In this document: piece by piece, positions 1 through 64,000 of the stretch
How positions within the stretch are numbered: the stretch's first letter is position 1
Layout of the letters: the number at the start of each line of letters is the position of its first letter
Source: Desulfosporosinus nitroreducens
Lineage (GTDB): Bacteria > Bacillota > Desulfitobacteriia > Desulfitobacteriales > Desulfitobacteriaceae
Assembly: GCF_023897015.1 (NCBI RefSeq)
Contig: NZ_JAMHFY010000005.1
Coordinates: 1-64,000 of the forward strand
Direction: 5' to 3'
Length of the DNA: 64,000 nt
Program-made: the position numbers and the translations under genes
The notes under the pieces: generated by a model
Seen by the model: only the letters and a program-made list of their open reading frames with translations
Database searches by the model: none
Told to the model about the DNA's origin: nothing

Positions 1-539
1 GTGGTCATGAACGCTTTCTTAGCAGCCTCGCGTGCCGACACTTTAAAGAACCAAAAACCAATCAGCAAGTAGGAACAGAGTCCCACTAATTCCCAGAAAA
101 TAAAGAGCTGTAAGAGGTTCGTAGCGAGTACCATACCGAGCATGGACGAGGCAAATAAGGATTGGTACGCATAATAACGCGAAAAGCCCTCGTCTCCGTG
201 CATATATCCTAACGAATAGATCTGTACCATCGAAGCTACTAACGTAACAACAAACAACATCATGGCACTTAAGGGATCAACAATCGTCCCAAAATTGATC
301 TTTAACCCCACAATATTAAGCCAATTCACATTTACGATCGCAGGATGTTCCACAATTTCCGCACCCGCCTGAATAACGCCTAGGCCTATAGCTATAGCCA
401 AGCTTAATGAGGTGAGAATAGCGAGAATTGACACTGTGGAAGACAGTCTTTTGGATCGTTTCGTGACAAAGGCGATGATTAGGAACGACAAGAAGGGCAA
501 AGCAGGAATTAACCACGCCCACTGAAAGAGATCATGCAT
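1..539 (-). CDS. nuoL: NADH-quinone oxidoreductase subunit L, N-terminal part (cut by window edge)
   Basis: This is the proton-pumping, antiporter-like membrane subunit L of complex I. The reading frame is open from the ATG at 537-539 to the left edge, giving about 179 residues beginning MHDLFQW; the C-terminal two thirds lie outside the window. Hydrophobic helices and the conserved segment IFWELVGLCSYLLIG are visible, together with DPLSAMM and the SLGYMHGDE loop, all typical of NuoL N-termini. It follows nuoK by about 33 bp in the same operon. Subunits M and N would be expected next, beyond the edge. The family assignment is secure; the full length cannot be judged. Confidence 0.93.
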   Translation of the reverse strand, partial: MHDLFQWAWLIPALPFLSFLIIAFVTKRSKRLSSTVSILAILTSLSLAIAIGLGVIQAGAEIVEHPAIVNVNWLNIVGLKINFGTIVDPLSAMMLFVVTLVASMVQIYSLGYMHGDEGFSRYYAYQSLFASSMLGMVLATNLLQLFIFWELVGLCSYLLIGFWFFKVSAREAAKKAFMT

Positions 540-572
540 TTCCTTGAACACCTACCTTCTCCATAGTCTCTC

Positions 573-917
573 TTACCACTTCAACCAAGTTAATTCGTCG
601 ACATTGGTGGATTGACGATTACGATAAATTGTAATAATCAAGGCCAAACCGACAGCCACTTCGGCCGCCGCGACGACAATGACGAAAAGCGCTGCTACAT
701 GCCCTGTAAGCACATAGTGAATGTCGATCTTTTCGTTCCAAATAAACCGGTTGAACGCCACAAAATTAATATTTACCGCATTAAGCATCAGCTCAATGGA
801 CATTAGAACAGCGATAATATTTCTCTTGGCAAAAACTCCGTATAGTCCAATACAAAAGAGCATTGCTCCCACCAAGAGATACGTCGAAAGCCCCACACTA
901 AAATTTGCTAAACTCAT
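573..917 (-). CDS. nuoK: NADH-quinone oxidoreductase subunit K
   Basis: This is a small membrane subunit of complex I, 114 residues with three predicted transmembrane helices, thought to take part in proton translocation. The segment [15 protein letters not shown] carries the conserved glutamate of the second helix, and a further glutamate lies in the third helix ([11 protein letters not shown]), as in the family. The start overlaps the nuoJ stop in an ATGA arrangement, so translation is probably coupled. Length and position between nuoJ and nuoL are normal. Confidence 0.95.
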
Positions 918-1423
918 TTGCTCTCGTTCACTCCCTTCGCCAAGATCACGGCACCCACTAAGGCTACGGTGAGCAATACTGCAGCTGCTTCAAAGGGAAT
1001 CATAAAGCGAGAGAGCAAGAGCAGGGAAAGATCCTCCGCTGATCCGCCGCTCGTCCACGGTTCGGCCAAAACCCGCCAGTCCGGATTCGTGAGAATCACT
1101 AGCGCTATGATGACAAAGACCGATCCCGAAACAAGGGCTCCCGCTAACCAACTTCGGTTTTCAGTATTGCTCTCACAGATATCTCCACGCAAGGTCAGCA
1201 TCACCGCAAAGACGACCATGAGGGATACTGCTGCAGTGTAGATCAATAACTGAACCGCTGCCAAAAAATCTGCATTCATGAGAATATACAGCACAGCAAC
1301 TCCAGAGAAAGACAGAGCCAGATAGAGCGCACTGTGCACAATGTTCTTAGAGGTCACAACACTCCAAGCTGCTGCAATCGACAGAATCGCAAAAATAAAG
1401 AAAACGATTGTGCTCACGCTCAC
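914..1423 (-). CDS. nuoJ: NADH-quinone oxidoreductase subunit J
   Basis: This is a membrane subunit of complex I, 169 residues with five hydrophobic segments, located in the membrane arm next to subunits A, H and K. The N-terminal region contains [21 protein letters not shown], characteristic of NuoJ. The gene overlaps nuoI upstream and nuoK downstream by 4 bp each (ATGA), indicating tight translational coupling. Nothing is unusual for the family. Confidence 0.94.
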
Positions 1424-1821
1424 TCCACCTTCCCTTTTCGCTCGGCGCGTTTAATCATATCCCATTGCATGTCTTCCGGCTCATAAATCGCGTTTTCAAA
1501 TTCTTGAGTAACTTTCAAAGCCTTTGTAGGACAAACCTCAGCACACATACCACAGAACAGACAGCGACCTACATCCATATGATACGTTTTTAGAACTTTT
1601 TTATTGGCTTCATTCTTTTCACTGGTCAATTTGATAACTGAGTTAGGGCAGGCCATAGCGCACATATTGCATGATATGCACTTATCCCGTTCGAGCCCCA
1701 TGGAACTACGCACCCTAGTCGGAAGGTTAGGTTTTTCCTCAGGGTAAAACTCAGTGATATTCGGACCGACCATGCGTTTGAATGTGATGCCTAAACCTTG
1801 TAGTAGACCTTTACCAAACAC
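1420..1821 (-). CDS. nuoI: NADH-quinone oxidoreductase subunit I (2x[4Fe-4S] ferredoxin)
   Basis: This peripheral-arm subunit carries clusters N6a and N6b and passes electrons towards NuoB. The 133-residue protein has two ferredoxin motifs: Cys48, 51, 54 and 58 (CISCNMCAMACP) and Cys87, 90, 93 and 97 (CLFCGMCAEVCP). All eight ligands are present. It is slightly short but complete. It lies between nuoH (4 bp gap) and nuoJ (4 bp overlap). Because the operon has no NuoEFG, electrons must enter this subunit from a donor encoded elsewhere, possibly ferredoxin; that is inference. Confidence 0.95.
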   Translation of the reverse strand: MFGKGLLQGLGITFKRMVGPNITEFYPEEKPNLPTRVRSSMGLERDKCISCNMCAMACPNSVIKLTSEKNEANKKVLKTYHMDVGRCLFCGMCAEVCPTKALKVTQEFENAIYEPEDMQWDMIKRAERKGKVE

Positions 1822-1825
1822 TGTG

Positions 1826-2893
1826 TCACCCTCCCATCACGAATCGGTAAATGTAAATTCCCAGACCCGTTAACAAAATGTTCACTATTGAAAGCGGTAA
1901 CAAGACCTTCCACGCCAAGTGCATTAAATGGTCAATTCGAATCCTTGGGAAGGTCCACCGAACCCACATCATCATGAAAATCATAACCCCAACTTTCATG
2001 AAGAACCAAACATAACCCGGCAGGAAAGCAGGACCCTGCCAACCGCCTAAAAATACCGTAGCAGCAAGTGCAGACATTGCCGTCATGTTTCCGTACTCTC
2101 CAAGGAAAAATAATCCCCAGCGAAGTCCAGTATACTCTGTAAACGGCCCTGCAACCACTTCCTGATCCGCTTCAACCAGGTCGAACGGTGCTCGGTTAAG
2201 TTCTGCCAAGCCCGCAATCATAAAAATTACAAACGCCAGAGGTTGAAGAACAATAAAAGGAATAGTGCCTTGAGCTTCTACGATAACCCCTAAGTTAAAC
2301 GACTGAGTGATCATAACGACCCCGAGTAAGGAGAAGAGCAAGGGGATTTCGTAACTGATCATTTGAGCTACTGCCCTCATCCCCCCAAGTAAGGAGTATT
2401 TATTATTGGATCCCCATCCAGCCATTAAGAAACACAGGGTTGAAATTGAGGAGATAGCTACAAAGTATAAGATACCTAAATCAATATTTATCGGTGCCAT
2501 ATCCTTCCCATAAGGTATGACAGCCAAGGTCATCATTGGGAGACAGAAGATAATCATTGGTGCAATTTTAAAAATAAGCTTATCTGCACCGGCCGGGGTA
2601 ACATCTTCTTTACCCATGAGTTTTAATGCATCAGCTATAGTCTGAAACCATCCGCGCGGACCGAGACGATTGGGCCCTGGCCTTTGTGAAGTCCAACCTG
2701 CTACTTTGCGTTCAAGTAAGATCAAAATCAAAGCAGCCAGGACAACAATGATAACCACGATGATAAAATTAATGACATTCATGGTTAAATTAGCCCAAAC
2801 TGATTGGGGATCCGCAAAAAGACCACGGATGGCATCCGCAATAATCAAAAACAGATTATTTAGAGTCTCCAACAGGTAATTTAGAGTCTCCAT
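1826..2893 (-). CDS. nuoH: NADH-quinone oxidoreductase subunit H
   Basis: This membrane subunit contributes to the quinone site and links the peripheral and membrane arms. The 355-residue protein has about eight helices and the conserved [16 protein letters not shown] and [15 protein letters not shown] segments, plus the acidic quinone-pocket loop [14 protein letters not shown]. Its first 15 codons contain a tandem 21-bp duplication that repeats ETLN (residues 2-8 and 9-15), so the extreme N-terminus is locally duplicated. It is followed closely by nuoI and preceded by nuoD with a 25-bp gap. Confidence 0.96.
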
Positions 2894-2918
2894 CTTATTC
2901 TCCCCTCATCGCAATTTA

Positions 2919-4022
2919 CTACTTATCAACTTCACCCAATACAGCATCTAAGGTGGCGAAAATAGCTACAACATCTTGAATTTTCCAGCCTTTGGCTACT
3001 ATCGGGAGCATTTGTAAGTTTATGAATGTAGCTGGTCTGATACGGAGCCGTGTCGGCTTAGTTGTTCCGTCACTGACAATATAAAATCCTAGTTCCCCTT
3101 TGGGGTTCTCAACACGGTGATATACTTCCCCCACAGGAGGCTTAATAACTTTAGGCACCTTAGCCATAATCGGACCGCCAGGAATATCACGTACTGCTTG
3201 CTTGATGATTTTGATACTTTCCACGATCTCATCCATCCGAATTATAGTACGATCATAGCTATCGCAACCCGTTCGAACAGGCACATCAAAATCAAATCGG
3301 TCGTAGATACTGTAAGGTTCCGCTTTACGCACGTCATAATCGACACCGGACGCTCGTAAGACGGGTCCCGTGATCGACAGGTTTTCCGCCATTTCCTTGG
3401 TTAAGATACCCACGTTCTTTAACCGACCCATAGCAATTTCATTTCCAAAAAAGATGCCATAATATTCTTCAAGCATCTCTGGTGTGTCGTCAAGGAACGA
3501 TTGTAAGGCAGGCCAGAATTCTTCCGGTGGCTCTGCACTCATTCCTCCTATTCTCATAATGTTAACTGTCAAGCGACTTCCTGCGGTCATCTCATACATA
3601 TCGCAAATCCGTTCACGATCACGGAAAGCATAAGACCAGGCTGACCAGCCCGCCATATCAAGTGCTGTACTGGCAATACAGACCTGATGGCTGGCAATCC
3701 GGGCAAGTTCCCCGAAGATAACCCGCAGATACTCAGCGCGTTCTGGAATTTCAACCCCCATGAGCTTCTCAACAGTTTGTACGTAGGCCCAGTTATTATG
3801 CGGAGACGCCAAGTAGTCCAACCGATCCGTATAAGGAATGAACTGTGAATAGGTTCGACTTTCGGCTAGTTTTTCCATACCCCGATGTAAATATCCGATT
3901 TTAGGCTCAATATTCGTAACTGTTTCTCCTGCTAAATGGACCACCATGCGGAACAAACCGTGCATACTCGGGTGCTGGGGGCCCATGTTTAAGATCAGTT
4001 CTTCTGTTTTTTCAATAGACAT
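2919..4022 (-). CDS. nuoD: NADH-quinone oxidoreductase subunit D
   Basis: This is the 49-kDa-type peripheral subunit that forms the quinone-binding cavity with NuoB and descends from the [NiFe]-hydrogenase large subunit. The 367 residues begin with ILNMGPQHPSMHGLFR, which contains the quinone-site histidines, and include the conserved GYLHRGMEKLAE and DYLASPHNNWAY segments. It ends FATLDAVLGEVDK, matching the family C-terminus. The gene follows nuoC by 11 bp and is a separate D subunit rather than a C-D fusion. Confidence 0.96.
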   Translation of the reverse strand: MSIEKTEELILNMGPQHPSMHGLFRMVVHLAGETVTNIEPKIGYLHRGMEKLAESRTYSQFIPYTDRLDYLASPHNNWAYVQTVEKLMGVEIPERAEYLRVIFGELARIASHQVCIASTALDMAGWSAWSYAFRDRERICDMYEMTAGSRLTVNIMRIGGMSAEPPEEFWPALQSFLDDTPEMLEEYYGIFFGNEIAMGRLKNVGILTKEMAENLSITGPVLRASGVDYDVRKAEPYSIYDRFDFDVPVRTGCDSYDRTIIRMDEIVESIKIIKQAVRDIPGGPIMAKVPKVIKPPVGEVYHRVENPKGELGFYIVSDGTTKPTRLRIRPATFINLQMLPIVAKGWKIQDVVAIFATLDAVLGEVDK

Positions 4023-4033
4023 GACGTTTCCCC

Positions 4034-4522
4034 CTATTCCCCTTCTATTCGTGTACGCACGACATTTCGAACCTCTATGGGTTCAGTCACATAATCTTTG
4101 CGCAACGGATATCCTTCAAAATCATCCCACATGTAAATACGTTTTAAATTGGGATGTCCCTTAAATTTGATGCCAAACATATCATACGCTTCACGCTCAA
4201 GATAGTTTGCGCCCTCCCAAATGCGAGTTACGGAGTCAATCACCGGGTTTTCACGGTCCATAGTTGCCTTCACTCTCATGAGCTGCGGTCCATGGAGGCT
4301 TGATAATTGATAGACGACTTCAATATGGTCCCCACTGTCTACTCCACATAAATCGTGCAGAAAATCACATGGGACATCGGGAAAGCTTTTGGCTCCCGTT
4401 AACGCTTCAATGATGTAGGTCGCTTGAACTTTCAACACGAGTACCCCAAAACTTTCTTCGACTACACCGTTAACACGGGAGGCAAGTTCGTTTACATAGC
4501 GGCTCAATACTTTATTTTCCAT
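4034..4522 (-). CDS. nuoC: NADH-quinone oxidoreductase subunit C
   Basis: This is the 30-kDa-type peripheral subunit of complex I that packs against NuoD and NuoB. The 162 residues include the signature [21 protein letters not shown], here ending in the bacterial form [15 protein letters not shown]. The ATG overlaps the end of nuoB by 11 bp, consistent with coupled translation. It is complete and of normal length. Confidence 0.95.
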
Positions 4523-5033
4523 GTCTCATTAACCTCACCTTAGCGGGATTTGAAACTTTATATTGAAGTTGCAAAAGCCCATAAATTAAGGATTCTGGCC
4601 TTGGAGGGCAACCTGGGATGTAAACGTCTACTGGTAAGATTTTATCGACGCCCGCAAGCATGGAGTAGGAATCGACAAAGGGACCTCCTGCATTCGCACA
4701 ACTACCCATGGCGATCACCCATTTTGGCTCAGGCATTTGGTCATAAATTCTTCTTAACAGGGGAGCCATCTTACGAGTACAAGTCCCCGCAACGATCATG
4801 ACATCGGCTTGACGAGGTGAGGCACGGAAAACCTCATATCCAAAGCGGGAAATGTCATAACGAGGTCCGCCAGTAGCCATCATTTCAATCGCACAGCAAG
4901 CTAAGCCCAAAGTAACCGGCCAAAAGGAATGCCCTCTTGCCCAGTTCAAGGCCTTATCAATCGTAGTAACTAAAACATTTTTTTCTATCAACGTTTCTTC
5001 TTCACGAAGACGTTTTTCTGAAGCTACATCCAC
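4512..5033 (-). CDS. nuoB: NADH-quinone oxidoreductase subunit B (cluster N2), GTG start
   Basis: This subunit binds the terminal [4Fe-4S] cluster N2, which reduces quinone. With the start at the GTG at 5031-5033 the protein is 173 residues beginning [13 protein letters not shown]. The ligands are the Cys46-Cys47 pair, Cys112 and Cys142, with spacing that matches the family. A longer open frame reaches an ATG at 5144, but it would read through 120 bp of nuoA and adds a non-conserved N-terminus. The GTG is preceded by AAGGTG at a suitable distance. The nuoA stop lies 10 nt inside nuoB, so the two are translationally coupled. Confidence 0.95.
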
Positions 5034-5383
5034 TCTAGAGCACCTTCTTTCCAAGCATACCAGAAACCAACTAAGAGAATGACAATAAAGATAAACATCT
5101 CCACAAAGGCAAATGTCCCCAGTTTTTGGAATGTTAAGGCCCAAGGATACAAGAAAACTGTTTCAACACTAAAAGCTGCAAAAACTAAAGCATACATAAA
5201 ATAATTGCTCTTGAATCCAAGCCATGTTCTTCCGATGGTCTCGTTACCACATTCATAAGTTGTCAACTTCTCTTTATGCGGTTTGTTGGGCGCTAGCAAT
5301 TTTGGCATAATCATCATAATGATGGATACTGCCATTGCTCCAACAAGAAACACACCTACACCAGCAAAATTATTATCATACAT
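5024..5383 (-). CDS. nuoA: NADH-quinone oxidoreductase subunit A
   Basis: This small membrane subunit of complex I is 119 residues with three transmembrane helices. The loop [13 protein letters not shown] contains the conserved cysteine and acidic residues of NuoA near the quinone channel. A strong ribosome-binding site, GGGAGGT, sits 7 nt before the ATG. It is the first gene of the operon: a promoter lies upstream and no nuoE/F/G is present before rnhB. Eleven-subunit operons of this kind are known in Desulfitobacterium-type bacteria. Confidence 0.95.
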
Positions 5384-5439
5384 TCGGATTACCTCCCTTC
5401 ATAAAAATTTCTGATATCATGCTTCTATTAGCTACTCAT

Positions 5440-5468
5440 ATTTTGCCACAACCATAGATTTCGGTCAA
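5440..5468 (-). promoter_or_regulatory. Probable sigma-A promoter of the nuo operon
   Basis: Read on the minus strand, TTGACC is followed after 17 bp by CAAAAT. The site lies 57 bp upstream of the nuoA ATG and just after the rnhB stop. The -35 box is five of six and the -10 box four of six relative to consensus. Confidence 0.55.
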
Positions 5469-5497
5469 TTTAATAGTGTTTTCCGTAATTTCTTGCT

Positions 5498-6280
5498 TTA
5501 GCTAATAGATGTCTCTTGCCTCACCGGTGCAAAACTTTTGCGGTGAAGCGGACATGGCCCTAAGCGCTTTAGAACCTGCATGTGTTCACTTGTGCCATAC
5601 CCTTTGTTCTTAGAAAACGTATATTCCGGATAGAGAGAATGAAGTTGAACCATTAGTCGATCACGGGTCACCTTCGCTAAAATCGAGGCCGCCGCGATTG
5701 ACGCACTTAAGTGGTCACCCCCTATGAGAGGAAGCTGTGGAAGTTGTACATCTGGAAGATTTAAGGCGTCTATTAGTAAATAATGAGGGCGAATTGTCAA
5801 GCCTTCTATGGAGCGCTTCATAGCTAATTTCGTTGCCTGCAAAATATTTAGGGCATCAATCTCTGCCGGTTCAGCACTTCCGATAGCATAATCAATCGCC
5901 TGCTTTTGAATTTGTATAAAGAGCTTTTCCCGTTTACTTTCTGTCAGCATCTTGGAATCATTTAGCCCAGGAAGATCAAATTTTGCCGGCAGAATACAGG
6001 CTCCAGCGACAACCGGCCCCGCCAGCGGTCCGCGACCTGCTTCATCAACTCCTGCTAACAATAAATAACCTTGCTTCCAAAGCTTGTTTTCTTCAACGAG
6101 CAGTTGTTGTATACGAGCTTGTTCCAGCGCTTGTGCCTGCTGGTACTTGACAAGTTGAACTGCTAGTCTGCGAACTCCCTGACGCGAGTCGTTCTGACAA
6201 GCACATATCATACGAGGGGAAGGATCTCTATAGAGTGCTTCTTGAACTTCCCGAATATTCATTTGGGATAACGGTTCCAC
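5498..6280 (-). CDS. rnhB: Ribonuclease HII
   Basis: This enzyme cleaves the RNA strand of RNA-DNA hybrids, including single ribonucleotides left in DNA. The 260-residue protein has a long N-terminal extension of about 70 residues, as in the B. subtilis enzyme, then LLAGVDEAGRGPLAGP with the catalytic Asp79-Glu80 pair. Downstream conserved segments LNDSKMLTESKR and KNKGYGTSEHM are present. The preferred start is the GTG at 6278-6280, which has GGAG 6-7 nt upstream; an in-frame ATG six codons later is the alternative. It is the last gene of the conserved rplS-rbgA-rnhB string, with 140 AT-rich bases before it. Confidence 0.94.
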   Translation of the reverse strand: MEPLSQMNIREVQEALYRDPSPRMICACQNDSRQGVRRLAVQLVKYQQAQALEQARIQQLLVEENKLWKQGYLLLAGVDEAGRGPLAGPVVAGACILPAKFDLPGLNDSKMLTESKREKLFIQIQKQAIDYAIGSAEPAEIDALNILQATKLAMKRSIEGLTIRPHYLLIDALNLPDVQLPQLPLIGGDHLSASIAAASILAKVTRDRLMVQLHSLYPEYTFSKNKGYGTSEHMQVLKRLGPCPLHRKSFAPVRQETSIS

Positions 6281-6420
6281 ACTTTTCTCCTCTTCTCTCC
6301 CTAAAATTCATTTCGACATGCAGAGGCAATTACCTCTTATCTAGCTATCAATCTTCAATATACACGCAATAGTTTCAATATTTAGAAATTTACTAATGTT
6401 TTTTTATTTACATAATATTT

Positions 6421-7251
6421 TTATTTATCAAGATGATCCATAGTTATTGGTCCAAGTTGTCCCATTCGAAGATCCCTAAGAAATATTTGAGCTGCTTTAA
6501 GCGTATCGACACGTCCACCATGAATTAAGCATCCCCGTTTACGACCTAAGCTCTCCAGTGTAACCTCAGATTCTTCGATCTTATAGCGGGACAGAGAATT
6601 TGGGGAATGTAGATTTAACCAGTCGATAATCCAATTCGACAGTTCCTCAATATCAAAAACATCATCTTTTATGGCCCCAAGTGCTGCTAGTTTTTTTCCG
6701 ACTTCAACATCATCAAACTTCGGCCATAACATTCCCGGCGTATCTAACAGCTCAACTCGTTCATGAATCCGCACCCATTGATTTCCTCGAGTAACGCCTG
6801 GTTTGTTACCCACTTTTGCTTGAGCTCCACCTGTCAATTGGTTAATCAAGGAGGACTTTCCGATATTTGGAATACCTACAATCATTACTTTTATCATTTG
6901 TGGGCGAATACCCTTTTCAGCTTGTTTTGCTTGTTTAGCAAGGACCATGCGTTCAAGTTCCGGTACGATCTGTTTAACACCTACCCCTGTAGTTGCACTA
7001 ACAGCGTAAACAGGACTCAATTCTTTTAAGTGCTTAAGCCACTTCGACGTCCAATTAGAATCCGCTAAATCAGCTTTGTTAAGCAACAGCAACCTCGCCT
7101 TATTGCCAAGCAAATTATTCAGCATTGGATTACGACTGCTGACCGGTATCCTCGCATCTGCAAGTTCTAACACAACATCCACCCATTTTAGTTGTTCTAA
7201 CAGAAGCCGTCTCGTTTTAGCCATATGTCCCGGAAACCATTGAATACTCAT
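6421..7251 (-). CDS. rbgA: Ribosome biogenesis GTPase RbgA (YlqF)
   Basis: This is a circularly permuted GTPase that acts in late assembly of the 50S subunit. In the 276-residue protein the G motifs appear in permuted order: G4 NKAD at 58-61, G1 GIPNIGKS at 126-133, and G3 DTPG at 170-173. The N-terminal SIQWFPGHMAKTRR is the typical RbgA signature, and a C-terminal helical domain follows. It sits between lepB and rnhB exactly as ylqF does in B. subtilis. Confidence 0.95.
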   Translation of the reverse strand: MSIQWFPGHMAKTRRLLLEQLKWVDVVLELADARIPVSSRNPMLNNLLGNKARLLLLNKADLADSNWTSKWLKHLKELSPVYAVSATTGVGVKQIVPELERMVLAKQAKQAEKGIRPQMIKVMIVGIPNIGKSSLINQLTGGAQAKVGNKPGVTRGNQWVRIHERVELLDTPGMLWPKFDDVEVGKKLAALGAIKDDVFDIEELSNWIIDWLNLHSPNSLSRYKIEESEVTLESLGRKRGCLIHGGRVDTLKAAQIFLRDLRMGQLGPITMDHLDK

Positions 7252-7297
7252 GAAAACCTCTCTTCATCCTTCTCAAACTTTTCTTTAGCTCATATAT

Positions 7298-7822
7298 TTA
7301 ACTTGCTCTCGAAATAAATCTAAACCTCTGAAAAGGGTAATATACTAACCATGCTTTTCCTAACAGATAGTTCTTGGGAAGAAGCCCCCATTCTCTCGAG
7401 TCTTCACTCTCACGGCGATTATCTCCTAAGACAAAGACCTTTCCCTCCGGCACCCTTTCCGGACCATAGGGGGGGTAATCACCGGGTTTAACGTAAGGTT
7501 CAGGAATAGCATCCCCATTTACAAAAACTTTATTATCACGCAATTCTACAGTTTCGCCTTCAGCCGCAATAACCCGTTTTACAAAGGTTCGCTTTAAATC
7601 CTTGGGAAAGGCAAACACTACAACATCTCCTCGAGTTGGAGCCCAGAAGCGGTACGAAAGACGATTAACGAGAATGTGGTCTCCCGGAGCCATGCCAGGT
7701 TCCATGGAGGGAGTTGGAATCAAATACGGTTGAAATACTACCCAACGCAATATTCCGCCAGCCAGTATAACTACGCCAATAATACCCAAAAGCCATTTTG
7801 TCTTTGTTCTCTTATTTTCCAT
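7298..7822 (-). CDS. lepB: Signal peptidase I
   Basis: This membrane-anchored serine protease removes signal peptides from exported proteins. The 174-residue protein has one N-terminal transmembrane helix (about 10-30). The catalytic serine is Ser39 in PTPSMEPG and the general-base lysine is Lys82 in FVKRVIA. The C-terminal box VFVLGDNRRESEDSREWG is well conserved. GGGGAG precedes the ATG. It follows rplS after a terminator and a 300-bp spacer, so it may have its own promoter. Confidence 0.95.
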   Translation of the reverse strand: MENKRTKTKWLLGIIGVVILAGGILRWVVFQPYLIPTPSMEPGMAPGDHILVNRLSYRFWAPTRGDVVVFAFPKDLKRTFVKRVIAAEGETVELRDNKVFVNGDAIPEPYVKPGDYPPYGPERVPEGKVFVLGDNRRESEDSREWGLLPKNYLLGKAWLVYYPFQRFRFISRAS

Positions 7823-8085
7823 CGTAACGCTCCCCTCTTGAACTACTCTTTAGTATGAACAAGATTCCTCGGAGCATACGCTAAAGAAGCATAAAAATCT
7901 ATTATTAATCATTTGGTTGCTCTATTACTGCAAAGTCTGCGATTTTTGACGGTATAAAGAAGCCATGTCTCTGTAAACCCGTGTGTCCGCAGGATATGTA
8001 AAGTGTCCCTCTATCCGCATGACTTGAGCAAGAATGTTCGATATAGCGACCACGGATGGCCAGTCGGATTATGCTTCTGACAAGT
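7823..8085 (-). other. Intergenic spacer between rplS terminator and lepB
   Basis: I see no credible gene in this stretch. It should hold the lepB promoter, but no pair of boxes stands out. A short segment near 8050-8071 (GGATGGCCAGTCGGAT) resembles the end of the palindromic 50-bp module described near 18500, so a decayed repeat is possible. Confidence 0.3.
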
Positions 8086-8114
8086 AAAAAAAAAGAGCCA
8101 GATTGCTCCAGCTC
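8086..8114 (-). terminator. Rho-independent terminator after rplS
   Basis: On the minus strand an 8-bp stem including two G-U pairs encloses a GCAA tetraloop and is followed by nine T residues. It begins about 10 bp after the rplS stop codon and should separate rplS from lepB transcription. Confidence 0.88.
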
Positions 8115-8123
8115 AATTATTTC

Positions 8124-8471
8124 CTAGCCGATACGACGGTCGCGAATCCGTGCCGCCTTACCTGATAGTCCACGTAAATAGTAAAGCTTAGCCCGGCGAA
8201 CAATACCCCGACGAGCCACCTCAATTTTTTCCAAGCGTGGTGAATGCAAAGGGAAAGTTCGTTCTACCCCGACTCCAGCGAAGACACGTCGAACTGTAAA
8301 AGTCTCTCGAATGCCGCCACCTTTCATTGCGATGACAAGCCCTTCAAAAACCTGAATACGTTCACGAGTTCCCTCAACAATGCGCACATGTACACGAACC
8401 GTATCACCTGGGCGGAAGTTAGGAAGATCCTTCTTCATTTGTTCTTCTTCAATCATGCGAATATAATCCAT
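8124..8471 (-). CDS. rplS: 50S ribosomal protein L19
   Basis: This 115-residue protein sits at the 30S-50S interface. It contains [26 protein letters not shown] and the basic tail [14 protein letters not shown], both typical of L19. A purine-rich ribosome-binding site (AAGGAAGGGGGG) precedes the ATG. It forms its own transcription unit, with a promoter and a probable leader structure upstream and a terminator directly downstream. Confidence 0.97.
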
Positions 8472-8494
8472 TAAAAATCCCCCCTTCCTTGCCT

Positions 8495-8532
8495 AGATGT
8501 TCATACACTGATTCACAGCGAGCGGACCATCT
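8495..8532 (-). promoter_or_regulatory. Candidate L19 autoregulatory leader hairpin
   Basis: In the rplS leader, AGATG pairs with CATCT around an inner CGCTG/CAGTG hairpin with a TGAAT loop. Position and shape fit the known Firmicute L19 leader RNA, but I am matching from memory. A covariance search with the Rfam L19 leader model would decide it. Confidence 0.45.
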
Positions 8533-8547
8533 ATATCAGACCAATTT

Positions 8548-8576
8548 ATATTATCACAACCTGTTTAGTTATGCAA
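8548..8576 (-). promoter_or_regulatory. Probable sigma-A promoter of rplS
   Basis: TTGCAT and TAATAT are separated by 17 bp on the minus strand, in the gap between the methyltransferase gene and rplS. This places the transcription start just upstream of the leader hairpin. Confidence 0.6.
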
Positions 8577-8619
8577 CAAATTTCAAGAGCATCTTCCTTT
8601 ACCTGTAGATAATCCGTGC

Positions 8620-9177
8620 TCAATGTCCGCGTAGGCGATCTAAGATTATTGAGACTGCTGAACGTACAGATAAGTGATTATAATCAGTCGGTCCATAGAT
8701 CGGCTCTAAAATCAGATCCATCTTCTCAACATCTTCTTTGAGCAGTCCCCATCCCGTACCAAACAGTAAAAGAATTGGAGTTTCTATAGTTCTTATATCC
8801 TTACGAAGCTGTGCATAAGTAACTGTATTGGCATATTTACGTGCATCTGTCGCCACTTTAATAGGGGCAACTCCGTGTTCAGCTTCAATCTCAGCATAGA
8901 CTTCCTCCAAATTATTTGCAATTTTAACTCGTGCGAATGCTTCTTGACGATCCGGATTGTATTCAGCCCCGAAACCCTCTTGCCAAAAGCCCATAATACG
9001 TTTCGCTAACTGACGTTGGGCTTCCGCGGGATGAACTACAAAATATCGTTTTACCCCATAGGTGGTTGAACACCTAGCAATATCATGCAGATCTAAGTTG
9101 GTAATTGAAGTAGCGACTGTCTCCATATTTTTATTGTATACAGGGGAATGGACTAGAGCTAAGTAGATATCTGACAT
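8620..9177 (-). CDS. TrmD-associated SPOUT-type RNA methyltransferase
   Basis: This 185-residue protein belongs to the SAM-dependent RNA methyltransferase family often found beside trmD; the exact substrate is unknown to me. It begins MSDIYLALVHSPVYNKN and contains TRKYANT-like and LLFGTGWGL segments, the latter resembling the SAM-binding knot of SPOUT enzymes. The start at 9175-9177 is chosen because GGGAGG lies 9 nt upstream and conservation begins there; an in-frame start at 9219 adds 14 unconserved residues. It follows trmD by 50 bp. Confidence 0.82.
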   Translation of the reverse strand: MSDIYLALVHSPVYNKNMETVATSITNLDLHDIARCSTTYGVKRYFVVHPAEAQRQLAKRIMGFWQEGFGAEYNPDRQEAFARVKIANNLEEVYAEIEAEHGVAPIKVATDARKYANTVTYAQLRKDIRTIETPILLLFGTGWGLLKEDVEKMDLILEPIYGPTDYNHLSVRSAVSIILDRLRGH

Positions 9178-9227
9178 GGAGAAATTCCTCCCAACGCAGT
9201 TCCTGAAACCAGAGGCCACCTCTGATT

Positions 9228-10049
9228 CTATATTTCAGATAATTTTTTCGAAGATCGCCGCCGTCGTTTTGGTGGAGGACAAAGATGTTGCCATTTCCCA
9301 CGCCATGAGGCAATTTCCTCGTGCTCAAGAATAAGTTCTTCTAAAATGAGATAGTCTTCCGCTCCAAAAGTAATCTCACTGATCAAATCTGGACGTCTTA
9401 AAAAAGTCCGTCTTAGAGACTCTTTTCTTCGCCAACGCTTTATCTGTGCGTGATGTCCGGATAACAAAACTTCCGGCACCTTCCGCCCTTCAAATTCAGC
9501 TGGACGAGTATACTGAGGGTATTCCAAGAGACCGCCAATACTGTGTGAATCCTCCTCGGCTGAAACCTCTTCTCCGAGAACTCCAGGAATGAGCCTGGCC
9601 ACGGCATCAATCATAACCATTGCAGCAAGCTCCCCGCCAGTCAAAACGTAGTCTCCTAGGGAGACTTCTTCATCGGCCAACTCTCGAACTCGCTCATCAA
9701 ATCCTTCATAATGCCCGCATATAAAGACGAGTTCTTTATGAGCAGACCATTGTTTAGCTTTTTCCTGATGAAAAACCTGGCCTTGTGGTGACATGAGAAT
9801 AAGCCTCCGTTGGTTGCAGGTCTGGGGTAAATCCCTTATTGCTGCAAAAATCGGTTCAGGCTTTAAGAGCATTCCTGCTCCCCCTCCATAGGGAACGTCA
9901 TCCACATTTTTATGTTTACTAGCAGCATAATCACGGAAATCTACCAAGTTAATCTCCATTAAACCCGCTTCTTGCGCTCGTTTTAAAATACTTTCATGCA
10001 AAGGTACGAACATCTCAGGGAATAATGTTAACACCGTAATCTTTATCAT
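9228..10049 (-). CDS. trmD: tRNA (guanine37-N1)-methyltransferase
   Basis: This SPOUT enzyme methylates G37 of tRNAs reading CNN and some other codons, preventing frameshifts. The 273-residue protein has [11 protein letters not shown] at the N-terminus, the [11 protein letters not shown] motif and the knot segment [14 protein letters not shown]. The C-terminus is about 20-25 residues longer than usual and ends in a lysine/arginine-rich tail. Its ribosome-binding site GGAGG is 12 nt from the ATG, rather distant. A heptamer array lies in the 60 bp between it and rimM. Confidence 0.95.
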
Positions 10050-10073
10050 ATGTAGATCAATCCTCCAACCTAA

Positions 10074-10108
10074 TCGTGGTTCGATATTCGTCGATCGTGG
10101 TTCGAACG
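10074..10108 (+). repeat. Heptanucleotide tandem array, five units, 5' of trmD
   Basis: Five consecutive 7-nt units follow the pattern TCGTGGT, TCGATAT, TCGTCGA, TCGTGGT, TCGAACG. The array starts beside the rimM stop codon and lies 25-59 bp upstream of the trmD start. Confidence 0.85.
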
Positions 10109-10109
10109 G

Positions 10110-10607
10110 CTAATCTCGAAGCCCGGCTGGAAGTATAACATCCATGCGTCGACCAGGGACATCAACGTTTTGAACAACACTTTTAAGGGCCGGAATACAT
10201 AGTTCCCCATTAGCGCCTTTAACTACATAGACGTCATTCGCCCCAGTTTCCAAAACCTGAGACAGGGTTCCTAATAAGAGATCTCCCTCGTAGACTTGCA
10301 TCCCTTCTAGCTCGAAATAATACCATCCCTCTTTAAGCGGGAGTACATCCGAACGATCAATTCGCACTTCCCACCCTCGGTATTTTTCTGCCTGATCCGC
10401 AGAATCTATCCCCTCAACTTCGAGTAAAACAAATTCCATTTGTAAACGGGCTTTGATAACTTTAAAGTGTTGATTGGTCTCCCCGCGTCGCAAAATGACT
10501 TCCTGCAGTTTCAAAAAGCGTTCAGGGTCGTTCGTCAACGGATAAACCCTCAACTCACCGCTAAGTCCATGCGGACGCAACACCTCTCCAATCAGTACTT
10601 CATCCAT
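10110..10607 (-). CDS. rimM: 16S rRNA processing protein RimM
   Basis: This protein assists maturation of the 30S head region and binds S19. The 165 residues show the N-terminal RimM domain (IGEVLRPHGLSGELRVYPLTD-like segment) and the C-terminal PRC-barrel with GWYYFELEGMQVY and CIPALKSVVQNVD. Length and position between khpA and trmD are normal. A stable inverted repeat lies just upstream, at the end of khpA. Confidence 0.94.
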   Translation of the reverse strand: MDEVLIGEVLRPHGLSGELRVYPLTNDPERFLKLQEVILRRGETNQHFKVIKARLQMEFVLLEVEGIDSADQAEKYRGWEVRIDRSDVLPLKEGWYYFELEGMQVYEGDLLLGTLSQVLETGANDVYVVKGANGELCIPALKSVVQNVDVPGRRMDVILPAGLRD

Positions 10608-10640
10608 AATCCTTGCCCCTTTCCAAAAGATTAAGTTTAA

Positions 10641-10675
10641 AACGTTGAGAAGGGCACTTGGCCCTTCTCAACGTT
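10641..10675 (-). terminator. Perfect inverted repeat overlapping the khpA stop codon
   Basis: Fifteen bases (AACGTTGAGAAGGGC) are repeated exactly in inverted orientation around a 5-nt loop. On the minus strand the stem is followed by TTTAAACTT, a weak U tract. It could act as a partial terminator or RNA-processing/stability element between khpA and rimM. Confidence 0.6.
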
Positions 10676-10904
10676 ATTGATCAATGTCCATATGAACTCG
10701 GCGCCCATCTTTGACGGCAGCCGCTTTAACCAGCGTACGAATAGCGTTCGCGATCTTCCCCTGTTTCCCAATCACTTTCCCCATGTCTTCAGGAGCGACT
10801 GTTAACTGCAAATGCACGCTCTTTTCTGTCTCAGACTGGACAACAAGAACTTGGTCAGTTCGATCTACCAACGCTTTCGCGAGGATTTCTACAAGTTCCT
10901 TCAC
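10674..10904 (-). CDS. khpA: KH-domain RNA-binding protein KhpA
   Basis: This is a small single-KH-domain RNA-binding protein, 76 residues with the GTG start at 10902-10904. The motif GKVIGKQGKIANAIRTLV contains the GxxG loop of the KH fold. An upstream in-frame GTG at 10913 abuts the GGGGGG ribosome-binding site, so the second GTG, 8 nt from it, is preferred; this gives MKELVEILAKALVD, the usual family start. It lies between rpsP and rimM as ylqC does in B. subtilis. Confidence 0.9.
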   Translation of the reverse strand: MKELVEILAKALVDRTDQVLVVQSETEKSVHLQLTVAPEDMGKVIGKQGKIANAIRTLVKAAAVKDGRRVHMDIDQ

Positions 10905-10929
10905 AGGAACCACCCCCCAAACTCTACAG

Positions 10930-11196
10930 TTAGTTCTTGGACTCGTGGAATTTGGTCATGATACCAGCTTGACTCAGCAAAGACTTTGCAGTATTTGAAG
11001 GCTGAGCTCCAGTTGATAACCATTTCATAGCCTTTTCCTCATCAATGTTAAGAACTACAGGGCTTTTAGTCGGATCATAATATCCAATTTGCTCAATGAA
11101 ACGACCATCACGAGGAGCTCTAGCGTCAGCAATTACCATACGATAGAAAGGATTCTTTTTCGCGCCCATGCGGCACAGACGAATTTTGGTAGCCAT
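10930..11196 (-). CDS. rpsP: 30S ribosomal protein S16
   Basis: This 88-residue ribosomal protein begins [19 protein letters not shown], the S16 signature. The start at 11194-11196 has GGAGG 7 nt upstream. A longer frame opens at 11253, but its first 19 codons translate a heptamer repeat array, so it is rejected. rpsP heads the rpsP-khpA-rimM-trmD string downstream of ffh, separated from ffh by a 570-bp region containing a large structured repeat. Confidence 0.96.
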
Positions 11197-11214
11197 GTTT
11201 TCACCTCCTCCAAT

Positions 11215-11249
11215 TCGAGGTTCGAAGTTCGAAGTTCGAGGCTCGAATG
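11215..11249 (+). repeat. Heptanucleotide tandem array, five units, 5' of rpsP
   Basis: Units TCGAGGT, TCGAAGT, TCGAAGT, TCGAGGC and TCGAATG run without interruption. The array ends 18 bp upstream of the rpsP ATG, just before its ribosome-binding site. Confidence 0.85.
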
Positions 11250-11492
11250 TCATCCATTCAATATCTCACATCGCACATTTTGCCCCTATTTTAGTTCAAC
11301 TAAACTTTAAGACAGAGTAAAACTCAATTAAAGTAAGTTTATTATATAAACAACGCTATATATTACAGCGTGTGTCCATCAAAATTATTCAGCACATTTC
11401 TCTTGGTCTAAGTCCCAAGCGTGTGTCTCGCCAGCGTGGCCCAAACAGCAACCGGCCTAATGAGACTCAAGAACCGTTCCCAACTTGCACTG

Positions 11493-11795
11493 GAAGGCGC
11501 ACATGAAATGTGCCTTCTCCCGCAACTTGTAAGACTTGCATCTAATTTCATCAGACGATGCACATTGATGTGCCGTCTCCCAAGCAACGTCCCTCGTCCC
11601 CAAGACCCGGGACGCAGTGTCACACAGCGTGACGTCTTTACGTAAGCAGCTAAGCAAACTTCCGTTCAAGCGACCCAAGACCGGGGCAGTGTACAAGGAT
11701 GTACACTGCCGCCAGTGAGCCGCGGATGGCTCATCTGGCGGGAACCCCGCGCCCCAAAGAAAGGAGCTTGAACGGTTAGTTTGCTCTGCGTCGTA
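11493..11795. repeat. Structured intergenic repeat, family 1, copy A (between ffh and rpsP)
   Basis: Copy A shares about 300 bp with copy B at 18307-18605. A core (11639-11795) is closed by a long-range stem: TACG/CGTA, GCAG/CTGC, AGCAAACT/AGTTTGCT and CGTTCAAGC/GCTTGAACG. It encloses hairpins at 11685-11710 (GGCAGTGTAC stem), 11711-11739 (GCCAG...GAGCC stem) and about 11738-11750. Outside the core is a GCACAT/ATGTGC hairpin at 11493-11517 and a second, sequence-varied version near 11554-11578. Flanking arms at 11423-11437 and 11804-11817 are also inverted repeats. I see no protein-coding frame that is credible here. It occupies most of the 572-bp rpsP-ffh gap. Confidence 0.82.
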
Positions 11796-11825
11796 AGCAC
11801 CGAACGCTGGGTGACACAAGTCCCC

Positions 11826-13184
11826 CTATACCGTCGGAAAAGGGAACTTAGGTCTCTTACCCTTCTTACCTTTTTTCCCGCCTCCGAGCATTCCCATGCC
11901 ACCACCCGAGAATTGCTTCATCATTTTTTGCATTTGTTCAAACTGCTTTAGTAAACGCCCTACGTCTTGAACAGAGGTGCCACTGCCTTTAGCAATCCTC
12001 TTTTTACGAGAATCTTTTATTAATACTGGCTTCCGACGTTCTTCTGTCGTCATCGACCGGATAATTGCTTCAATATGTGCGGTGTCCTTCTCATCTATCT
12101 GTACATCTTTTAACTGTTTCCCTACTCCGGGAATCATTTCCAAAATCGAGGAAAGCGGACCCATTTTTTTCATCTGCTGCATCTGATCTAAGAAATCATC
12201 GAATGTAAATTCCTGTTTCCGCAGCTTTTGTTCCATTTCCTTGGCTTTTTTCTCATCAAAAGACTCTTGTGCCTTTTCAATCAGGGTAAGGACATCGCCC
12301 ATTCCTAAGATTCGTGAAGCCATTCGATCAGGGTGGAAAGATTCAATGGCATCCATTTTTTCCCCGATCCCAACAAACTTTATAGTACACCCAGTCACCG
12401 CTTTAATAGAAAGCGCAGCACCCCCGCGCGTATCTCCATCGAGCTTTGTGAGAATGACGCCGTCAAGTCCTAAATCACTGTGAAATGACTCTGCTACATT
12501 GACTGCATCCTGCCCTGTCATAGCATCTACAACTAACAAAATTTCATGAGGTTTGACAGAGCTTTTAATATCTCGAAGCTCACCCATTAATTCTTCGTTA
12601 ATATGCAAACGTCCAGCCGTATCAATAATGACTACATCTTGCCCGTTTTGATTAGCATGCACGATGCTTGCTTTAGCAATATCCCTTGGGTTATCCTGTC
12701 CCATAGAAAAGACTGGAACTTTCAGTTGGTCTCCTAAAACCTGTAATTGTTTAATCGCTGCAGGACGGTAAATATCACACGCCACAAGCAAAGGATGTTT
12801 CCCCTGTTTTTTTAACATGTTAGCCAATTTGGCCGCATGAGTTGTTTTTCCTGCCCCTTGAAGACCAATTAACATAATCACGGTAGGCGGTTTTGATGCA
12901 ATTAGGATTTTACCTGTTGCACCACCCATGAGTTCAATCATTTCTTCATGAACAATCTTAATAACATGTTGTGCCGGTGAAAGGGATTCAAGGACCTCCT
13001 GTCCGATCGAACGTTCCTTAACTTTGGCCACGAAGTCCTTGACTACCTTAAAGTTAACATCCGCCTCCAGTAAAGCAACACGAACTTCTCGCATGGCCTC
13101 ACTGACATCTGCTTCCTTTAATTTACCTTTTCCTTTAAGCCGCTTAAATGTTTCTTGGAGTTTTTCGCTTAGTCCTTGAAACAT
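11826..13184 (-). CDS. ffh: Signal recognition particle protein Ffh
   Basis: This SRP GTPase binds signal sequences and SRP RNA and delivers nascent chains to FtsY at the membrane. The 452-residue protein has an N domain, a G domain with G1 GLQGAGKTT at 107-115, DTAGR and TKLDG motifs, and a methionine-rich M domain (QMQQMKKMGPLSSILEMIPG and later GSGTSVQDVGRLLKQFEQMQKMM-type helices, SRP RNA contact). The C-terminus is lysine/glycine rich. It follows ylxM with a 194-bp gap containing a heptamer array. Confidence 0.97.
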   Translation of the reverse strand: MFQGLSEKLQETFKRLKGKGKLKEADVSEAMREVRVALLEADVNFKVVKDFVAKVKERSIGQEVLESLSPAQHVIKIVHEEMIELMGGATGKILIASKPPTVIMLIGLQGAGKTTHAAKLANMLKKQGKHPLLVACDIYRPAAIKQLQVLGDQLKVPVFSMGQDNPRDIAKASIVHANQNGQDVVIIDTAGRLHINEELMGELRDIKSSVKPHEILLVVDAMTGQDAVNVAESFHSDLGLDGVILTKLDGDTRGGAALSIKAVTGCTIKFVGIGEKMDAIESFHPDRMASRILGMGDVLTLIEKAQESFDEKKAKEMEQKLRKQEFTFDDFLDQMQQMKKMGPLSSILEMIPGVGKQLKDVQIDEKDTAHIEAIIRSMTTEERRKPVLIKDSRKKRIAKGSGTSVQDVGRLLKQFEQMQKMMKQFSGGGMGMLGGGKKGKKGKRPKFPFPTV

Positions 13185-13336
13185 GCCTGTCCCCGCTTTC
13201 GATTTGATCCACTTCCCAAAGTCCCACCTCGATAAATGAGAGTTCCGTACTCTTTTGCATTACTGTAAGTAACCACAATAGGGCAAATTCAAACACAGAT
13301 GCCAAAGTCTGTCTTAGGCTGTAATTACCCACGTAT

Positions 13337-13378
13337 TCTGACCTCTGGCATCTGACTTCCGACCTCTGATTACTGACC
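13337..13378 (+). repeat. Heptanucleotide tandem array of a second sequence type, six units
   Basis: Units TCTGACC, TCTGGCA, TCTGACT, TCCGACC, TCTGATT and ACTGACC keep strict 7-nt register but differ from the TCGTGGT type found elsewhere. The array lies directly after the ylxM stop, upstream of ffh. Confidence 0.8.
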
Positions 13379-13747
13379 TCAGTAAGCCGCGATGTTGGCA
13401 AAAACATCTTCAATCATAGTACGTATCTTTTGGTGCCGTTCATAGGCTGCCAGACTAGAAAAATCCAGTTTAGTTAACCCTTGTAATAAAGTCTGAACCT
13501 CTATCAACTTCTCACGTTCCGTCCAAAACCTCTGCACAAGTCCTAATTTATCCTCATATTCATCGAGGATCCTTTCTGTGCGTTTGAGCAAATCGTGAAT
13601 AGCCTGACGGCTGATATGCTCCACTTCAGCGATTTCAGTTAACGAAAGATCTTGTTGATAATGAAGATCCCAAACGTTTCTTTGCTTTTCAGTTAGAAGC
13701 GGGCCATAAAAATCAACTAAGAGAGCCCTTTTGGCGAGTTTCTCCAT
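13379..13747 (-). CDS. ylxM: YlxM-type putative DNA-binding/SRP-associated helix-turn-helix protein
   Basis: This 122-residue protein belongs to the YlxM/p13 family. It has a sigma-70 region-4-like helix-turn-helix (LTEKQRNVWDLHYQQDLSLTEIAEVEHISRQAIHDLLKR, about residues 18-56) followed by a charged coiled C-terminus. Family members accompany ffh and may tune SRP function; the exact role is not established. It heads the ylxM-ffh transcription unit with a very good promoter upstream. Confidence 0.92.
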   Translation of the reverse strand: MEKLAKRALLVDFYGPLLTEKQRNVWDLHYQQDLSLTEIAEVEHISRQAIHDLLKRTERILDEYEDKLGLVQRFWTEREKLIEVQTLLQGLTKLDFSSLAAYERHQKIRTMIEDVFANIAAY

Positions 13748-13758
13748 TACAACCCCCT

Positions 13759-13778
13759 GTAAAGCGTTTTTACTTTAC
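13759..13778 (-). promoter_or_regulatory. Inverted repeat in ylxM leader
   Basis: GTAAAG and CTTTAC flank 8 nt, just downstream of the ylxM -10 box. It could be an operator or a small hairpin. Confidence 0.35.
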
Positions 13779-13784
13779 AACGGA

Positions 13785-13813
13785 ATATTAGACTAAATTT
13801 TATTGTTTGTCAA
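13785..13813 (-). promoter_or_regulatory. Sigma-A promoter of ylxM-ffh
   Basis: TTGACA and TAATAT are separated by exactly 17 bp on the minus strand, 38 bp upstream of the ylxM start. The -35 box matches consensus fully. Confidence 0.8.
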
Positions 13814-13819
13814 GTGTTA

Positions 13820-15124
13820 TTACTTAACATTCAAATCCATTGCAATTCGCTTTGCTCGAGTTTCAGTTTCTTGGCAAACTTTACCTACATCCATTGTCAA
13901 TAGTCTTCGGTCTTCCATAAGAAACTTACCGTCTACCATCACCGTACGGACGTCTCCAGCATGGGCAGCATAAACCAAATGTGCTGGGATTGAAAAACGA
14001 GGATAAAAATGCGGTTGATCCATATCGATCGTGATCAAATCCGCTTTAAACCCTGGAGCCAACACTCCGACATCTTCAAGTCCTAACGTTTGTGCCCCGC
14101 CCACTGTTGCCATTTCCAGTACTTCATAGGCGGGAAGTACGGTTGAATTAACTCTAAGTTTTTGTTGGAAGGCTGCTGAGCGCATTTCCCCAAACAGATC
14201 AAGATTGTTATTACTTGAGGCACCGTCCGTTCCGAGTCCTACAACAACCCCTTTGGCACGCAACTCAGTAATTGGGGCTGTTCCACTGCTCAGCTTCATA
14301 TTGCTTTCAGCATTATGTGCGACACAAACGTTCTGACGAGCTAAAATTTCTATATCCTCTGCAGTTAAGTGCACACAGTGAGCCGCCACAACATGCCCAC
14401 TAAAAAGCCCCAGCTCATCCAACCATTGGACAGGGGTCTTTCCGTACTGTTCTCTCACAATGTTAATCTCATCTTGAGTCTCCGCCACATGAATATGAAC
14501 TCCTACCTTCAAGCGGTCAGCCTCAACTTTAACCTTTTTAAGATAGTCTGCTGAGCAAGTATAAGGGGCGTGAGGACCAAACATAATACTCAACCGCCCA
14601 TCACCCGTTCCATGATACCGGCGTACTAATTCAATGTTTTCTTGTAAAGCACGTTCCCCGTTAGGCCCATTCCCAATCAGCCCTCGAGAAAGCACAGCTC
14701 GGGTCCCAGCAAGGAGTACCGCACTTGCAACTTGATCCATCGAAGCATACATGTCGAGCATCGTAGTAGTTCCAGAACGGATCATTTCGCAAAGTGCTAT
14801 GGAGGTTCCCCAATAAATATCCTCATCTGTCAATTTATCTTCGAAAGGCCATATTTTTTCATTAAGCCACGGCATTAGCGGCAGATCATCTGCATAACCC
14901 CTGAGAAGCGTCATGGCCGCATGAGTGTGAGTATTAATTAAGCCAGGCATAACCACATCATTAGGTAATTCCAAAATTCGTTCAGGCTCAAAACCGGCCG
15001 GCGCAGAGCCCAGCACTCCTACTGAAACAATTTTGTCATCCTCAATACAAATTTCCCCCTGAGGAAAAAACGCATCTGCTCCAGTCATGGGTAAAACCAT
15101 AGCATGAATTAAAATCTTAGTCAT
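13820..15124 (-). CDS. mtaD: 5-methylthioadenosine/S-adenosylhomocysteine deaminase
   Basis: This amidohydrolase deaminates adenosyl by-products of SAM metabolism such as methylthioadenosine, S-adenosylhomocysteine or 5'-deoxyadenosine. The 434-residue protein has the metal-binding THTHAAMTLLRG, HIHVAETQDE, AAHCVHL and GTDGASSNNNLDL motifs typical of the MtaD/Dad group. The start at 15122-15124 (MTKILIHA) follows AAGGAG by 10 nt; an in-frame start ten codons earlier has no clear site. It is followed by the ylxM promoter and preceded by mtnA with a 73-bp gap. Which of the three substrates is preferred cannot be told from the sequence. Confidence 0.88.
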   Translation of the reverse strand: MTKILIHAMVLPMTGADAFFPQGEICIEDDKIVSVGVLGSAPAGFEPERILELPNDVVMPGLINTHTHAAMTLLRGYADDLPLMPWLNEKIWPFEDKLTDEDIYWGTSIALCEMIRSGTTTMLDMYASMDQVASAVLLAGTRAVLSRGLIGNGPNGERALQENIELVRRYHGTGDGRLSIMFGPHAPYTCSADYLKKVKVEADRLKVGVHIHVAETQDEINIVREQYGKTPVQWLDELGLFSGHVVAAHCVHLTAEDIEILARQNVCVAHNAESNMKLSSGTAPITELRAKGVVVGLGTDGASSNNNLDLFGEMRSAAFQQKLRVNSTVLPAYEVLEMATVGGAQTLGLEDVGVLAPGFKADLITIDMDQPHFYPRFSIPAHLVYAAHAGDVRTVMVDGKFLMEDRRLLTMDVGKVCQETETRAKRIAMDLNVK

Positions 15125-15197
15125 AGTCTTTTGTCTCCTTACAGCCGTCATCAAGATTAAGATTCACGGCTTAGACTAAGGGATTACTCCCTCTAAA

Positions 15198-16235
15198 TCA
15201 AGATCGAACCATCAATTTAAGGAGATTAACTGAATAAGGCGCGGACACTATCCCTTTTTCAGTTATTATTCCGGTAATATATTTAGCTGGAGTAACGTCA
15301 AACGCCGGGTTAAATACATTAACCTCTTCTGGTGCAATTGCTACCCCAAAGCATTCTCTGATTTCCTTAGCAGGCCGTTCTTCGATCGGAATTTCTTGGC
15401 CGCTCGCTACTTTTAAATCAATAGTAGACGTTGGCGCCGCTACATAAAACGGAATGCCGTGAGCGTGCGCCAAGACAGCTACAGAATAAGTTCCGATCTT
15501 GTTAGCTGTATCCCCGTTAGCTGCGATTCGGTCCGCTCCTACAATCACAAGGTCGACCTTTCCTTGTTGCATTAAATACCCGGCCATATTGTCCGTTATA
15601 AGGGTCACTGGAATCTTGTCTCGCTGAAGTTCCAACGCAGTTAGACGTGCCCCCTGTAATAGTGGACGCGTTTCATCTGCATAGACATGAATCATTTTAC
15701 CAGCCGTATGAGCAGTTCGAATAACCCCTAGGGCAGTTCCATATTCCACAGTAGCTAAGGCCCCTGCATTACAATGAGTTAGAATATTAGCTTTGTCCGG
15801 GACAATCTCATTTCCATGTTCCCCAATAAGACGGTTCATGCGGCGATCATCTTCGGCAATCCGACCCGCTTCTTCAGTCAAGACCCGGCGTACATCCTCT
15901 AAATCATCCATATCCCAACATTCACGCAATCGATCTTCCATTCTTCGCAGGGCCCAAAACAAATTGACTGCCGTGGGACGAGTCTCTGCGAGCCTGGCTT
16001 GGACCCGTTCCATAAAGTTGGGTAAGCCGTCTCTATCTCCTTCGTACTCTAACGCTCCTAGCACAAATCCATAAGCAACGGCAGCTCCAATAGCCGGTGC
16101 ACCACGCACTTCCATATTTTCAATAGCTTCTGCTACACCCTCATAAGACACTGCATCCCGATAGACAATCTCTACTGGAAGCTTGCTCTGATCTAATATA
16201 CGCAAGGCATTCCCTAGCCATTCAATCGATTTCAA
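15198..16235 (-). CDS. mtnA: Methylthioribose-1-phosphate isomerase, TTG start
   Basis: This enzyme isomerises methylthioribose-1-phosphate to methylthioribulose-1-phosphate. The 345-residue protein carries the catalytic Cys155 (ILTHCNAGALAT) and Asp235 (VGADRIAANGDTANKIGT), equivalent to the pair in the B. subtilis enzyme. The start chosen is TTG at 16233-16235, giving MKSIEWLGNALRI, with AGAGGTGG just upstream; an earlier in-frame start adds 17 residues that overlap mtnP. It lies between mtnP and mtaD in one unit. Confidence 0.93.
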   Translation of the reverse strand: MKSIEWLGNALRILDQSKLPVEIVYRDAVSYEGVAEAIENMEVRGAPAIGAAVAYGFVLGALEYEGDRDGLPNFMERVQARLAETRPTAVNLFWALRRMEDRLRECWDMDDLEDVRRVLTEEAGRIAEDDRRMNRLIGEHGNEIVPDKANILTHCNAGALATVEYGTALGVIRTAHTAGKMIHVYADETRPLLQGARLTALELQRDKIPVTLITDNMAGYLMQQGKVDLVIVGADRIAANGDTANKIGTYSVAVLAHAHGIPFYVAAPTSTIDLKVASGQEIPIEERPAKEIRECFGVAIAPEEVNVFNPAFDVTPAKYITGIITEKGIVSAPYSVNLLKLMVRS

Positions 16236-16251
16236 CGTCCCACCACCTCTC

Positions 16252-17037
16252 TTAAAATTTACCGACTTCGGCATTTGCCAAGGCACATAGACATTTCTGA
16301 CTAGGAGTCAATAACTCAAAGGTCGTTTGAATGAGTTGTGCAACGTTTATCTCCAATTCCTTAATGCTCTTCATAACTTCCGCATGGCTTAACGGATGAT
16401 CAGCAATCCCCGCTGCTTCATTCGTAACCATCCCGATGGAGGCGTAACACATCCCCAGTTCCCGAGCCAACACGACTTCAGGAACACTTGTCATTCCGAC
16501 AAGGTCAGCCCCAAGGTGCTGAAACATCCGAATCTCTGCAGGAGTTTCAAAACGAGGACCTTCAGTACAAACATAACATGCCCCGTTCTTAACCACAAGT
16601 CCCAGATGCTTTGAGGCATCTACAATCAATTGTCGCATTTCGGAACAATAGGGCTCAGTCATGTCCACATGGAGTACCCCTTGTTGCCCACCCTCATAGA
16701 ATGTCTGTGGACGACTCTTAGTAAAATCCAGAAACTGATCAAGCAACACCAACTCGCCTAAGTGGTAATTCGGGGATAGAGAGCCTACAGCCGCTGTAGC
16801 AACGACCTTTCGCACCCCCAGCTCGCGCAACGCCCAAATATTTCCTCGGTAATTGACAAGATGAGGAGGAGTCGCATGGTCTCGACCATGTCGGCTCATA
16901 AAAACCAGATCATGCTTACCTAATTTGCTAATAACAGGTTCAACTGTTCCGTAAGGAGTTTCCACAGAGATAACGCGCTGTTCAGTCAGCTCAAAATATT
17001 CAAGCCCTGTTCCCCCGATAAGTGCAAAGTTTGTCAG
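16252..17037 (-). CDS. mtnP: S-methyl-5'-thioadenosine (or thioinosine) phosphorylase, probable CTG start
   Basis: This PNP-family enzyme phosphorolyses methylthioadenosine or methylthioinosine to the free base and methylthioribose-1-phosphate. From the first standard start codon (GTG, 16965) the protein would lack the N-terminal phosphate-binding loop. The open frame upstream restores FALIGGTGLEYFEL, but an in-frame TAG lies at 17041-17043 and the only plausible initiator after it is CTG at 17035-17037, 6 nt after GGGGGAG. This gives 261 residues, the normal family length. Conserved segments MSRHGRDHATPPH and TEGPRFETPAEIRM are present. Its pairing with mtaD suggests that methylthioinosine may be the real substrate; this is inference. 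Confidence 0.88.
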   Translation of the reverse strand: MTNFALIGGTGLEYFELTEQRVISVETPYGTVEPVISKLGKHDLVFMSRHGRDHATPPHLVNYRGNIWALRELGVRKVVATAAVGSLSPNYHLGELVLLDQFLDFTKSRPQTFYEGGQQGVLHVDMTEPYCSEMRQLIVDASKHLGLVVKNGACYVCTEGPRFETPAEIRMFQHLGADLVGMTSVPEVVLARELGMCYASIGMVTNEAAGIADHPLSHAEVMKSIKELEINVAQLIQTTFELLTPSQKCLCALANAEVGKF

Positions 17038-17234
17038 AGCCTACTCCCCCTCATCAAGTTTTTAAGAAAACTTGGCTGGCGCCCGAAGACAATGTCTTCG
17101 CACGTGTTAGCTTTCTTGCAGCCACAGGCGCAGGCGGCAGCCTTAGTTGCACTGATGCGCTGGCCATGGATGGCCAAGTGTCCCTGTAGCCATAGATGGC
17201 GAGAAGGGACCTTCCAGAAAGTATACAACGAAAG
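17038..17234. repeat. Palindrome-rich gap between mtnP and ftsY, with stand-alone family 3 module
   Basis: The gap holds several inverted repeats: CGAAGACA/TCTTCG near 17085, TGGCCAT/ATGGCCA near 17161, and a 50-bp module at 17162-17211. Read on the minus strand, this module is 45/50 identical to 18454-18503 and folds as GTCCCT...AGGGAC around GCCAT/ATGGC. I see no gene here. Confidence 0.7.
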
Positions 17235-17245
17235 TTATACTTTCT
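17216..17245 (-). terminator. Inverted repeat overlapping the ftsY stop codon
   Basis: AGAAAGTATA and TATACTTTCT form a perfect 10-bp stem with a 10-nt loop that includes the ftsY stop. There is no long T run, so it may be a weak terminator or a 3'-end stabiliser. Confidence 0.45.
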
Positions 17246-18161
17246 GACTAGTACCAAAGAGTGCAGACGCAAAATCCTCAGGAACGAACGGACGCAGGTC
17301 TTCCATTCCTTCACCTATTCCAATCCATTTCACCGGAATATGGGTTTCCCCTTGAATTCCCAGGACAACCCCCCCTTTCGCTGTTCCATCCAACTTCGTC
17401 AAAACAATCCCTGTAACTCCCGCAACTTCCTGAAACAACTTTGCTTGTTGCAAAGCATTTTGTCCAGTCGTCGCATCAAGCACCAGCAAAACCTCATGTG
17501 GTGCCCCAGGGATTTCTCGATCCATCACCCGTTTAACCTTCCGCAATTCTTCCATTAGATTCACTTTATTATGGAGTCGACCAGCAGTATCCACAATCAC
17601 AACATCAACATTGCGCGACTTAGCAGCTTGCACCGCATCATAGGCAACCGCTGCCGGGTCAGCCCCTTCTCGTTGCTTGATCACCTCTACACCGGATCGC
17701 TCTCCCCAAACTTCCAGTTGGTCTATGGCAGCAGCCCGAAAAGTATCCCCTGCCGCCATTATAACCCTTTTTCCATCCCTTTTTAACCAATTGGCAAGCT
17801 TTCCAATCGTCGTAGTTTTACCAACCCCGTTGACCCCAACCACGAGAATAATAGTTGGACCCTGCTTGGCAAAAGTAAGACTTGATTCTTCCCCCAACAA
17901 CTCTGCAATCAATTCTTGAAGAACCGCTGTAAGCTCATTCGGATCTGAAAGTTTACGCTGTTTAACTTCCTTACGCAACCGTTCAACCAATTCGAAAGAA
18001 GTGTTCACACCTACATCTGACCGAATTAACACCTCTTCCAATTCTTCATATAACTCTTCATCAATTTTCTTCCGCCCCGTGAAAACTTCTTCTACTTTTT
18101 CAACAAAATTCTGTCGGGTTTTGGTAAGACCTTCTTTAAGCTTTGAAAAAAAACCTGCCAT
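17235..18161 (-). CDS. ftsY: Signal recognition particle receptor FtsY
   Basis: This SRP-receptor GTPase docks ribosome-nascent chain complexes at the membrane. The 308-residue protein is a compact NG form without the long acidic N-terminal domain of the E. coli protein. Motifs include G1 GVNGVGKTT at 109-117, [18 protein letters not shown] and [16 protein letters not shown] precedes the ATG. It follows smc across a 474-bp gap that carries a heptamer array and family 1 copy B. Confidence 0.96.
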
Positions 18162-18180
18162 GGTTTAACATCCTCCCTAA

Positions 18181-18229
18181 TCGTGGTTCGTGGTTCGTGG
18201 TTCGTGGTTCGTAGTTCGTGGATCGATAA
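18181..18229 (+). repeat. Heptanucleotide tandem array, seven units, 5' of ftsY
   Basis: Four identical TCGTGGT units are followed by TCGTAGT, TCGTGGA and TCGATAA. The array ends 20 bp from the ftsY start codon. It is the most regular array in the window. Confidence 0.9.
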
Positions 18230-18306
18230 ACATGCAACTGATTGCCCTTCGTCTTTTTCGATGCACGAGAACCGATCCCACTCAACAGTCCCCATCTCAT
18301 CCTGAG

Positions 18307-18605
18307 GAAGGCGCACATGAAATGTGCCTTCTCCCTAGCAACGTCCCTCTCGTCCCAAGTCCCAGGACGCAGTGTCACACAATCGCGACGTCTTTACATA
18401 AGCAGAATAGCAAACTTCCGTTCAAGCGACCCCAGATACGGGGCAGTGTACAGGGTCCCTTCTCGCCGTCCATGGCTACAAGGACACTAGTCCATCCATG
18501 GCCGTCGGATGTACACTGCCGTCAGTGAGCCAAGGACGGCTCATCTGACGGGAACCCCGCTCCCCAAAGCCAAGAGCTTGAACGGTTAGTTTGCTCTGCG
18601 TCGTA
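18307..18605. repeat. Structured intergenic repeat, family 1, copy B (between smc and ftsY)
   Basis: Copy B matches copy A at 11493-11795. The core 18395-18605 is closed by the same long-range arms. The GTCAG...CTGAC hairpin replaces copy A's GCCAG...CTGGC, a compensatory change. The GGCAGTGTAC/GTACACTGCC hairpin loop is 6 nt in copy A but here contains a 50-bp family 3 module (18454-18503). The second GCACAT hairpin of copy A is absent. No convincing coding frame is present. Confidence 0.82.
18454..18503 (+). repeat. Family 3 palindromic 50-bp module nested in family 1 copy B
   Basis: It is 45/50 identical to the reverse complement of 17162-17211. It lies exactly in the loop of a hairpin whose loop is only six bases in copy A, which looks like an insertion or modular exchange. 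Confidence 0.75.
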
Positions 18606-18635
18606 TGACCGAGGGCTGCGGCTTAGGCACGACAT

Positions 18636-21600
18636 CTAAGCAATCCCAACCGTCTCCTGCCGCCCATCCAGCTTAACAGAAAGCAACTTGGAAACCCCAG
18701 ATTCCTCCATGGTTATTCCATATAAAACATCGGCTGATTCCATCGTTCCTTTACGGTGAGACACCACAATAAACTGAGTCGAACCTGATAATCGGTGAAT
18801 ATATTGGGCAAATCGCTGAACATTTGCATCGTCCAGTGAAGCTTCAATCTCATCCAAGATACAAAAAGGACTTGGTTTAACTCTCAAGAGAGCAAACAAA
18901 ATGGCAATTGCAGTTAAGGCCCGTTCTCCTCCCGATAGAAGGGACAGGAGCTGTGGTCTTTTACCTGGAGGCTGAGCTATAATCTCAACGCCCGTTTCCA
19001 GGATAAGTTCTGGGTCGACTAATTGAAGCTCGGCGTGTCCGCCATCAAAAAGTTCTTTAAATACTTCTTGAAAAGCCTTATTCACAGCATTAAAACTTTC
19101 AATAAATCGTTCACTCATCGTCTTATCAAGTTCGGATATCAATTGACGCAAAGTCTGGTTAGCTTCCACCAAATCATTTTGCTGGGCTAACATAAATTCT
19201 CGTCGTTTAAGGATTTTAGGATATTCTTCAATAGCAGCTTGGTTGATAGGACCTAATTCCTCAATTTGCCGTTTGATATCTTGAACTCTTTTCCACAGAA
19301 CGGCCCTTTCTTCTTCGGTCTGATAAAGCATCCCCTCTTCCCAGGTCAGGGAGAATTCTTCAGCTAACCGATTTAACCCAGCATCACATTCCGTTTCCCA
19401 ACGAACAACACGTATTTCATGAGCATGTAGACGCTGTTCAAGTGTATGCGCCCCCTGGCGCAAGGTATTAATCTCCTGCTCGAATTCAACGACGCGGCCA
19501 GATAGCCCTTCTCGGGACTGTCTGGATTGCATCAGGTCATACTGCTGCCCTTCTTGGACTTTGGCATGGTCCACAAGCTGTTGGCTCAACGACTCTAATT
19601 CCTCTTCAACGTTCCGACGGGTCTGCTCAATACTAACCTTCTTCTGCCTCTTCTCTGTAAGATTTAATTCGCTTTCACGAATTCCTTTACGCTCTTGCAC
19701 CAGTTGGTCCATGCATTGAGTTAATTCTTGCTCCCACTTAGCAAGCTGGATCTTATCCTGGGTTAGTTTTTCTACGTAAATTTCGATCTCTTCAGCCACA
19801 GTTTTAGCTTCAGACTCTCTAAGATTAAACTCCTCACGCAAATGAACCGAGGTCTTTTCCGCGGCTTCCATACGTTCCGTTAAACTAGCTAAACGGATAA
19901 GCAGTTCGTTCTTTTGCTCTGCAGTTTCCCCATGCCGCAAACTTAAACCCAACAAATCTCCTGCCAACCTTCGAATCTGACTCAGCACGTTTTCGTGCAA
20001 CGCTCTAAGCTTAACCTGTAGGTCTCGCTCATTGCGCAGTTTCAAGCCTGTTATCTCAATATTTTCTTGAAGTTCTCTTTGTCGTTTATCATTTGCTAAG
20101 CATTCCTGTTCTTTTTGGGCTAAGTCTTTTTCCAATTGTACTAAGCCGACACGAAGAGTCTCGATTTCACGAGACCTTGCGAGTAGATTTCCACCTTTAC
20201 GCTGAATACTTCCACCACTAATAGAGCCACCCGGATAAACCTGGTCTCCCTCCAAAGTCACAATCCGCAACTTATATCCAGATGCTCTCGCAATCCGAGT
20301 TGCTGCCTCCATATCGGTAACAACCACAATACGGCCCAAAAGGAACTCCATCGCGGGTCGATATGACTTAGTATAAGTAACCAGGTCGACGGCAAGTCCG
20401 ATATATCCGCCGTCCTTCTCTACCGCTTGGTTCACAGACATTCGGTATCCTTGAATAACATCGAGAGGAAGGAAAGTTACTCGTCCTAATTGATGTGTCT
20501 TCAAATAAGCAATAGCTTTTTTTGCCGACTGTTCATCCTCGGCGATCACATTTTGCATCCCTGCTCCTAAGGCGGTTTCCACAGCGAGCTCATATTTTTC
20601 TTCCACCGTGATCAAATCAACAACCGTTCCACAGAGGCCCAGACAATCTTTAACTCCTTTTTTCTTGGCTAGCATTACCTCGCGAACCCCACGTTGATAG
20701 CCTTCTAAGGAATCTTCTAAAGATTGCAACGCATGCAAACGGGCTCTGGAGTGATCTGTGAGAGTTTTTTGTTTCTGGAATGCCAAGCCTTTTTCTTGAC
20801 GCAGGGCTTTCAGCTTATCTAACTCCAACTTTAGCCCCGACTCTTCTTTTTCAGTAACTTGAGCTTGTCCCACTAGCTGAAGCAGTTCTTTTTCCTGATT
20901 ACTGCCAGTTTCAACCAAGGACTTATGTTCTTTATCTTTTATCTCTTGCTCTTGTTCTATGTGAGAAACTTGCTGTTCAAGAGAGGCAAGAGTATGACGC
21001 GTACCTGTCAATTCATTCGACCAATTGGCTTGCTCTGTCAGTGCTTGGAAAAGGTCGGTTTTTAGCCGCTCAATATCCTTCGCTAATGTATTTTCTCTTA
21101 TCTCAGACAGTCTCTGTTCTTGGGCATTTACTTTCAGCTGAGATTCTTCAACAGTATGCTTTAAAACCGCTTGTTTTGCGACAAGAGTTTTGATCCGCTC
21201 CTGTAAATGGTTGATTCTCCCCTCATCCCCGAGGATCTCTTGGGTTAAACTTGCCGTTTGCTCGTCAAAATAATTAAAGCGTTCTTGACGAAGATTTTGG
21301 TCATGTTTCAAGGAATTTAAAGCCTGTTCGGCTTGGAAAACCCTTTCTTGTTTCTGCTGTATCTCATCATCTATTTGTTGCAGTTCATCCTTTAGCTTTA
21401 GATTCTGAGTTTCCTTAAGTCCTAAGCTAGCTTGAGTTTCCATGACACTGGCTTGCAAGATTTCTAAATCCTGCGCAGCTTTTGATAACTTTTGCTTAAC
21501 CTCAGAGATGTCAAGCACAACCGCCTGAATTTCTATGCGTTTTTGCTCATTCGAAAGAGCAAGGCTCTGTTCGGCCACTTGGGCTTGGGCAGCCAGAGGA

Positions 21601-22232
21601 GTCAGTTGCCCCTCAATTTCTTGTACAATATCGTCAATGCGTTGGAGATTCAGTGTCGTAGCATCCAGACGCTTTAAAGCTTCGCGCTTTCTGGAGCGAT
21701 ACTTAGTAATCCCCGCCGCCTCTTCGATTAGTGATCGGCGTTCTTCTGATTTCAGGGTTAAAATTTCCTCAACCCGCCCCTGCCCAATGATCGAAAATCC
21801 TTCTTTTCCAGCTCCCGTATCCATAAATAGTTCTTGAATGTCTTTTAGTCGGCAAGCCGCTTTATTGATGAGATATTGCCCATCCCCATCACGATAGACT
21901 CTTCGGGTAATCGTGACTTCCCGAAAGTCCAACGGAAATATTCCAGTCGTATTATCAAAAATCAGGGAAACTTCAGCCATTCCAACAGGACGACGCTGTG
22001 TACTTCCTGAAAAAATAATGTCCTCCATTTTGGACCCTCGCAAGCTTTTGGCGCTTTGTTCTCCCAAAACCCAACGAACCGCATCAGCGACATTACTTTT
22101 TCCGCTCCCATTTGGGCCTACAATGACGCTTAATCCCTGACCTAGCTCTAACTTAACAGAATCAGCGAACGACTTAAATCCCTGAATATGAATCCCCTTC
22201 AAGAAAATCGGGAAATCCTCAGGTTTAGTCAT
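18636..22232 (-). CDS. smc: Chromosome segregation protein SMC
   Basis: This is the SMC ATPase of the condensin complex that compacts and segregates the chromosome with ScpA/ScpB. The 1198-residue protein has Walker A GPNGSGKS at 39-46, a long coiled coil, a hinge (about 510-660, with ETALGAGMQNVIAED), a second coiled coil, then LSGGERALTA and the Walker B/D-loop LDEIEASLDDANV near the C-terminus. The ATG at 22230-22232 is chosen because GGGGGAG lies 8 nt upstream; an in-frame GTG three codons earlier abuts that site. It overlaps rnc by 8 bp. Confidence 0.97.
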   Translation of the reverse strand: MTKPEDFPIFLKGIHIQGFKSFADSVKLELGQGLSVIVGPNGSGKSNVADAVRWVLGEQSAKSLRGSKMEDIIFSGSTQRRPVGMAEVSLIFDNTTGIFPLDFREVTITRRVYRDGDGQYLINKAACRLKDIQELFMDTGAGKEGFSIIGQGRVEEILTLKSEERRSLIEEAAGITKYRSRKREALKRLDATTLNLQRIDDIVQEIEGQLTPLAAQAQVAEQSLALSNEQKRIEIQAVVLDISEVKQKLSKAAQDLEILQASVMETQASLGLKETQNLKLKDELQQIDDEIQQKQERVFQAEQALNSLKHDQNLRQERFNYFDEQTASLTQEILGDEGRINHLQERIKTLVAKQAVLKHTVEESQLKVNAQEQRLSEIRENTLAKDIERLKTDLFQALTEQANWSNELTGTRHTLASLEQQVSHIEQEQEIKDKEHKSLVETGSNQEKELLQLVGQAQVTEKEESGLKLELDKLKALRQEKGLAFQKQKTLTDHSRARLHALQSLEDSLEGYQRGVREVMLAKKKGVKDCLGLCGTVVDLITVEEKYELAVETALGAGMQNVIAEDEQSAKKAIAYLKTHQLGRVTFLPLDVIQGYRMSVNQAVEKDGGYIGLAVDLVTYTKSYRPAMEFLLGRIVVVTDMEAATRIARASGYKLRIVTLEGDQVYPGGSISGGSIQRKGGNLLARSREIETLRVGLVQLEKDLAQKEQECLANDKRQRELQENIEITGLKLRNERDLQVKLRALHENVLSQIRRLAGDLLGLSLRHGETAEQKNELLIRLASLTERMEAAEKTSVHLREEFNLRESEAKTVAEEIEIYVEKLTQDKIQLAKWEQELTQCMDQLVQERKGIRESELNLTEKRQKKVSIEQTRRNVEEELESLSQQLVDHAKVQEGQQYDLMQSRQSREGLSGRVVEFEQEINTLRQGAHTLEQRLHAHEIRVVRWETECDAGLNRLAEEFSLTWEEGMLYQTEEERAVLWKRVQDIKRQIEELGPINQAAIEEYPKILKRREFMLAQQNDLVEANQTLRQLISELDKTMSERFIESFNAVNKAFQEVFKELFDGGHAELQLVDPELILETGVEIIAQPPGKRPQLLSLLSGGERALTAIAILFALLRVKPSPFCILDEIEASLDDANVQRFAQYIHRLSGSTQFIVVSHRKGTMESADVLYGITMEESGVSKLLSVKLDGRQETVGIA

Positions 22233-23010
22233 CGTTCTCACTCCCCCAACGGTCTAGGACTTGCTTAGCAGCATGTTGCTCCGCTTCTTTTTTCGTCCTG
22301 CCCATTCCTTTCCCCTTCAGGTCCCCTTCGATAAAGACTCCAGCAGTAAAGCATTTATTGTGATCAGGACCTTCTTCCAAAAGGATCTGATAGCTTACCT
22401 CTTTTTCTTCCCGTTGTGCTTTTTCCTGTAACACCGTTTTGTAATCCCCGTAATTTCCTTTGGCCACTTCATCAATCGAAGGCTTAAGCAACTCTAAAAT
22501 TACTCTTCTGGCTTCTTGAAATCCATATTGCAGATAAATCGCTCCGATAACCGCTTCCCACGCATCTGCCAAAATTGAGGGCCTCTCACGACCGCCTGAG
22601 ACCAGCTCACCCTTACCTAATAACAATTCTTGACCTAACTCAATCTCATGGGCCTTACGAGCTAATGTTGTTTCATTGACAACAGCCGCGCGCATCTTCG
22701 TAAGTTCTCCTTCTGGTCGGTCTGGGTAACTTAAATAGAGATATTCTGCAACGACAAAATCTAAAATCGCATCTCCCAAAAACTCTAGGCGTTGATTATT
22801 TTCTTTGCCAAACTGTGGATTTTCAAACACATATGAGGGATGGGTTAACGCTGTTGTAAACAGCCGATTTGGCGGAATCCCCAATTCCAATCGTTTAGCC
22901 AGCTTAACTCCTGGTTCAAGTTTTAGAGAAGTCAGGGCGTACTTTTTTCGCCCTGACCTCCCTCCTGTTTTCTTGGAGTTCTCAGTAATGTTAGACTTTT
23001 TGTCGACCAT
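22225..23010 (-). CDS. rnc: Ribonuclease III
   Basis: This double-strand-specific endoribonuclease processes rRNA and mRNAs. The 261-residue protein has the signature NQRLEFLGDAILDFVVAEYLY (about residues 72-92) with catalytic acidic residues, and a C-terminal dsRNA-binding domain (DYKTVLQEKAQ ... GRTKKEAEQHAAKQVL). The N-terminus carries a basic extension of about 30 residues. Its ribosome-binding site AAGGAGA lies in the last codons of fabF, so it is coupled to it. Order fabF-rnc-smc is conserved in Firmicutes. Confidence 0.96.
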   Translation of the reverse strand: MVDKKSNITENSKKTGGRSGRKKYALTSLKLEPGVKLAKRLELGIPPNRLFTTALTHPSYVFENPQFGKENNQRLEFLGDAILDFVVAEYLYLSYPDRPEGELTKMRAAVVNETTLARKAHEIELGQELLLGKGELVSGGRERPSILADAWEAVIGAIYLQYGFQEARRVILELLKPSIDEVAKGNYGDYKTVLQEKAQREEKEVSYQILLEEGPDHNKCFTAGVFIEGDLKGKGMGRTKKEAEQHAAKQVLDRWGSENDD

Positions 23011-23013
23011 AGC

Positions 23014-24264
23014 TTAGATCTCCTTGTCTTTAGGCAATTTCTTCAAGACAATGGTGGCATTATGTCCGCCGAAACCTAACGAATTGGACATCGCTACATT
23101 TACTTCTTGCTTGCGAGAGGTATTTGGCACATAGTCCAGATCGCATTCTAAGTCTGGCTCTCCATAGTTGGTTGTGGGCGGAATGACTCCCCGTTCTATG
23201 GCCAGCGCGCAAATAACCGCCTCGATCGCTCCGGCAGCTCCCATTAAGTGACCAGTCATAGATTTGGTCGAACTGACAGCTAACTTTGGTGCGTAATCTC
23301 CAAAGAGACTTTTAATGGCAACGGTTTCTGTCACATCATTAGGCCCAGTGCCTGTTCCATGCGCATTGATATAATTAACCTCTTCAGTACTTGCCCCTGC
23401 ATCCTTTAAGGCAAGACGCATCGAACGAATAGCTCCTGCACCCCCAGGGACAGGAGTTGTAATATGGTAAGCATCCGAAGTGCTGCCATAGCCGGCTAAT
23501 TCGGCGTAGATGTGTGCACCGCGGGCCTTGGCATGTTCCAAGGACTCCAGCACCAATACCCCTGCACCTTCTCCCATGACAAAACCGCTCCGACGTTTGT
23601 CGAAAGGACGGCAGGCTTGCTCAAACAGTTCATTTTCGGTTGACATTGCCTTCATTGAGCAAAAACCGGCAAACGCCAGCTTAGTGATTGGGGCCTCTGT
23701 CCCTCCACAGAGTACGACATCAGCTTCTCCGCGTTGAATCAATCTTAGCGCTTCACCAATGGCATTAGTTGCTGAAGCACAGGCTGTAACAATCGTCATA
23801 CTTGAACCTTGCAAGCCAAACTCAATGGATATATGCCCTGCTGCCATGTTACTAATCAGCATCGGAACAAAAAATGGGCTAACCCGACTGCTCCCTTTAC
23901 TCATCAGCACCTCTTTTTGGTCCTCAAACGATGTCACACCGCCAATTCCACAACCCATAACAGTTCCAATTCGTTCTTTATCTTCGTTTTCTAAATCCAG
24001 CTTAGCATCTTGAACCGCCATCTTAGCTGCTGCTATGGCAAATTGGGCAAAGCGATCCATGTGGCGACTCTCTTTTTTGCTAACCCAATCCGTTGGTTCG
24101 AAGTCTTTGACCTCTGCAGCAACCTTCGTAGGCAAATCAGTCGTATCAAAACGTGTCAACTGCCCGATTCCAGATTTTCCTTCCATTAGACTATTCCAAA
24201 ATTCATCTAGGCCGTTTCCCAAGGGAGAGATTACACCCATCCCCGTAATAACTGCACGATGCAC
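23014..24264 (-). CDS. fabF: 3-oxoacyl-[acyl-carrier-protein] synthase II
   Basis: This condensing enzyme elongates acyl-ACP with malonyl-ACP. The 416-residue protein has the Cys-His-His triad: Cys162 in VTACASATNAIG, and histidines in INAHGTGTGPND and SMTGHLMGAAG. It begins at a GTG (24262-24264) with AGGAGG 7 nt upstream, giving MHRAVITGMGVISPLG. It follows fabK by 2 bp and precedes rnc. Confidence 0.96.
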   Translation of the reverse strand: MHRAVITGMGVISPLGNGLDEFWNSLMEGKSGIGQLTRFDTTDLPTKVAAEVKDFEPTDWVSKKESRHMDRFAQFAIAAAKMAVQDAKLDLENEDKERIGTVMGCGIGGVTSFEDQKEVLMSKGSSRVSPFFVPMLISNMAAGHISIEFGLQGSSMTIVTACASATNAIGEALRLIQRGEADVVLCGGTEAPITKLAFAGFCSMKAMSTENELFEQACRPFDKRRSGFVMGEGAGVLVLESLEHAKARGAHIYAELAGYGSTSDAYHITTPVPGGAGAIRSMRLALKDAGASTEEVNYINAHGTGTGPNDVTETVAIKSLFGDYAPKLAVSSTKSMTGHLMGAAGAIEAVICALAIERGVIPPTTNYGEPDLECDLDYVPNTSRKQEVNVAMSNSLGFGGHNATIVLKKLPKDKEI

Positions 24265-24266
24265 AC

Positions 24267-25220
24267 CTATTCCTCCTTAACGCTGAGTATTTCTTTTTTT
24301 ATATCTTCAAAAATCTCATGCACAGACAAGACCTCATTAATCTTATGAACTTTAGCCCCTGAAAAGATAAGGCCTTCCCGAACATTCCCCGTTTGCGCCT
24401 TAACTAAGCGACTCATAATACAGAAGTTTCCCTCACACTGTTTTAGGCAACCCATGCATTCCGTTGGCGTGACGTCTACTTTTTCATCGAGCAATTGGGT
24501 GAAGGGGCTCTTTATCCCTCGCGCCAACATTCCAACAGGACTATGAATAAAAATGACATCCTCTTCTTTAGCCTTTAACATTTCCGCTTTCCAAGCGAGA
24601 GCTGCACTGCTCTCTTCACTGAGTGCAAACCGAGTTCCCATTTGTACTCCATCTACGCCCAGCTTCAACATCTTAGCTACACCTTGTCCGTCGATAACTC
24701 CACCCGCGCCAATAACAGGAATGCTAACCGCAGCCACGACCTCCGGAAGAATATCGTAGATGGAACGATCCGTCCCTAAATGCCCTCCAGCCTCTGCCCC
24801 TTCTACAACTACGGCAGCCGCACCCAGCTTTTGGGATAATTTTGCAAGTTTTGCGGAGGACACAATTGGCACAACCGGAATATCTTTTTCCTTGCCCCAA
24901 GTAAACATGTCCCGTGAAAAACCTGCCCCCGATACCAAAAGATCAATTTTTTCTTCAAAGGCAGCATGGACTAATTGGGCAAATTCTCGGACAGCAAACA
25001 TAATGTTCACTCCGATAATCCCTTTGGTACGTTTCCTTGCTTCGCGAATTTCCGCTTTAAGCTCCTCTACAGACAGACCACTGCCTGCGATAATTCCGAT
25101 TCCGCCCTCTTCCGCTACCGCTGCAGCGAGAGGAGCCATAGATATTCTTACGGCCATTCCTCCTTGAATAACAGGAATCCTAGCCACTAAATTGCCAATA
25201 CGAAGGTCGGGTATTTTCAC
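24267..25220 (-). CDS. FabK-like flavoprotein (enoyl-ACP reductase or nitronate monooxygenase), cysteine-rich form
   Basis: This 317-residue protein is an FMN-binding TIM-barrel of the FabK/nitronate monooxygenase family. It has IPVIQGGMAVRIS at the N-terminus, EGAEAGGHLG, and the FMN-phosphate segment GADGVQMGTRF-like LGVDGVQMGTRF. Near residues 250-275 it has a CMGCLKQCEGNFC cluster of four cysteines that the second FabK-like protein at 27490 lacks; it could bind a metal or Fe-S cluster. It starts at GTG 25218-25220. It begins the fabK-fabF-rnc-smc string after the acpP terminator. Position in the fab cluster argues for lipid synthesis, but the paralogue next to fabH is the better enoyl reductase candidate. 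Confidence 0.8.
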   Translation of the reverse strand: MKIPDLRIGNLVARIPVIQGGMAVRISMAPLAAAVAEEGGIGIIAGSGLSVEELKAEIREARKRTKGIIGVNIMFAVREFAQLVHAAFEEKIDLLVSGAGFSRDMFTWGKEKDIPVVPIVSSAKLAKLSQKLGAAAVVVEGAEAGGHLGTDRSIYDILPEVVAAVSIPVIGAGGVIDGQGVAKMLKLGVDGVQMGTRFALSEESSAALAWKAEMLKAKEEDVIFIHSPVGMLARGIKSPFTQLLDEKVDVTPTECMGCLKQCEGNFCIMSRLVKAQTGNVREGLIFSGAKVHKINEVLSVHEIFEDIKKEILSVKEE

Positions 25221-25310
25221 AATCTTTCCCCCTGTTCAGAGTTCTGCCCCTTTTCAATTCTTACGAGTAACAAAGTTTGTACGCATCTATTTGAACACCC
25301 TTTATCTTTA

Positions 25311-25352
25311 TCGTGGTTCGATATTCGTGGTTTGTGGTTCGAATTTCAGATA
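25311..25352 (+). repeat. Heptanucleotide tandem array, about six units, 5' of the fabK-like gene
   Basis: Units TCGTGGT, TCGATAT, TCGTGGT, TTGTGGT, TCGAATT and TCAGATA keep the 7-nt register. The array lies 91 bp upstream of the fabK-like start. Confidence 0.8.
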
Positions 25353-25494
25353 TCACCCTACGAATATCAATAATAAAATCAACCCTCAAGCTACTTAGAT
25401 CAGATCACTTAAAACTTAACCTAATGGTTAGAAGTCTTATCTAAAGTCAGCTTTTTTGGCTTAATTTCTTGGATAAAGGAGAAATAAAAACTCT

Positions 25495-25524
25495 TAAAAG
25501 AAAGTCCCGCATTGAATACGGGAC
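25495..25524 (-). terminator. Rho-independent terminator after acpP
   Basis: GTCCCG and CGGGAC form a stem around a 9-nt loop; on the minus strand it is followed by TTTCTTTT. It starts 10 bp after the acpP stop. Confidence 0.8.
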
Positions 25525-25534
25525 CTTTTTGTGT

Positions 25535-25762
25535 TTATTTGTTTTCCGTGATGTAGTTCACTGCATCTCCGACCGTTCGGATTTTTTCGGCTTCCTCATC
25601 CGGAATATCCAAGTCGAATGCCTCTTCTAGAGCCATAATCAATTCTACAATGTCCAAAGAATCTGCATTTAGCTCTTCAAAGGAGGTCTCCGGGGTAATA
25701 GTGGCTTCATCTACCCCAAGTTGCTCGACGACGATGGCTTTCACTTTATCGAAAACTCCCAT
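25535..25762 (-). CDS. acpP: Acyl carrier protein
   Basis: This 75-residue acidic protein carries growing acyl chains on a phosphopantetheine arm attached to Ser35 in the ADSLD motif. The four-helix ACP pattern is complete. It is the last gene of the fapR-plsX-fabH-fabK-fabD-fabG-acpP unit and is followed by a terminator. Confidence 0.97.
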
Positions 25763-25804
25763 GCTGCTTCTTCACCTCCTCTCAAAAATTAATCATAAGA
25801 ACCT

Positions 25805-26548
25805 TTACATTTCCATACCCCCATCAACACTCAAGGTCTGTCCTGTCATATAGGAGGCCTCTGGGGACACAAGGAACCGCACTACGCAGGCGACATCTTC
25901 AGGACGCCCTATACGGCCGAGCGGAATTCCTCGTAAAATGTCAGTTTGCATCCCCTCTGGTAATGTCCCCGTCATATCCGTTAAAATATACCCCGGTGCA
26001 ACCGCATTAACTCGAATTCCACGAGAGGCAAATTCCTTAGCAACAGACTTCGTAAAACCGATAATCCCGGCTTTAGCCGCCGCATAATTGGCTTGCCCTG
26101 CATTTCCTGAAAGACCTACCACCGAAGAAATATTAACAATAACCCCTGACCGTTGCTTAAGCATTCCTTTGCTTACCGCCTTGGTACAGAGAAAAACTCC
26201 TTTTAGATTGGTTGCCATGACTGCATCCCAATCTGCTTCTTTCATGCGAAGGAGGAGTGTATCACGTGTAATCCCAGCATTGTTAACAAGAATATCAATC
26301 TTGCCGAATTGCTCTAAGGTTGTTCGTATCAAGCGATCTACATCAGCCTGTTGGCTCACATCCGCCTGTACAGCCACAGCTTCTCCGCCGGCAGCACGGA
26401 TCAACTCGACAGTTTCCTCGGCTTTATCAGAACGACCGGCATAATTGACAACTACTTTTACACCCGCAGTTGCCAGTTCCAAGGCTATGGCCCGCCCAAT
26501 TCCTCGTCCGCTCCCAGTAACAATGGCTACGCTGTCTTTCAGCATCAT
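25805..26548 (-). CDS. fabG: 3-oxoacyl-[acyl-carrier-protein] reductase
   Basis: This NADPH-dependent short-chain dehydrogenase reduces 3-oxoacyl-ACP. The 247-residue protein shows TGSGRGIGRAIA, NNAG, the catalytic Ser-Tyr-Lys (NISSVVGLSG, YAAAKAG) and the PG turn. Two adjacent ATGs (26546-26548 and 26543-26545) could start it. It follows fabD with almost no gap. Confidence 0.96.
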   Translation of the reverse strand: MMLKDSVAIVTGSGRGIGRAIALELATAGVKVVVNYAGRSDKAEETVELIRAAGGEAVAVQADVSQQADVDRLIRTTLEQFGKIDILVNNAGITRDTLLLRMKEADWDAVMATNLKGVFLCTKAVSKGMLKQRSGVIVNISSVVGLSGNAGQANYAAAKAGIIGFTKSVAKEFASRGIRVNAVAPGYILTDMTGTLPEGMQTDILRGIPLGRIGRPEDVACVVRFLVSPEASYMTGQTLSVDGGMEM

Positions 26549-26549
26549 T

Positions 26550-27488
26550 TTAACGACTCTCCTTCAAATATGCAAGTGACATTTCCAGGGACGCCTTATC
26601 TTCTACGCGGAGAAGATGGGTTTCAGGGGCAATCTTCTTAACTAAACCGGTTAAGACTTTCCCTGGCCCGCACTCTATGAAGGTATCGACACCCAGTTCA
26701 AGAAGATTGCGGACGGATTGTTCCCATAAAACAGCACCACTGACCTGCTCGACCAGTGTTTTAACAGTTCGTTCCGGGGAGATAACCTCTTGCCCATCAA
26801 CATTTGCAATGACAGGACAACGCGGGGTTTGCCAAGCTGTTCCCTCTAAAACCAGGCGCAGTTCTTCTCCCATTTTCTCCATCAAACGAGAGTGAAACGG
26901 CCCACTCACGTTTAGAGGTATAGCACGTTTGGCCCCTAAATTTTTCGCCGCCTCTATAGCATAAGCTACTGCAACTTTTTCTCCAGAAACAACCACTTGT
27001 CCTGGACAGTTATAGTTGGCCGGGGCTACTATCCCCTGCTCTGATGCCAAGCGACAGGCTTCCTCAACTTTATCAGTTGACAGTCCCAGGATGGCAGCCA
27101 TCCCTCCCTCACCGTCCGGAACCGCTCCTTGCATAAGCTCACCCCGTGATCTTACCACGCGTAAAGCCTCTGCAAAATCCAGACTGCCTGCAGCGACATG
27201 CGCTGAGTACTCACCCAGGCTGTGCCCAGCAACATAGTCCGCTTCAATTCCTGCATCGCGAAGTTGCTGCCAAGCCACCACGCTTACGAGCAATATTGCC
27301 GGTTGGGTATTTACCGTCTTTTGAAGTTCCTCTTCCGGACCCGCTTCTATCATCGAGATGAATTTACTTCCTAAAATTTTACGTGCTGTCTCCAGAGCCT
27401 TCTCTCCACTTGGAGTCTGAAAGAGCTCTCTACCCATTCCAACGTATTGAGATCCTTGTCCCGGAAAAACAAAGGCAAGTTTACTCAA
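26550..27488 (-). CDS. fabD: Malonyl-CoA:ACP transacylase, TTG start
   Basis: This enzyme moves malonyl groups from CoA to ACP. With a TTG start at 27486-27488 the protein is 312 residues beginning MSKLAFVFPGQGSQ, the usual family start, and AGGAGGG lies 7 nt upstream. An in-frame ATG at 27530 would overlap the upstream gene and add 14 unconserved residues. The active-site Ser90 lies in GHSLGEYSA and the partner histidine in GPFHSRL. Confidence 0.95.
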   Translation of the reverse strand: MSKLAFVFPGQGSQYVGMGRELFQTPSGEKALETARKILGSKFISMIEAGPEEELQKTVNTQPAILLVSVVAWQQLRDAGIEADYVAGHSLGEYSAHVAAGSLDFAEALRVVRSRGELMQGAVPDGEGGMAAILGLSTDKVEEACRLASEQGIVAPANYNCPGQVVVSGEKVAVAYAIEAAKNLGAKRAIPLNVSGPFHSRLMEKMGEELRLVLEGTAWQTPRCPVIANVDGQEVISPERTVKTLVEQVSGAVLWEQSVRNLLELGVDTFIECGPGKVLTGLVKKIAPETHLLRVEDKASLEMSLAYLKESR

Positions 27489-27489
27489 A

Positions 27490-28446
27490 TTAGGCCCTCC
27501 TATCTCCGAACCGTGACACGAGACGCTCATATTCCTGTTCCGCAGATTGCATAATGTCCTGAATAATCTGCGCTGCAGGTTCGATGCATCTTACTGCTCC
27601 AGCAACTTGACCAGCCATAATTGAACCATTTTCTATGTCTCCATCCACCATAGCTAAGCGCAATTTCCCAATACCCAGTTTCTCAAGCTCGGCAGCCAAC
27701 ATTCCTTCCCGTTCATGTTGATCCATTTCACGTGTAAAGCGATTATCTAAACAACGAACAGGATGACCCGTTGAACGTCCGGTAATAACAGTAGAGCGAT
27801 CTTTGGCTTTAAGAATTCTGTCTTTAATAAGTTGAGAAATCGTACACTCTTCTGCGCACATAAAGCGCGTTCCCATTTGTACCCCTTCTGCTCCAAGGGC
27901 TAAAGCTGCCACCAAACCTCGGCCATCCACGATCCCTCCGGCAGCTATAACTGGAATTTTTACAGCATCGACTACTTGAGGAACCAGCGGCAGGGTTCCA
28001 ATCTCACCGATATGTCCGCCCGACTCCATTCCTTCTGCAATGAGTGCGTCAACCCCAGCCTTTTCCAGACGCCTTGCCAAAGCGACCGAAGCCACCACCG
28101 GAATCACCTTTGTCCCGACTTCTTTAAGTTTTGGCACATATTTCCCAGGGTTCCCAGCTCCTGTAGTGATCACAGGCACACGCTCTTCCAAAATAACCTG
28201 CATTACTTCATCCACAAATGGGGACATAAGCATGACGTTAACTCCATATGGTTTATTCGTAATCGCTTTCACTTTGCGGATTTCTTCACGCAACCAGTCT
28301 GCAGGCGCCTGTCCCGAACCAATAATGCCTAAACCACCACTCTCCGAGACCGCTGCAACCAATTCTCCCGTCGAAACCCAAGCCATTCCCCCTTGGAAGA
28401 TAGGGTAATCGATTCCGATTAGTTCACATATTCGTGTTTTTATCAT
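27490..28446 (-). CDS. fabK: Enoyl-[acyl-carrier-protein] reductase FabK (FMN-dependent)
   Basis: This flavoprotein is the likely enoyl reductase completing the elongation cycle, since no fabI is seen. The 318-residue protein begins MIKTRICELIGIDYPIFQGGMAWVS and contains EGMESGGHIG and LGAEGVQMGTRF. The ATG at 28444-28446 overlaps the fabH stop as ATGA, arguing for coupling; a start 15 codons earlier is possible but less likely. It lies between fabH and fabD, as in streptococcal and clostridial fab operons. Confidence 0.93.
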   Translation of the reverse strand: MIKTRICELIGIDYPIFQGGMAWVSTGELVAAVSESGGLGIIGSGQAPADWLREEIRKVKAITNKPYGVNVMLMSPFVDEVMQVILEERVPVITTGAGNPGKYVPKLKEVGTKVIPVVASVALARRLEKAGVDALIAEGMESGGHIGEIGTLPLVPQVVDAVKIPVIAAGGIVDGRGLVAALALGAEGVQMGTRFMCAEECTISQLIKDRILKAKDRSTVITGRSTGHPVRCLDNRFTREMDQHEREGMLAAELEKLGIGKLRLAMVDGDIENGSIMAGQVAGAVRCIEPAAQIIQDIMQSAEQEYERLVSRFGDRRA

Positions 28447-29444
28447 ACTTCTAAGCCTACTTTCGTCCATTTCAAAACACACGCGCCCCAAGTTAGTCCC
28501 GTGCCGAAACCTGCCATCACGATAATATCCCCCTCTGCAATACGTCCCGATTTGAACGTTTCATCTAAAGCGACTGGAATAGACGCGGCTGACATATTGC
28601 CATACTTATCTAAATTTACAACCACTTTATCCGGAGAAATACCAAGTCGTCTAACAGCCGCATCTACAATTCTAATATTGGCTTGGTGCGGTATAAGAAG
28701 ATCCACATCCTCGATTTTTAAATTAGCATTCTTCAGAACTTTAACTGAAACTTCGCCCATAACTCGGACGGCGAATTTATAGACTTCCTTGCCCTCCATC
28801 TGAAGAGTGTGCAGATTTTTCTCGACAGTTTCAAGACTTGCAGGATACATAGAGCCCCCAGCCGGTTGACTTAGTAAAGCACCACCCGAACCATCAGAGC
28901 CTAATTCGAAACCTAAAAAGCCAAAACCCTCTTTTACAGGTTGCAAAACCGCGGCTCCTGCACCATCTCCAAAAAGGATACAAGTCGAACGATCTTTCCA
29001 GTTGAGCACCTTGCTTAAGGTTTCCCCGCCAATGACGAGCACTGTTTTATACATCCCTGTAGCAATAAACTGGCTGCCTGTCACCACTCCATAGATAAAT
29101 CCACTGCATCCCGCTTCCAGATCAAAGCCTGCCGCATTTCTGGCTCCTAAACGGTCTGCTACAAGGCAAGCAGTGGCTGGAAATGCATAATCCGGGGTTA
29201 TCGTAGCTACGATAATCAGATCGACCTCCTCAGGGGCGATTTGGGCATCTTCTAAGGCCTTCAACCCTGCTTGATAACACAATTCAGAAACAGGCATGTC
29301 CTTCGGGGCAATATGGCGTTGCTTGATCCCTGTACGCGAAATAATCCATTCGTCATTGGTGTCCAAAAACTGTTCAAAATCTTTATTAGTTACAATGTTT
29401 TCAGGAACATATGATCCTATCCCCACAATTCCCACACTACGCAT
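28443..29444 (-). CDS. fabH: 3-oxoacyl-[acyl-carrier-protein] synthase III
   Basis: This enzyme starts fatty-acid synthesis by condensing acyl-CoA with malonyl-ACP. The 333-residue protein has Cys113 in AGCSGFIYG, His in IPHQANIRI and Asn in YGNMSAASIP. The ATG at 29442-29444 (MRSVGIVGIGSYVPE) follows AAGAGGA by 9 nt and matches the family start; an ATG nine codons earlier is less well placed. It follows plsX by about 40 bp. Confidence 0.96.
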   Translation of the reverse strand: MRSVGIVGIGSYVPENIVTNKDFEQFLDTNDEWIISRTGIKQRHIAPKDMPVSELCYQAGLKALEDAQIAPEEVDLIIVATITPDYAFPATACLVADRLGARNAAGFDLEAGCSGFIYGVVTGSQFIATGMYKTVLVIGGETLSKVLNWKDRSTCILFGDGAGAAVLQPVKEGFGFLGFELGSDGSGGALLSQPAGGSMYPASLETVEKNLHTLQMEGKEVYKFAVRVMGEVSVKVLKNANLKIEDVDLLIPHQANIRIVDAAVRRLGISPDKVVVNLDKYGNMSAASIPVALDETFKSGRIAEGDIIVMAGFGTGLTWGACVLKWTKVGLEV

Positions 29445-29485
29445 CAATCGCAGTCCTCTTTTCTCATTCACTAGTCAGCTCAAAC

Positions 29486-30472
29486 CTACTTAGGGAGATC
29501 TTCTCGAATTTGTTCAATCAAGTTCACTTGCACACACTCTCGAGCTACCCGAATAGCATTAAATATTGCCTTGGCTTTTGAACTCCCGTGGCAAATAATG
29601 CTGATTCCATTAACCCCAAGCAGTGGCGCTCCACCATACTCCGAATAGTCCATCATCTGGGCAATCTCTTTTAACCCCGGCTTCACAGCCAGTGCACCTA
29701 GTTTACGAACCATGTTTGAAGTAATCTTCTCCTTAATCTGCTCAAACAATACCCCAGCTAGCCCTTCTGCTGTTTTTAATAGGATATTTCCTGCAAACCC
29801 TTCACAAACAACTACATCCGCTCGTCCATAGGGAACATCCCGCCCCTCTACGTTGCCGATAAAATTTAATGGGCTGGCTTTTAACAGCGGATAAGCCTTT
29901 TGGGTCAGCTCATTTCCCTTTCCTTCTTCGCTTCCTACATTAAGCAGACCGACGCGGGGATTCTGAATTCCTAAGATTTTCGTCGCATAAACACTGCCCA
30001 TCAGCCCGTATTGGCAAAGTTGTTCAGGCGTTGCATCCATGTTTGCCCCTACATCGAGAATAAGTTTCCCACCTTCTGGAGTCGGCAGAATAGTAACAAT
30101 GGCCGGACGTTCAATCCCCTTGATACGTCCCAAGCCTAAAAGTGCAGCAGCCATTTGAGCTCCAGTGCTTCCGGCACTGACTACTGCATCAGCTTCACCT
30201 TGTTTAACCAAGCGGGTAGCAACGACAATAGAGGAATCTTTTTTCTTACGCACCGCATTAGCCGGATGCTCATCCATCTCTATAACCTCTGAGGCTTCAT
30301 AAAGAGATACATTTCCAGGCAAAGTGCCTCCTGACAGAAAAGTTTGAATCCGCTCCTTTTGCCCTACTAGTATAAGCTGAACATCCGGGCTTGATTTTGC
30401 GGACATCATCGTCCCTTTAATGATCTCTTCCGGAGCATAGTCCCCGCCCATTGCATCCACAGCAATTCTCAT
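29486..30472 (-). CDS. plsX: Phosphate acyltransferase PlsX
   Basis: This enzyme makes acyl-phosphate from acyl-ACP, linking fatty-acid synthesis to phospholipid assembly. The 328 residues begin MRIAVDAMGGDYAPEEIIKG and include VSAGSTGAQMAAALL and LLNVGSEEGKGNEL. It starts directly after the fapR stop (TAA-ATG) with its ribosome-binding site GGAGGTGG inside the fapR end, so it is coupled to fapR. Confidence 0.96.
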   Translation of the reverse strand: MRIAVDAMGGDYAPEEIIKGTMMSAKSSPDVQLILVGQKERIQTFLSGGTLPGNVSLYEASEVIEMDEHPANAVRKKKDSSIVVATRLVKQGEADAVVSAGSTGAQMAAALLGLGRIKGIERPAIVTILPTPEGGKLILDVGANMDATPEQLCQYGLMGSVYATKILGIQNPRVGLLNVGSEEGKGNELTQKAYPLLKASPLNFIGNVEGRDVPYGRADVVVCEGFAGNILLKTAEGLAGVLFEQIKEKITSNMVRKLGALAVKPGLKEIAQMMDYSEYGGAPLLGVNGISIICHGSSKAKAIFNAIRVARECVQVNLIEQIREDLPK

Positions 30473-31060
30473 TTATTCCACCTCCTTTTCCCACGAATCT
30501 GCGGAATCCTCTATCGCAAAAAGAATCCAATTACCCTTAAGCACTTCCTCCGAACCAACACTGACTAATATTTGAACCCAGTATTTATTCTGTTTACGTT
30601 TAAGCACCATTCCTTTTGCGATAACAACTTCGCCCAACTGAACAGGCCTTATAAATTTTAATTCGACACTTCCAGTCAAAGCCACTTTAGCATCGACTAG
30701 AGCAATGGCGAGGGAATTTGCTTGAGCAAATAAATAATGACCGCGAGCTACTCTTGCTTTTGTCAAAACCATACTCTCATCAATCATCAGCTTTGAACAA
30801 GCTCTCTCTCCAATTACAAGTTCGAGTAATTCTCCGATTAGCTCCTGATCATCTAATGACTTTAAGGTTGAATACGCCTCTTGAGCCACAGCACGGGTTC
30901 GTTCTCGGAGTTCTGGTATCCCCAATTCTCCGCGATCTAAACGAATAGTTGAGACACTCACCTTAAACCGCTCAGAAAGCTCCTCGTCCGTAGAAAATGG
31001 GTTTTTCAAGAGCGCTTCACCTAAGAGTTTGCGGCGTTCTTCTTTACTGTATCGAGCCAT
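30473..31060 (-). CDS. fapR: Fatty acid and phospholipid biosynthesis repressor FapR
   Basis: This is the malonyl-CoA-responsive repressor of fatty-acid and phospholipid genes. The 195-residue protein has a DeoR-like N-terminal HTH (TDEELSERFKVSVSTIRLDR, about 24-43) followed by a linker and a hot-dog fold domain that binds malonyl-CoA (ARGHYLFAQANSLAIALVDA). It heads the plsX-fabH-fabK-fabD-fabG-acpP unit, and its promoter is overlaid by a FapR operator, so the operon is probably autoregulated. Confidence 0.95.
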   Translation of the reverse strand: MARYSKEERRKLLGEALLKNPFSTDEELSERFKVSVSTIRLDRGELGIPELRERTRAVAQEAYSTLKSLDDQELIGELLELVIGERACSKLMIDESMVLTKARVARGHYLFAQANSLAIALVDAKVALTGSVELKFIRPVQLGEVVIAKGMVLKRKQNKYWVQILVSVGSEEVLKGNWILFAIEDSADSWEKEVE

Positions 31061-31144
31061 CTAAATCACCATTTCTCATCTTGCATATTTCTAAGTATAG
31101 AGTGCAATGCGCAAACCATTATAATTAACCTACTACAGTGAGTT

Positions 31145-31193
31145 TCGAAGCCACAGGTTCGTACTTCGTTCATCGTACTTGGAACCTCGATTT
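31145..31193 (+). repeat. Heptanucleotide array, about seven degenerate units, in the fapR leader
   Basis: Units TCGAAGC, CACAGGT, TCGTACT, TCGTTCA, TCGTACT, TGGAACC and TCGATTT keep the 7-nt register. The array lies between the FapR operator and the fapR start codon, in the transcribed leader. Confidence 0.65.
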
Positions 31194-31210
31194 AGTACCT
31201 GGTCACAATT
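31191..31210 (-). promoter_or_regulatory. FapR operator
   Basis: The plus strand reads TTTAGTACCTGGTCACAATT, which closely fits the known FapR consensus built around TTAGTACCTRRTC. It overlaps the -10 box and start region of the fapR promoter, the arrangement known from B. subtilis. Confidence 0.88.
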
Positions 31211-31236
31211 ATAAACTATCTTATCACGCTTATCAA
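31208..31236 (-). promoter_or_regulatory. Sigma-A promoter of the fapR-fab operon
   Basis: On the minus strand TTGATA is separated by 17 bp from a perfect TATAAT. The -10 box overlaps the FapR operator. Confidence 0.88.
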
Positions 31237-31285
31237 GAAATAACCCTGTCGAATTACTTCCTGCCCTTCGACATAACTAAATAAA

Positions 31286-31325
31286 CAAAAAACAAAGAGC
31301 CCCTCAATATGAAGAGCTCTTTGTT
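31286..31325 (-). terminator. Rho-independent terminator after rpmF
   Basis: AACAAAGAGC pairs with GCTCTTTGTT, extended inward by a few more pairs, and is followed on the minus strand by TTTTTT. It lies about 18 bp after the rpmF stop and separates it from the fapR promoter. Confidence 0.88.
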
Positions 31326-31342
31326 CTTTTCCGTGCCAAACC

Positions 31343-31522
31343 TTAAGATTCAATAGCAATAACTGCCTTGGAATTATAAAACCCACAGCTAGGGCAAATA
31401 TAATGCGGCATTTTTGGTTTATGGCATTGGGGGCATTCGATGTGGTTTGGTGCAGTTAGTTTCCACATAGCCCGACGTTTACGAACCCTTGACTTTGACT
31501 GTCGATGTTGCGGAACACCCAT
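31343..31522 (-). CDS. rpmF: 50S ribosomal protein L32 (zinc-ribbon form)
   Basis: This 59-residue ribosomal protein begins MGVPQHRQSKSRVRKRRAMW. It has a complete zinc ribbon: Cys30, Cys33, Cys43 and Cys46 (CPQC ... CPSC), so it is the zinc-binding form. It lies 32 bp downstream of the DUF177 gene, with which L32 is nearly always paired, and is followed by a terminator. Confidence 0.96.
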   Translation of the reverse strand: MGVPQHRQSKSRVRKRRAMWKLTAPNHIECPQCHKPKMPHYICPSCGFYNSKAVIAIES

Positions 31523-31554
31523 AATTACACCCCCTTTATTTTTTCTGAACTTAA

Positions 31555-32064
31555 TCAGTCATTGGATTGCCACTTGGCCAGTGCTGCTAACCGGGGGTCA
31601 ACTGTACCTTCCCCGCAATTACACGGGGTTAGATTTCTATTTACACCACAGTTTGGGCATAGCCCATGACACTCTGCTGAACAAACAAACTTCATCGGTA
31701 AAGCTAACACAATTTGCTCAAAAATACGATCCTTTATATCGATCTCATCTTTGTCCAAAAGGAGCGCTGTCTCAAGGAGATCTTCAGTAGCTAAAGTTCG
31801 AAACGCCCACTCATCTTCGTAATAAAGATCTAAGGGATAAACGAACGACTCTAAACAGCGTCCACACGTTGCTTTGAGTTCTGTGTGAATAGTTCCTTTT
31901 ACCAGCATAGCTCTACTGGTGTTGTTCACCTGAAGTTGCACATGTACCGGCGCTTGAAATGAGAGGGCTTCTATTCCCAAATCGAAGGTAGAAAAATCCT
32001 CCATTAAATCATAATGGACACTTTCTCCACCGCTGTGACGAACCTGGGCTACATTCACTTTCAT
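31555..32064 (-). CDS. YceD/DUF177 family protein
   Basis: This 169-residue protein belongs to the DUF177 (YceD) family, linked to 23S rRNA accumulation and co-transcribed with rpmF; its molecular role is unclear. It begins MKVNVAQVRHSGGES at 32062-32064, with GGGGTGG upstream; an in-frame start 18 codons earlier would lie inside the promoter. Cysteines occur as CGRC near the middle and in a C-terminal CSAEC ... CPNCG ... CNC group, suggesting metal binding. Confidence 0.9.
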   Translation of the reverse strand: MKVNVAQVRHSGGESVHYDLMEDFSTFDLGIEALSFQAPVHVQLQVNNTSRAMLVKGTIHTELKATCGRCLESFVYPLDLYYEDEWAFRTLATEDLLETALLLDKDEIDIKDRIFEQIVLALPMKFVCSAECHGLCPNCGVNRNLTPCNCGEGTVDPRLAALAKWQSND

Positions 32065-32089
32065 AATACCACCCCAATACACATTCATT

Positions 32090-32118
32090 ATTATAGTTGG
32101 CACAATTTTCTTTGTCAA
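32090..32118 (-). promoter_or_regulatory. Consensus sigma-A promoter of DUF177-rpmF
   Basis: Perfect TTGACA and TATAAT boxes are separated by 17 bp on the minus strand, 25 bp upstream of the DUF177 start. Confidence 0.92.
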
Positions 32119-32153
32119 GGAAAACTCTTTACACTAGTGTAATTGCTTTGGAT

Positions 32154-33347
32154 TTATTGTATTAAGTCATGAGTCTCCAGAGCAATCATCAGTTCCTCGT
32201 TAGTCGGAATTACCAAGACACGGCAACGGGCGTTGGGTTTGGAAACATCTACTTCTTCACTTCTGACCTTATTTTTCTCCGAATCAAGGTCTACTCCTAT
32301 ATAATCCAGGTTCTTACAGATAGCTTCTCGCATGGCCGAAGAGTTTTCTCCGACTCCTGCCGTAAATATAATCCCATCAACCCCACCTAATACGGCGGCA
32401 TAAGAACCAATGAATTGACGGACATCGTGTTCAAAAATATCTAAGGCAAGCCGTGCGCGTACATTACCTTGTCCCGCTGCCACTTCAATATCTCTGAAAT
32501 CACTGCTTATTCCTGAGACCCCTAATGCACCGCATTTTGTATTCAGAAAGTCATTCATTTGATCTACGGTAAAATTCTCTCTGCACATGATATAGGTAAC
32601 AATCGCCGGATCCAAAGCACCTGAGCGCGTTCCCATCATAAGCCCGTCCAAAGGAGTAAAGCCCATAGACGTTTCAATCGATTTCCCGCCGCGTATGGCA
32701 CATATGGAGGCGCCATTACCTAAATGACAGCTGATCAGCTTCAGCTCGCTGAGCGGTTTCCGCAGAAGGACGGCTGCACGTTGACTGACATACTTATGAG
32801 ATGTCCCGTGGAAGCCATATTTTCGAATCCCATACTTTTTATAATACTCATAAGGCAATCCGTATATATAACTTTTAGGCAACATGGTTTGATGAAAAGC
32901 AGTGTCAAAGACTGCCACTTGAGGAACTCCAGGCATCATCTTTTGACAAGCCATAATCCCGGCTATATTGGGAGGATTGTGAAGGGGTGCAAGCTCAACA
33001 CATTCTTTAAGGGCTTTCATAACATCATCATCAATAAGCACGGATTTGGAAAATTTTTCACCCCCGTGAACTACGCGATGCCCTACCCCGCAGATGTCCT
33101 TTAAGTCTTTTAAAGCACCATATTGTGGAGAGACTAATGCCTCCAACACGAGTTTAATAGCTACGGTATGATTTCCAATCTCAGCTTGAATTACCTCTTT
33201 TTCTCCAGATCCTGTTCGATGGGTAAGTACTGACCCAGGAAGACCTATCCGTTCGACCAAACCTTTCCCTATAGCATTCTTCGTGGCCATGTCAATTACC
33301 TGATATTTTAGCGAAGAGCTTCCACAATTAATTACTAGAATCTTCAT
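32154..33347 (-). CDS. ackA: Acetate kinase
   Basis: This enzyme converts acetyl phosphate and ADP to acetate and ATP, or the reverse for acetate activation. The 397-residue protein starts [17 protein letters not shown] and contains [22 protein letters not shown] and [11 protein letters not shown], all diagnostic. No pta is adjacent. The gap to DUF177 contains a promoter and a 10-bp palindrome (ACACTAGTGT, 32131-32140), so the two are separate units. Confidence 0.97.
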
Positions 33348-33522
33348 TTTTTATACCCCTTTGTAATTTTCCGAGCTCAAGAAGTTTTACAAGTATTAGT
33401 AAACTATAGTCTTCCCCGAAAAACGTATTTTCCACTTACTTAATGGCTCCATTTCTTTCCACAAAAGTTGTTTCATTGTTTCATAAAAGAGTGTAGCACA
33501 AAATCTAAGCTTTTTTAACCCC

Positions 33523-34287
33523 TTACGCCATTATTCTCTTAATCTCAGAACATTTCGTCAACGCTATGTTCCGTCCAAGCCGAATCCCTTCTTCAGCCCG
33601 GTCAAACTGAAAACTCCCAATATGACCGATATCTGGTTGCAACAATAAATCTGCACCATGACATTGCGTACGAAATACTTCGTCTTCCAAAATCTCGATG
33701 GATTGCAACAAGATGTCCATTGCGGTGCTCAGTTTATTTGCCAATCCCTTTTTCACATCCACTGCTAAAACCTTATCGGCTCCCATTTCCCGAGCAACAT
33801 GTACTGGTAAACGATTTTTAACTGCACCGTCAACTAGAAGACGACCTTGATAACGATAGGGCTTAAAAAATCCTGGAATTGAAATGCTTGCCCGAACAGC
33901 CTGGGCTACACTCCCCTCGCGAAATACGACAAGTTCCCCTGTTTCAAGATCTGTCGCTACGATGGCCAAGGGAATTTTGAGATCCGCAAATGACATATCT
34001 TTAGTCAAGAGGCGAATTACTTCAAGAATCCTATCCCCTTTTATCAGTCCTTCTTTAGAGACAGCCGGGTCTAATATCTTCTTGGCAAACCCTGGATAGG
34101 TCAACAGGCGTTCGATGCGATAAAGATCCATTCCAGCGCACCACAAAGCACCGAATATAGCTCCTGCACTACACCCGACCACCAAGTCCATGCTTATCAT
34201 TTCTTCATCAAGAACTTGCAGAAACCCTAAATGAGCAAACCCCCGCGCACCTCCGGCACCCAAAACAAGTCCTTTTATTGGATTCAT
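33523..34287 (-). CDS. Patatin-like phospholipase family protein (RssA/YlbK type)
   Basis: This 254-residue protein is a predicted serine acyl hydrolase with a Ser-Asp dyad. Motifs are the oxyanion loop GAGGARGFAHLG near the N-terminus, the nucleophile GCSAGA, and DGAVKNRLPV carrying the aspartate. The ATG at 34285-34287 follows GAGGG by 8 nt; a longer frame from 34332 would overlap the ylbJ upstream region. It is divergent from ylbJ, as ylbK is near ylbJ in Bacillus. The physiological substrate is unknown. Confidence 0.9.
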   Translation of the reverse strand: MNPIKGLVLGAGGARGFAHLGFLQVLDEEMISMDLVVGCSAGAIFGALWCAGMDLYRIERLLTYPGFAKKILDPAVSKEGLIKGDRILEVIRLLTKDMSFADLKIPLAIVATDLETGELVVFREGSVAQAVRASISIPGFFKPYRYQGRLLVDGAVKNRLPVHVAREMGADKVLAVDVKKGLANKLSTAMDILLQSIEILEDEVFRTQCHGADLLLQPDIGHIGSFQFDRAEEGIRLGRNIALTKCSEIKRIMA

Positions 34288-34359
34288 TTGATTTTCCCTC
34301 CCTGTGACTTCTAGGGCCCGGCATTCTTCCATATAAATTATGAAGGAAGGTGTGTTTTC

Positions 34360-35517
34360 ATGTCCAATGTTATCCGTGTCCTTGCCTTAAGTTTACTCGC
34401 CCTCGGTATGTTTATCTATCCGCAAGAAGTACTTAGTTCTGCCGGCGGAGGATTGACCCTATGGTGGCGATTCGTCCTCCCTGCCTTGCTCCCTTTTTTT
34501 ATACTTTCTGAACTCCTGATGGCTTCGGGATTTGTTCATTTTCTGGGCGTTCTTCTGGAATCGTTTATGCGTCCAGTCTTTCGCCTTCCTGGTAAAGCAG
34601 CCTTTGTTGTGGCCATGGGCTATACTTCGGGATTTCCTATGGGAGCAGTGCTCACCGCCAGACTTCGCAATGACGGAGAAATAACTCGCGAGGAAGGGGA
34701 ACGTCTCTTAGCCTTCACGAATAACCCCAGCCCTGGATTTATGTTTGGTGCTGTAGCCTCCGGCATGCTTGGGAAGCCAACACTGGGAATACTATTAGCT
34801 GGCTCTGTCTATCTAGCTAACTTAATTGTTGGGTTTTTGTTTCGATTTTATCGGGTAACTCCTGGACCCCAACACACTGCCTCATTCCCTTCAATTAAAC
34901 GGGCATGGCAGGAAATGAAAAATGCCCAGACCCGAGATAAGCGCACGTTTGGGCAAGTCCTAGGAGATGCCATTAGGCAGAGTACAAACACAGTTCTTAT
35001 GGTAGCTGGATTTATGGCTATTTTTTCGGTAATCCTTCGACTTTTAAACCTCTGGCACATTACCTTAATATTAGCAAGTTTAAGCCATAGTATTATTCGA
35101 ATCATTGAAATTCCTGTTCTTCAAGCCTTTTTTAATGGTCTTTTTGAAATGACGCTAGGCTGTCAGGAAGCAATACAAGCCCTTTCCATGCTCGATCAGC
35201 AAGTAGCCCTCCTCGCTCTCCTCATGGGCTGGGGTGGACTTTCCGTCTTCGCTCAAGTCGCTGGATTAATTAGCGGTACAGATTTGCGTTTCTCCTCATT
35301 CCTGATAGCAAGAGTTCTTCATGCACTTATTGCACTCGGACTGAGCCGACTCTTCCTCCAAGTTGCTGAGGTACCCGCCTGGACCATGCCTGTCCGAATT
35401 GCTGACCCCTCCGTGTTTTTCTGGAATACTTGGCACATAAGTTCTCTTGTGTTTATGGGGTGCATGTCTGTTCTTGCCATCCTTGCTTTTGTTGGAGTTC
35501 GCAGATCAAGAACCTAA
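34360..35517 (+). CDS. ylbJ: Sporulation integral membrane protein YlbJ
   Basis: This 385-residue polytopic protein has about eight to nine hydrophobic segments of the nucleoside-recognition/gate type. It contains YTSGFPMGAVLTARLRNDGEI and FTNNPSPGFMFGAVASGMLG, characteristic of YlbJ. In Bacillus the gene is expressed in the mother cell under sigma-E and is needed for spore cortex formation; that role is carried over by homology. It is one of the few plus-strand genes. I did not find a convincing sigma-E promoter in the 72-bp gap. Confidence 0.92.
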   Translation: MSNVIRVLALSLLALGMFIYPQEVLSSAGGGLTLWWRFVLPALLPFFILSELLMASGFVHFLGVLLESFMRPVFRLPGKAAFVVAMGYTSGFPMGAVLTARLRNDGEITREEGERLLAFTNNPSPGFMFGAVASGMLGKPTLGILLAGSVYLANLIVGFLFRFYRVTPGPQHTASFPSIKRAWQEMKNAQTRDKRTFGQVLGDAIRQSTNTVLMVAGFMAIFSVILRLLNLWHITLILASLSHSIIRIIEIPVLQAFFNGLFEMTLGCQEAIQALSMLDQQVALLALLMGWGGLSVFAQVAGLISGTDLRFSSFLIARVLHALIALGLSRLFLQVAEVPAWTMPVRIADPSVFFWNTWHISSLVFMGCMSVLAILAFVGVRRSRT

Positions 35518-35524
35518 TACAAGG

Positions 35525-35549
35525 AAAAAAGAGTGAGATTTACTCACTC
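35525..35549 (-). terminator. Terminator of the rsmD/coiled-coil unit, overlapping the stop codon
   Basis: GAGTGAG and CTCACTC pair around a 5-nt loop and are followed on the minus strand by TTTTTT. The stem includes the stop codon of the coiled-coil gene at 35540-35542. It sits between convergent ylbJ and that gene. Confidence 0.85.
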
Positions 35550-36034
35550 TCCTCAATTTCAGACTTTCCCATTCGCTCTTCTTTGGCTAATCCCTTTAAT
35601 TCTTCTCGATTTTTACGTAAGGATTGAAGAGTTTCATACAAGCTCTGCTCTACATGTTTTAGCATTTCATCAGCGTATTGAACCGCCCCAGTTTTTACTT
35701 CACGCGCAAAAGTTTGTGCTTGTCTAACTATATCTTCACCATAGTCTTGAGCCTGCTTTACCACTTCATTTTCCAAGGCCATCTTATCAACATATGTTTT
35801 CCCTTGATCCAGAAGTTTCTGTGCTTCTGCCTGAGCTTCATCTAAAATACGTTGACGTTCTTTTAAAACCCATTTAGCATTTGTAATTTCTTCAGGTAAG
35901 GCCGCACGCACACGATCCAGTAATTCAAAAATTACTGCATCATCCACTAAAACCTTTCCCGTCATCGGAATCTTAGTTCCATGATCAACAATTTCTTCCA
36001 CTTCATTAATTAAACTCTGAATATCACTTTCCAC
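35540..36034 (-). CDS. Conserved coiled-coil protein (ATP synthase b-subunit-like/SepIVA-like), function unknown
   Basis: This 164-residue soluble protein is mainly charged helix. After LINEVEEIVDHGTKIPMTGKVLVDDAVIFELLDRVRAALPEE-type N-terminus, residues about 55-150 form a coiled coil rich in Ala, Glu and Lys. Similar proteins occur next to rsmD/coaD in many Clostridia and are annotated as ATPase-like or DivIVA/SepIVA-like. I can support only a structural role as inference. It follows rsmD by 17 bp and ends within a terminator. Confidence 0.75.
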   Translation of the reverse strand: MESDIQSLINEVEEIVDHGTKIPMTGKVLVDDAVIFELLDRVRAALPEEITNAKWVLKERQRILDEAQAEAQKLLDQGKTYVDKMALENEVVKQAQDYGEDIVRQAQTFAREVKTGAVQYADEMLKHVEQSLYETLQSLRKNREELKGLAKEERMGKSEIEESE

Positions 36035-36051
36035 TTATATCCTCTCCCTCG

Positions 36052-36603
36052 TCATACATCCATTCTCTGTAGGTACCATATTTTTGTGTCACCGTATTCC
36101 GCTGTTTTACGAATTTCAAACGGATAAAGGTCATCCGTTAACTTTTCGTCTTTAGCCGTCTCAGCGATGATAACTCCATCAGCCGATAAATAAGAGTATT
36201 CCTTCAAGGATTGGAGAACCTTTGGAATAAGTTCCTGTCGATAAGGAGGGTCTAGAAAAATAAGATTAAAAACTTCATCTGGATATCTATGTATGAACTT
36301 GAAAGCATCCATTAAAAGAAGTTTGGACTTCTGGCTAACCCCTACTTGTTCGAGATTTTTCCGTATAACTTGATACGCATCATAGTTTTTTTCCACCAGC
36401 ACTGCCTCACTCGAGCCACGGGAAAGGGCTTCAATCGCCAAGTTTCCTGTTCCGGCGAAAAGGTCTAACACACGAGAATTCAATACCTTGTCTCCTAAAA
36501 CGCTAAAAATAGCACCCTTCACTTTATCTGAGGTCGGGCGCGTATGTAATCCTTCTACCGCCTTAAGTTGTCGTCCACGCATTTCTCCTGCAATAATCCG
36601 CAT
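36052..36603 (-). CDS. rsmD: 16S rRNA (guanine966-N2)-methyltransferase
   Basis: This SAM-dependent enzyme methylates G966 of 16S rRNA. The 183-residue protein begins MRIIAGEMRGRQLKA, has the SAM loop LDLFAGTGNLAIEALSRG and the catalytic LIFLDPPY motif. The ATG at 36601-36603 is chosen because GGAGGG lies just before it; the upstream in-frame TTG sits within that site. coaD, its usual partner, is not next to it here. Confidence 0.94.
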   Translation of the reverse strand: MRIIAGEMRGRQLKAVEGLHTRPTSDKVKGAIFSVLGDKVLNSRVLDLFAGTGNLAIEALSRGSSEAVLVEKNYDAYQVIRKNLEQVGVSQKSKLLLMDAFKFIHRYPDEVFNLIFLDPPYRQELIPKVLQSLKEYSYLSADGVIIAETAKDEKLTDDLYPFEIRKTAEYGDTKIWYLQRMDV

Positions 36604-36869
36604 AAAGCCCTCCAAGCTACATTATAGCAGTTATAAATTTTAACTGCTACAAAGACTTGCAATATAATTTGATTTTCGTATATCTGGCGTTTTTTCTCCA
36701 AAAAACATGAATCCCTTATATCAGTTTTATTTTCCAGTGACTAAGTTCGGTAAGACTCATCGGATAATCAAACCCTTTATGGCCTAAATCGCATATAAGA
36801 AATCATTATTTTAATGCTCTGTAATCTATAGTATACCACAAGAAAAGCCTAAATTCCCCGTATATCGTT
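36604..36869. other. AT-rich gap upstream of gpr and rsmD
   Basis: This is the first part of the 467-bp gap between divergent rsmD and gpr. I see no gene. It must contain the rsmD promoter; a palindrome near 36624-36649 (AGCAGTTATAAATT/AATTTTAACTGCT) is the only notable structure. Confidence 0.4.
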
Positions 36870-36899
36870 GCATATCGTTTTACTTTTTGTCACATACTA
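36870..36899 (+). promoter_or_regulatory. Sigma-G-type promoter upstream of gpr
   Basis: GCATA, 18 bp, then CATACTA matches the forespore sigma-G consensus (GHATR, 18, CATAHTA) at every position. It lies about 170 bp before gpr, a gene read by sigma-F/sigma-G in Bacillus. Confidence 0.8.
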
Positions 36900-36976
36900 A
36901 ACTTGGCAAATGATGCTTCTTGAAAATCATTATTATGCCCTTCCCCCATCCAACTCTTCCTTCGTTTTCCTCTGTT

Positions 36977-37011
36977 CACTGGGTGCTAATTCTAGCCCCA
37001 GTGACTTTTTT
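36977..37011 (+). terminator. Terminator-like hairpin between the sigma-G promoter and gpr
   Basis: CACTGGG-T-GCTA pairs with TAGC-CCCAGTG (11 bp, one bulge) around an ATTC loop and is followed by ACTTTTTT on the plus strand. It sits between the predicted promoter and the gpr ATG, and no plus-strand gene lies before it. Confidence 0.75.
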
Positions 37012-37070
37012 AAAATCCATTATTATTGACACTGCTTATCTACAAATGCGTTTAAAGGAGTAAACAAACC

Positions 37071-38057
37071 ATGAAGAAATCGGAACTTTATCAACATCTC
37101 AATGTACAACTAGATCTGGCGGTTGAAGCACATCAGCTCCTGCGAGGAGAAAGCGGGGAAGAAATCCCTGGTGTATTAATGAATGAACAAGAACTCGAAC
37201 ATGCCAAAGTCACTATTATCACAGTTGAAAGCGACGAAGGAGTCGAGGCAATAGGAAAACCGAAAGGACACTACATCACCATTGATGCTCCTGAAATTCG
37301 TACTAATAATTATGTTGTTCATGAGGATATTACTCATGTCCTGGCAGACAGATTAATCGAACTAATGAACCTTAAGGAAGACGCCAGCATTTTGATCGTC
37401 GGATTAGGTAACTGGAATGCCACCCCCGATGCTCTGGGACCTCAAGTCATTGACAAAACAATGGTGACTCGCCACCTCTACCAACTCTCACCTGACGAAT
37501 TAAAAGGGCACCTGCGAAAAATCAGTGCCATTGCACCAGGGGTATTGGGACTTACCGGAATTGAAACCGCTGAGATCATACGTGGTCTTGTAGAACACGT
37601 CAAGCCGGATTTGGTAATTGCTATTGATGCTTTGGCAGCTAGCTCTTTAGAACGTATTGGAACAAGCATTCAACTTGCTGATACTGGCATTCATCCGGGC
37701 TCAGGCGTTGGAAACCGAAGAGCTGGGATTACTGAAGAAACAATAGGGTGTAAAGTTATTGCCATTGGGCTTCCGACAGTTGTCAACGCTGGTGTCATTG
37801 CCCACGATGTTGTTGAAGGTGTGTTTAAGGAATTTGTCACCAGCCCTAAACTATATCAACTTTATAAGGGCATAAAACCCGAAGTATTTAATCAAATCAT
37901 TGATGATGTGCTTTCTCCGTTCCAAGGAAATTTGATGGTTACACCTAAAGAAATTGACTCTTTAATAAAAACCGTCGCAAAAATAATTGCAGGTGCTTTG
38001 GCTATCAGCCTGCATCCGGGAATTGATCGGGAAGACTATGAGAGGTATTTACAGTAG
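37071..38057 (+). CDS. gpr: Germination protease GPR
   Basis: This spore-specific aspartic-type endopeptidase degrades small acid-soluble spore proteins during germination. The 328-residue protein contains VGLGNWNATPDALGPQV, APGVLGLTGIETAEI and IDALAASSLERIGTSIQL, the family's conserved blocks with the catalytic aspartates, and ends SLHPGIDREDYERYL. Made as a zymogen, it would lose a short N-terminal peptide. AAAGGAG precedes the ATG. A sigma-G promoter followed by a terminator-like hairpin lies upstream, and a convergent SASP-like gene lies downstream. Confidence 0.95.
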   Translation: MKKSELYQHLNVQLDLAVEAHQLLRGESGEEIPGVLMNEQELEHAKVTIITVESDEGVEAIGKPKGHYITIDAPEIRTNNYVVHEDITHVLADRLIELMNLKEDASILIVGLGNWNATPDALGPQVIDKTMVTRHLYQLSPDELKGHLRKISAIAPGVLGLTGIETAEIIRGLVEHVKPDLVIAIDALAASSLERIGTSIQLADTGIHPGSGVGNRRAGITEETIGCKVIAIGLPTVVNAGVIAHDVVEGVFKEFVTSPKLYQLYKGIKPEVFNQIIDDVLSPFQGNLMVTPKEIDSLIKTVAKIIAGALAISLHPGIDREDYERYLQ

Positions 38058-38071
38058 ATTGGGGGAATGGA

Positions 38072-38213
38072 ATGGGTTGCGACGAGGGCAAGGGATGGGT
38101 GAATGCAAATGGAATTGCTCGTTTACCAAGGCTTCAAGATGTGTTTCTTTGGGGTTGGCCTGATGGTTCTCTTTGCAATTTCATTTCATTCTTAGGATGG
38201 GTTGCGACGAGGG
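38072..38213 (+). repeat. Pair of 17-bp direct repeats downstream of gpr
   Basis: ATGGGTTGCGACGAGGG occurs at 38072-38088 and again at 38197-38213, 125 bp apart. The intervening sequence has no recognised feature. Confidence 0.7.
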
Positions 38214-38246
38214 ACGGAACGGGAACGAGATATGTTAAGTAAGGTT

Positions 38247-38282
38247 GGAAAAGGGCCAGGTTTTTTAACCTGACCCTTTTCC
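38247..38282 (+). terminator. Hairpin between convergent gpr and SASP-like gene
   Basis: GGAAAAGGG-CCAGGTT pairs with AACCTG-CCCTTTTCC around a T-rich loop. It lies between the gpr stop and the SASP-like stop. A T run after the stem is lacking, so strength is uncertain; it could serve both strands. Confidence 0.6.
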
Positions 38283-38289
38283 TTATGGA

Positions 38290-38418
38290 TTATTGTTGTG
38301 GGGAATTAGGAAAACTTTTGTGTTTCCGATTTGCAATCCCAATCTCTTGAGCAACCTCATACTTGAACTTCTCTAATTCGGGTGTCAGTTGAACCATAGG
38401 TTTAGTTGACTTAGCCAA
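38290..38418 (-). CDS. Very small alpha/beta-type SASP-like protein, TTG start
   Basis: A 42-residue frame starts at TTG 38416-38418 with AGGAGGGG 7 nt upstream. It reads MAKSTKPMVQLTPELEKFKY and continues EVAQEIGIANRKHKSF. The KYEVAQEIGI stretch resembles the KYEIASEFGV segment of alpha/beta small acid-soluble spore proteins, which contains the GPR cleavage site. The second conserved half of SASPs (SRxNGxVGG) is missing, so this is a minimal, truncated or divergent member. Its placement next to gpr supports a spore role. Alternative: an unrelated small conserved clostridial protein. Confidence 0.6.
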   Translation of the reverse strand: MAKSTKPMVQLTPELEKFKYEVAQEIGIANRKHKSFPNSPQQ

Positions 38419-38450
38419 AGCTTAACCCCTCCTTAGATTTCATTTTTAAA

Positions 38451-38476
38451 GACAGCGGACCTGCTTCGCCGCTGTC
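38451..38476 (-). terminator. Hairpin in the leader of the SASP-like gene
   Basis: GACAGCGG and CCGCTGTC form a perfect 8-bp stem with a 10-nt loop, followed on the minus strand by TTTAAAAAT. It may end the AAA-ATPase transcript or structure the leader of the small gene 33 bp downstream. Confidence 0.55.
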
Positions 38477-38510
38477 TCGCCTAGTAAGTTTCCTTCTTTC
38501 AGTCTGATCT

Positions 38511-38540
38511 TATTATTCGACTATTTGATAAAGATCATAC
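38511..38540 (-). promoter_or_regulatory. Candidate sigma-G promoter of the SASP-like gene
   Basis: On the minus strand GTATG, 18 bp, then AATAATA matches eleven of twelve positions of the sigma-G consensus. It lies between the AAA-ATPase stop and the SASP-like gene. Confidence 0.5.
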
Positions 38541-38567
38541 TCGGAAATTCTTCCCAAATATAATACT

Positions 38568-39326
38568 TTATTCCATGAGAATGTCTAGCATTTTCTGGGT
38601 ATTGTTAATAAAGGCACGCATTATTTGATAATGTTCAGTGCCTTCATACTCAACAATTTTAAATCCCTCTTGAATCTCATATATTCGTGCCTGAGGGTAA
38701 GCCATAATGATTGGAGAATGCGTAGCAATAATAAATTGGGAACCTTGTTGAACCAATTCATGTATTCTCACAATCATCGACATTTGTCTTGAAGGGGATA
38801 AAGCGGCTTCTGGTTCATCCAGAATATATAGCCCTTTCCCTCTGAATTTATTTTGGAAAACTGCAAAGAAGGACTCTCCATGTGATTGTTCATGAAGAGA
38901 TTGCCCCCCATAGGAGTCGATCAAAGGTGGTCCAAATGAGGGTTCAGAATCCAATTTATCGATATTTGTCGCTAAATTATAAAAGCTTTCAGCTCGTAAG
39001 AAAAAGCCATCTTCTGGTTTTTTTAATCCTTTGATTAGCTTAATATATCTATTCAAGTCGGAATGAGTAGCTCTCGATGAAAAATTGAAGTTCTTAGTTC
39101 CCCCTTCAGCATTAAAGCCATAGGCAACTGCAATTGATTCCAATACAGTTGACTTCCCTGAACCATTTTCGCCAACAATAAATGTTACTTGGGGATGAAA
39201 TGACAGTGATTCTAAATTCTTGATAGCCGCTAAATTAAAAGGGTATTTGGCAAATGAGGGAACGGTATCTCTATTTAATTCAACAGATCTTATGAATTGA
39301 TCTGATCTTTTTGCTCCCATCTCCAA
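38568..39326 (-). CDS. Stand-alone AAA/ABC-type ATPase, function unknown
   Basis: This 252-residue protein has one ABC-like nucleotide-binding fold: Walker A VGENGSGKST near residue 52, a signature-like SHGESFF, Walker B GLYILDEPEAALSP and a switch histidine in ATHSPIIMAYP. No transport or sensor domain is attached. It resembles the predicted ATPases often found singly in Firmicutes and sometimes in defence loci, but no partner gene is present. It follows recG by 6 bp, so it is probably co-transcribed with recG and sdaAB/AA. Confidence 0.75.
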   Translation of the reverse strand: MEMGAKRSDQFIRSVELNRDTVPSFAKYPFNLAAIKNLESLSFHPQVTFIVGENGSGKSTVLESIAVAYGFNAEGGTKNFNFSSRATHSDLNRYIKLIKGLKKPEDGFFLRAESFYNLATNIDKLDSEPSFGPPLIDSYGGQSLHEQSHGESFFAVFQNKFRGKGLYILDEPEAALSPSRQMSMIVRIHELVQQGSQFIIATHSPIIMAYPQARIYEIQEGFKIVEYEGTEHYQIMRAFINNTQKMLDILME

Positions 39327-39332
39327 GACCTC

Positions 39333-41846
39333 CTAATGCACCCCTATATCCTCCGGTGGAAATCTTTTCAGTACTTCTTTGAAAAGCAGTTCAAATCTTT
39401 CAGGATTTTGCAAGGCCTTTTGGGCCATCTCATAAGCCTTTTCCACTAGATGTCCGTCTCGCGAAAGATCAGCAAGGCGTAATTCGGCTATGCCATGCTG
39501 TCTAGTCCCTAATAACTCCCCTGTTCCACGCAGGCGCATATCTTCTTCCGCTATTTTAAATCCATCTTCGGTTTGGCATAAAATATCCAAACGGCGACTG
39601 TCTTTGTTTCCCGCCAACAAAAAGCAATAAGATTGCTCACTCCCCCGTCCAACACGTCCTCTCAGTTGATGTAACTGGGCAAGGCCGAATCGTTCTGCAG
39701 ATTCTATTACCATAACTGAGGCATTTGGAACATTCACTCCAACTTCCACCACAGTTGTGGCAACCAAAATATCAATATCTCCTGAATTAAAGGTCTTCAT
39801 AATTTCTTCTTTTTCAGCGCCCTTCATTTTACCATGCAAAAGGGCGATGCGATGGTCCGGAAATCTCACTTGTAAATCTGTTGTTCTCTGTGTCGCGGAA
39901 ATGAGATCGAGGGTTTCTGATTCGTCTACCAATGGACAGACTACATAAATTTGCCTTCCTAGATTGATTTGCTCGTCTAGGAATTTCTCCATTTTTGGAC
40001 GGGAACGTTCTGATAATTTACGGGTAATGATCGACTTTCTGCCCACTGGCATCTCATCAAGCACCGAGAGCTGCAAATCTCCATAAAGCGTTAAGGCCAA
40101 GGTTCTTGGTATGGGTGTGGCAGTAAGAACTAAAACGTGAGGACTCTCACCTTTGCTCTGAAGCATTGTACGTTGTCGTACGCCAAAGCGATGTTGTTCA
40201 TCTGTTACCGCAAGACCCAGGGCCTTAAACACGACCGTTTCTTGGATAAGGGCATGAGTTCCTACCACGACTTGCGCCTGACCATTTTCAATCATTGCAA
40301 GTGTACTCTCTCTTGACCCTTTATTCTGACTGCCAAGCAAACAAACTACGCTGATCCCCAAAGGAGTGAACACTTTCTCAAGCGATTGAAAATGCTGTAA
40401 TGCTAGTATTTCCGTTGGGGCCATCATAGCCCCTTGATACCCTGAACCTACCGCGCGTAACAGAGCCGCCATGGCAACCGCCGTCTTACCAGACCCAACA
40501 TCCCCTTGGACCAAGCGAGCCATCCCTTGCGGTTTAGCTAAATCTTGGAATATTTCTCGAATAACACGTTGCTGAGCTGTAGTCAGTTGAAAAGGCAAAG
40601 CTTTATAAAATCTCGTGATCAACTCTTCTCCGTCTAACAAAGGAGGGCTTCCCTGCCTTACCATTCCTTGGCGAAGTCGAGCCACTGCTAATTGCAAAAA
40701 GAGAACCTCTTCCCATACCAATCGATCCCTTGCTTGGGAGAGACTGGCATAATTCTTCGGGAAATGAATCTCCCGATGGGCTAAAGGCCGCTCCATCCAC
40801 TGTCTTAAGACTTCTTGAGGCAAGATTTCCGGAAATTCTTCCTCCACCCGCTCTAAAACACCTTGAATCAAGTTGCGTATTACTTTGGAGGATAAGCGTG
40901 CCGTTTCTGAATAAACTGGCAAAATCGTTTGGGCATCTAAGTCAGAGACATCCGTAGGACTATTTACACCGGCCTTTTCAATATCCGTCACTAAAATTTC
41001 AGGTGTTTGTTGCTGCCAACGGACCTTTCCCGTAATTACTACTTGTGTTCCTACCGGATATTGTTTGAGGATAAATGGTTGGTTAAACCAAGTTGCGTGA
41101 ATGAAGCTTCCCGCTTGCTCGATACTTAACTTAACAACTTTCATCTTTCCGCTCGTCACATGCCCGGCTGCTACTTTTCCCTCTACTGTGGCCAACTCAC
41201 CATCTTTTAGCTCTGCTATCATGCGCTTGCGGCGATCTTCATACCGACGAGGATAATACTTTAGCAAGTCTATTATATTATGTATCCCAAGCAGTTCAAG
41301 CTGCCTGGCTCTTTCAGGACCAACCCCTTTAAGGAATTGTAAGGGCCTCGTTCGCAAAGACGTGCTTTTGCTTTTTGAACCTTTTGAGCCCTCAGGGGAA
41401 GGTTTAGGACTTTCTCTTTTTTCTTCAACACTCTGTTTTATTTGAAATTCAAATGTGTTTGTCTGTTCAGGGGGTATTTGAAGGTTGCCTTTCACGTCTG
41501 CTTTTCTATCGAATATTTCTTGTTTCTTAGGTATTCGCTCTTCTAGCGGTGATTGACTTTGCCCCAAAGCATCCTGAGCTTCAATCGTTATTTCTTGCAG
41601 GAAGCGTCGAAGTTCGGAAAAAGCCTCTCTACGACGGAGCGGATTCAGAGTTGGATAGTTCTGAGCCAACTTTCTCAACAAATCCATATCCTTTTGGGGA
41701 AACAGCTTCTCAAGTCTGGGGAGAATCCCCCGCAAAAAAGAATTAAATCCACCCAATACCCCTGCATTTGTAAAGCCCTGTCTTTCTTCTGCCAGAAGCG
41801 CCCTTTGGAAATTGTTTAAAACTAATTGAACCTCTGAAAGCTTCAT
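39333..41846 (-). CDS. recG: ATP-dependent DNA helicase RecG, N-terminally extended
   Basis: This helicase remodels stalled replication forks and Holliday junctions. The 837-residue protein has an extra N-terminal region of about 165 residues before the wedge domain (LQFLKGVGPERARQLELLGI), then Walker A GDVGSGKTAVA, the DEQH box VTDEQHRFGVRQR, TATPIPRT and QLRGRVGRG. The extension, partly low-complexity and charged, makes it longer than the usual ~680 residues. The ATG overlaps the sdaAA stop by 4 bp. Confidence 0.95.
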   Translation of the reverse strand: MKLSEVQLVLNNFQRALLAEERQGFTNAGVLGGFNSFLRGILPRLEKLFPQKDMDLLRKLAQNYPTLNPLRRREAFSELRRFLQEITIEAQDALGQSQSPLEERIPKKQEIFDRKADVKGNLQIPPEQTNTFEFQIKQSVEEKRESPKPSPEGSKGSKSKSTSLRTRPLQFLKGVGPERARQLELLGIHNIIDLLKYYPRRYEDRRKRMIAELKDGELATVEGKVAAGHVTSGKMKVVKLSIEQAGSFIHATWFNQPFILKQYPVGTQVVITGKVRWQQQTPEILVTDIEKAGVNSPTDVSDLDAQTILPVYSETARLSSKVIRNLIQGVLERVEEEFPEILPQEVLRQWMERPLAHREIHFPKNYASLSQARDRLVWEEVLFLQLAVARLRQGMVRQGSPPLLDGEELITRFYKALPFQLTTAQQRVIREIFQDLAKPQGMARLVQGDVGSGKTAVAMAALLRAVGSGYQGAMMAPTEILALQHFQSLEKVFTPLGISVVCLLGSQNKGSRESTLAMIENGQAQVVVGTHALIQETVVFKALGLAVTDEQHRFGVRQRTMLQSKGESPHVLVLTATPIPRTLALTLYGDLQLSVLDEMPVGRKSIITRKLSERSRPKMEKFLDEQINLGRQIYVVCPLVDESETLDLISATQRTTDLQVRFPDHRIALLHGKMKGAEKEEIMKTFNSGDIDILVATTVVEVGVNVPNASVMVIESAERFGLAQLHQLRGRVGRGSEQSYCFLLAGNKDSRRLDILCQTEDGFKIAEEDMRLRGTGELLGTRQHGIAELRLADLSRDGHLVEKAYEMAQKALQNPERFELLFKEVLKRFPPEDIGVH

Positions 41847-42706
41847 AGGAAATCAGCCTGAATCCGGCGGCCCGTTGGGGTAACTGCAAGGCCCCCTTGT
41901 GCTGTTTCCTTTAATGCACAGGGCATTTGTTTTCCAATCTGGCCCATTGTATCGATAACCTCATCAATCGGAATCGCACTCTTCACCCCAGAAAGCGCCA
42001 TTTCAGCCGCTGCTAGTGCTATCGCAGCTCCCGTAGCATTTCGTTTGACACAGGGAATTTCAACAAGTCCACCTACAGGGTCACAGACCAAACCTAGCAT
42101 TGATTTCATAGCAATCGCCGCAGCATCGGCCGCCTGTCTCGGAGATCCTCCGGCCAATTCCACTGCCGCCGCTGCAGCCATAGCCGCTGCAGATCCGATT
42201 TCGGCCTGACATCCGCCCTCAGCTCCAGAAACACTGGCTCGTTCAGTAAGGATCATTCCCAATCCCGCAGCCGTGAAGAGAGCAAGTATGAGGTCATGCT
42301 CTGAAACTTTACAGGTCTCCTCAACCGTGAATAAAACCGCTGGAAGCACTCCACAAGAACCTGCAGTCGGTGCAGCTACGATTTTACCCATACAAGCATT
42401 GACCTCAGCCACCGCAAGTGCCTTAGCAATGGCACCGCTTATTTGGTCACCGACCAGACTGGTGCCCTTTTTCCTGCGATCTTCGACTTTAGCCGCGTCG
42501 CCGCCTACCAACCCAGATAATGAACGTCGTTTCCCGATTAGCCCTGCTTCAACGGACTCCCTCATCACCATTAAGTTAGCGCTCATACGTTGGAATAGCC
42601 CTTGCTCCGTTTGTTCCAGTTCTTGGATCTGGTCTTGGAGTATAACTTCACTTAGTTTTATTCCTTTAGTTTCAGCCTCAATAACCCAATCTTCATAGGC
42701 TCGCAT
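41843..42706 (-). CDS. sdaAA: L-serine dehydratase, alpha subunit
   Basis: This subunit of the oxygen-sensitive [4Fe-4S] L-serine dehydratase converts L-serine to pyruvate and ammonia. The 287-residue protein carries APTAGSCGVLPAV, GAEGGCQAEIGSA and GLVCDPVGGLVEIPC, with the cluster cysteines. The ATG at 42704-42706 follows AGGAGG by 7 nt; a start ten codons earlier has no clear site. It follows sdaAB by 16 bp and overlaps recG, as in B. subtilis. Confidence 0.95.
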   Translation of the reverse strand: MRAYEDWVIEAETKGIKLSEVILQDQIQELEQTEQGLFQRMSANLMVMRESVEAGLIGKRRSLSGLVGGDAAKVEDRRKKGTSLVGDQISGAIAKALAVAEVNACMGKIVAAPTAGSCGVLPAVLFTVEETCKVSEHDLILALFTAAGLGMILTERASVSGAEGGCQAEIGSAAAMAAAAAVELAGGSPRQAADAAAIAMKSMLGLVCDPVGGLVEIPCVKRNATGAAIALAAAEMALSGVKSAIPIDEVIDTMGQIGKQMPCALKETAQGGLAVTPTGRRIQADFL

Positions 42707-42722
42707 TGAATTTCCTCCTAAA

Positions 42723-43391
42723 TTATAAAGGCTCAATAGCCATTACTTGCTCAATTTTGGGCAATTTTCTCATTAGATCAAGAACGGCATCGTTAATCGC
42801 TTGATCTGTCTCTAGAATCATCAGGGCTTGGGCCCCCCTCTTTTCACGTGAAACCCGCATGCTGGCAATATTAATTTGGGCCGTCGCCAGGAGGAGAGTC
42901 ACTTGAGCGACTAATCCGGGGAGATCCTGGTGCAAAATTACCAATGTGGGATAGTCCCCCCGAATTTCCACTTGAAAGTCATTGATCTTATGAATAACTA
43001 TAGTCCCTCCTCCAACAGACGAACCGACCACTTGAACCTGGCCACCTGATCTTCCAACTAAATCAAACTTCACAGTGTTGGGATGAACCTCTCCGAGATC
43101 TGCAATTTCATACTTAACGCTTAGACCTCTTTCTTTTGCCAGCTTACGAGCATCTGGTATCCTTTCGTCATCAGGAAGCAAGCCTAGAAGTCCTGCGAGT
43201 AACGCCAAATCTGTCCCATGCCCTTTCCCCGTTTTTGCAAAAGAACCATGCAGAAAAATCGTCCCTTCAACAGGTTCATCTCCCAAGATTTTTCTAGCCA
43301 TTCCTCCCAAGCGAACTGCACCAGCTGTGTGTGAACTAGACGGACCAACCATGATAGGTCCAAGAAGATCAAATACATTACTCTTTCCCAC
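42723..43391 (-). CDS. sdaAB: L-serine dehydratase, beta subunit, GTG start
   Basis: This partner of SdaAA is 222 residues. It has VFDLLGPIMVGPSSSHTAGAVRLG at the N-terminus and a C-terminal ACT domain (TLVILHQDLPGLVAQVTLLLA) that may sense an amino acid. The GTG at 43389-43391 follows GGGGGGG by 5 nt and yields MGKSNVFDLLG; an earlier in-frame GTG at 43427 has only a weak site. A terminator of the upstream fakA lies 50 bp before it, so a separate promoter or read-through is required. Confidence 0.93.
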   Translation of the reverse strand: MGKSNVFDLLGPIMVGPSSSHTAGAVRLGGMARKILGDEPVEGTIFLHGSFAKTGKGHGTDLALLAGLLGLLPDDERIPDARKLAKERGLSVKYEIADLGEVHPNTVKFDLVGRSGGQVQVVGSSVGGGTIVIHKINDFQVEIRGDYPTLVILHQDLPGLVAQVTLLLATAQINIASMRVSREKRGAQALMILETDQAINDAVLDLMRKLPKIEQVMAIEPL

Positions 43392-43442
43392 AACTTCCCC
43401 CCCAATATTAATGGAAAACTTGGCCACACCTAGCCATATAAG

Positions 43443-43471
43443 AAAAAACCTCCGGAAAAATTCCGGAGGTT
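43443..43471 (-). terminator. Rho-independent terminator after fakA
   Basis: AACCTCCGGAA and TTCCGGAGGTT form an 11-bp stem with a 3-nt loop, followed on the minus strand by a T run. It starts just after the fakA stop at 43475. Confidence 0.9.
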
Positions 43472-43474
43472 AAC

Positions 43475-45187
43475 CTATTCCACACCAAAGATATAATAGT
43501 AGAGCGGTTGCCTACCGGGATGAACCTCAACTTCGATGCTTGGATTCTCTTCTCGGAGCCAATCCTGGAGACGTTCAACCTCTTCAAGTTTTGTATCTTC
43601 TCCATAAAATATTGTAACCAAGTCATGGGTTTTCCATTCCATTTTATCCAATGTTGATTGCGCCACTTCATATAACGATTTTCCCGTAGAAACTATTACA
43701 TCTTCAATCAATCCTAATATATCACCGTCTGAAATAGTTAAATCCCCATATTGAGAGTCCCTGACAGCATAAGTTACTTCCCCGGAGCGAACACTGCTTA
43801 GCCCTCGTTCCATATTCTTAATATTTGTCTCTGCTTCTCCATCACTGTTAAAACTCAGTAACGCCGAAATCCCTTGGGGTATCGATTTACTTGAAATCAC
43901 ATGCACTTCTCGTTCCTGCACAACATCTTTTACTTGACGAGCGGCCATGATGATATTCCCATTGTTCGGCAAGATAAAAACCTGTCGAGCAGGAACCTTC
44001 CGGACTGCCTCAGCAAGATCTTCAGTACTTGGGTTCATAGTCTGCCCACCGAACACCACCTCGTCGGCACCCAGACTTATAAAGACATCCGCAATTCCCT
44101 GACCCATTGCAACAGCTACCACACCAAACTCCTTGAGCGGTTGGCCTTGATGTTCAATTCTCGTGTCAGTCTGCAAATCCTCTGTTGTCTCATTTTCTTT
44201 CATGGCATGGGCCATGCTCTCATTTTGCTCTAACATATTATGGATTTGAACTTGGTGAAGTGAACCCCATTGTATGGCGTAATCCAAGATCTTACCTGGA
44301 TTTTTGACATGCACATGAATTTTTACCACTTCAGACGTCCCTACAACGAGCAGGCAGTCCCCACGGTCTAATAAATCTTGTTTTACCTGTTCAACACGCA
44401 AATCAGTTCCCTTTACCAAGAATTCTGTGCAATAAGGGTAGTCCAGGTTTTCGATTTGCATAAATTCTTGTCTTGTTGCAGTAGATCCTTCTACATTTGA
44501 CTTTAGCGAACTTTCCGTTTCGCTCATGGTATCTGAAATAGACGTTTCTCCAGTTAATACTGCAATCCACCCACCTAAGATTACGAGGAACCCTTGCCCG
44601 CCAGCATCAACTACCCCAGCTTGTTTAAGCACGGGCAACATTTCCGGTGTTTTGGCTAGGCTTTTTAATCCCTTTTGCTCTGCTTCTTTAAGAGTCTCCA
44701 GCAGAGATCCACCACTCTTGGCCATGGCTAAAGCTGCTCGCGCTGTCTCCTTCGAAACCGTTAGGATCGTGCCCTCAACAGGTTTCATGACGGCTTTATA
44801 GGCCGTATCTACCCCTGCTTGCAACGCTTGGGCGACTTGAAGAGCATTGGCCGTATTCAACCCTTCCAAACCCTTGGCAATACCTCGCAGGAGCTGAGAA
44901 AGGATAACCCCTGAATTTCCGCGAGCACCCATTAAAGACCCCATCGAAGCGGCTGCGGCAACTTCTCCGATGGATTTGCCAGTTATCTTTTCCGCGTCCC
45001 TCGCCGCAGACTGAATCGTTAAGTACATATTCGTTCCAGTATCCCCATCTGGTACAGGAAAGACATTCAGAGCATCAACTTCATGCTTTTTTAATTCTAG
45101 GGCCTTCGCCCCCGATGCCATCATCTGTCTCCATAGTTGTCCGTCTAGAACACTTGTTACCTTTGCAGCTGCTGGTCTCAAAACCAT
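43475..45187 (-). CDS. fakA: DAK2-domain fatty acid kinase subunit FakA (YloV)
   Basis: This kinase phosphorylates fatty acids held by a DegV/FakB partner, feeding exogenous fatty acids into phospholipids. The 570-residue protein has an N-terminal DhaL/DAK2 domain (NVFPVPDGDTGTNMYLT, GARGNSGVILSQLLRG) and a C-terminal DegV-like half (ending YYYIFGVE). It follows asp23 by 18 bp, the universal Firmicute pairing. It ends in a strong terminator. Confidence 0.93.
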   Translation of the reverse strand: MVLRPAAAKVTSVLDGQLWRQMMASGAKALELKKHEVDALNVFPVPDGDTGTNMYLTIQSAARDAEKITGKSIGEVAAAASMGSLMGARGNSGVILSQLLRGIAKGLEGLNTANALQVAQALQAGVDTAYKAVMKPVEGTILTVSKETARAALAMAKSGGSLLETLKEAEQKGLKSLAKTPEMLPVLKQAGVVDAGGQGFLVILGGWIAVLTGETSISDTMSETESSLKSNVEGSTATRQEFMQIENLDYPYCTEFLVKGTDLRVEQVKQDLLDRGDCLLVVGTSEVVKIHVHVKNPGKILDYAIQWGSLHQVQIHNMLEQNESMAHAMKENETTEDLQTDTRIEHQGQPLKEFGVVAVAMGQGIADVFISLGADEVVFGGQTMNPSTEDLAEAVRKVPARQVFILPNNGNIIMAARQVKDVVQEREVHVISSKSIPQGISALLSFNSDGEAETNIKNMERGLSSVRSGEVTYAVRDSQYGDLTISDGDILGLIEDVIVSTGKSLYEVAQSTLDKMEWKTHDLVTIFYGEDTKLEEVERLQDWLREENPSIEVEVHPGRQPLYYYIFGVE

Positions 45188-45205
45188 ATCCCCCTAATCT
45201 TTTAC

Positions 45206-45562
45206 CTACTCTAAAACGCGAACACCTTTTACGTTCACATTCACTTGGGATACGTTTAATCCCGTAAGCTTCTCAGTGGTATAACGAACGCGCTCCATAA
45301 CACTAGCGGCAACTTCAGAAATCTTAACGCCGTATCCAACGATGATATAAAGATCAATAACAACTTCATTGTTATTAATGGTAACCACCACACCACGGGC
45401 CAAATTCTCCCGTCGCAACAAATCGGCTACTCCATCCGTAATTTTACGTGAAGCCATACCGACTAAGCCGTAACACTCAACCGCCGTAGCACCTGCAATC
45501 GTGGAAATGACTTCTTCAGAGATTTCAATTTTACCTAAATGATTAATGATTTCTTTTCCCAT
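45206..45562 (-). CDS. Asp23/Gls24 family envelope stress response protein (YloU)
   Basis: This 118-residue Asp23-domain protein may associate with the membrane or envelope; its biochemical role is unknown. It contains KIEISEEVISTIAGATAVECYGLVGM and ends VNVNVKGVRVLE. The ATG at 45560-45562 follows GGAGGG by 7 nt; a longer frame from 45631 would start within the promoter. It is divergent from rpmB, as yloU is in B. subtilis. Confidence 0.93.
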   Translation of the reverse strand: MGKEIINHLGKIEISEEVISTIAGATAVECYGLVGMASRKITDGVADLLRRENLARGVVVTINNNEVVIDLYIIVGYGVKISEVAASVMERVRYTTEKLTGLNVSQVNVNVKGVRVLE

Positions 45563-45602
45563 ATAAGGACCCTCCCCTTCCGGTATCGTCCACGTTGAAC
45601 TT

Positions 45603-45631
45603 ATTCTACCAAGGAAATGAAAAATGTTCAA
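45603..45631 (-). promoter_or_regulatory. Sigma-A promoter of asp23-fakA
   Basis: TTGAAC and TAGAAT are separated by 17 bp on the minus strand, 40 bp upstream of the asp23-like start. Confidence 0.8.
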
Positions 45632-45774
45632 AGAAAAAGTGAAAAAAATTCAATAGAACTCTTAGTATTTCTTCATTTGATGAAATAAATTCCAAATTCC
45701 AGGCGAATTGGCCCTAACTCAATCCCCCTAAATAGGAACTCCAAGGATATTTAAGAAAAATCCGCAAAGGAACC

Positions 45775-45803
45775 TTGCCAACCAGCAAGAGTTTTGATAA
45801 AAT
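45775..45803 (+). promoter_or_regulatory. Sigma-A promoter of rpmB
   Basis: TTGCCA and TAAAAT are separated by 17 bp on the plus strand, 38 bp upstream of the rpmB ATG. Confidence 0.78.
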
Positions 45804-45841
45804 GAACAAGTGTCATTTCGGCTGCAAAGGAGGTTTAGCGC

Positions 45842-46033
45842 ATGGCTAATGTTTGTGCTGTATGCGCCAAAGGAGTAGTCACTGGATTTCAAGTCAGCCA
45901 CTCTCATATAAGAACAAAGAGAACTTGGAAACCAAACTTGCAAAACGTTCGTGCAATAGTGAACGGCACTCCTGCCCGGATCAAAGTTTGCACCAGATGC
46001 TTACGTTCCGGTAAAGTACAACGCGCTGTCTAA
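45842..46033 (+). CDS. rpmB: 50S ribosomal protein L28 (zinc-binding form)
   Basis: This 63-residue ribosomal protein starts [21 protein letters not shown]. It has Cys5, Cys8, Cys50 and Cys53, so it is the zinc-binding form. It is a single-gene plus-strand unit with its own promoter, an AAAGGAGG site and a terminator, divergent from asp23. Confidence 0.96.
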
Positions 46034-46039
46034 TGAATC

Positions 46040-46067
46040 AAAAGCCCGACATTTGTTCGGGCTTTTT
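46040..46067 (+). terminator. Rho-independent terminator of rpmB
   Basis: AAAGCCCGA pairs with TTCGGGCTTT around a short loop and is followed by a T run. It begins 7 bp after the rpmB stop. Confidence 0.92.
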
Positions 46068-46101
46068 TCATACTCAAAATCCACCTCTTTTTCCCAGCCC
46101 A

Positions 46102-46281
46102 GAGGGTGTGATTTTGCGGAGTGAACCCTTTAGGCAGAGTCGCGTCAATCGCGCTTGGATTTCGAAGTGCCGGCGTGGCAGAGGTTCACATGCAGAACCA
46201 CCCAGAGGTTGCCAACGCTCGCTTCGAAATCCAGCGCGATAGCGACGGCGCCTAGGGTGAGCGGAGCAACATCACACCTTC
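46102..46281. repeat. 180-bp structured element, family 2, copy 1 (between rpmB and hslO)
   Basis: The element is 180 bp with inverted ends (GGTGTGAT at 46105, ATCACACC at 46271). Inner stems are CCCT/AGGG, GTCG/CGAC, ATCGCGCT-t-GGATTTCGAAG with its complement at 46222-46240, and GCGTGGCA/TGCC-a-ACGC. A loop containing ACATGCAGAAC and CCCAGAGGT is conserved with copy 3 (47542-47721). Stem sequences differ between the copies but pairing is kept. An extra half-arm (46286-46304) follows and includes the hslO stop codon. Confidence 0.88.
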
Positions 46282-46294
46282 GCGCGCAACAACA

Positions 46295-47170
46295 TCACGC
46301 CCTCTCCCAAATTTCCCGTAACTCTTCAACATTAAACTGAAAATGTTCATTGCAAAAATGGCATACCATCTCGGCTTTTTCATCCGAGATCAGGTCTGCT
46401 ATTTCTTTTTTACCCAGGGACACCAAGGTGCCACTCAAACGTTCTTTTGAACACGTACATGTAAATCCAACCGAACGTCGCTCTAAGACATGATAAGAGA
46501 GTTTCCCCATCAGAAGACCCAATAACTCGTCCATGTTTTCACTCTGGGCTGCCATCTCACTAATACCCGCCCCTAACAGCCCAAGCTGACTTTCAATCGC
46601 TTGGATATCTTCTTCGGTTGCCCCAGGCAACGGCTGAATCAGAAATCCGCCTGCTCCAGCAACATGATAATCTTTTTCAACCAAAACCCCGAGCAACATG
46701 GCTGAAGGAATTTGTTCAGAAGATAACAAGTAATGCACTAAATCCTCGGCAATCTCCCCGCTAACCATAGGAACCGTTCCAGTATAAACCTCACCATTTT
46801 GCAAACTTCTGCTAACTGTTAACTCACCGCAACCAACCGCTGCGCCAACGTCAAGCTTACCAGAAGCCTTAAGCGGCAGGTCCACCAAAGGTTCCCGAAC
46901 ATAACCCCTTACCTCACCCTGCGCATTTCCAACAGCAACAACCCCCTCCAGAGGCCCGTCACCTAATAAGCGCAAAGTAACACTCTCTTCACCTTTGAGG
47001 GAACTGGCCAGGATAAGAGCTCCAGTCATCAACCTCCCTAACGCTGCCGTTGCCACCGGAGACATACCATGACGTCTGCGCGCTTCCTCCACCGTATCCG
47101 TTGACTTCACCAAAACCCAACGAGCATTCCCCTCAAGCATAGTACCAATCCAAAGTTCATCATGTTGCAT
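46295..47170 (-). CDS. hslO: Redox-regulated chaperone Hsp33
   Basis: This holdase chaperone is activated by oxidation of a C-terminal zinc centre. The 291-residue protein has the N-terminal Hsp33 fold (TGALILASSLKGEESVTLRLLGDGP) and the cysteines Cys238 and Cys240 (CTC) plus Cys270 and Cys273 (CHFC). Its last codons and TGA lie in a repeat arm (AGGGCGTGATG), so the C-terminus EIWERA is partly encoded by the repeat. AAGGAAG precedes the ATG. Confidence 0.94.
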   Translation of the reverse strand: MQHDELWIGTMLEGNARWVLVKSTDTVEEARRRHGMSPVATAALGRLMTGALILASSLKGEESVTLRLLGDGPLEGVVAVGNAQGEVRGYVREPLVDLPLKASGKLDVGAAVGCGELTVSRSLQNGEVYTGTVPMVSGEIAEDLVHYLLSSEQIPSAMLLGVLVEKDYHVAGAGGFLIQPLPGATEEDIQAIESQLGLLGAGISEMAAQSENMDELLGLLMGKLSYHVLERRSVGFTCTCSKERLSGTLVSLGKKEIADLISDEKAEMVCHFCNEHFQFNVEELREIWERA

Positions 47171-47362
47171 AATCGTCTTCCTTATCTGTAATCTTATTTT
47201 TCTAACACTGAAATATGATGTAACGGAACACCCAGAACAACATACACACCTAGTCTATCCCTAGCAAGCGCTCATTACACTCCCATTCAAGCCCAAACGC
47301 CGCAAGATCAAACGATTCAACCATCCCACCCGACCCTTCCAGCGCCCCTAGACCCTCCCCTA
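47171..47362. other. Gap between hslO and the family 2 repeats
   Basis: I see no gene or clear promoter in these bases. It is the start of the 541-bp hslO-thiN gap, whose remainder consists of family 2 repeat copies. Confidence 0.4.
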
Positions 47363-47510
47363 AAGGGCGTGATGCCACGGGGTGAACCCTTTAAGCAGAG
47401 TCGCTTTAATCCCGCCTAGATTTCGAATCACCAGCGTGGCACGGATATCCGTGGATGGACTGATGTCGCGATGCGATGGCGCCTTGTGAGCGGATCAACA
47501 TCAAACTCTC
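47363..47510. repeat. Degenerate family 2 element, copy 2
   Basis: The left arm (AAGGGCGTGATG ... GTGAACCCTTTAAGCAGAGTCG) and the first inner arm (CCTAGATTTCGAATCACCAG) match family 2. The matching right inner arm is missing and is replaced by CACGGATATCCGTGG. The right end (TGAGCGGATCAACATCA) is a decayed terminal arm. It looks like a rearranged 148-bp relic. Confidence 0.7.
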
Positions 47511-47541
47511 CCGTTCCCTGCCCCCGTCGACCCCAAGCCCA

Positions 47542-47721
47542 GAGGGCGTGATGTTGCGGAGCGAACCCATTAGGCAGAGTCGTGTCAACCATGCTTCGAT
47601 TTCTCGGTGCCAGAACGGCACGGGTTAACATGCAGAACAGCCCAGAGGTTTGCCGTTCTCGCCGAGAAATCAAGCATGGTAGCGACGGCGCCTTGGGTGA
47701 GCGGAGCAACATCACGCCCTC
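47542..47721. repeat. 180-bp structured element, family 2, copy 3 (downstream of thiN)
   Basis: It is the same length as copy 1. The ends GAGGGCGTGATGTTGC and GCAACATCACGCCCTC are a perfect inverted repeat. Inner stems are CCCA/TGGG, CCATGCTT-c-GATTTCTCGG (47589-47607) with CCGAGAAATCAAGCATGG (47662-47679), and AGAACGGCA/TGCCGTTCT. The thiN stop codon lies inside the right arm. Confidence 0.9.
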
Positions 47722-48371
47722 GCGCACCTGGGCATAACCACCATAACCCAGCCCTCATGAACCTCAACCACTGCCTTCTCTCCCAAAAAAACATTACTCA
47801 CACCCCGCGGACGGTCCTGACGAAGAACGCCCTTCTGAAGCGGATAATACAGCCCCTCTGTCGTGACAACCGACTCCTCTGACATCGAAATCAACGAGAG
47901 TTCCTGCCCGGATGCCCCCCAGATCTCTTCCCGCCCCTGAACAATCCACAATTCATGCTCAGGGTCAATTACGCGTATCCGATACCCTTTCTTGGCATAG
48001 GCGAGCATAAGCCCTACATTACCGAAGAAATGATCAATTCGTTTTCCAGTCGCCCCATACAGCCAAATATCCTTTTCGCCAAGCAAACGAGCCTTTTCCT
48101 CAGCCCGCAAAAGTGCCAATTCAAGATCCGTTTCATCTTTTTCACAGGGATAACGTTCAATAACACATCCCACATCTTTAAATCGATCTAAGTTTTCAGG
48201 TAAAATCGAATCCAAGTCTCCGATTATCAGATCAGGCATACGCAAAGACAGGGCAGCATAGTTTGCTCCCCCATCCGCACAAATCAAAAAATCAACCTCT
48301 TTAAGAACTTGCTTTCCCCATTCCAAATCCCAAACGCCATTTGCTAAGACAGCAATCTTGATATCAATCAC
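47712..48371 (-). CDS. thiN: Thiamine pyrophosphokinase
   Basis: This enzyme makes thiamine pyrophosphate from thiamine and ATP. The 219-residue protein contains CADGGANYAA at 31-40, IIGDLDSI, KDETDLELAL and YGATGKRIDH, all family motifs. The last residues, PRCARA, and the TGA stop are read from the end of a family 2 repeat. It follows rpe by 5 bp, as in B. subtilis. Confidence 0.93.
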   Translation of the reverse strand: MIDIKIAVLANGVWDLEWGKQVLKEVDFLICADGGANYAALSLRMPDLIIGDLDSILPENLDRFKDVGCVIERYPCEKDETDLELALLRAEEKARLLGEKDIWLYGATGKRIDHFFGNVGLMLAYAKKGYRIRVIDPEHELWIVQGREEIWGASGQELSLISMSEESVVTTEGLYYPLQKGVLRQDRPRGVSNVFLGEKAVVEVHEGWVMVVMPRCARA

Positions 48372-48376
48372 CGACC

Positions 48377-49036
48377 TTACTTCACGCTCGCAGCTTGACG
48401 AATATTTTTAACCGCTTGTTGCGGATCAGGTTGAGCAAATACAGCGGCACCGGCCACTAAAATATGAGCCCCCGCTTTGGCAACGACAGAAGCCGTTTCT
48501 AGATTAATTCCGCCATCAACTTCAATTAGACAAGAGGATTTGGTTTGAAGAAGATGATGATGAAGAACTTGGATTTTCGGGATAACGTTGGGTATAAATT
48601 TTTGCCCGCCAAACCCAGGATTTACCGTCATCAAAAGAACCATGTCCAAATCTTCCAAAATATACTTTAACCCATCAAGCGGAGTCGCTGGATTGAGTGC
48701 AATTCCAGCCGTCATTCCATGTTCTTTGATCTGTTGAATTACACGGTGAACATGAGGAGTCGTCTCTAAATGAAAGGTTATATGATCGGCACCAGCCGCA
48801 GCAAAATCTGCAATGAACTTCTCCGGCTCATCAACCATCAGGTGCACATCAAAACGCATACGCGAGTGATCTCTTATGGATTTAACCAAGGCCGGCCCAA
48901 AGGTAAGGTTGGGAACAAAGTGCCCATCCATGATATCGATATGTAAAACCTCTGCACCAGCCTCCTCAACCAGTTTTACCTGATCTCCCAGGCGGGAGAA
49001 ATCTGCGGATAATATAGAAGGGGCCATCTGTATCAC
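48377..49036 (-). CDS. rpe: Ribulose-phosphate 3-epimerase, GTG start
   Basis: This pentose-phosphate enzyme interconverts ribulose-5-phosphate and xylulose-5-phosphate. The 219-residue protein has APSILSADFSRLG, HIDIMDGHFVPNLTFG and LLMTVNPGFGGQKFI, with metal-binding His and Asp residues. The GTG at 49034-49036 follows AGAGGAAG by 7 nt and lies one base after the rsgA stop; an ATG at 49060 would overlap rsgA. Confidence 0.95.
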   Translation of the reverse strand: MIQMAPSILSADFSRLGDQVKLVEEAGAEVLHIDIMDGHFVPNLTFGPALVKSIRDHSRMRFDVHLMVDEPEKFIADFAAAGADHITFHLETTPHVHRVIQQIKEHGMTAGIALNPATPLDGLKYILEDLDMVLLMTVNPGFGGQKFIPNVIPKIQVLHHHLLQTKSSCLIEVDGGINLETASVVAKAGAHILVAGAAVFAQPDPQQAVKNIRQAASVK

Positions 49037-49037
49037 A

Positions 49038-49937
49038 TTAATACTTCCTCTCTGCTTCAATTACTTCTTTTAAAAATATAAGGTAGTGCTCGTAACGTTC
49101 AGGAGAAATCTCCCCTGTTTCCAGAGCAGCTTTAATCGCACAATTAGGTTCTTTATCGTGCAGGCAACTGTTAAAACGGCATAGACGTCGACGATTAGCA
49201 AATTCAGGGAAACAATCCGTTAATTCTGCGCGCTTCATTTCCGGTAAGAAGAGGGATGAAAAGCCTGGTGTGTCTGCTACCAGCCCCCCGGCACACACCA
49301 TTAATTCTACATGGCGTGTGGTATGGCGGCCACGCTTTGACTTAAGACTTATTTGCCCTGTTTTCAGCTTCTTACCAGGAGATAAGGCATTAAAAAGACT
49401 AGACTTCCCAGCTCCGGAAGGTCCTGCAAGCACACTTATCTTATTCGTCAGACGAACAGCGATTTGATCAATCCCCTGACCCGTCTCACTGGAAACCTCA
49501 AACACGTCATATCCGATTTTTCGATAGACATCCGTAATAGCATGACCCTCTGAGCCGTCGTTTAATGCGTCTTCTTTATACTTGTCTAATTTGGTAAAAA
49601 CTAAGATAGGCTCAATGCCCGCATCCGTCACTTGAATTAACAAACGATCCAAGAGATTGAGATCGGGCTTAGGAGAAGTCATGGCGAAAACCAGAATTGC
49701 TTGATCCACATTAGCAATAGCAGGCCGTGTTAATACATTTCGCCGCGGCTCTACAGATTCAATAGTCGCCTTATTCTCCTCTTCTTCCTCTTCCGGCAGA
49801 ATGTTCACCCGATCACCCGGTAAAAACTCTTGATCTTTAACGCGAAAGCGACCGCGCAGGGAACATTCCCATACTCGGTCCTCCGCATAGACATAATAAA
49901 ATCCTCCATATCCTTTGAGTAAGAATCCATTGATCAT
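49038..49937 (-). CDS. rsgA: Ribosome small subunit-dependent GTPase RsgA
   Basis: This circularly permuted GTPase checks maturation of the 30S subunit. The 299-residue protein has an N-terminal OB-fold, then G4 FTKLD, G1 GPSGAGKSSLFN, G3 DTPGFSS, and a C-terminal zinc knuckle (CRFNSCLHDKEPNC). It lies between prkC and rpe, the standard Firmicute order. Confidence 0.95.
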   Translation of the reverse strand: MINGFLLKGYGGFYYVYAEDRVWECSLRGRFRVKDQEFLPGDRVNILPEEEEEENKATIESVEPRRNVLTRPAIANVDQAILVFAMTSPKPDLNLLDRLLIQVTDAGIEPILVFTKLDKYKEDALNDGSEGHAITDVYRKIGYDVFEVSSETGQGIDQIAVRLTNKISVLAGPSGAGKSSLFNALSPGKKLKTGQISLKSKRGRHTTRHVELMVCAGGLVADTPGFSSLFLPEMKRAELTDCFPEFANRRRLCRFNSCLHDKEPNCAIKAALETGEISPERYEHYLIFLKEVIEAERKY

Positions 49938-49980
49938 TTTTATTCCTCACTAATCATCGTTTGGGAATTATTACATAGAA

Positions 49981-51732
49981 TTATTGTTCTTTGAGTCTGC
50001 CCTTTTGCACGCCAGCCAAAAACTGAGCTATCATCACATTATTACTGCTGGCCTGTGCCTCTAATCCTTGGGCAAAAGGACCGGGTCCCCGCGAAACAAC
50101 CATCGTCACCTCTGAGCCCTGCTGAACACTTTCTCCAGGGCTAGGGATTGTGCTTATCACCACATCTTCTGGAGAGGTATAAGAAACCTCGGTCTCAATC
50201 TTCAGAACCAGCTTATTTTGATCAACGAGGATCGTCTTCGCCTCAGAAGATAACTTCCCTATCACACTTGGCATATTGATCGTCGACCATTGTGGTCCAG
50301 TACTTACTGTTAAAGTAATATTTCCATCTTTAGGCCAAGAAGATTTTGGCATTGGATCTTGACCAATAACAGCATCTTTAGCTGCATCATCAGGCATAGG
50401 CACCAAGGTTATCTCTCCGGTAAATCCAGCATTCTTGATTAGATTTATGGCATTTTCCTTCGACATCTGTCCAATTATAACATTTGGAAATTCTACCAAC
50501 TCGATCCCTTTGCTTACTACAACTTTAACTGTTCGCCCGACTTTCACCGAGTTATCTGCTTTAGGGTCCTGTCTGATAATAAGATCCTTATTAACTTCGT
50601 CACTAAACTCTTGAGTTACCTCTGGATCAAGACTTAGTTCAGCATCCTTTAAAAAATCCTCTGCTACAGGCACCGTTTTACCCGTTAAATCCGGGACCTT
50701 TGTTGATCCTACCGACATATAGTTCCAAATTCCTCCCACCAGTAAGGTGAGGAGAAGTACAAGCCCTCCAACAATCAAGAGGCTGCGCCTCTTATTTACA
50801 GACTTAATCGGGACAGAGTCTATGACTTCAATCGGGTTCAGAGCCTTACCCATTCCTTTGTGAGTCTGAGTTGCCTCCGGATCAATTGCTTGCGGAAGGC
50901 CAAACCACGCAATTGGTTCCCCAGCTTGAATATGGTTCAAATCCTCAAGCAACTCTTTAGCAGACACATATCTTTGTTCGGGCGACTTTGCGATCGCTCG
51001 CATAATGACCCCTTCTAATTCTTTGGCAATCCGAGGATTAAGCTTACTCGGCGGAACAGGCTCTTGCTGTAAATGTTTAAGGGCAATAGCAATCGGAGTT
51101 TCACCATCATACGGAACTTTACCCGTGAGTAATTCATACAGAACGATCCCCAAGGAATAGATGTCTGATTGCTCATTACTTTGTATCCCCTTGGCTTGCT
51201 CGGGGGATAAATAATGAACTGAACCGACAATGTCTCCAGTATGAGTCACGGTCGCTGAAGATACAGCCCGCGCAATACCGAAATCTGTAACTTTAGCGTG
51301 CCCGTCTGCAGTAACTAATATGTTGTGAGGTTTAATATCCCTATGAATAATATGGTTCTCGTGGGCATTTCGGATAGCTCCTGTGATTTGTCGGGCAAGA
51401 TTAATGGACTGTTCTGTGGAAAGTGGGGCGTACTCACGAATAATTTCCTTGAGATTGCGACCTTCCACATATTCCATAACGATGTATTCTGTATCTCCAT
51501 CTTTACCTACATCATAAATTGAAACGATGTTGGGGTGAGACAAGCTAGCTGCGGACTGAGCTTCCCTCCGAAAACGACGAATAAAGTCTTCATCTGTGAC
51601 AAACTGCTCCCGGAGCACCTTTATGGTCACGACACGGTTAAGTAAAAGATCCTTAGCCTTGTATACAATCGCCATACCTCCAGCACCAATTCTGTCCAGA
51701 ACCTCATATCGTCCCCCGAAGATTTTACTCAC
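49981..51732 (-). CDS. prkC: PASTA-domain Ser/Thr protein kinase PrkC, GTG start
   Basis: This transmembrane kinase senses muropeptides or lipid II and controls growth, cell-wall synthesis and spore germination. The 583-residue protein has a kinase domain (GAGGMA at 16-21, Lys38, HRD at 130-132, DFG at 150-152), one transmembrane helix (about 317-337) and three extracellular PASTA repeats (about 343-550). The C-terminal tail of some 30 residues is non-repetitive. It starts with GTG overlapping the pbpA stop (GTGA). Confidence 0.96.
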   Translation of the reverse strand: MSKIFGGRYEVLDRIGAGGMAIVYKAKDLLLNRVVTIKVLREQFVTDEDFIRRFRREAQSAASLSHPNIVSIYDVGKDGDTEYIVMEYVEGRNLKEIIREYAPLSTEQSINLARQITGAIRNAHENHIIHRDIKPHNILVTADGHAKVTDFGIARAVSSATVTHTGDIVGSVHYLSPEQAKGIQSNEQSDIYSLGIVLYELLTGKVPYDGETPIAIALKHLQQEPVPPSKLNPRIAKELEGVIMRAIAKSPEQRYVSAKELLEDLNHIQAGEPIAWFGLPQAIDPEATQTHKGMGKALNPIEVIDSVPIKSVNKRRSLLIVGGLVLLLTLLVGGIWNYMSVGSTKVPDLTGKTVPVAEDFLKDAELSLDPEVTQEFSDEVNKDLIIRQDPKADNSVKVGRTVKVVVSKGIELVEFPNVIIGQMSKENAINLIKNAGFTGEITLVPMPDDAAKDAVIGQDPMPKSSWPKDGNITLTVSTGPQWSTINMPSVIGKLSSEAKTILVDQNKLVLKIETEVSYTSPEDVVISTIPSPGESVQQGSEVTMVVSRGPGPFAQGLEAQASSNNVMIAQFLAGVQKGRLKEQ

Positions 51733-53168
51733 TTTTTGTCACCTACTTTCTGGTTCAGTGCTTCTTGAATAATCTGTCGTGCAATCGGGGCAGCATTCCC
51801 GCCTCCGGTTCCACCATTTTCTACGATTACGGCAACTGCAATCTGCGGTTCTTCTGCAGGTGCAAAGGCAATATACCAAGCATGCGTCGGAACATTTCCT
51901 CCAGGCTCTGCAGAACCCGTTTTACCCGCGACCTGAACATTGGGCAAAGCCCCTGGCGCAGCCGTCCCTTCAGTTACTGCGGTGACCATGGCGCTGGTAA
52001 TCTTATCTGCTTCCTCTTTGGAAAGTGCGGTTAGCCAAGGCTGAGGCTTCTGTTGAAACAGGATATCTTGAGAAGGGTCAAGAACTCTTTCTACCAAATG
52101 AGGAGTCATAATAACTCCATGGTTTGCAATTCCGGCTGTCATTAATGCCATATGAAAAGGGGATACTAGAACCTCCCCTTGTCCAAATGTACTGGCAGCC
52201 AGCAGGTTTGTATTCAACGACGAAGGATTTTTAGCCTCCTGCGTAATTGAACTCCTCGGTAAACTAAGTTCAAAAGGAATTTTTTGCCCAAATCCAAAGC
52301 CTTTAACAACCGAAAGAAAAGTCTGATCTCCCGCCTGAACCCCAAACGTCGCAAAATACGTATTGCAGGATTCGGCCAAAGCCATATTATAATTAACCCA
52401 GCCATGCGCTTTATCGTTTTGTTCTCGAATGACTTGTCCGTTAATAATGGTTGATCCCTGACACTGATACAAATCCGTCGTATTTATTCCACTTCGAAAT
52501 AAGGCTGCCGAGGTCACTACTTTCATAGTAGATCCTGGCGGAAAGAGGGAAAAATAACGGTGCTCCAGCGGCCTTTGCTTCTCAGCCAAAGGCCTTTTTT
52601 CTTCCTGACTAATGATCTCATTCCAATGTTGATCGAGGTTTGTGGGATTAAAACTGGGTTGGCTAACCATGGCCAGTACTTCCCCTGTTCGAGGATCCAG
52701 AGCCACTGCTGCCCCCATTTTCCCTTTAAGCGCATCATAAGCTATACTCTGTAAACGTGAATCCAAGGTAAGCACCACATCGTCTCCTTGACGCGGCAGT
52801 GCAAAGAGTTGCTGAACTGCTTGGGTGGGGGTAGCATTCTTGATTCCTAACAACCAATCTGCCAAGTTTGCTTCCAGACCGGAAGCCCCCAGTTTCACAG
52901 AAGAATAACCCAAGGCAGGTTCAAACATTTCCCCTTTGGGATAAACTCGAACCTTTTTCCCGTTGAGAATTTGAGTTTGAGCTATTATTTCGCCGTTACG
53001 ATCAAAAATTCCTCCCCGAGTCACTCGGCTTTCCATCAGAATCAACCTGCGATTTGCGGGATTTTGGAGCAACGTATCCGCCCGAACAACCTGCCAATAT
53101 ACCAAACCAAGACTTAGAATAAAAAAACTAAAGGCCATGCCTAATGCTACTTGACGTACCCCTCGCAT
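51729..53168 (-). CDS. pbpA: Class B penicillin-binding protein (PbpA/FtsI-like transpeptidase)
   Basis: This D,D-transpeptidase cross-links peptidoglycan. The 479-residue protein has one N-terminal membrane helix (about 6-28) and the transpeptidase motifs: Ser213 in PGSTMK, Ser267-Cys-Asn in AESCN and Lys416-Thr-Gly in AGKTGSAEP. It is short and lacks PASTA domains, like mycobacterial PbpA. It overlaps rodA by 1 bp and prkC by 4 bp, and may be a substrate-pathway partner of both; that is inference. Confidence 0.93.
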   Translation of the reverse strand: MRGVRQVALGMAFSFFILSLGLVYWQVVRADTLLQNPANRRLILMESRVTRGGIFDRNGEIIAQTQILNGKKVRVYPKGEMFEPALGYSSVKLGASGLEANLADWLLGIKNATPTQAVQQLFALPRQGDDVVLTLDSRLQSIAYDALKGKMGAAVALDPRTGEVLAMVSQPSFNPTNLDQHWNEIISQEEKRPLAEKQRPLEHRYFSLFPPGSTMKVVTSAALFRSGINTTDLYQCQGSTIINGQVIREQNDKAHGWVNYNMALAESCNTYFATFGVQAGDQTFLSVVKGFGFGQKIPFELSLPRSSITQEAKNPSSLNTNLLAASTFGQGEVLVSPFHMALMTAGIANHGVIMTPHLVERVLDPSQDILFQQKPQPWLTALSKEEADKITSAMVTAVTEGTAAPGALPNVQVAGKTGSAEPGGNVPTHAWYIAFAPAEEPQIAVAVIVENGGTGGGNAAPIARQIIQEALNQKVGDKK

Positions 53169-54451
53169 TATGTTGCATACTCCCTTCCCCGATTCTTGGT
53201 GGTGTGGGAACTTACCGCGGTGGCGTTAGAAATATTCAATAAAACCCCCAGTAGGATAAAATGAACAATAAGGGAACTGCCGCCATAACTCACCCAAGGA
53301 AGAGGAATTCCTGTCAAGGGCAACAGCTTTGTGACCCCAGCGAGAATAATCAAAGTTTCGGTACCAAGGAGAATGCCAATCCCTGCGGCCAAGATTTGCC
53401 CAAAGCGATCCTTAGCCCTGATACTTATCGCAAAAGCTCTCATAACAACAATCAAGAAGAGTACCAATACAGCCATAGCGCCAGCAAATCCCAATTCTTC
53501 AGCAATAACAGAAAAGATAAAATCACTTATGGCCACTGGCACGGTCGATGCCCCAATGCCATTGCCTAACCCCGTGCCCAGAATTTTCCCACCCCCAATT
53601 GCAAAAAGCGATTGGGCAATTTGATATCCCATCCCGGTAGGATCTTGCCAAGGATTCAACCACACAGACACTCTAACCCGAACATGTCTAAAGAGCATAT
53701 ATCCGACAGTTCCGGTTAACAAAAAAACCGGCATCGATATCCCTAAATATAAAGTCCGCTCTGTAACAACATAAAGCATAAGTACAAAAAGCATATAAAA
53801 CACCAAGGCCGTTCCTAAGCTTTTCTGTGCGGCCAAAATGCCCAGTACAAAAGCCACCATAATCATAAACGGTCTCAATGTCCGCCAATCGGGCAAGGAG
53901 AATCTTCCCCATTGTACCGTCCCAACTCGCAACAACTCTTCATTTTCTTCCAAATAAGTTGCCATAAATAAGAGCAAGGCCAACTTAACAAACTCCTCAG
54001 GTTGGAGTCCGATTCCCCCGATCCTAAATGAGCTTGTTGCTCCGCCTTCCTCAGAACCAAACAGAAGAGTAACCAGCAACAACCCTACCGCTAAGAGTCC
54101 CCATATGTATCTAAACCTGCCAAAATAACGATAATCTCTGATCGACCATAAAACCGCATAGAACAACAACTGCCCAATATTCGCCCACCAAAACTGGTGC
54201 AAGGCCACATCGGGATTAATTCTCACCACAAATACAAGTCCTAACGCCATAATGGCCTGAACTACAGGCAGAATGTAGGGGTCTCCTTGATAATTGAAGA
54301 GATGTTCCATTAAGCTTCCCATAAGGACAATGACTGTAAAAATTAATGCTTGCCAAAGAAGCCTGCTCATTTCCGTGTCCAATTTCAGCAGGCCAAGTCC
54401 TATCCACATCATCCCTAAAATTAAAATACGCAAGGTTAAACGCCGAATCAT
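53168..54451 (-). CDS. SEDS peptidoglycan glycosyltransferase (RodA/FtsW family)
   Basis: This 427-residue polytopic protein polymerises lipid II and works with a class B PBP. It has about ten hydrophobic segments and the SEDS blocks GGIGLQPEEFVKLALLLFMA, KSLGTALVFYML and GNGIGASTVPVAISDFIFSVIAEELGF, ending in TGIPLPWVSYGGSSL. The adjoining pbpA is the likely partner. RodA versus FtsW cannot be settled from the sequence; the arrangement matches mycobacterial rodA. Confidence 0.93.
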   Translation of the reverse strand: MIRRLTLRILILGMMWIGLGLLKLDTEMSRLLWQALIFTVIVLMGSLMEHLFNYQGDPYILPVVQAIMALGLVFVVRINPDVALHQFWWANIGQLLFYAVLWSIRDYRYFGRFRYIWGLLAVGLLLVTLLFGSEEGGATSSFRIGGIGLQPEEFVKLALLLFMATYLEENEELLRVGTVQWGRFSLPDWRTLRPFMIMVAFVLGILAAQKSLGTALVFYMLFVLMLYVVTERTLYLGISMPVFLLTGTVGYMLFRHVRVRVSVWLNPWQDPTGMGYQIAQSLFAIGGGKILGTGLGNGIGASTVPVAISDFIFSVIAEELGFAGAMAVLVLFLIVVMRAFAISIRAKDRFGQILAAGIGILLGTETLIILAGVTKLLPLTGIPLPWVSYGGSSLIVHFILLGVLLNISNATAVSSHTTKNRGREYAT

Positions 54452-54455
54452 AGGC

Positions 54456-55175
54456 TTACTCCCAAATACAGCACAAGGCTGTGAAATTATCCGGGGCTCC
54501 CCGTTCCAGGGTAAGCTGTCTTAATTTCTCCAACCGTTCTTCCCAAGGGCTTGGTTCGAGGAATTCTTCTGTAAGTTCCTGATCGCTAATCATATTGGAG
54601 AAACCATCGGTACATAAGAGGAAAACATCCTCAGCTTGCAAAACAATGCTCCTGCAATCCACTTCAATTGCAGAGTCTGCTCCAATTGCGCGCATCAAAA
54701 CATTCCTTTGAGGGTGTTTTTTCGCATCGTCCAACGAGATCTGTCCCAATCTCACAAGTTCACCGACTAGAGAATGGTCCATAGTCAAAGGTGTTAACGT
54801 CTCATTGCGCCAAAGATAAGCTCGACTGTCTCCAACATGAGCGATAACGACTTTATCGTTGCGAATCAGCAGCACCGTTAATGTTGTCCCCATACCCGCA
54901 TTTTCCGGGTCTGTTGTTGAGGATTCATGCACAACTTTATTGGCTTGAACAAAGGCTTCTGTTAACCCGTTTTCCAAGGCCTGGTCTTCAAGCCCGGCAA
55001 GACGGGGAACCCATATCTCTAATTCGTGCAAAGCCACGGAAGACGCCACTTCACCAGCTCGGTGTCCGCCCATCCCATCGGCCACGGCATAAAGGCCTTC
55101 ATCTGATAACACTAAAAAAGAATCCTCATTGTTTTTACGAATACACCCTTTTTCACTAAAGCTTAGAACTCTCAT
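54456..55175 (-). CDS. stp: PP2C-type Ser/Thr protein phosphatase (Stp/PrpC)
   Basis: This metal-dependent phosphatase reverses PrkC phosphorylation. The 239-residue protein has NEDSFLVL, VADGMGGHRAGE, GMGTTLTVLL, AHVGDSRAYL and GAPDNFTAL, carrying the metal-binding aspartates. The ATG at 55173-55175 (MRVLSFSEKG) follows GAGGTGG closely and lies 20 bp inside fhaB; a start 12 codons earlier is less likely. Confidence 0.95.
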   Translation of the reverse strand: MRVLSFSEKGCIRKNNEDSFLVLSDEGLYAVADGMGGHRAGEVASSVALHELEIWVPRLAGLEDQALENGLTEAFVQANKVVHESSTTDPENAGMGTTLTVLLIRNDKVVIAHVGDSRAYLWRNETLTPLTMDHSLVGELVRLGQISLDDAKKHPQRNVLMRAIGADSAIEVDCRSIVLQAEDVFLLCTDGFSNMISDQELTEEFLEPSPWEERLEKLRQLTLERGAPDNFTALCCIWE

Positions 55176-55605
55176 TTTGCCACCTCGAGTATTGGAAGGT
55201 AATGCTTCCAATTTTCACATAATCTCCAGCTACCATTTGAACTGGAGAATGGATTTGCTCTCCATTAACCCATGTTCCATTCGTACTTCCTAAGTCTTCC
55301 AAAACAGTTTGTCCTTTTTGCAACCGAAAAACAGCATGATCAATGGATGCAAAATGATCGGGCAAAACAATATCATTGTGCTTGCCGCGTCCCAAACGCA
55401 ACCCTTTCCCATCCACTTTAAAAACACGTCCTCTGGAGAGCGTTTCTCCTCCAGTGAGAACCTCTAAACGTCCGTATTCATTCATCGAACGTTGAAAAAC
55501 TCCCTTCAGTTGGAGATCGGCTAAAAGGGCTGTAAAAATACGGAATATAAAAAGATAGATAAGGGCGACAAAAGCAAGTCGTCCTATGACTAACACAAAT
55601 TGCAT
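55156..55605 (-). CDS. fhaB: Membrane-anchored FHA-domain protein (FhaB-like)
   Basis: This 149-residue protein has one N-terminal membrane helix (about 5-30) and a C-terminal FHA domain that binds phosphothreonine: LRLGRGKHNDIVL, SIDHAVF and LEDLGSTNGTWVNGEQI. Size and layout match mycobacterial FhaB/FipA, a reader of kinase signals at the cell-wall machinery. It lies between fhaA and the phosphatase gene. Confidence 0.9.
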   Translation of the reverse strand: MQFVLVIGRLAFVALIYLFIFRIFTALLADLQLKGVFQRSMNEYGRLEVLTGGETLSRGRVFKVDGKGLRLGRGKHNDIVLPDHFASIDHAVFRLQKGQTVLEDLGSTNGTWVNGEQIHSPVQMVAGDYVKIGSITFQYSRWQNESSKL

Positions 55606-55656
55606 ACAATCCTCCCAATCGAATAGAGGTTGAACCCTACAAATACTCCAATATCA

Positions 55657-56472
55657 TCACGGCAGAGGGGATCTTTGTATGACCAGTACACTTTGTCCAA
55701 TAGATATTCGATCTCCTGGGGCAGTTGTATGATGAGTAATTCTTTGTCCGTTAACATAGGTTCCATTTGTGCTTCCTAAATCATCAAGCCACCAGCCGTT
55801 CTCTCCCCCCGGAGCAATTTTTAGATGTCTTCGGGAAACTTCAGGGTCAAGCAGTACTAAGTTGCACTGTCCATGACGCCCAATGATCACTTCTTCATCC
55901 CTCAAGGAAAACGTCCGGCCGATATCCGGTCCTTCTATGATTTCGAGAAAGTAATCCAAATTCCTTCCGATCACACCCTCGACTGGTAAGTTTGTCTTGA
56001 CACCTTCTCTAAAGATAGTTGTACTTTCCCGCCAATTCGATTGATTAGGTCGAACTTCGTTGGCAAGCTCAATATCTTTTTCTTCATCTCCCCAGTCTAC
56101 GACAATAGAATCGTCAAAATCCACTTCGATAATCATTTGCCGAGGATTAACAGTCTCATCTGAATGCAATTCTATCGCTGGTTTGGTCAAAAATGTATAC
56201 CCATTCCGCTCGGCTTCTGCAAATAGATATTTAGATAACTCAATGAGAAAAGCATCTCCAAAACTCGCTATTGGCCCCCAATCACTGGAATGGAGATAAA
56301 CCCGATAAATATTAGGCACGTATACTTGAGAGATGCTAACCTGCTTATTTCTAAGCATAGACTTCACAAGTTCTTTGGCTATTTCCACCGGTTGAAGGCG
56401 GGATGCACTTTTCTTAAAAGCTTCTGTAAAAAGAAATTCGGCCATCCCTTCAAATCGGGCCAATAGGCTCAT
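55657..56472 (-). CDS. fhaA: DUF3662 and FHA-domain protein (FhaA-like)
   Basis: This 271-residue protein has an N-terminal DUF3662 domain (about 1-125, SLLARFEGMAEFLFTEAFKKS) and a C-terminal FHA domain with IIGRHGQCNLVLLDPEVSRRH and LDDLGSTNGTYVNGQRI. The architecture equals mycobacterial FhaA, which binds phosphorylated MviN and affects peptidoglycan synthesis. The linker is shorter than in Actinobacteria. Its ATG overlaps the rlmN stop (ATGA). Confidence 0.9.
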   Translation of the reverse strand: MSLLARFEGMAEFLFTEAFKKSASRLQPVEIAKELVKSMLRNKQVSISQVYVPNIYRVYLHSSDWGPIASFGDAFLIELSKYLFAEAERNGYTFLTKPAIELHSDETVNPRQMIIEVDFDDSIVVDWGDEEKDIELANEVRPNQSNWRESTTIFREGVKTNLPVEGVIGRNLDYFLEIIEGPDIGRTFSLRDEEVIIGRHGQCNLVLLDPEVSRRHLKIAPGGENGWWLDDLGSTNGTYVNGQRITHHTTAPGDRISIGQSVLVIQRSPLP

Positions 56473-57533
56473 TTTAACTCACCCTCCCACTGTCGGCGAA
56501 GTTGCCCGCAAGCTGCATCGATATCTGTTCCCCGTTCTTCACGTGAAGAAACAGAAATTCCAGCATCCTCTAAGACCTGGGCAAACTTCTTCATTTTCTC
56601 CTGATCGGGACGCTCCATCCCTGTTCCGGCCACCGGATTGACTGGAATCAGATTGACATGTCCCAACTGTCCCTTTAACAATCGGGCAAGGGCTTCAGCC
56701 TCTTCCCGCCTCGCATTCTCAGCGGTCAAGGCAACCTCAAAGGTGATCCGCCGATGCGTAATCTGAGTATACTCCTGGCACGCTCTCATCAGCTGGTCAA
56801 GAGGATATCGGCGATTCATAGGAATTAAACTGTTTCTTATCTCATCCCTTGCTGCATGAAGGGATACCGCTAGGCCCACTTGGGGATTATCCTCAGCCAA
56901 CTGGATAATTTTAGGCACGACTCCTGACGTTGAAATGGTCATCCTCCTCATACCAATATTTAACCCCTGAGCGTCATTTAAAAGTTGGATCGATTTAAGA
57001 ACCGAATCATAATTAAGTAAGGGCTCCCCCATACCCATAAAAACTATGTTGGTCACTTGAAAATCCGGATCTTCCTGCCGGACATAATAAGTAATATCTA
57101 ATACTTGGCCTACAATTTCAGCAACGCTTAAGTTTCTCCGGAATCCTTCTAACCCCGTGGCACAAAACGCGCACCCCACTGGGCATCCAACTTGAGTAGA
57201 GACACAAACAGTATGCCTATCGCGCGATTTCGTCCGCGCATAATCCATCAGCACACACTCGATCGTCTCTCCATCTTCAAGACAAAACAAGTACTTCCGA
57301 GTGCCATCGTTTGAGCGTTGCTCACGCACCTTCTTTAAGGCATAGAGATGCAAGCGGGTGCTTAAGGTTTGTCGGTCACTTTTACCGATGTTTTTCATAT
57401 CATCCCAGGACCGCACTGCTTTCTGTTGCACCCATTGGAACAATTGGATCGCCCGAAATCGTTTTAAACCTATCGTCTGACAGATCTCGATCAATTCGTC
57501 TTCAGAACAACCGCGCAACTCAACATTTTCCAT
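56469..57533 (-). CDS. rlmN: Dual-specificity 23S rRNA/tRNA adenine C2-methyltransferase RlmN
   Basis: This radical-SAM enzyme methylates A2503 of 23S rRNA and A37 of some tRNAs. The 354-residue protein has the cluster motif Cys117, Cys121 and Cys124 (CPVGCAFC), GMGEPLLNYD, and the catalytic cysteine near the C-terminus (DIDAACGQL). Position between rsmB and the phosphatase/FHA genes follows B. subtilis order. Confidence 0.96.
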   Translation of the reverse strand: MENVELRGCSEDELIEICQTIGLKRFRAIQLFQWVQQKAVRSWDDMKNIGKSDRQTLSTRLHLYALKKVREQRSNDGTRKYLFCLEDGETIECVLMDYARTKSRDRHTVCVSTQVGCPVGCAFCATGLEGFRRNLSVAEIVGQVLDITYYVRQEDPDFQVTNIVFMGMGEPLLNYDSVLKSIQLLNDAQGLNIGMRRMTISTSGVVPKIIQLAEDNPQVGLAVSLHAARDEIRNSLIPMNRRYPLDQLMRACQEYTQITHRRITFEVALTAENARREEAEALARLLKGQLGHVNLIPVNPVAGTGMERPDQEKMKKFAQVLEDAGISVSSREERGTDIDAACGQLRRQWEGELK

Positions 57534-57601
57534 AATAGTTATTATTCACCCAATTCATTCCAGTTAAACTTCCCTGTAAAGAAAACTTGGCTAAAGATAG
57601 G

Positions 57602-58966
57602 CTATACTCTCTGCGCAGAACGCCGAAATTTTGCTAAAAAGAATCCGTCCATCCCATGCCGATGTGGCAAAATTTGCAACATCCCTTTGCCAGCTTGTTT
57701 AATATCTCGCGAATCCTTGAGCGTGTAGGGTAAAGTATCCACTAGGTCAACCGGTTCAAACTCGGGATGTGCCGAACGAAACTTCTTGACCAGTTCGAAG
57801 TTCTCTTCTGGTTCCGTCGTACAAGTCGAGTAAACCAGAATCCCTCCTTCTTTAACACAAGATGCAGCCCTCTCTAAGATAGCGAATTGTAAAGAAGGCA
57901 ATTCCATAAGCCCTTGTTCTTCTTTCTGCCAACGCAGATCAGCCCTGCGCCGAAGAACTCCCAGACCAGAGCAGGGAACATCAACTAACACTCGATCTTG
58001 CGACCCCAGCCTTATTCCGGGTAAATCTCGGGCATCTCCCAGCTGAGGATGAATAATCGTAATACCTAATTTTTGGGCCAACTGCTCAATGAGTTCAAGT
58101 TTATGATCATGGATATCAAAGGCTAAGATTTCACCTTCATTTTGCATCAACTGAGCAAGATGCGTGGATTTCCCGCCCGGAGCACTGCAGGCATCTAATA
58201 CAAATTGTCCCGGTTTTGGATCTAGCACATGAGCTACAAGTTGTGAACTTTCATCTTGAACCGTAAAAAGCCCCTCTTGAAAGCTTCCAAGTTGACCTAA
58301 TGCACCAAAATCTTGAATCTTCAAACTTTCAGGCACCCGTTCTCCTAATTCTACTGCGATTCCTTCTTCAGAAAGACGTTTGCTTAGACCTTCTCTTGAG
58401 ATCTTTAAGGTGTTTGTTCGAATCCATGTTTGGGCTGGCTCATTATTAGCTTTGCACAAGGCTTCCGTTTCCTCAATACCCCAGCGTTTTAGCCAACGTT
58501 GAATCATCCATTCGGGGTGTGAATAACGTACAGAGAGATAGCGAACCGGTTCGCGTTTTGAATCGGGCCAGGGAATATCCCATCCCTTTTCCATAACCTT
58601 TCGCAAGACGACATTCACCAGCCCCGTAAATTTGGGGAATTCTTTAGCTAATTCCACACTTTCATTGATCGCTGCTGCGGGAGGCACTTTATCAACATAA
58701 AGCACTTGAAAAGCGCCGATCCGCAAAATTGCCCGAACCTCATGAGGAAGTGAGGACATGGGTTTGCTCAAATGCCTTCTCAACGCATAATCTAAGGTCA
58801 AACGGTTTTTAAGTGTACCGTTTACCAACAGGGTTACAAATTGTCGATCTCTAGAATCCGTCAACCTGGGAATATTTTTCTGTAAGAGAAGATTAGCATA
58901 GGCACCTTCTACTTCGACACGTGTCAGCATATGAACTGCCATTCCTCGGGCTGTCTCTTTAATCAT
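57602..58966 (-). CDS. rsmB: 16S rRNA (cytosine967-C5)-methyltransferase
   Basis: This SAM-dependent enzyme methylates C967 of 16S rRNA. The 454-residue protein has an N-terminal NusB-like domain (about 1-140) and a C-terminal methyltransferase with LDACSAPGGKSTHLAQ, DVPCSGLGVLRRR and the catalytic STCTTEPEEN. Its ATG overlaps the end of the upstream peptidase gene by 8 bp. Confidence 0.95.
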   Translation of the reverse strand: MIKETARGMAVHMLTRVEVEGAYANLLLQKNIPRLTDSRDRQFVTLLVNGTLKNRLTLDYALRRHLSKPMSSLPHEVRAILRIGAFQVLYVDKVPPAAAINESVELAKEFPKFTGLVNVVLRKVMEKGWDIPWPDSKREPVRYLSVRYSHPEWMIQRWLKRWGIEETEALCKANNEPAQTWIRTNTLKISREGLSKRLSEEGIAVELGERVPESLKIQDFGALGQLGSFQEGLFTVQDESSQLVAHVLDPKPGQFVLDACSAPGGKSTHLAQLMQNEGEILAFDIHDHKLELIEQLAQKLGITIIHPQLGDARDLPGIRLGSQDRVLVDVPCSGLGVLRRRADLRWQKEEQGLMELPSLQFAILERAASCVKEGGILVYSTCTTEPEENFELVKKFRSAHPEFEPVDLVDTLPYTLKDSRDIKQAGKGMLQILPHRHGMDGFFLAKFRRSAQRV

Positions 58967-59645
58967 CGCTTCTACCTCGAGCTATCAAGATAAAACGTAC
59001 TAATTGTAAGATTGCAGCCAACGCAGCAGCCACATAGGTTAAAGCCGCTGCATTTAATACAGAACGTGCACCGCGAACCTCATCACTCCCTATCATGCGG
59101 CCCTCCTGAAGCAGAGATAAAGCTCTGCTGCTGGCATTATATTCTACAGGAAGAGTAATTACCTGAAAGAGTACCGCAAAGGCAAAAGCAAAAATACCCA
59201 GTTCAAGAAGCCAGCCATAGGTCGGTATAAAAAGACCCACCATAATTAAAATCGGACCCGCTCCGCTGCCAATGTTGGCGACAGGTACAAAGGATGATCT
59301 GAGTTGCATTGGAAAATAACCGGCAGCATGCTGCAACGCATGTCCCGTTTCATGAGCAGCTACTGCTATCGACGAAAGTGAACTGCCCTGATAAACATCC
59401 TCACTAAGCCTAATTATCCTGGTTCGCGGATCATAATGATCGGAAAGCCGTCCTCCAATCGGTTCTACACGCACATCGTAAAGACCATTACTATTTAAGA
59501 TCCCCCGAGCCACTTGGGCTCCCGTAAGCCCCGACTGTGCACGGACTTTAGAGTAACGTTTATATGATGAGGAAATTTTAAATTGTGCATACAAGGAGAG
59601 TAATATCGCAGGAATTAAAAGAACCATAGTGGAATCAAAATACAT
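58959..59645 (-). CDS. Zinc-dependent membrane metallopeptidase (YugP family)
   Basis: This 228-residue membrane protein belongs to the YugP/DUF zinc peptidase family. It has an N-terminal helix, the catalytic HETGHALQHAAGY motif near residue 97, and two or three C-terminal helices. Its substrate is unknown. It sits between fmt and rsmB, an arrangement found in many Clostridia. AGGAGG precedes the ATG. Confidence 0.88.
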   Translation of the reverse strand: MYFDSTMVLLIPAILLSLYAQFKISSSYKRYSKVRAQSGLTGAQVARGILNSNGLYDVRVEPIGGRLSDHYDPRTRIIRLSEDVYQGSSLSSIAVAAHETGHALQHAAGYFPMQLRSSFVPVANIGSGAGPILIMVGLFIPTYGWLLELGIFAFAFAVLFQVITLPVEYNASSRALSLLQEGRMIGSDEVRGARSVLNAAALTYVAAALAAILQLVRFILIARGRSDD

Positions 59646-59781
59646 AAGCTAACCTCCTTTTCACAATTTGACTTAGCAATTATCCGATTTTTAAAAAAAA
59701 TCCCGTTTTTATAAGTGGGCTGGGTTCACATAAGCTTCAGGAGTAGCAAAGTCCTCCTTCGACGCGAAGTGTCCAAATCTT
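59646..59781. other. Gap between fmt and the YugP-type peptidase gene
   Basis: This 136-bp stretch holds the peptidase ribosome-binding site and a T-rich run (59692-59714) that on the minus strand could end a weak terminator. I see no gene. Confidence 0.35.
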
Positions 59782-60753
59782 TCAGATAAATTGTTCTCCA
59801 ACCTGCCCGTGGCGACCATTAAAGAAGTCCCGAGCAGGCATAGAGCGTTTCCCTGCGGGTTGGACCTCTAACAAGCGAAGGATTCCCTCCCCAGTTTGCA
59901 CAAGTAACCCATCCCCAAGCACTTGAATGATTTGACCCGGGTCAGCTGACGCCGTGTTAGGTGCCTCTGATCCCATTTCTATTGTTGTCGCACTGTCTTG
60001 CGGCAAAAAGGGTATGCTTCGCCAAACTTTAAGGTTTTCTCCTCGAAAGGTAGCAAATGCGCCCGGCCAAGGGTTTAGCCCACGAATCTGATCATGTAAA
60101 TCAGTTGCTCTGCGTGACCAATCTAAGCGTTCATGTTCACGTTTCAGAAGCGGGGCATAATTTGATTCTCCTGTTTGAGGAGTTGGAATTAAGCTCCCCA
60201 TTTCCAACTGATTTAAAGTATCTATCAAGAGTTCTGCGCCCAATGCGGCCAACTTATCATGAATCTCGCCTGTGGTTGATTCATTAGAGATCATTATTTC
60301 CTGTTTTAAAAGCATATCCCCTGTATCAAGGCCTTCATCCATCTGCATTGTGGTCACTCCGGTAATGGTTTCCCCCTTGATAATTGCCCAATGAATTGGC
60401 GCCGCTCCACGGTAGGCTGGGAGCAATGAAGCGTGTACATTAATACACCCTCTTACGGGCAATTGCAATATCTCCTTTGAGAGAATCTGCCCGTATGCGA
60501 CAACAATAATACTCTCTGGGGCTAAGTCCTTTAGCTGTCGGATCCACTCCTCCGTTTTTATGGTTTCAGGTTGAAAAACTGGCAAACCTAATTCTTCAGC
60601 CACAACTTTTACAGGGCTGGGTTTTAGCTTTTTCCCTCTACCGGCTGGGCGATCAGGTTGAGTAAAGACCCCCACAATAGTTTGCCCGCTATCCGCCAAG
60701 GCTCGTAAAGTAGGTACAGCAAAATCAGGGGTACCCATAAAAACTACACGCAT
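59782..60753 (-). CDS. fmt: Methionyl-tRNA formyltransferase
   Basis: This enzyme formylates initiator methionyl-tRNA. The 323-residue protein begins MRVVFMGTPDFAVPTLRAL, has CINVHASLLPAYRGAAPIHW with the catalytic Asn-His, and MDEGLDTGDML with the Asp. The ATG at 60751-60753 follows GGGGGG by 7 nt; the frame upstream of it only translates a heptamer array. It follows def, its usual partner. Confidence 0.96.
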   Translation of the reverse strand: MRVVFMGTPDFAVPTLRALADSGQTIVGVFTQPDRPAGRGKKLKPSPVKVVAEELGLPVFQPETIKTEEWIRQLKDLAPESIIVVAYGQILSKEILQLPVRGCINVHASLLPAYRGAAPIHWAIIKGETITGVTTMQMDEGLDTGDMLLKQEIMISNESTTGEIHDKLAALGAELLIDTLNQLEMGSLIPTPQTGESNYAPLLKREHERLDWSRRATDLHDQIRGLNPWPGAFATFRGENLKVWRSIPFLPQDSATTIEMGSEAPNTASADPGQIIQVLGDGLLVQTGEGILRLLEVQPAGKRSMPARDFFNGRHGQVGEQFI

Positions 60754-60768
60754 ACTCAATCCCCCCAC

Positions 60769-60864
60769 TCGTGGTTCGATATTCGCAGTTCGTACTTCGT
60801 ACTTCAACATAATGTATTGTCAGCGCATTTATACTATGCTCTTATTCGAACCGCGAATATCGAA
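60769..60864. repeat. Heptanucleotide array with an inverted partner in the def-fmt gap
   Basis: Six units on the plus strand (TCGTGGT, TCGATAT, TCGCAGT, TCGTACT, TCGTACT, TCAACAT; 60769-60810) face three to four units in the opposite orientation (60844-60870). Arms 60775-60792 and 60847-60864 can pair over 18 positions with one mismatch, forming a long hairpin in the mRNA between def and fmt. Confidence 0.75.
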
Positions 60865-60881
60865 TATCTAATTATTGATTT

Positions 60882-61334
60882 TTAGCTTCGATAAGTTTTC
60901 TTAGCAACATCGACAAAGAGAACTCCTTCAAGATGATCAATTTCATGTTGCAAGGCGCGGGCTAATAAACGGTCTGCCTTAATATCCAGCATTTTCCCTT
61001 CACGATTTAAACCCTGAACACGAACTTTCGCTGCCCTCACGACATCTCCTGTCATATTAGGAATACTAAGGCACCCTTCCTCAGCAGAGTTCGCTCCCTC
61101 TTTTTCCAAGATAACAGGATTAATGAGCTCTAGCAGCACATTATCAACTTCGACAATGATTACACGCTTGGAGACTCCGATTTGCGGAGCAGCCAGCCCT
61201 ACACCCTCGGCAGCATGTAATGTATCGATCATGTTGTCAAGGAGTTTTATTATTGATGAATTAACCTCTTTAACCTCTTTAGCCTTTTCACGCAGTACAT
61301 CTGCACCAATTTCTACAATTTGATAAACAGCCAT
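60882..61334 (-). CDS. def: Peptide deformylase
   Basis: This metalloenzyme removes the N-formyl group from nascent proteins. The 150-residue protein has the three motifs GVGLAAPQIG at 44-53, EEGCLS with Cys88, and HEIDH at 130-134. It lies between priA and fmt, matching B. subtilis order. Confidence 0.96.
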   Translation of the reverse strand: MAVYQIVEIGADVLREKAKEVKEVNSSIIKLLDNMIDTLHAAEGVGLAAPQIGVSKRVIIVEVDNVLLELINPVILEKEGANSAEEGCLSIPNMTGDVVRAAKVRVQGLNREGKMLDIKADRLLARALQHEIDHLEGVLFVDVAKKTYRS

Positions 61335-61410
61335 TCTTAAATACTCCTTTCGATAAAACCATAACTCATTGATTTGATATCACACATTCACCTTCACGCA
61401 TTTACATATT

Positions 61411-63690
61411 CTAACTTGAAAGTGGATCCACTTCAATATTCAATATAATACCACTGCTAGTCGGGCTCTTAAAAAACCTTTTAACTCCTTGGTATAAAAA
61501 TACTCGAAGTATATCCTGCCTCGTTCCCTTGACAGATACTTGCCATCTCCACTGGTTTCTAAGCCTGGATAAGACGGCAGGAGCGGGGCCAAGAACATCC
61601 AATTCAGTATTTCCAAATTTAGGATCCTGCATTCCTTGTTGTAAAAATGCGCCTAATTCATTAGCTCCTTTGATGACTCGATCTTCTTTCTCATGTAGCA
61701 GTAAAACCCTTATGATGTGGGTATATGGTGGATACTTCCGCTCTTTACGATAGCGAATTTCTTCCCAAAAAAAACCTTGAAAATCGTGGTGAGCAGCTCT
61801 CATAACAGCACTATCCTGTGGAGAATAAGTTTGAATCACAACCTCGCCCGGTTTGTTGCTCCGGCCAGCTCTCCCTGCGACCTGAGTCAAGAGTTGAAAC
61901 GTCCGTTCTCTGGCTCGAAAATCCGGCATATTGAGCGTTTGATCTGCGGCAATTACCCCGACTAATGTGACATTCGGGAAATCCAGTCCTTTAGCCATCA
62001 TTTGCGTCCCAACTAGTATTGAAGCTTCCTGGCGGCGGAATTTATCCAAGATCGTGTCATGCGCTTCGCTTGAGCGCGTCGTATCATAGTCCAAACGCAA
62101 GATTGGCACCTCAGGGAAGAGACCTTGAAGTTCCTCTTCTACGCGTTGGGTCCCTTGCCCAAAAAACCTAATATATCGGCTTCCGCATTTTGGGCATGTA
62201 TGAGGCGGCAGCTCTTTATGATCACAATAATGGCAACGCATCGCCTGCCCTTGGGTATGATAGGTTAAGGCAATATCGCAGTTCGAGCAACTTACCACAT
62301 ACCCGCATTCTCGACAAACCACAAAGGTAGAATACCCTCTGCGATTCAGAAAAAGCATAGATTGCTCACCTCTAGTGAGCCTTTCCCGCAATTTTTGCTG
62401 CAGGGGCAGAGAAAATATGCTTCGGTTTCCCTGCCGGAGTTCGTCTCGCATATCTACGATTTCCACTGGTGGCAGAACACTCTTTCCAATCCTCGAAAGC
62501 ATCGTCAGCATCCGGATTTTTCCTGATTGGGCTGCAGCATAGGCTTCCAAGGAGGGAGTTGCACTACCAAGTAAGACGACACCTTTGCGTAGATCCATCC
62601 TTTTGCGGGCAACATCTCTTGCATGGTATTTGGGATTCTCATCTTGTTTATATGCCCCATCATGTTCCTCATCCAAGATAATGAGTCTCAAGTTTGGCAA
62701 TGGGGCAAACACCGCTGAACGAGCGCCAATGACAATCCGCTTATGCCCTGACAATATATCCGCCCAGGCTTTCATTTTTTCTCGCTGTCGCAAACCAGAG
62801 TGCAAGATAATCACTTGCTCACCAAATTGTCTTTCGAAATAACGTGCTACTTGAGACGTCAGGGATATCTCTGGCACGAGCAGTATAGCGTCTCCGCCTT
62901 GCGCTAATACTTGGGCAATCAACTCGCGATAGACATCTGTTTTTCCGCTGCCTGTCACACCATGCAGTAATACAGTTTGGGACGAGCCCTCTTCTAAGGC
63001 AGTCAAAACACCTCTCACGGCTGTTGCTTGTTCCCTGGTTAATTCATAGGTTCTATCCGTTCGAGCACCATAATCCTTGACCTTGTTATTTTGCCCGCCA
63101 TAAGGTGCCTGCTTGAGGGATAAATCTTCCCCTGTCGTGACGAAGCGAACTTCCTTACTTACCCATCCTTGTTTGAGGAGTTTCTCAAGCGTTCCCCCAG
63201 AAATATTCGCTCGCTTTAAGAAAATTTTCAGGGAAACCGCTTTTTTCCTTGACCGGTTGAGCACAGTAAGTGCTCTAAAGGCCTCCACATCCAGCCACTG
63301 CAGGGTCTGAACATCTGAATCCTCAATTGAAGCCAAAAGAACGATCCACTCTTCGATTTTCCCCTTGAGAAGTGGCCAAACCGTATGCAGGCTTTGTGCA
63401 ACCGAACAAATAGTTGTTTGCGCCAACCAATGAGCAAGTTCAATTAGATCCTGAGGAACCAGACTATCCTTGTCGGCAATTTCTAACACAGGTTTGAGAT
63501 TAATACCTTCCATTCCCTCTGGCAGATCATCCGTCACATTTACTACAAGCCCCTGTACCTTTCGGTTTTGAAGAGGAACTAAGACCCTCATTCCTATCTT
63601 TAAACTTAGATAATCAGGAATACTATAATGATAACTTTGATCTAAGCGCCGATTTGCTACATCAACCAATACTTCAGCATAGCGAAACAT
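61411..63690 (-). CDS. priA: Primosomal replication restart helicase PriA
   Basis: This helicase reloads the replisome at stalled forks. The 759-residue protein has an N-terminal DNA-binding domain (FRYAEVLVDVANRRLDQSYHY), Walker A GVTGSGKTD, DEEH, and zinc cysteines in CRECGYVVSCSNC and CHYC ... CPKCGS, then AGRAGRSNKPGEV. AAGGAGGA precedes the ATG. It is the first gene of the minus-strand run that extends to thiN. Confidence 0.96.
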   Translation of the reverse strand: MFRYAEVLVDVANRRLDQSYHYSIPDYLSLKIGMRVLVPLQNRKVQGLVVNVTDDLPEGMEGINLKPVLEIADKDSLVPQDLIELAHWLAQTTICSVAQSLHTVWPLLKGKIEEWIVLLASIEDSDVQTLQWLDVEAFRALTVLNRSRKKAVSLKIFLKRANISGGTLEKLLKQGWVSKEVRFVTTGEDLSLKQAPYGGQNNKVKDYGARTDRTYELTREQATAVRGVLTALEEGSSQTVLLHGVTGSGKTDVYRELIAQVLAQGGDAILLVPEISLTSQVARYFERQFGEQVIILHSGLRQREKMKAWADILSGHKRIVIGARSAVFAPLPNLRLIILDEEHDGAYKQDENPKYHARDVARKRMDLRKGVVLLGSATPSLEAYAAAQSGKIRMLTMLSRIGKSVLPPVEIVDMRDELRQGNRSIFSLPLQQKLRERLTRGEQSMLFLNRRGYSTFVVCRECGYVVSCSNCDIALTYHTQGQAMRCHYCDHKELPPHTCPKCGSRYIRFFGQGTQRVEEELQGLFPEVPILRLDYDTTRSSEAHDTILDKFRRQEASILVGTQMMAKGLDFPNVTLVGVIAADQTLNMPDFRARERTFQLLTQVAGRAGRSNKPGEVVIQTYSPQDSAVMRAAHHDFQGFFWEEIRYRKERKYPPYTHIIRVLLLHEKEDRVIKGANELGAFLQQGMQDPKFGNTELDVLGPAPAVLSRLRNQWRWQVSVKGTRQDILRVFLYQGVKRFFKSPTSSGIILNIEVDPLSS

Positions 63691-63750
63691 GATGCGGTCC
63701 TCCTTATTTAGAAAATATCAATAGCGCTAATGTCAATATTGGTCAAATAC

Positions 63751-63780
63751 ATTATATCAAATCTTAGCCTTTCATTACAA
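63751..63780 (-). promoter_or_regulatory. Probable sigma-A promoter of the priA-def-fmt unit
   Basis: TTGTAA and a perfect TATAAT (in TGATATAAT, partly extended -10) are separated by 18 bp on the minus strand, 60 bp before priA. Confidence 0.6.
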
Positions 63781-63870
63781 TTTATCATATTCTTGATTGA
63801 AAAAATAAAACAAAAGATTCGGGGTAGAAGGGAATGCTGACCATAACAAAAACAAGAAATAAATACCCTC

Positions 63871-63900
63871 TTGTCAAAACAGCAGGAATTATGATATGCT
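63871..63900 (+). promoter_or_regulatory. Promoter of a plus-strand pyrimidine operon
   Basis: TTGTCA and TATGCT (preceded by TGA, extended -10) are separated by 18 bp on the plus strand, 16 bp upstream of the PyrR-binding stem. Confidence 0.6.
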
Positions 63901-63915
63901 TTAGCACAGTTAAAT

Positions 63916-63953
63916 CCCTTACCTTTAAATTAGTCCCGTGAGACTAAGAAGGG
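63916..63953 (+). promoter_or_regulatory. PyrR-binding anti-antiterminator in a pyr operon leader
   Basis: CCCTT (63916-63920) pairs with AAGGG (63949-63953), and TTAGTC (63930) pairs with GACTAA (63942) around a CCGTGA loop. This is the PyrR-binding loop pattern (AGUCC-x-GUGAG-x-CU). The antiterminator, terminator and first pyr gene must lie beyond the window. Confidence 0.85.
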
Positions 63954-64000
63954 AATGGCGAACCATGATTTTAACATGGACACCTCTTTCTTGCTTGCGG

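Follow-up and report, generated by a model that had tools for sequence, protein, structure and literature searches.

Two intergenic hairpins of equal length lie on either side of hslO in the 64,000 nucleotides of Desulfosporosinus nitroreducens DNA analyzed here (contig NZ_JAMHFY010000005.1, positions 1–64,000; hereafter, the window), and they raise the question of what has kept their stems paired as the stem sequences changed: an RNA fold, a DNA fold, or the copying of the element itself. The features of the locus, in window coordinates, are as follows.

46102–46281, + strand: full copy c1, between rpmB (+) and hslO (−); model match 46099–46285, E 9.5e-34
46187–46209, + strand: conserved tip of c1, an exact pattern match
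46290–46304, + strand: right-end remnant CAACATCACGCCCTC of a further copy, from the sequence and ORF 46295–47170
47363–47506, + strand: third, decayed copy c3, retaining an alternative-tip remnant; blastn 47364–47441, model match 47360–47514 (E 0.016), ortholog comparison
47526–47532, + strand: left-foot tag GTCGACC 5' of c2, from the sequence; GACC stands at the left foot of 39/66 non-heliobacterial copies
47542–47721, + strand: full copy c2, between hslO (−) and thiN (−); model match 47539–47725, E 6.7e-34
47627–47649, + strand: conserved tip of c2, a pattern match with one mismatch

The two copies on which the original prediction was based each span 180 bases and share 79% identity, and the end stems and inner stems quoted in it are present in the sequence. 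Its estimate of about eleven compensations proved exact: the structure shared by c1 and c2 has 64 pairs, including 47 that are identical, 11 with two-sided changes that still pair, 4 with one-sided changes that still pair, and 2 that are broken in one copy. Folding energies are −100.7 and −108.7 kcal/mol (z −10.2 and −11.5 for c1 and c2, respectively), and none of 200 shuffled sequences folded as well as either copy. The locus also holds the decayed third copy (c3) and the right-end remnant, which the prediction did not include. The stop codons of hslO (46295–46297, − strand, inside the remnant) and thiN (47712–47714, inside the right arm of c2) both lie within element-derived DNA. The flanking proteins are Hsp33 (hslO) and thiamin pyrophosphokinase (thiN) by Pfam, and seven neighboring proteins, sdaAA and sdaAB among them, are 97–100% identical in Desulfosporosinus lacus (L054). 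In the two relatives L054 and L049, right-end tails (CATCACGCCCTCGCGC-like) recur in multiple copies after c2, unlike in the window (47700–47740), as if solitary ends may either multiply or be left over after deletions. Elsewhere in the genome (G000:C33:58400–58430), a right end belonging to this subfamily stands alone, the remainder of the hairpin being absent.

To delimit the family, 69 copies were extracted and reduced to 52 by removing near-duplicates and four copies with an alternative tip. A covariance model was built from 43 of these, picked by eye (alignment A2); the nine left out were L053 (Novosphingobium, judged a chance match), the near-duplicates L020:1413, two of L024, L069:5413, and L087, and three whose left arm was broken or foreign (L062, L066:133, and L075). 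Counts of copies and genomes from the model searches are lower bounds, with candidates scored per genome up to 150 in this genome and in four single-contig genomes, 36 in the order, 32 in the class, and 8 in the phylum. This genome contains at least 31 model matches at E ≤ 1 (at least 30 of them at E ≤ 0.02), with copies forming tandem arrays, and the four single-contig genomes contain at least 47, 61, 19, and 23. Matches were found in at least 58 of 73 genomes of the order, at least 65 of 82 of the class (at most 17 without a match), and at least 11 of 299 drawn across the phylum, of which G127, G155, and G284 are labelled only as belonging to the same phylum. With ≤3 mismatches allowed, this genome has 16 occurrences of the tip CACATGCAGNNNNNCCCAGAGGT (0 in the reversed control), and exact tip matches were present in 59 stretches of the genome collection, from Desulfosporosinus, Heliobacterium, Heliorestis, Paradesulfitobacterium, related bins, and one Novosphingobium, the last of which we took for chance and rejected as a family member.

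The original prediction had recognized no known family, and the searches agree with it. Rfam 15 gave nine matches to 4 kb of the window at lax thresholds, all under the gathering score, and seven to 20 loci, two of which (a T-box and a tRNA) exceeded the gathering score and lay outside the element; a known RNA family was thus rejected for lack of a credible match in these sequences. The family is named nowhere in the part of the literature covered (titles and opening parts of abstracts), and is apparently undescribed and unnamed. A phage or plasmid origin was also set aside: viral contigs contained no exact match to the tip or the alternative tip, and blastn with c2 found none in phage and plasmid records, a weak search for so divergent a family given its single-copy query.

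Selection on the fold is evident from the family as a whole. RNAalifold on the 43 sequences showed two-sided changes in 25 of 31 pairs. The genome-wide and cross-relative model search suggested in the original prediction yielded a family with very strong covariation: for 116 distinct copies (A3, which includes training sequences and counts identical rows once), 90.3% of 5466 cells were paired (67.0% when shuffled), two-sided changes occurred in 42 of 48 pairs, and the covariation score was 0.594, compared to 0.185 for shuffled alignments and 0.086–0.111 for structures slid by 1–3 columns. The 18 distinct copies outside model training (A4) were 87.0% paired, with a covariation of 0.641 (0.174 shuffled); both alignments were obtained by fitting to the model and are biased in its favor. 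These results strongly support selection on pairing over long times.

Stem sequences differ by subfamily, whereas the layout is common to the copies: an outer stem leads into short helices set apart by purine-rich internal loops, and a tip closes the structure. Internal loops are conserved in sequence and the stem is fast-changing. The tip holds a mini-hairpin (RCC-CAGA-GGT), the tip sequence itself being variable in G004 and G014, and some copies have about 50 extra tip bases able to fold into further hairpins (more in one copy). The comparison of subfamily architectures also omits L036, L038, and L079 and has the heliobacterial row L052 in the wrong subgroup. In a separate count of foot sequences, GACC stands at the left foot in 39 of the 66 non-heliobacterial copies, compared to 12 and 4 for control windows, in 13 of 20 from G004, and in none of 43 heliobacterial ones; the corresponding right-foot counts are 23, 18, and 0. 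For GT[CT]GAC, the left-foot counts are 29 of 66, 0 of 20, and 0 of 43. Two further structures were seen in individual loci. About 400 bases to the left of the element are also repeated in L039 and others of its subfamily, forming a larger mosaic repeat that includes an apparent second tip in the opposite orientation. In L079 and L332, the right arm is replaced by a GTCTCCAGTGGAGA hairpin that is also found upstream of an IS200-type Y1_Tnp gene in this genome (L089), which suggests insertion or fusion involving that element.

Pair types can help to distinguish an RNA fold from a DNA fold. For pairs predicted on both strands, they were counted after four subfamilies had been aligned with MAFFT; dropping groups of fewer than four left 98 of 113 sequences. 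Element helices contained 4005 Watson-Crick, 52 G-T, and 35 A-C cells, compared to 1461, 41, and 9 in the RNase P RNA of 30 genomes of the order treated alike. The G-T/A-C balance differed between the element and this single control family (Fisher p 0.008; p 0.0009 against all + strand RNase P pairs, 80 G-T and 17 A-C). Within the element, the G-T excess over A-C gave p 0.086, and two pair columns were G-U-rich (UG 47 with CG 41; GU 63 with AU 50). Folding was better for the + strand than for its complement in 109 of 113 sequences with RNA parameters and 108 of 113 with DNA parameters, and the loops are not strand-symmetric, as the helices nearly are; we read the fold as probably one of + strand DNA. 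As to the control, RNase P RNA matches were 355–467 bases long, with one of 577 bases in G021 (L282) that has a long extra arm unrelated to the model; an element insertion there was rejected, the match containing no model hit.

Divergence between individual copies provides a second measure. In copy pairs differing by ≤6%, 3 stem changes were double, 18 involved gain or loss of G-U, and 50 were one-sided changes of other kinds, compared to 12, 15, and 5 in RNase P stems, the close-pair comparisons being overlapping and not independent. The same close pairs carried about 74 changes in 84 paired columns versus 239 in unpaired columns, showing that the stems are not free. When the window was compared to two relatives, and these to each other, c1 differed by 5.6–9.4% and c2 by 1.1–3.4%, alongside 1.0–7.9% for two intergenic stretches and 1.1–3.7% for hslO; in the c3 orthologs, different inner parts were apparently lost. 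A 15-kb stretch of G074 contains three copies that are also in G073, and these differ by 1.1, 6.5, and 3.8% (intergenic DNA: 4.9%; coding DNA: 5.2%). In these alignments, orthologous copies diverge at about the rate of neighboring intergenic DNA, and copy drift combined with constrained stems fits a mobile family in which spread is limited to folding copies.

Matching loci also differ in carriage. At C44:206250, the element is present in this genome (G000) and in G011, G014 (with a foreign right arm), G019, and G023, versus 6, 8, and 12 bases between conserved flanks in G028, G035, and G008. Where this genome has a three-copy array on C21 (~900 bases), G034 has 45 bases and G010 has 44. Because non-element DNA, too, distinguishes filled from empty sites, the comparison does not separate gain from loss; inspection of flanks and empty sites by eye revealed no target-site duplication. 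Seven loci have kept the tip next to hslO. In G050, four copies (L358, L359, L360, and L361) lie inside a ~2.03-kb DDE-transposase element that is ≥99.7% identical between sites, with the hairpin between the transposase gene and one end, at least 74 bases from that end; an insertion sequence has thus carried at least one copy. No shared gene was found beside 59 loci among the 25 largest ORF clusters, and these clusters, consisting of syntenic housekeeping genes or frames running through the element, were rejected as conserved partners. Y1_Tnp genes near the tested loci were only the query genes themselves, and none of this genome's three Y1_Tnp loci contains an element copy.

Placement relative to genes is strongly polar. 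Of 116 copies, 51 have an opposing gene whose 3' end is ≤40 bases from the right foot (17 in the mirror case), genes being defined here as long rather than annotated ORFs. When each gene family was counted once (ORFs ≥200 aa, 153 copies), 30 families had their 3' end at the right foot versus 3 at the left (p 1.4e-6), and the bias weakened with distance (46 versus 27 within 300 bases). The favored arrangement places the element + strand antisense to the neighboring gene. This strong orientation bias could mean a host function. Replication-strand bias was absent in four genomes (72 of 150, with the origin assumed at base 1). In L101 (1684–1920), the right foot abuts the terminator T-run of a T-box leader, between the terminator and the ribosome-binding site of the downstream gene.

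These data bear differently on the forms of selection that could underlie the pairing. The original prediction had left the choice between an RNA fold and a cruciform DNA element; its selection on pairing is strongly supported, and of its two readings the DNA fold fits better. We prefer DNA because the few G-T pairs are nearly balanced by A-C, changes between close copies are mostly one-sided and not G-U, orthologs are no more conserved than intergenic DNA, and matching loci differ in presence and absence. Judged from sequence comparisons, a DNA fold suits the evidence better than RNA. A host structured RNA (an antisense or 3'UTR element) with its fold selected in every copy would explain the covariation in both copy sets, the better folding of the + strand (109 of 113), the fixed position at gene 3' ends, the two G-U-rich columns, and the modest G-T excess. 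We nevertheless consider it improbable, given the low G-U content relative to RNase P, the one-sided non-G-U changes between close copies, the 5.6–9.4% drift of c1 between sister species, the lack of a credible Rfam match, and the antisense orientation of the + strand relative to the neighboring gene in the favored arrangement.

The DNA-like pairing could also belong to a host element at gene ends (a supercoiling, nucleoid, or transcription boundary) that was spread by recombination and kept for its function. Placement at 3' ends with fixed polarity and the seven loci kept beside hslO agree with this, and REP sequences have been proposed to affect supercoiling, termination, and mRNA stability (PMC3733652). 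The presence/absence differences among relatives, the ortholog drift, and the class genomes without a match (at most 17 of 82) argue the other way, and we regard such an element as unlikely. The structure might also be unselected, if template switching copied palindrome arms onto each other and produced paired changes in one step. Mismatched intermediates are indeed few overall and many double changes are of the transversion type, but only 3 of 71 stem differences are double between copies ≤6% different, and arm copying would erase loop sequence, whereas the internal loops keep theirs; with close copies changing mostly on one side, we rejected arm copying as a substitute for selection and deem it very improbable.

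Among known systems, integron attC sites have a structured strand, low sequence conservation, and fixed polarity behind genes, with a base that is kept and a tip that varies. The hairpin family resembles them in the first three properties and differs in keeping its tip and varying its base. In contrast to IS200/IS605-type single-strand elements, it has no replication-strand bias. Like MITEs, it is short, non-coding, inverted-repeat, multi-copy, and absent at some matching loci, but each unit consists entirely of a single hairpin. No target-site duplication was recognized by eye, and the analysis turned up neither a parent transposon sharing its ends nor, among the 25 largest ORF clusters, a gene common to the 59 loci. 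A close parallel is with REP/BIME repeats (GTAG and CGTC superfamilies), which, according to PMC3733652, are likewise palindromic, interspersed, non-coding, and mostly downstream of genes, between convergent or unidirectional ones; the family shares the downstream location (30 gene families versus 3), and left-foot letters resembling CGTC(GACC) occur in many non-heliobacterial copies (29/66 GT[CT]GAC). Unlike REP units of 20–40 bp (PMC3733652), the unit here measures ~180 bases and includes a conserved tip and several internal loops; a repeat-flanked RAYT gene (GTAG type) was not found in this genome, whose three Y1_Tnp loci lack a copy, and passages of that paper assign CGTC repeats to five phyla, Firmicutes not being among them. 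For the terminal repeats of RAYT-like transposases, the same source gives the motif GGGGWSAS; the outer stem of C9 copies with GGGGACAC fits this motif, whereas those of other compared subfamilies do not. In this genome, GGGACA repeats surround one 258-aa Y1_Tnp gene, whose 3.3-kb locus has no model match.

Taken together, we infer that the family is probably a non-autonomous, REP/BIME-like mobile hairpin with its fold selected during propagation, a reading held with moderate confidence even though the lack of an accompanying transposase, the absence of strand bias, the copies kept in place, and the constrained stems count against it. The repeat would be interspersed and act as an oversized REP/BIME or MITE, its unit a single ~180-base hairpin with a fast-changing stem, purine-rich internal loops, and a conserved tip cap. 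The selected object would be the + strand folded as DNA, in a hairpin or cruciform, and a candidate enzyme may recognize the folded strand in trans through the loops and tip, such that folding copies would be propagated and resting copies would decay. More speculatively, and in our view rather doubtful, the family may represent a new class of DNA, mobile or recombining, in which a single long folded strand moves and docks polarly on the 3' ends of ordinary genes, like inside-out attC sites, with an enzyme reading loops and tip.

The family would illustrate that textbook covariation can arise when a mobile repeat folds as DNA, and the G-U versus A-C balance and per-copy drift are two cheap tests for distinguishing repeats of this kind from RNAs. 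If the hairpins are read by an enzyme, its discovery would reveal a new means by which repeats spread among sulfate-reducing, dehalogenating, and phototrophic Firmicutes.
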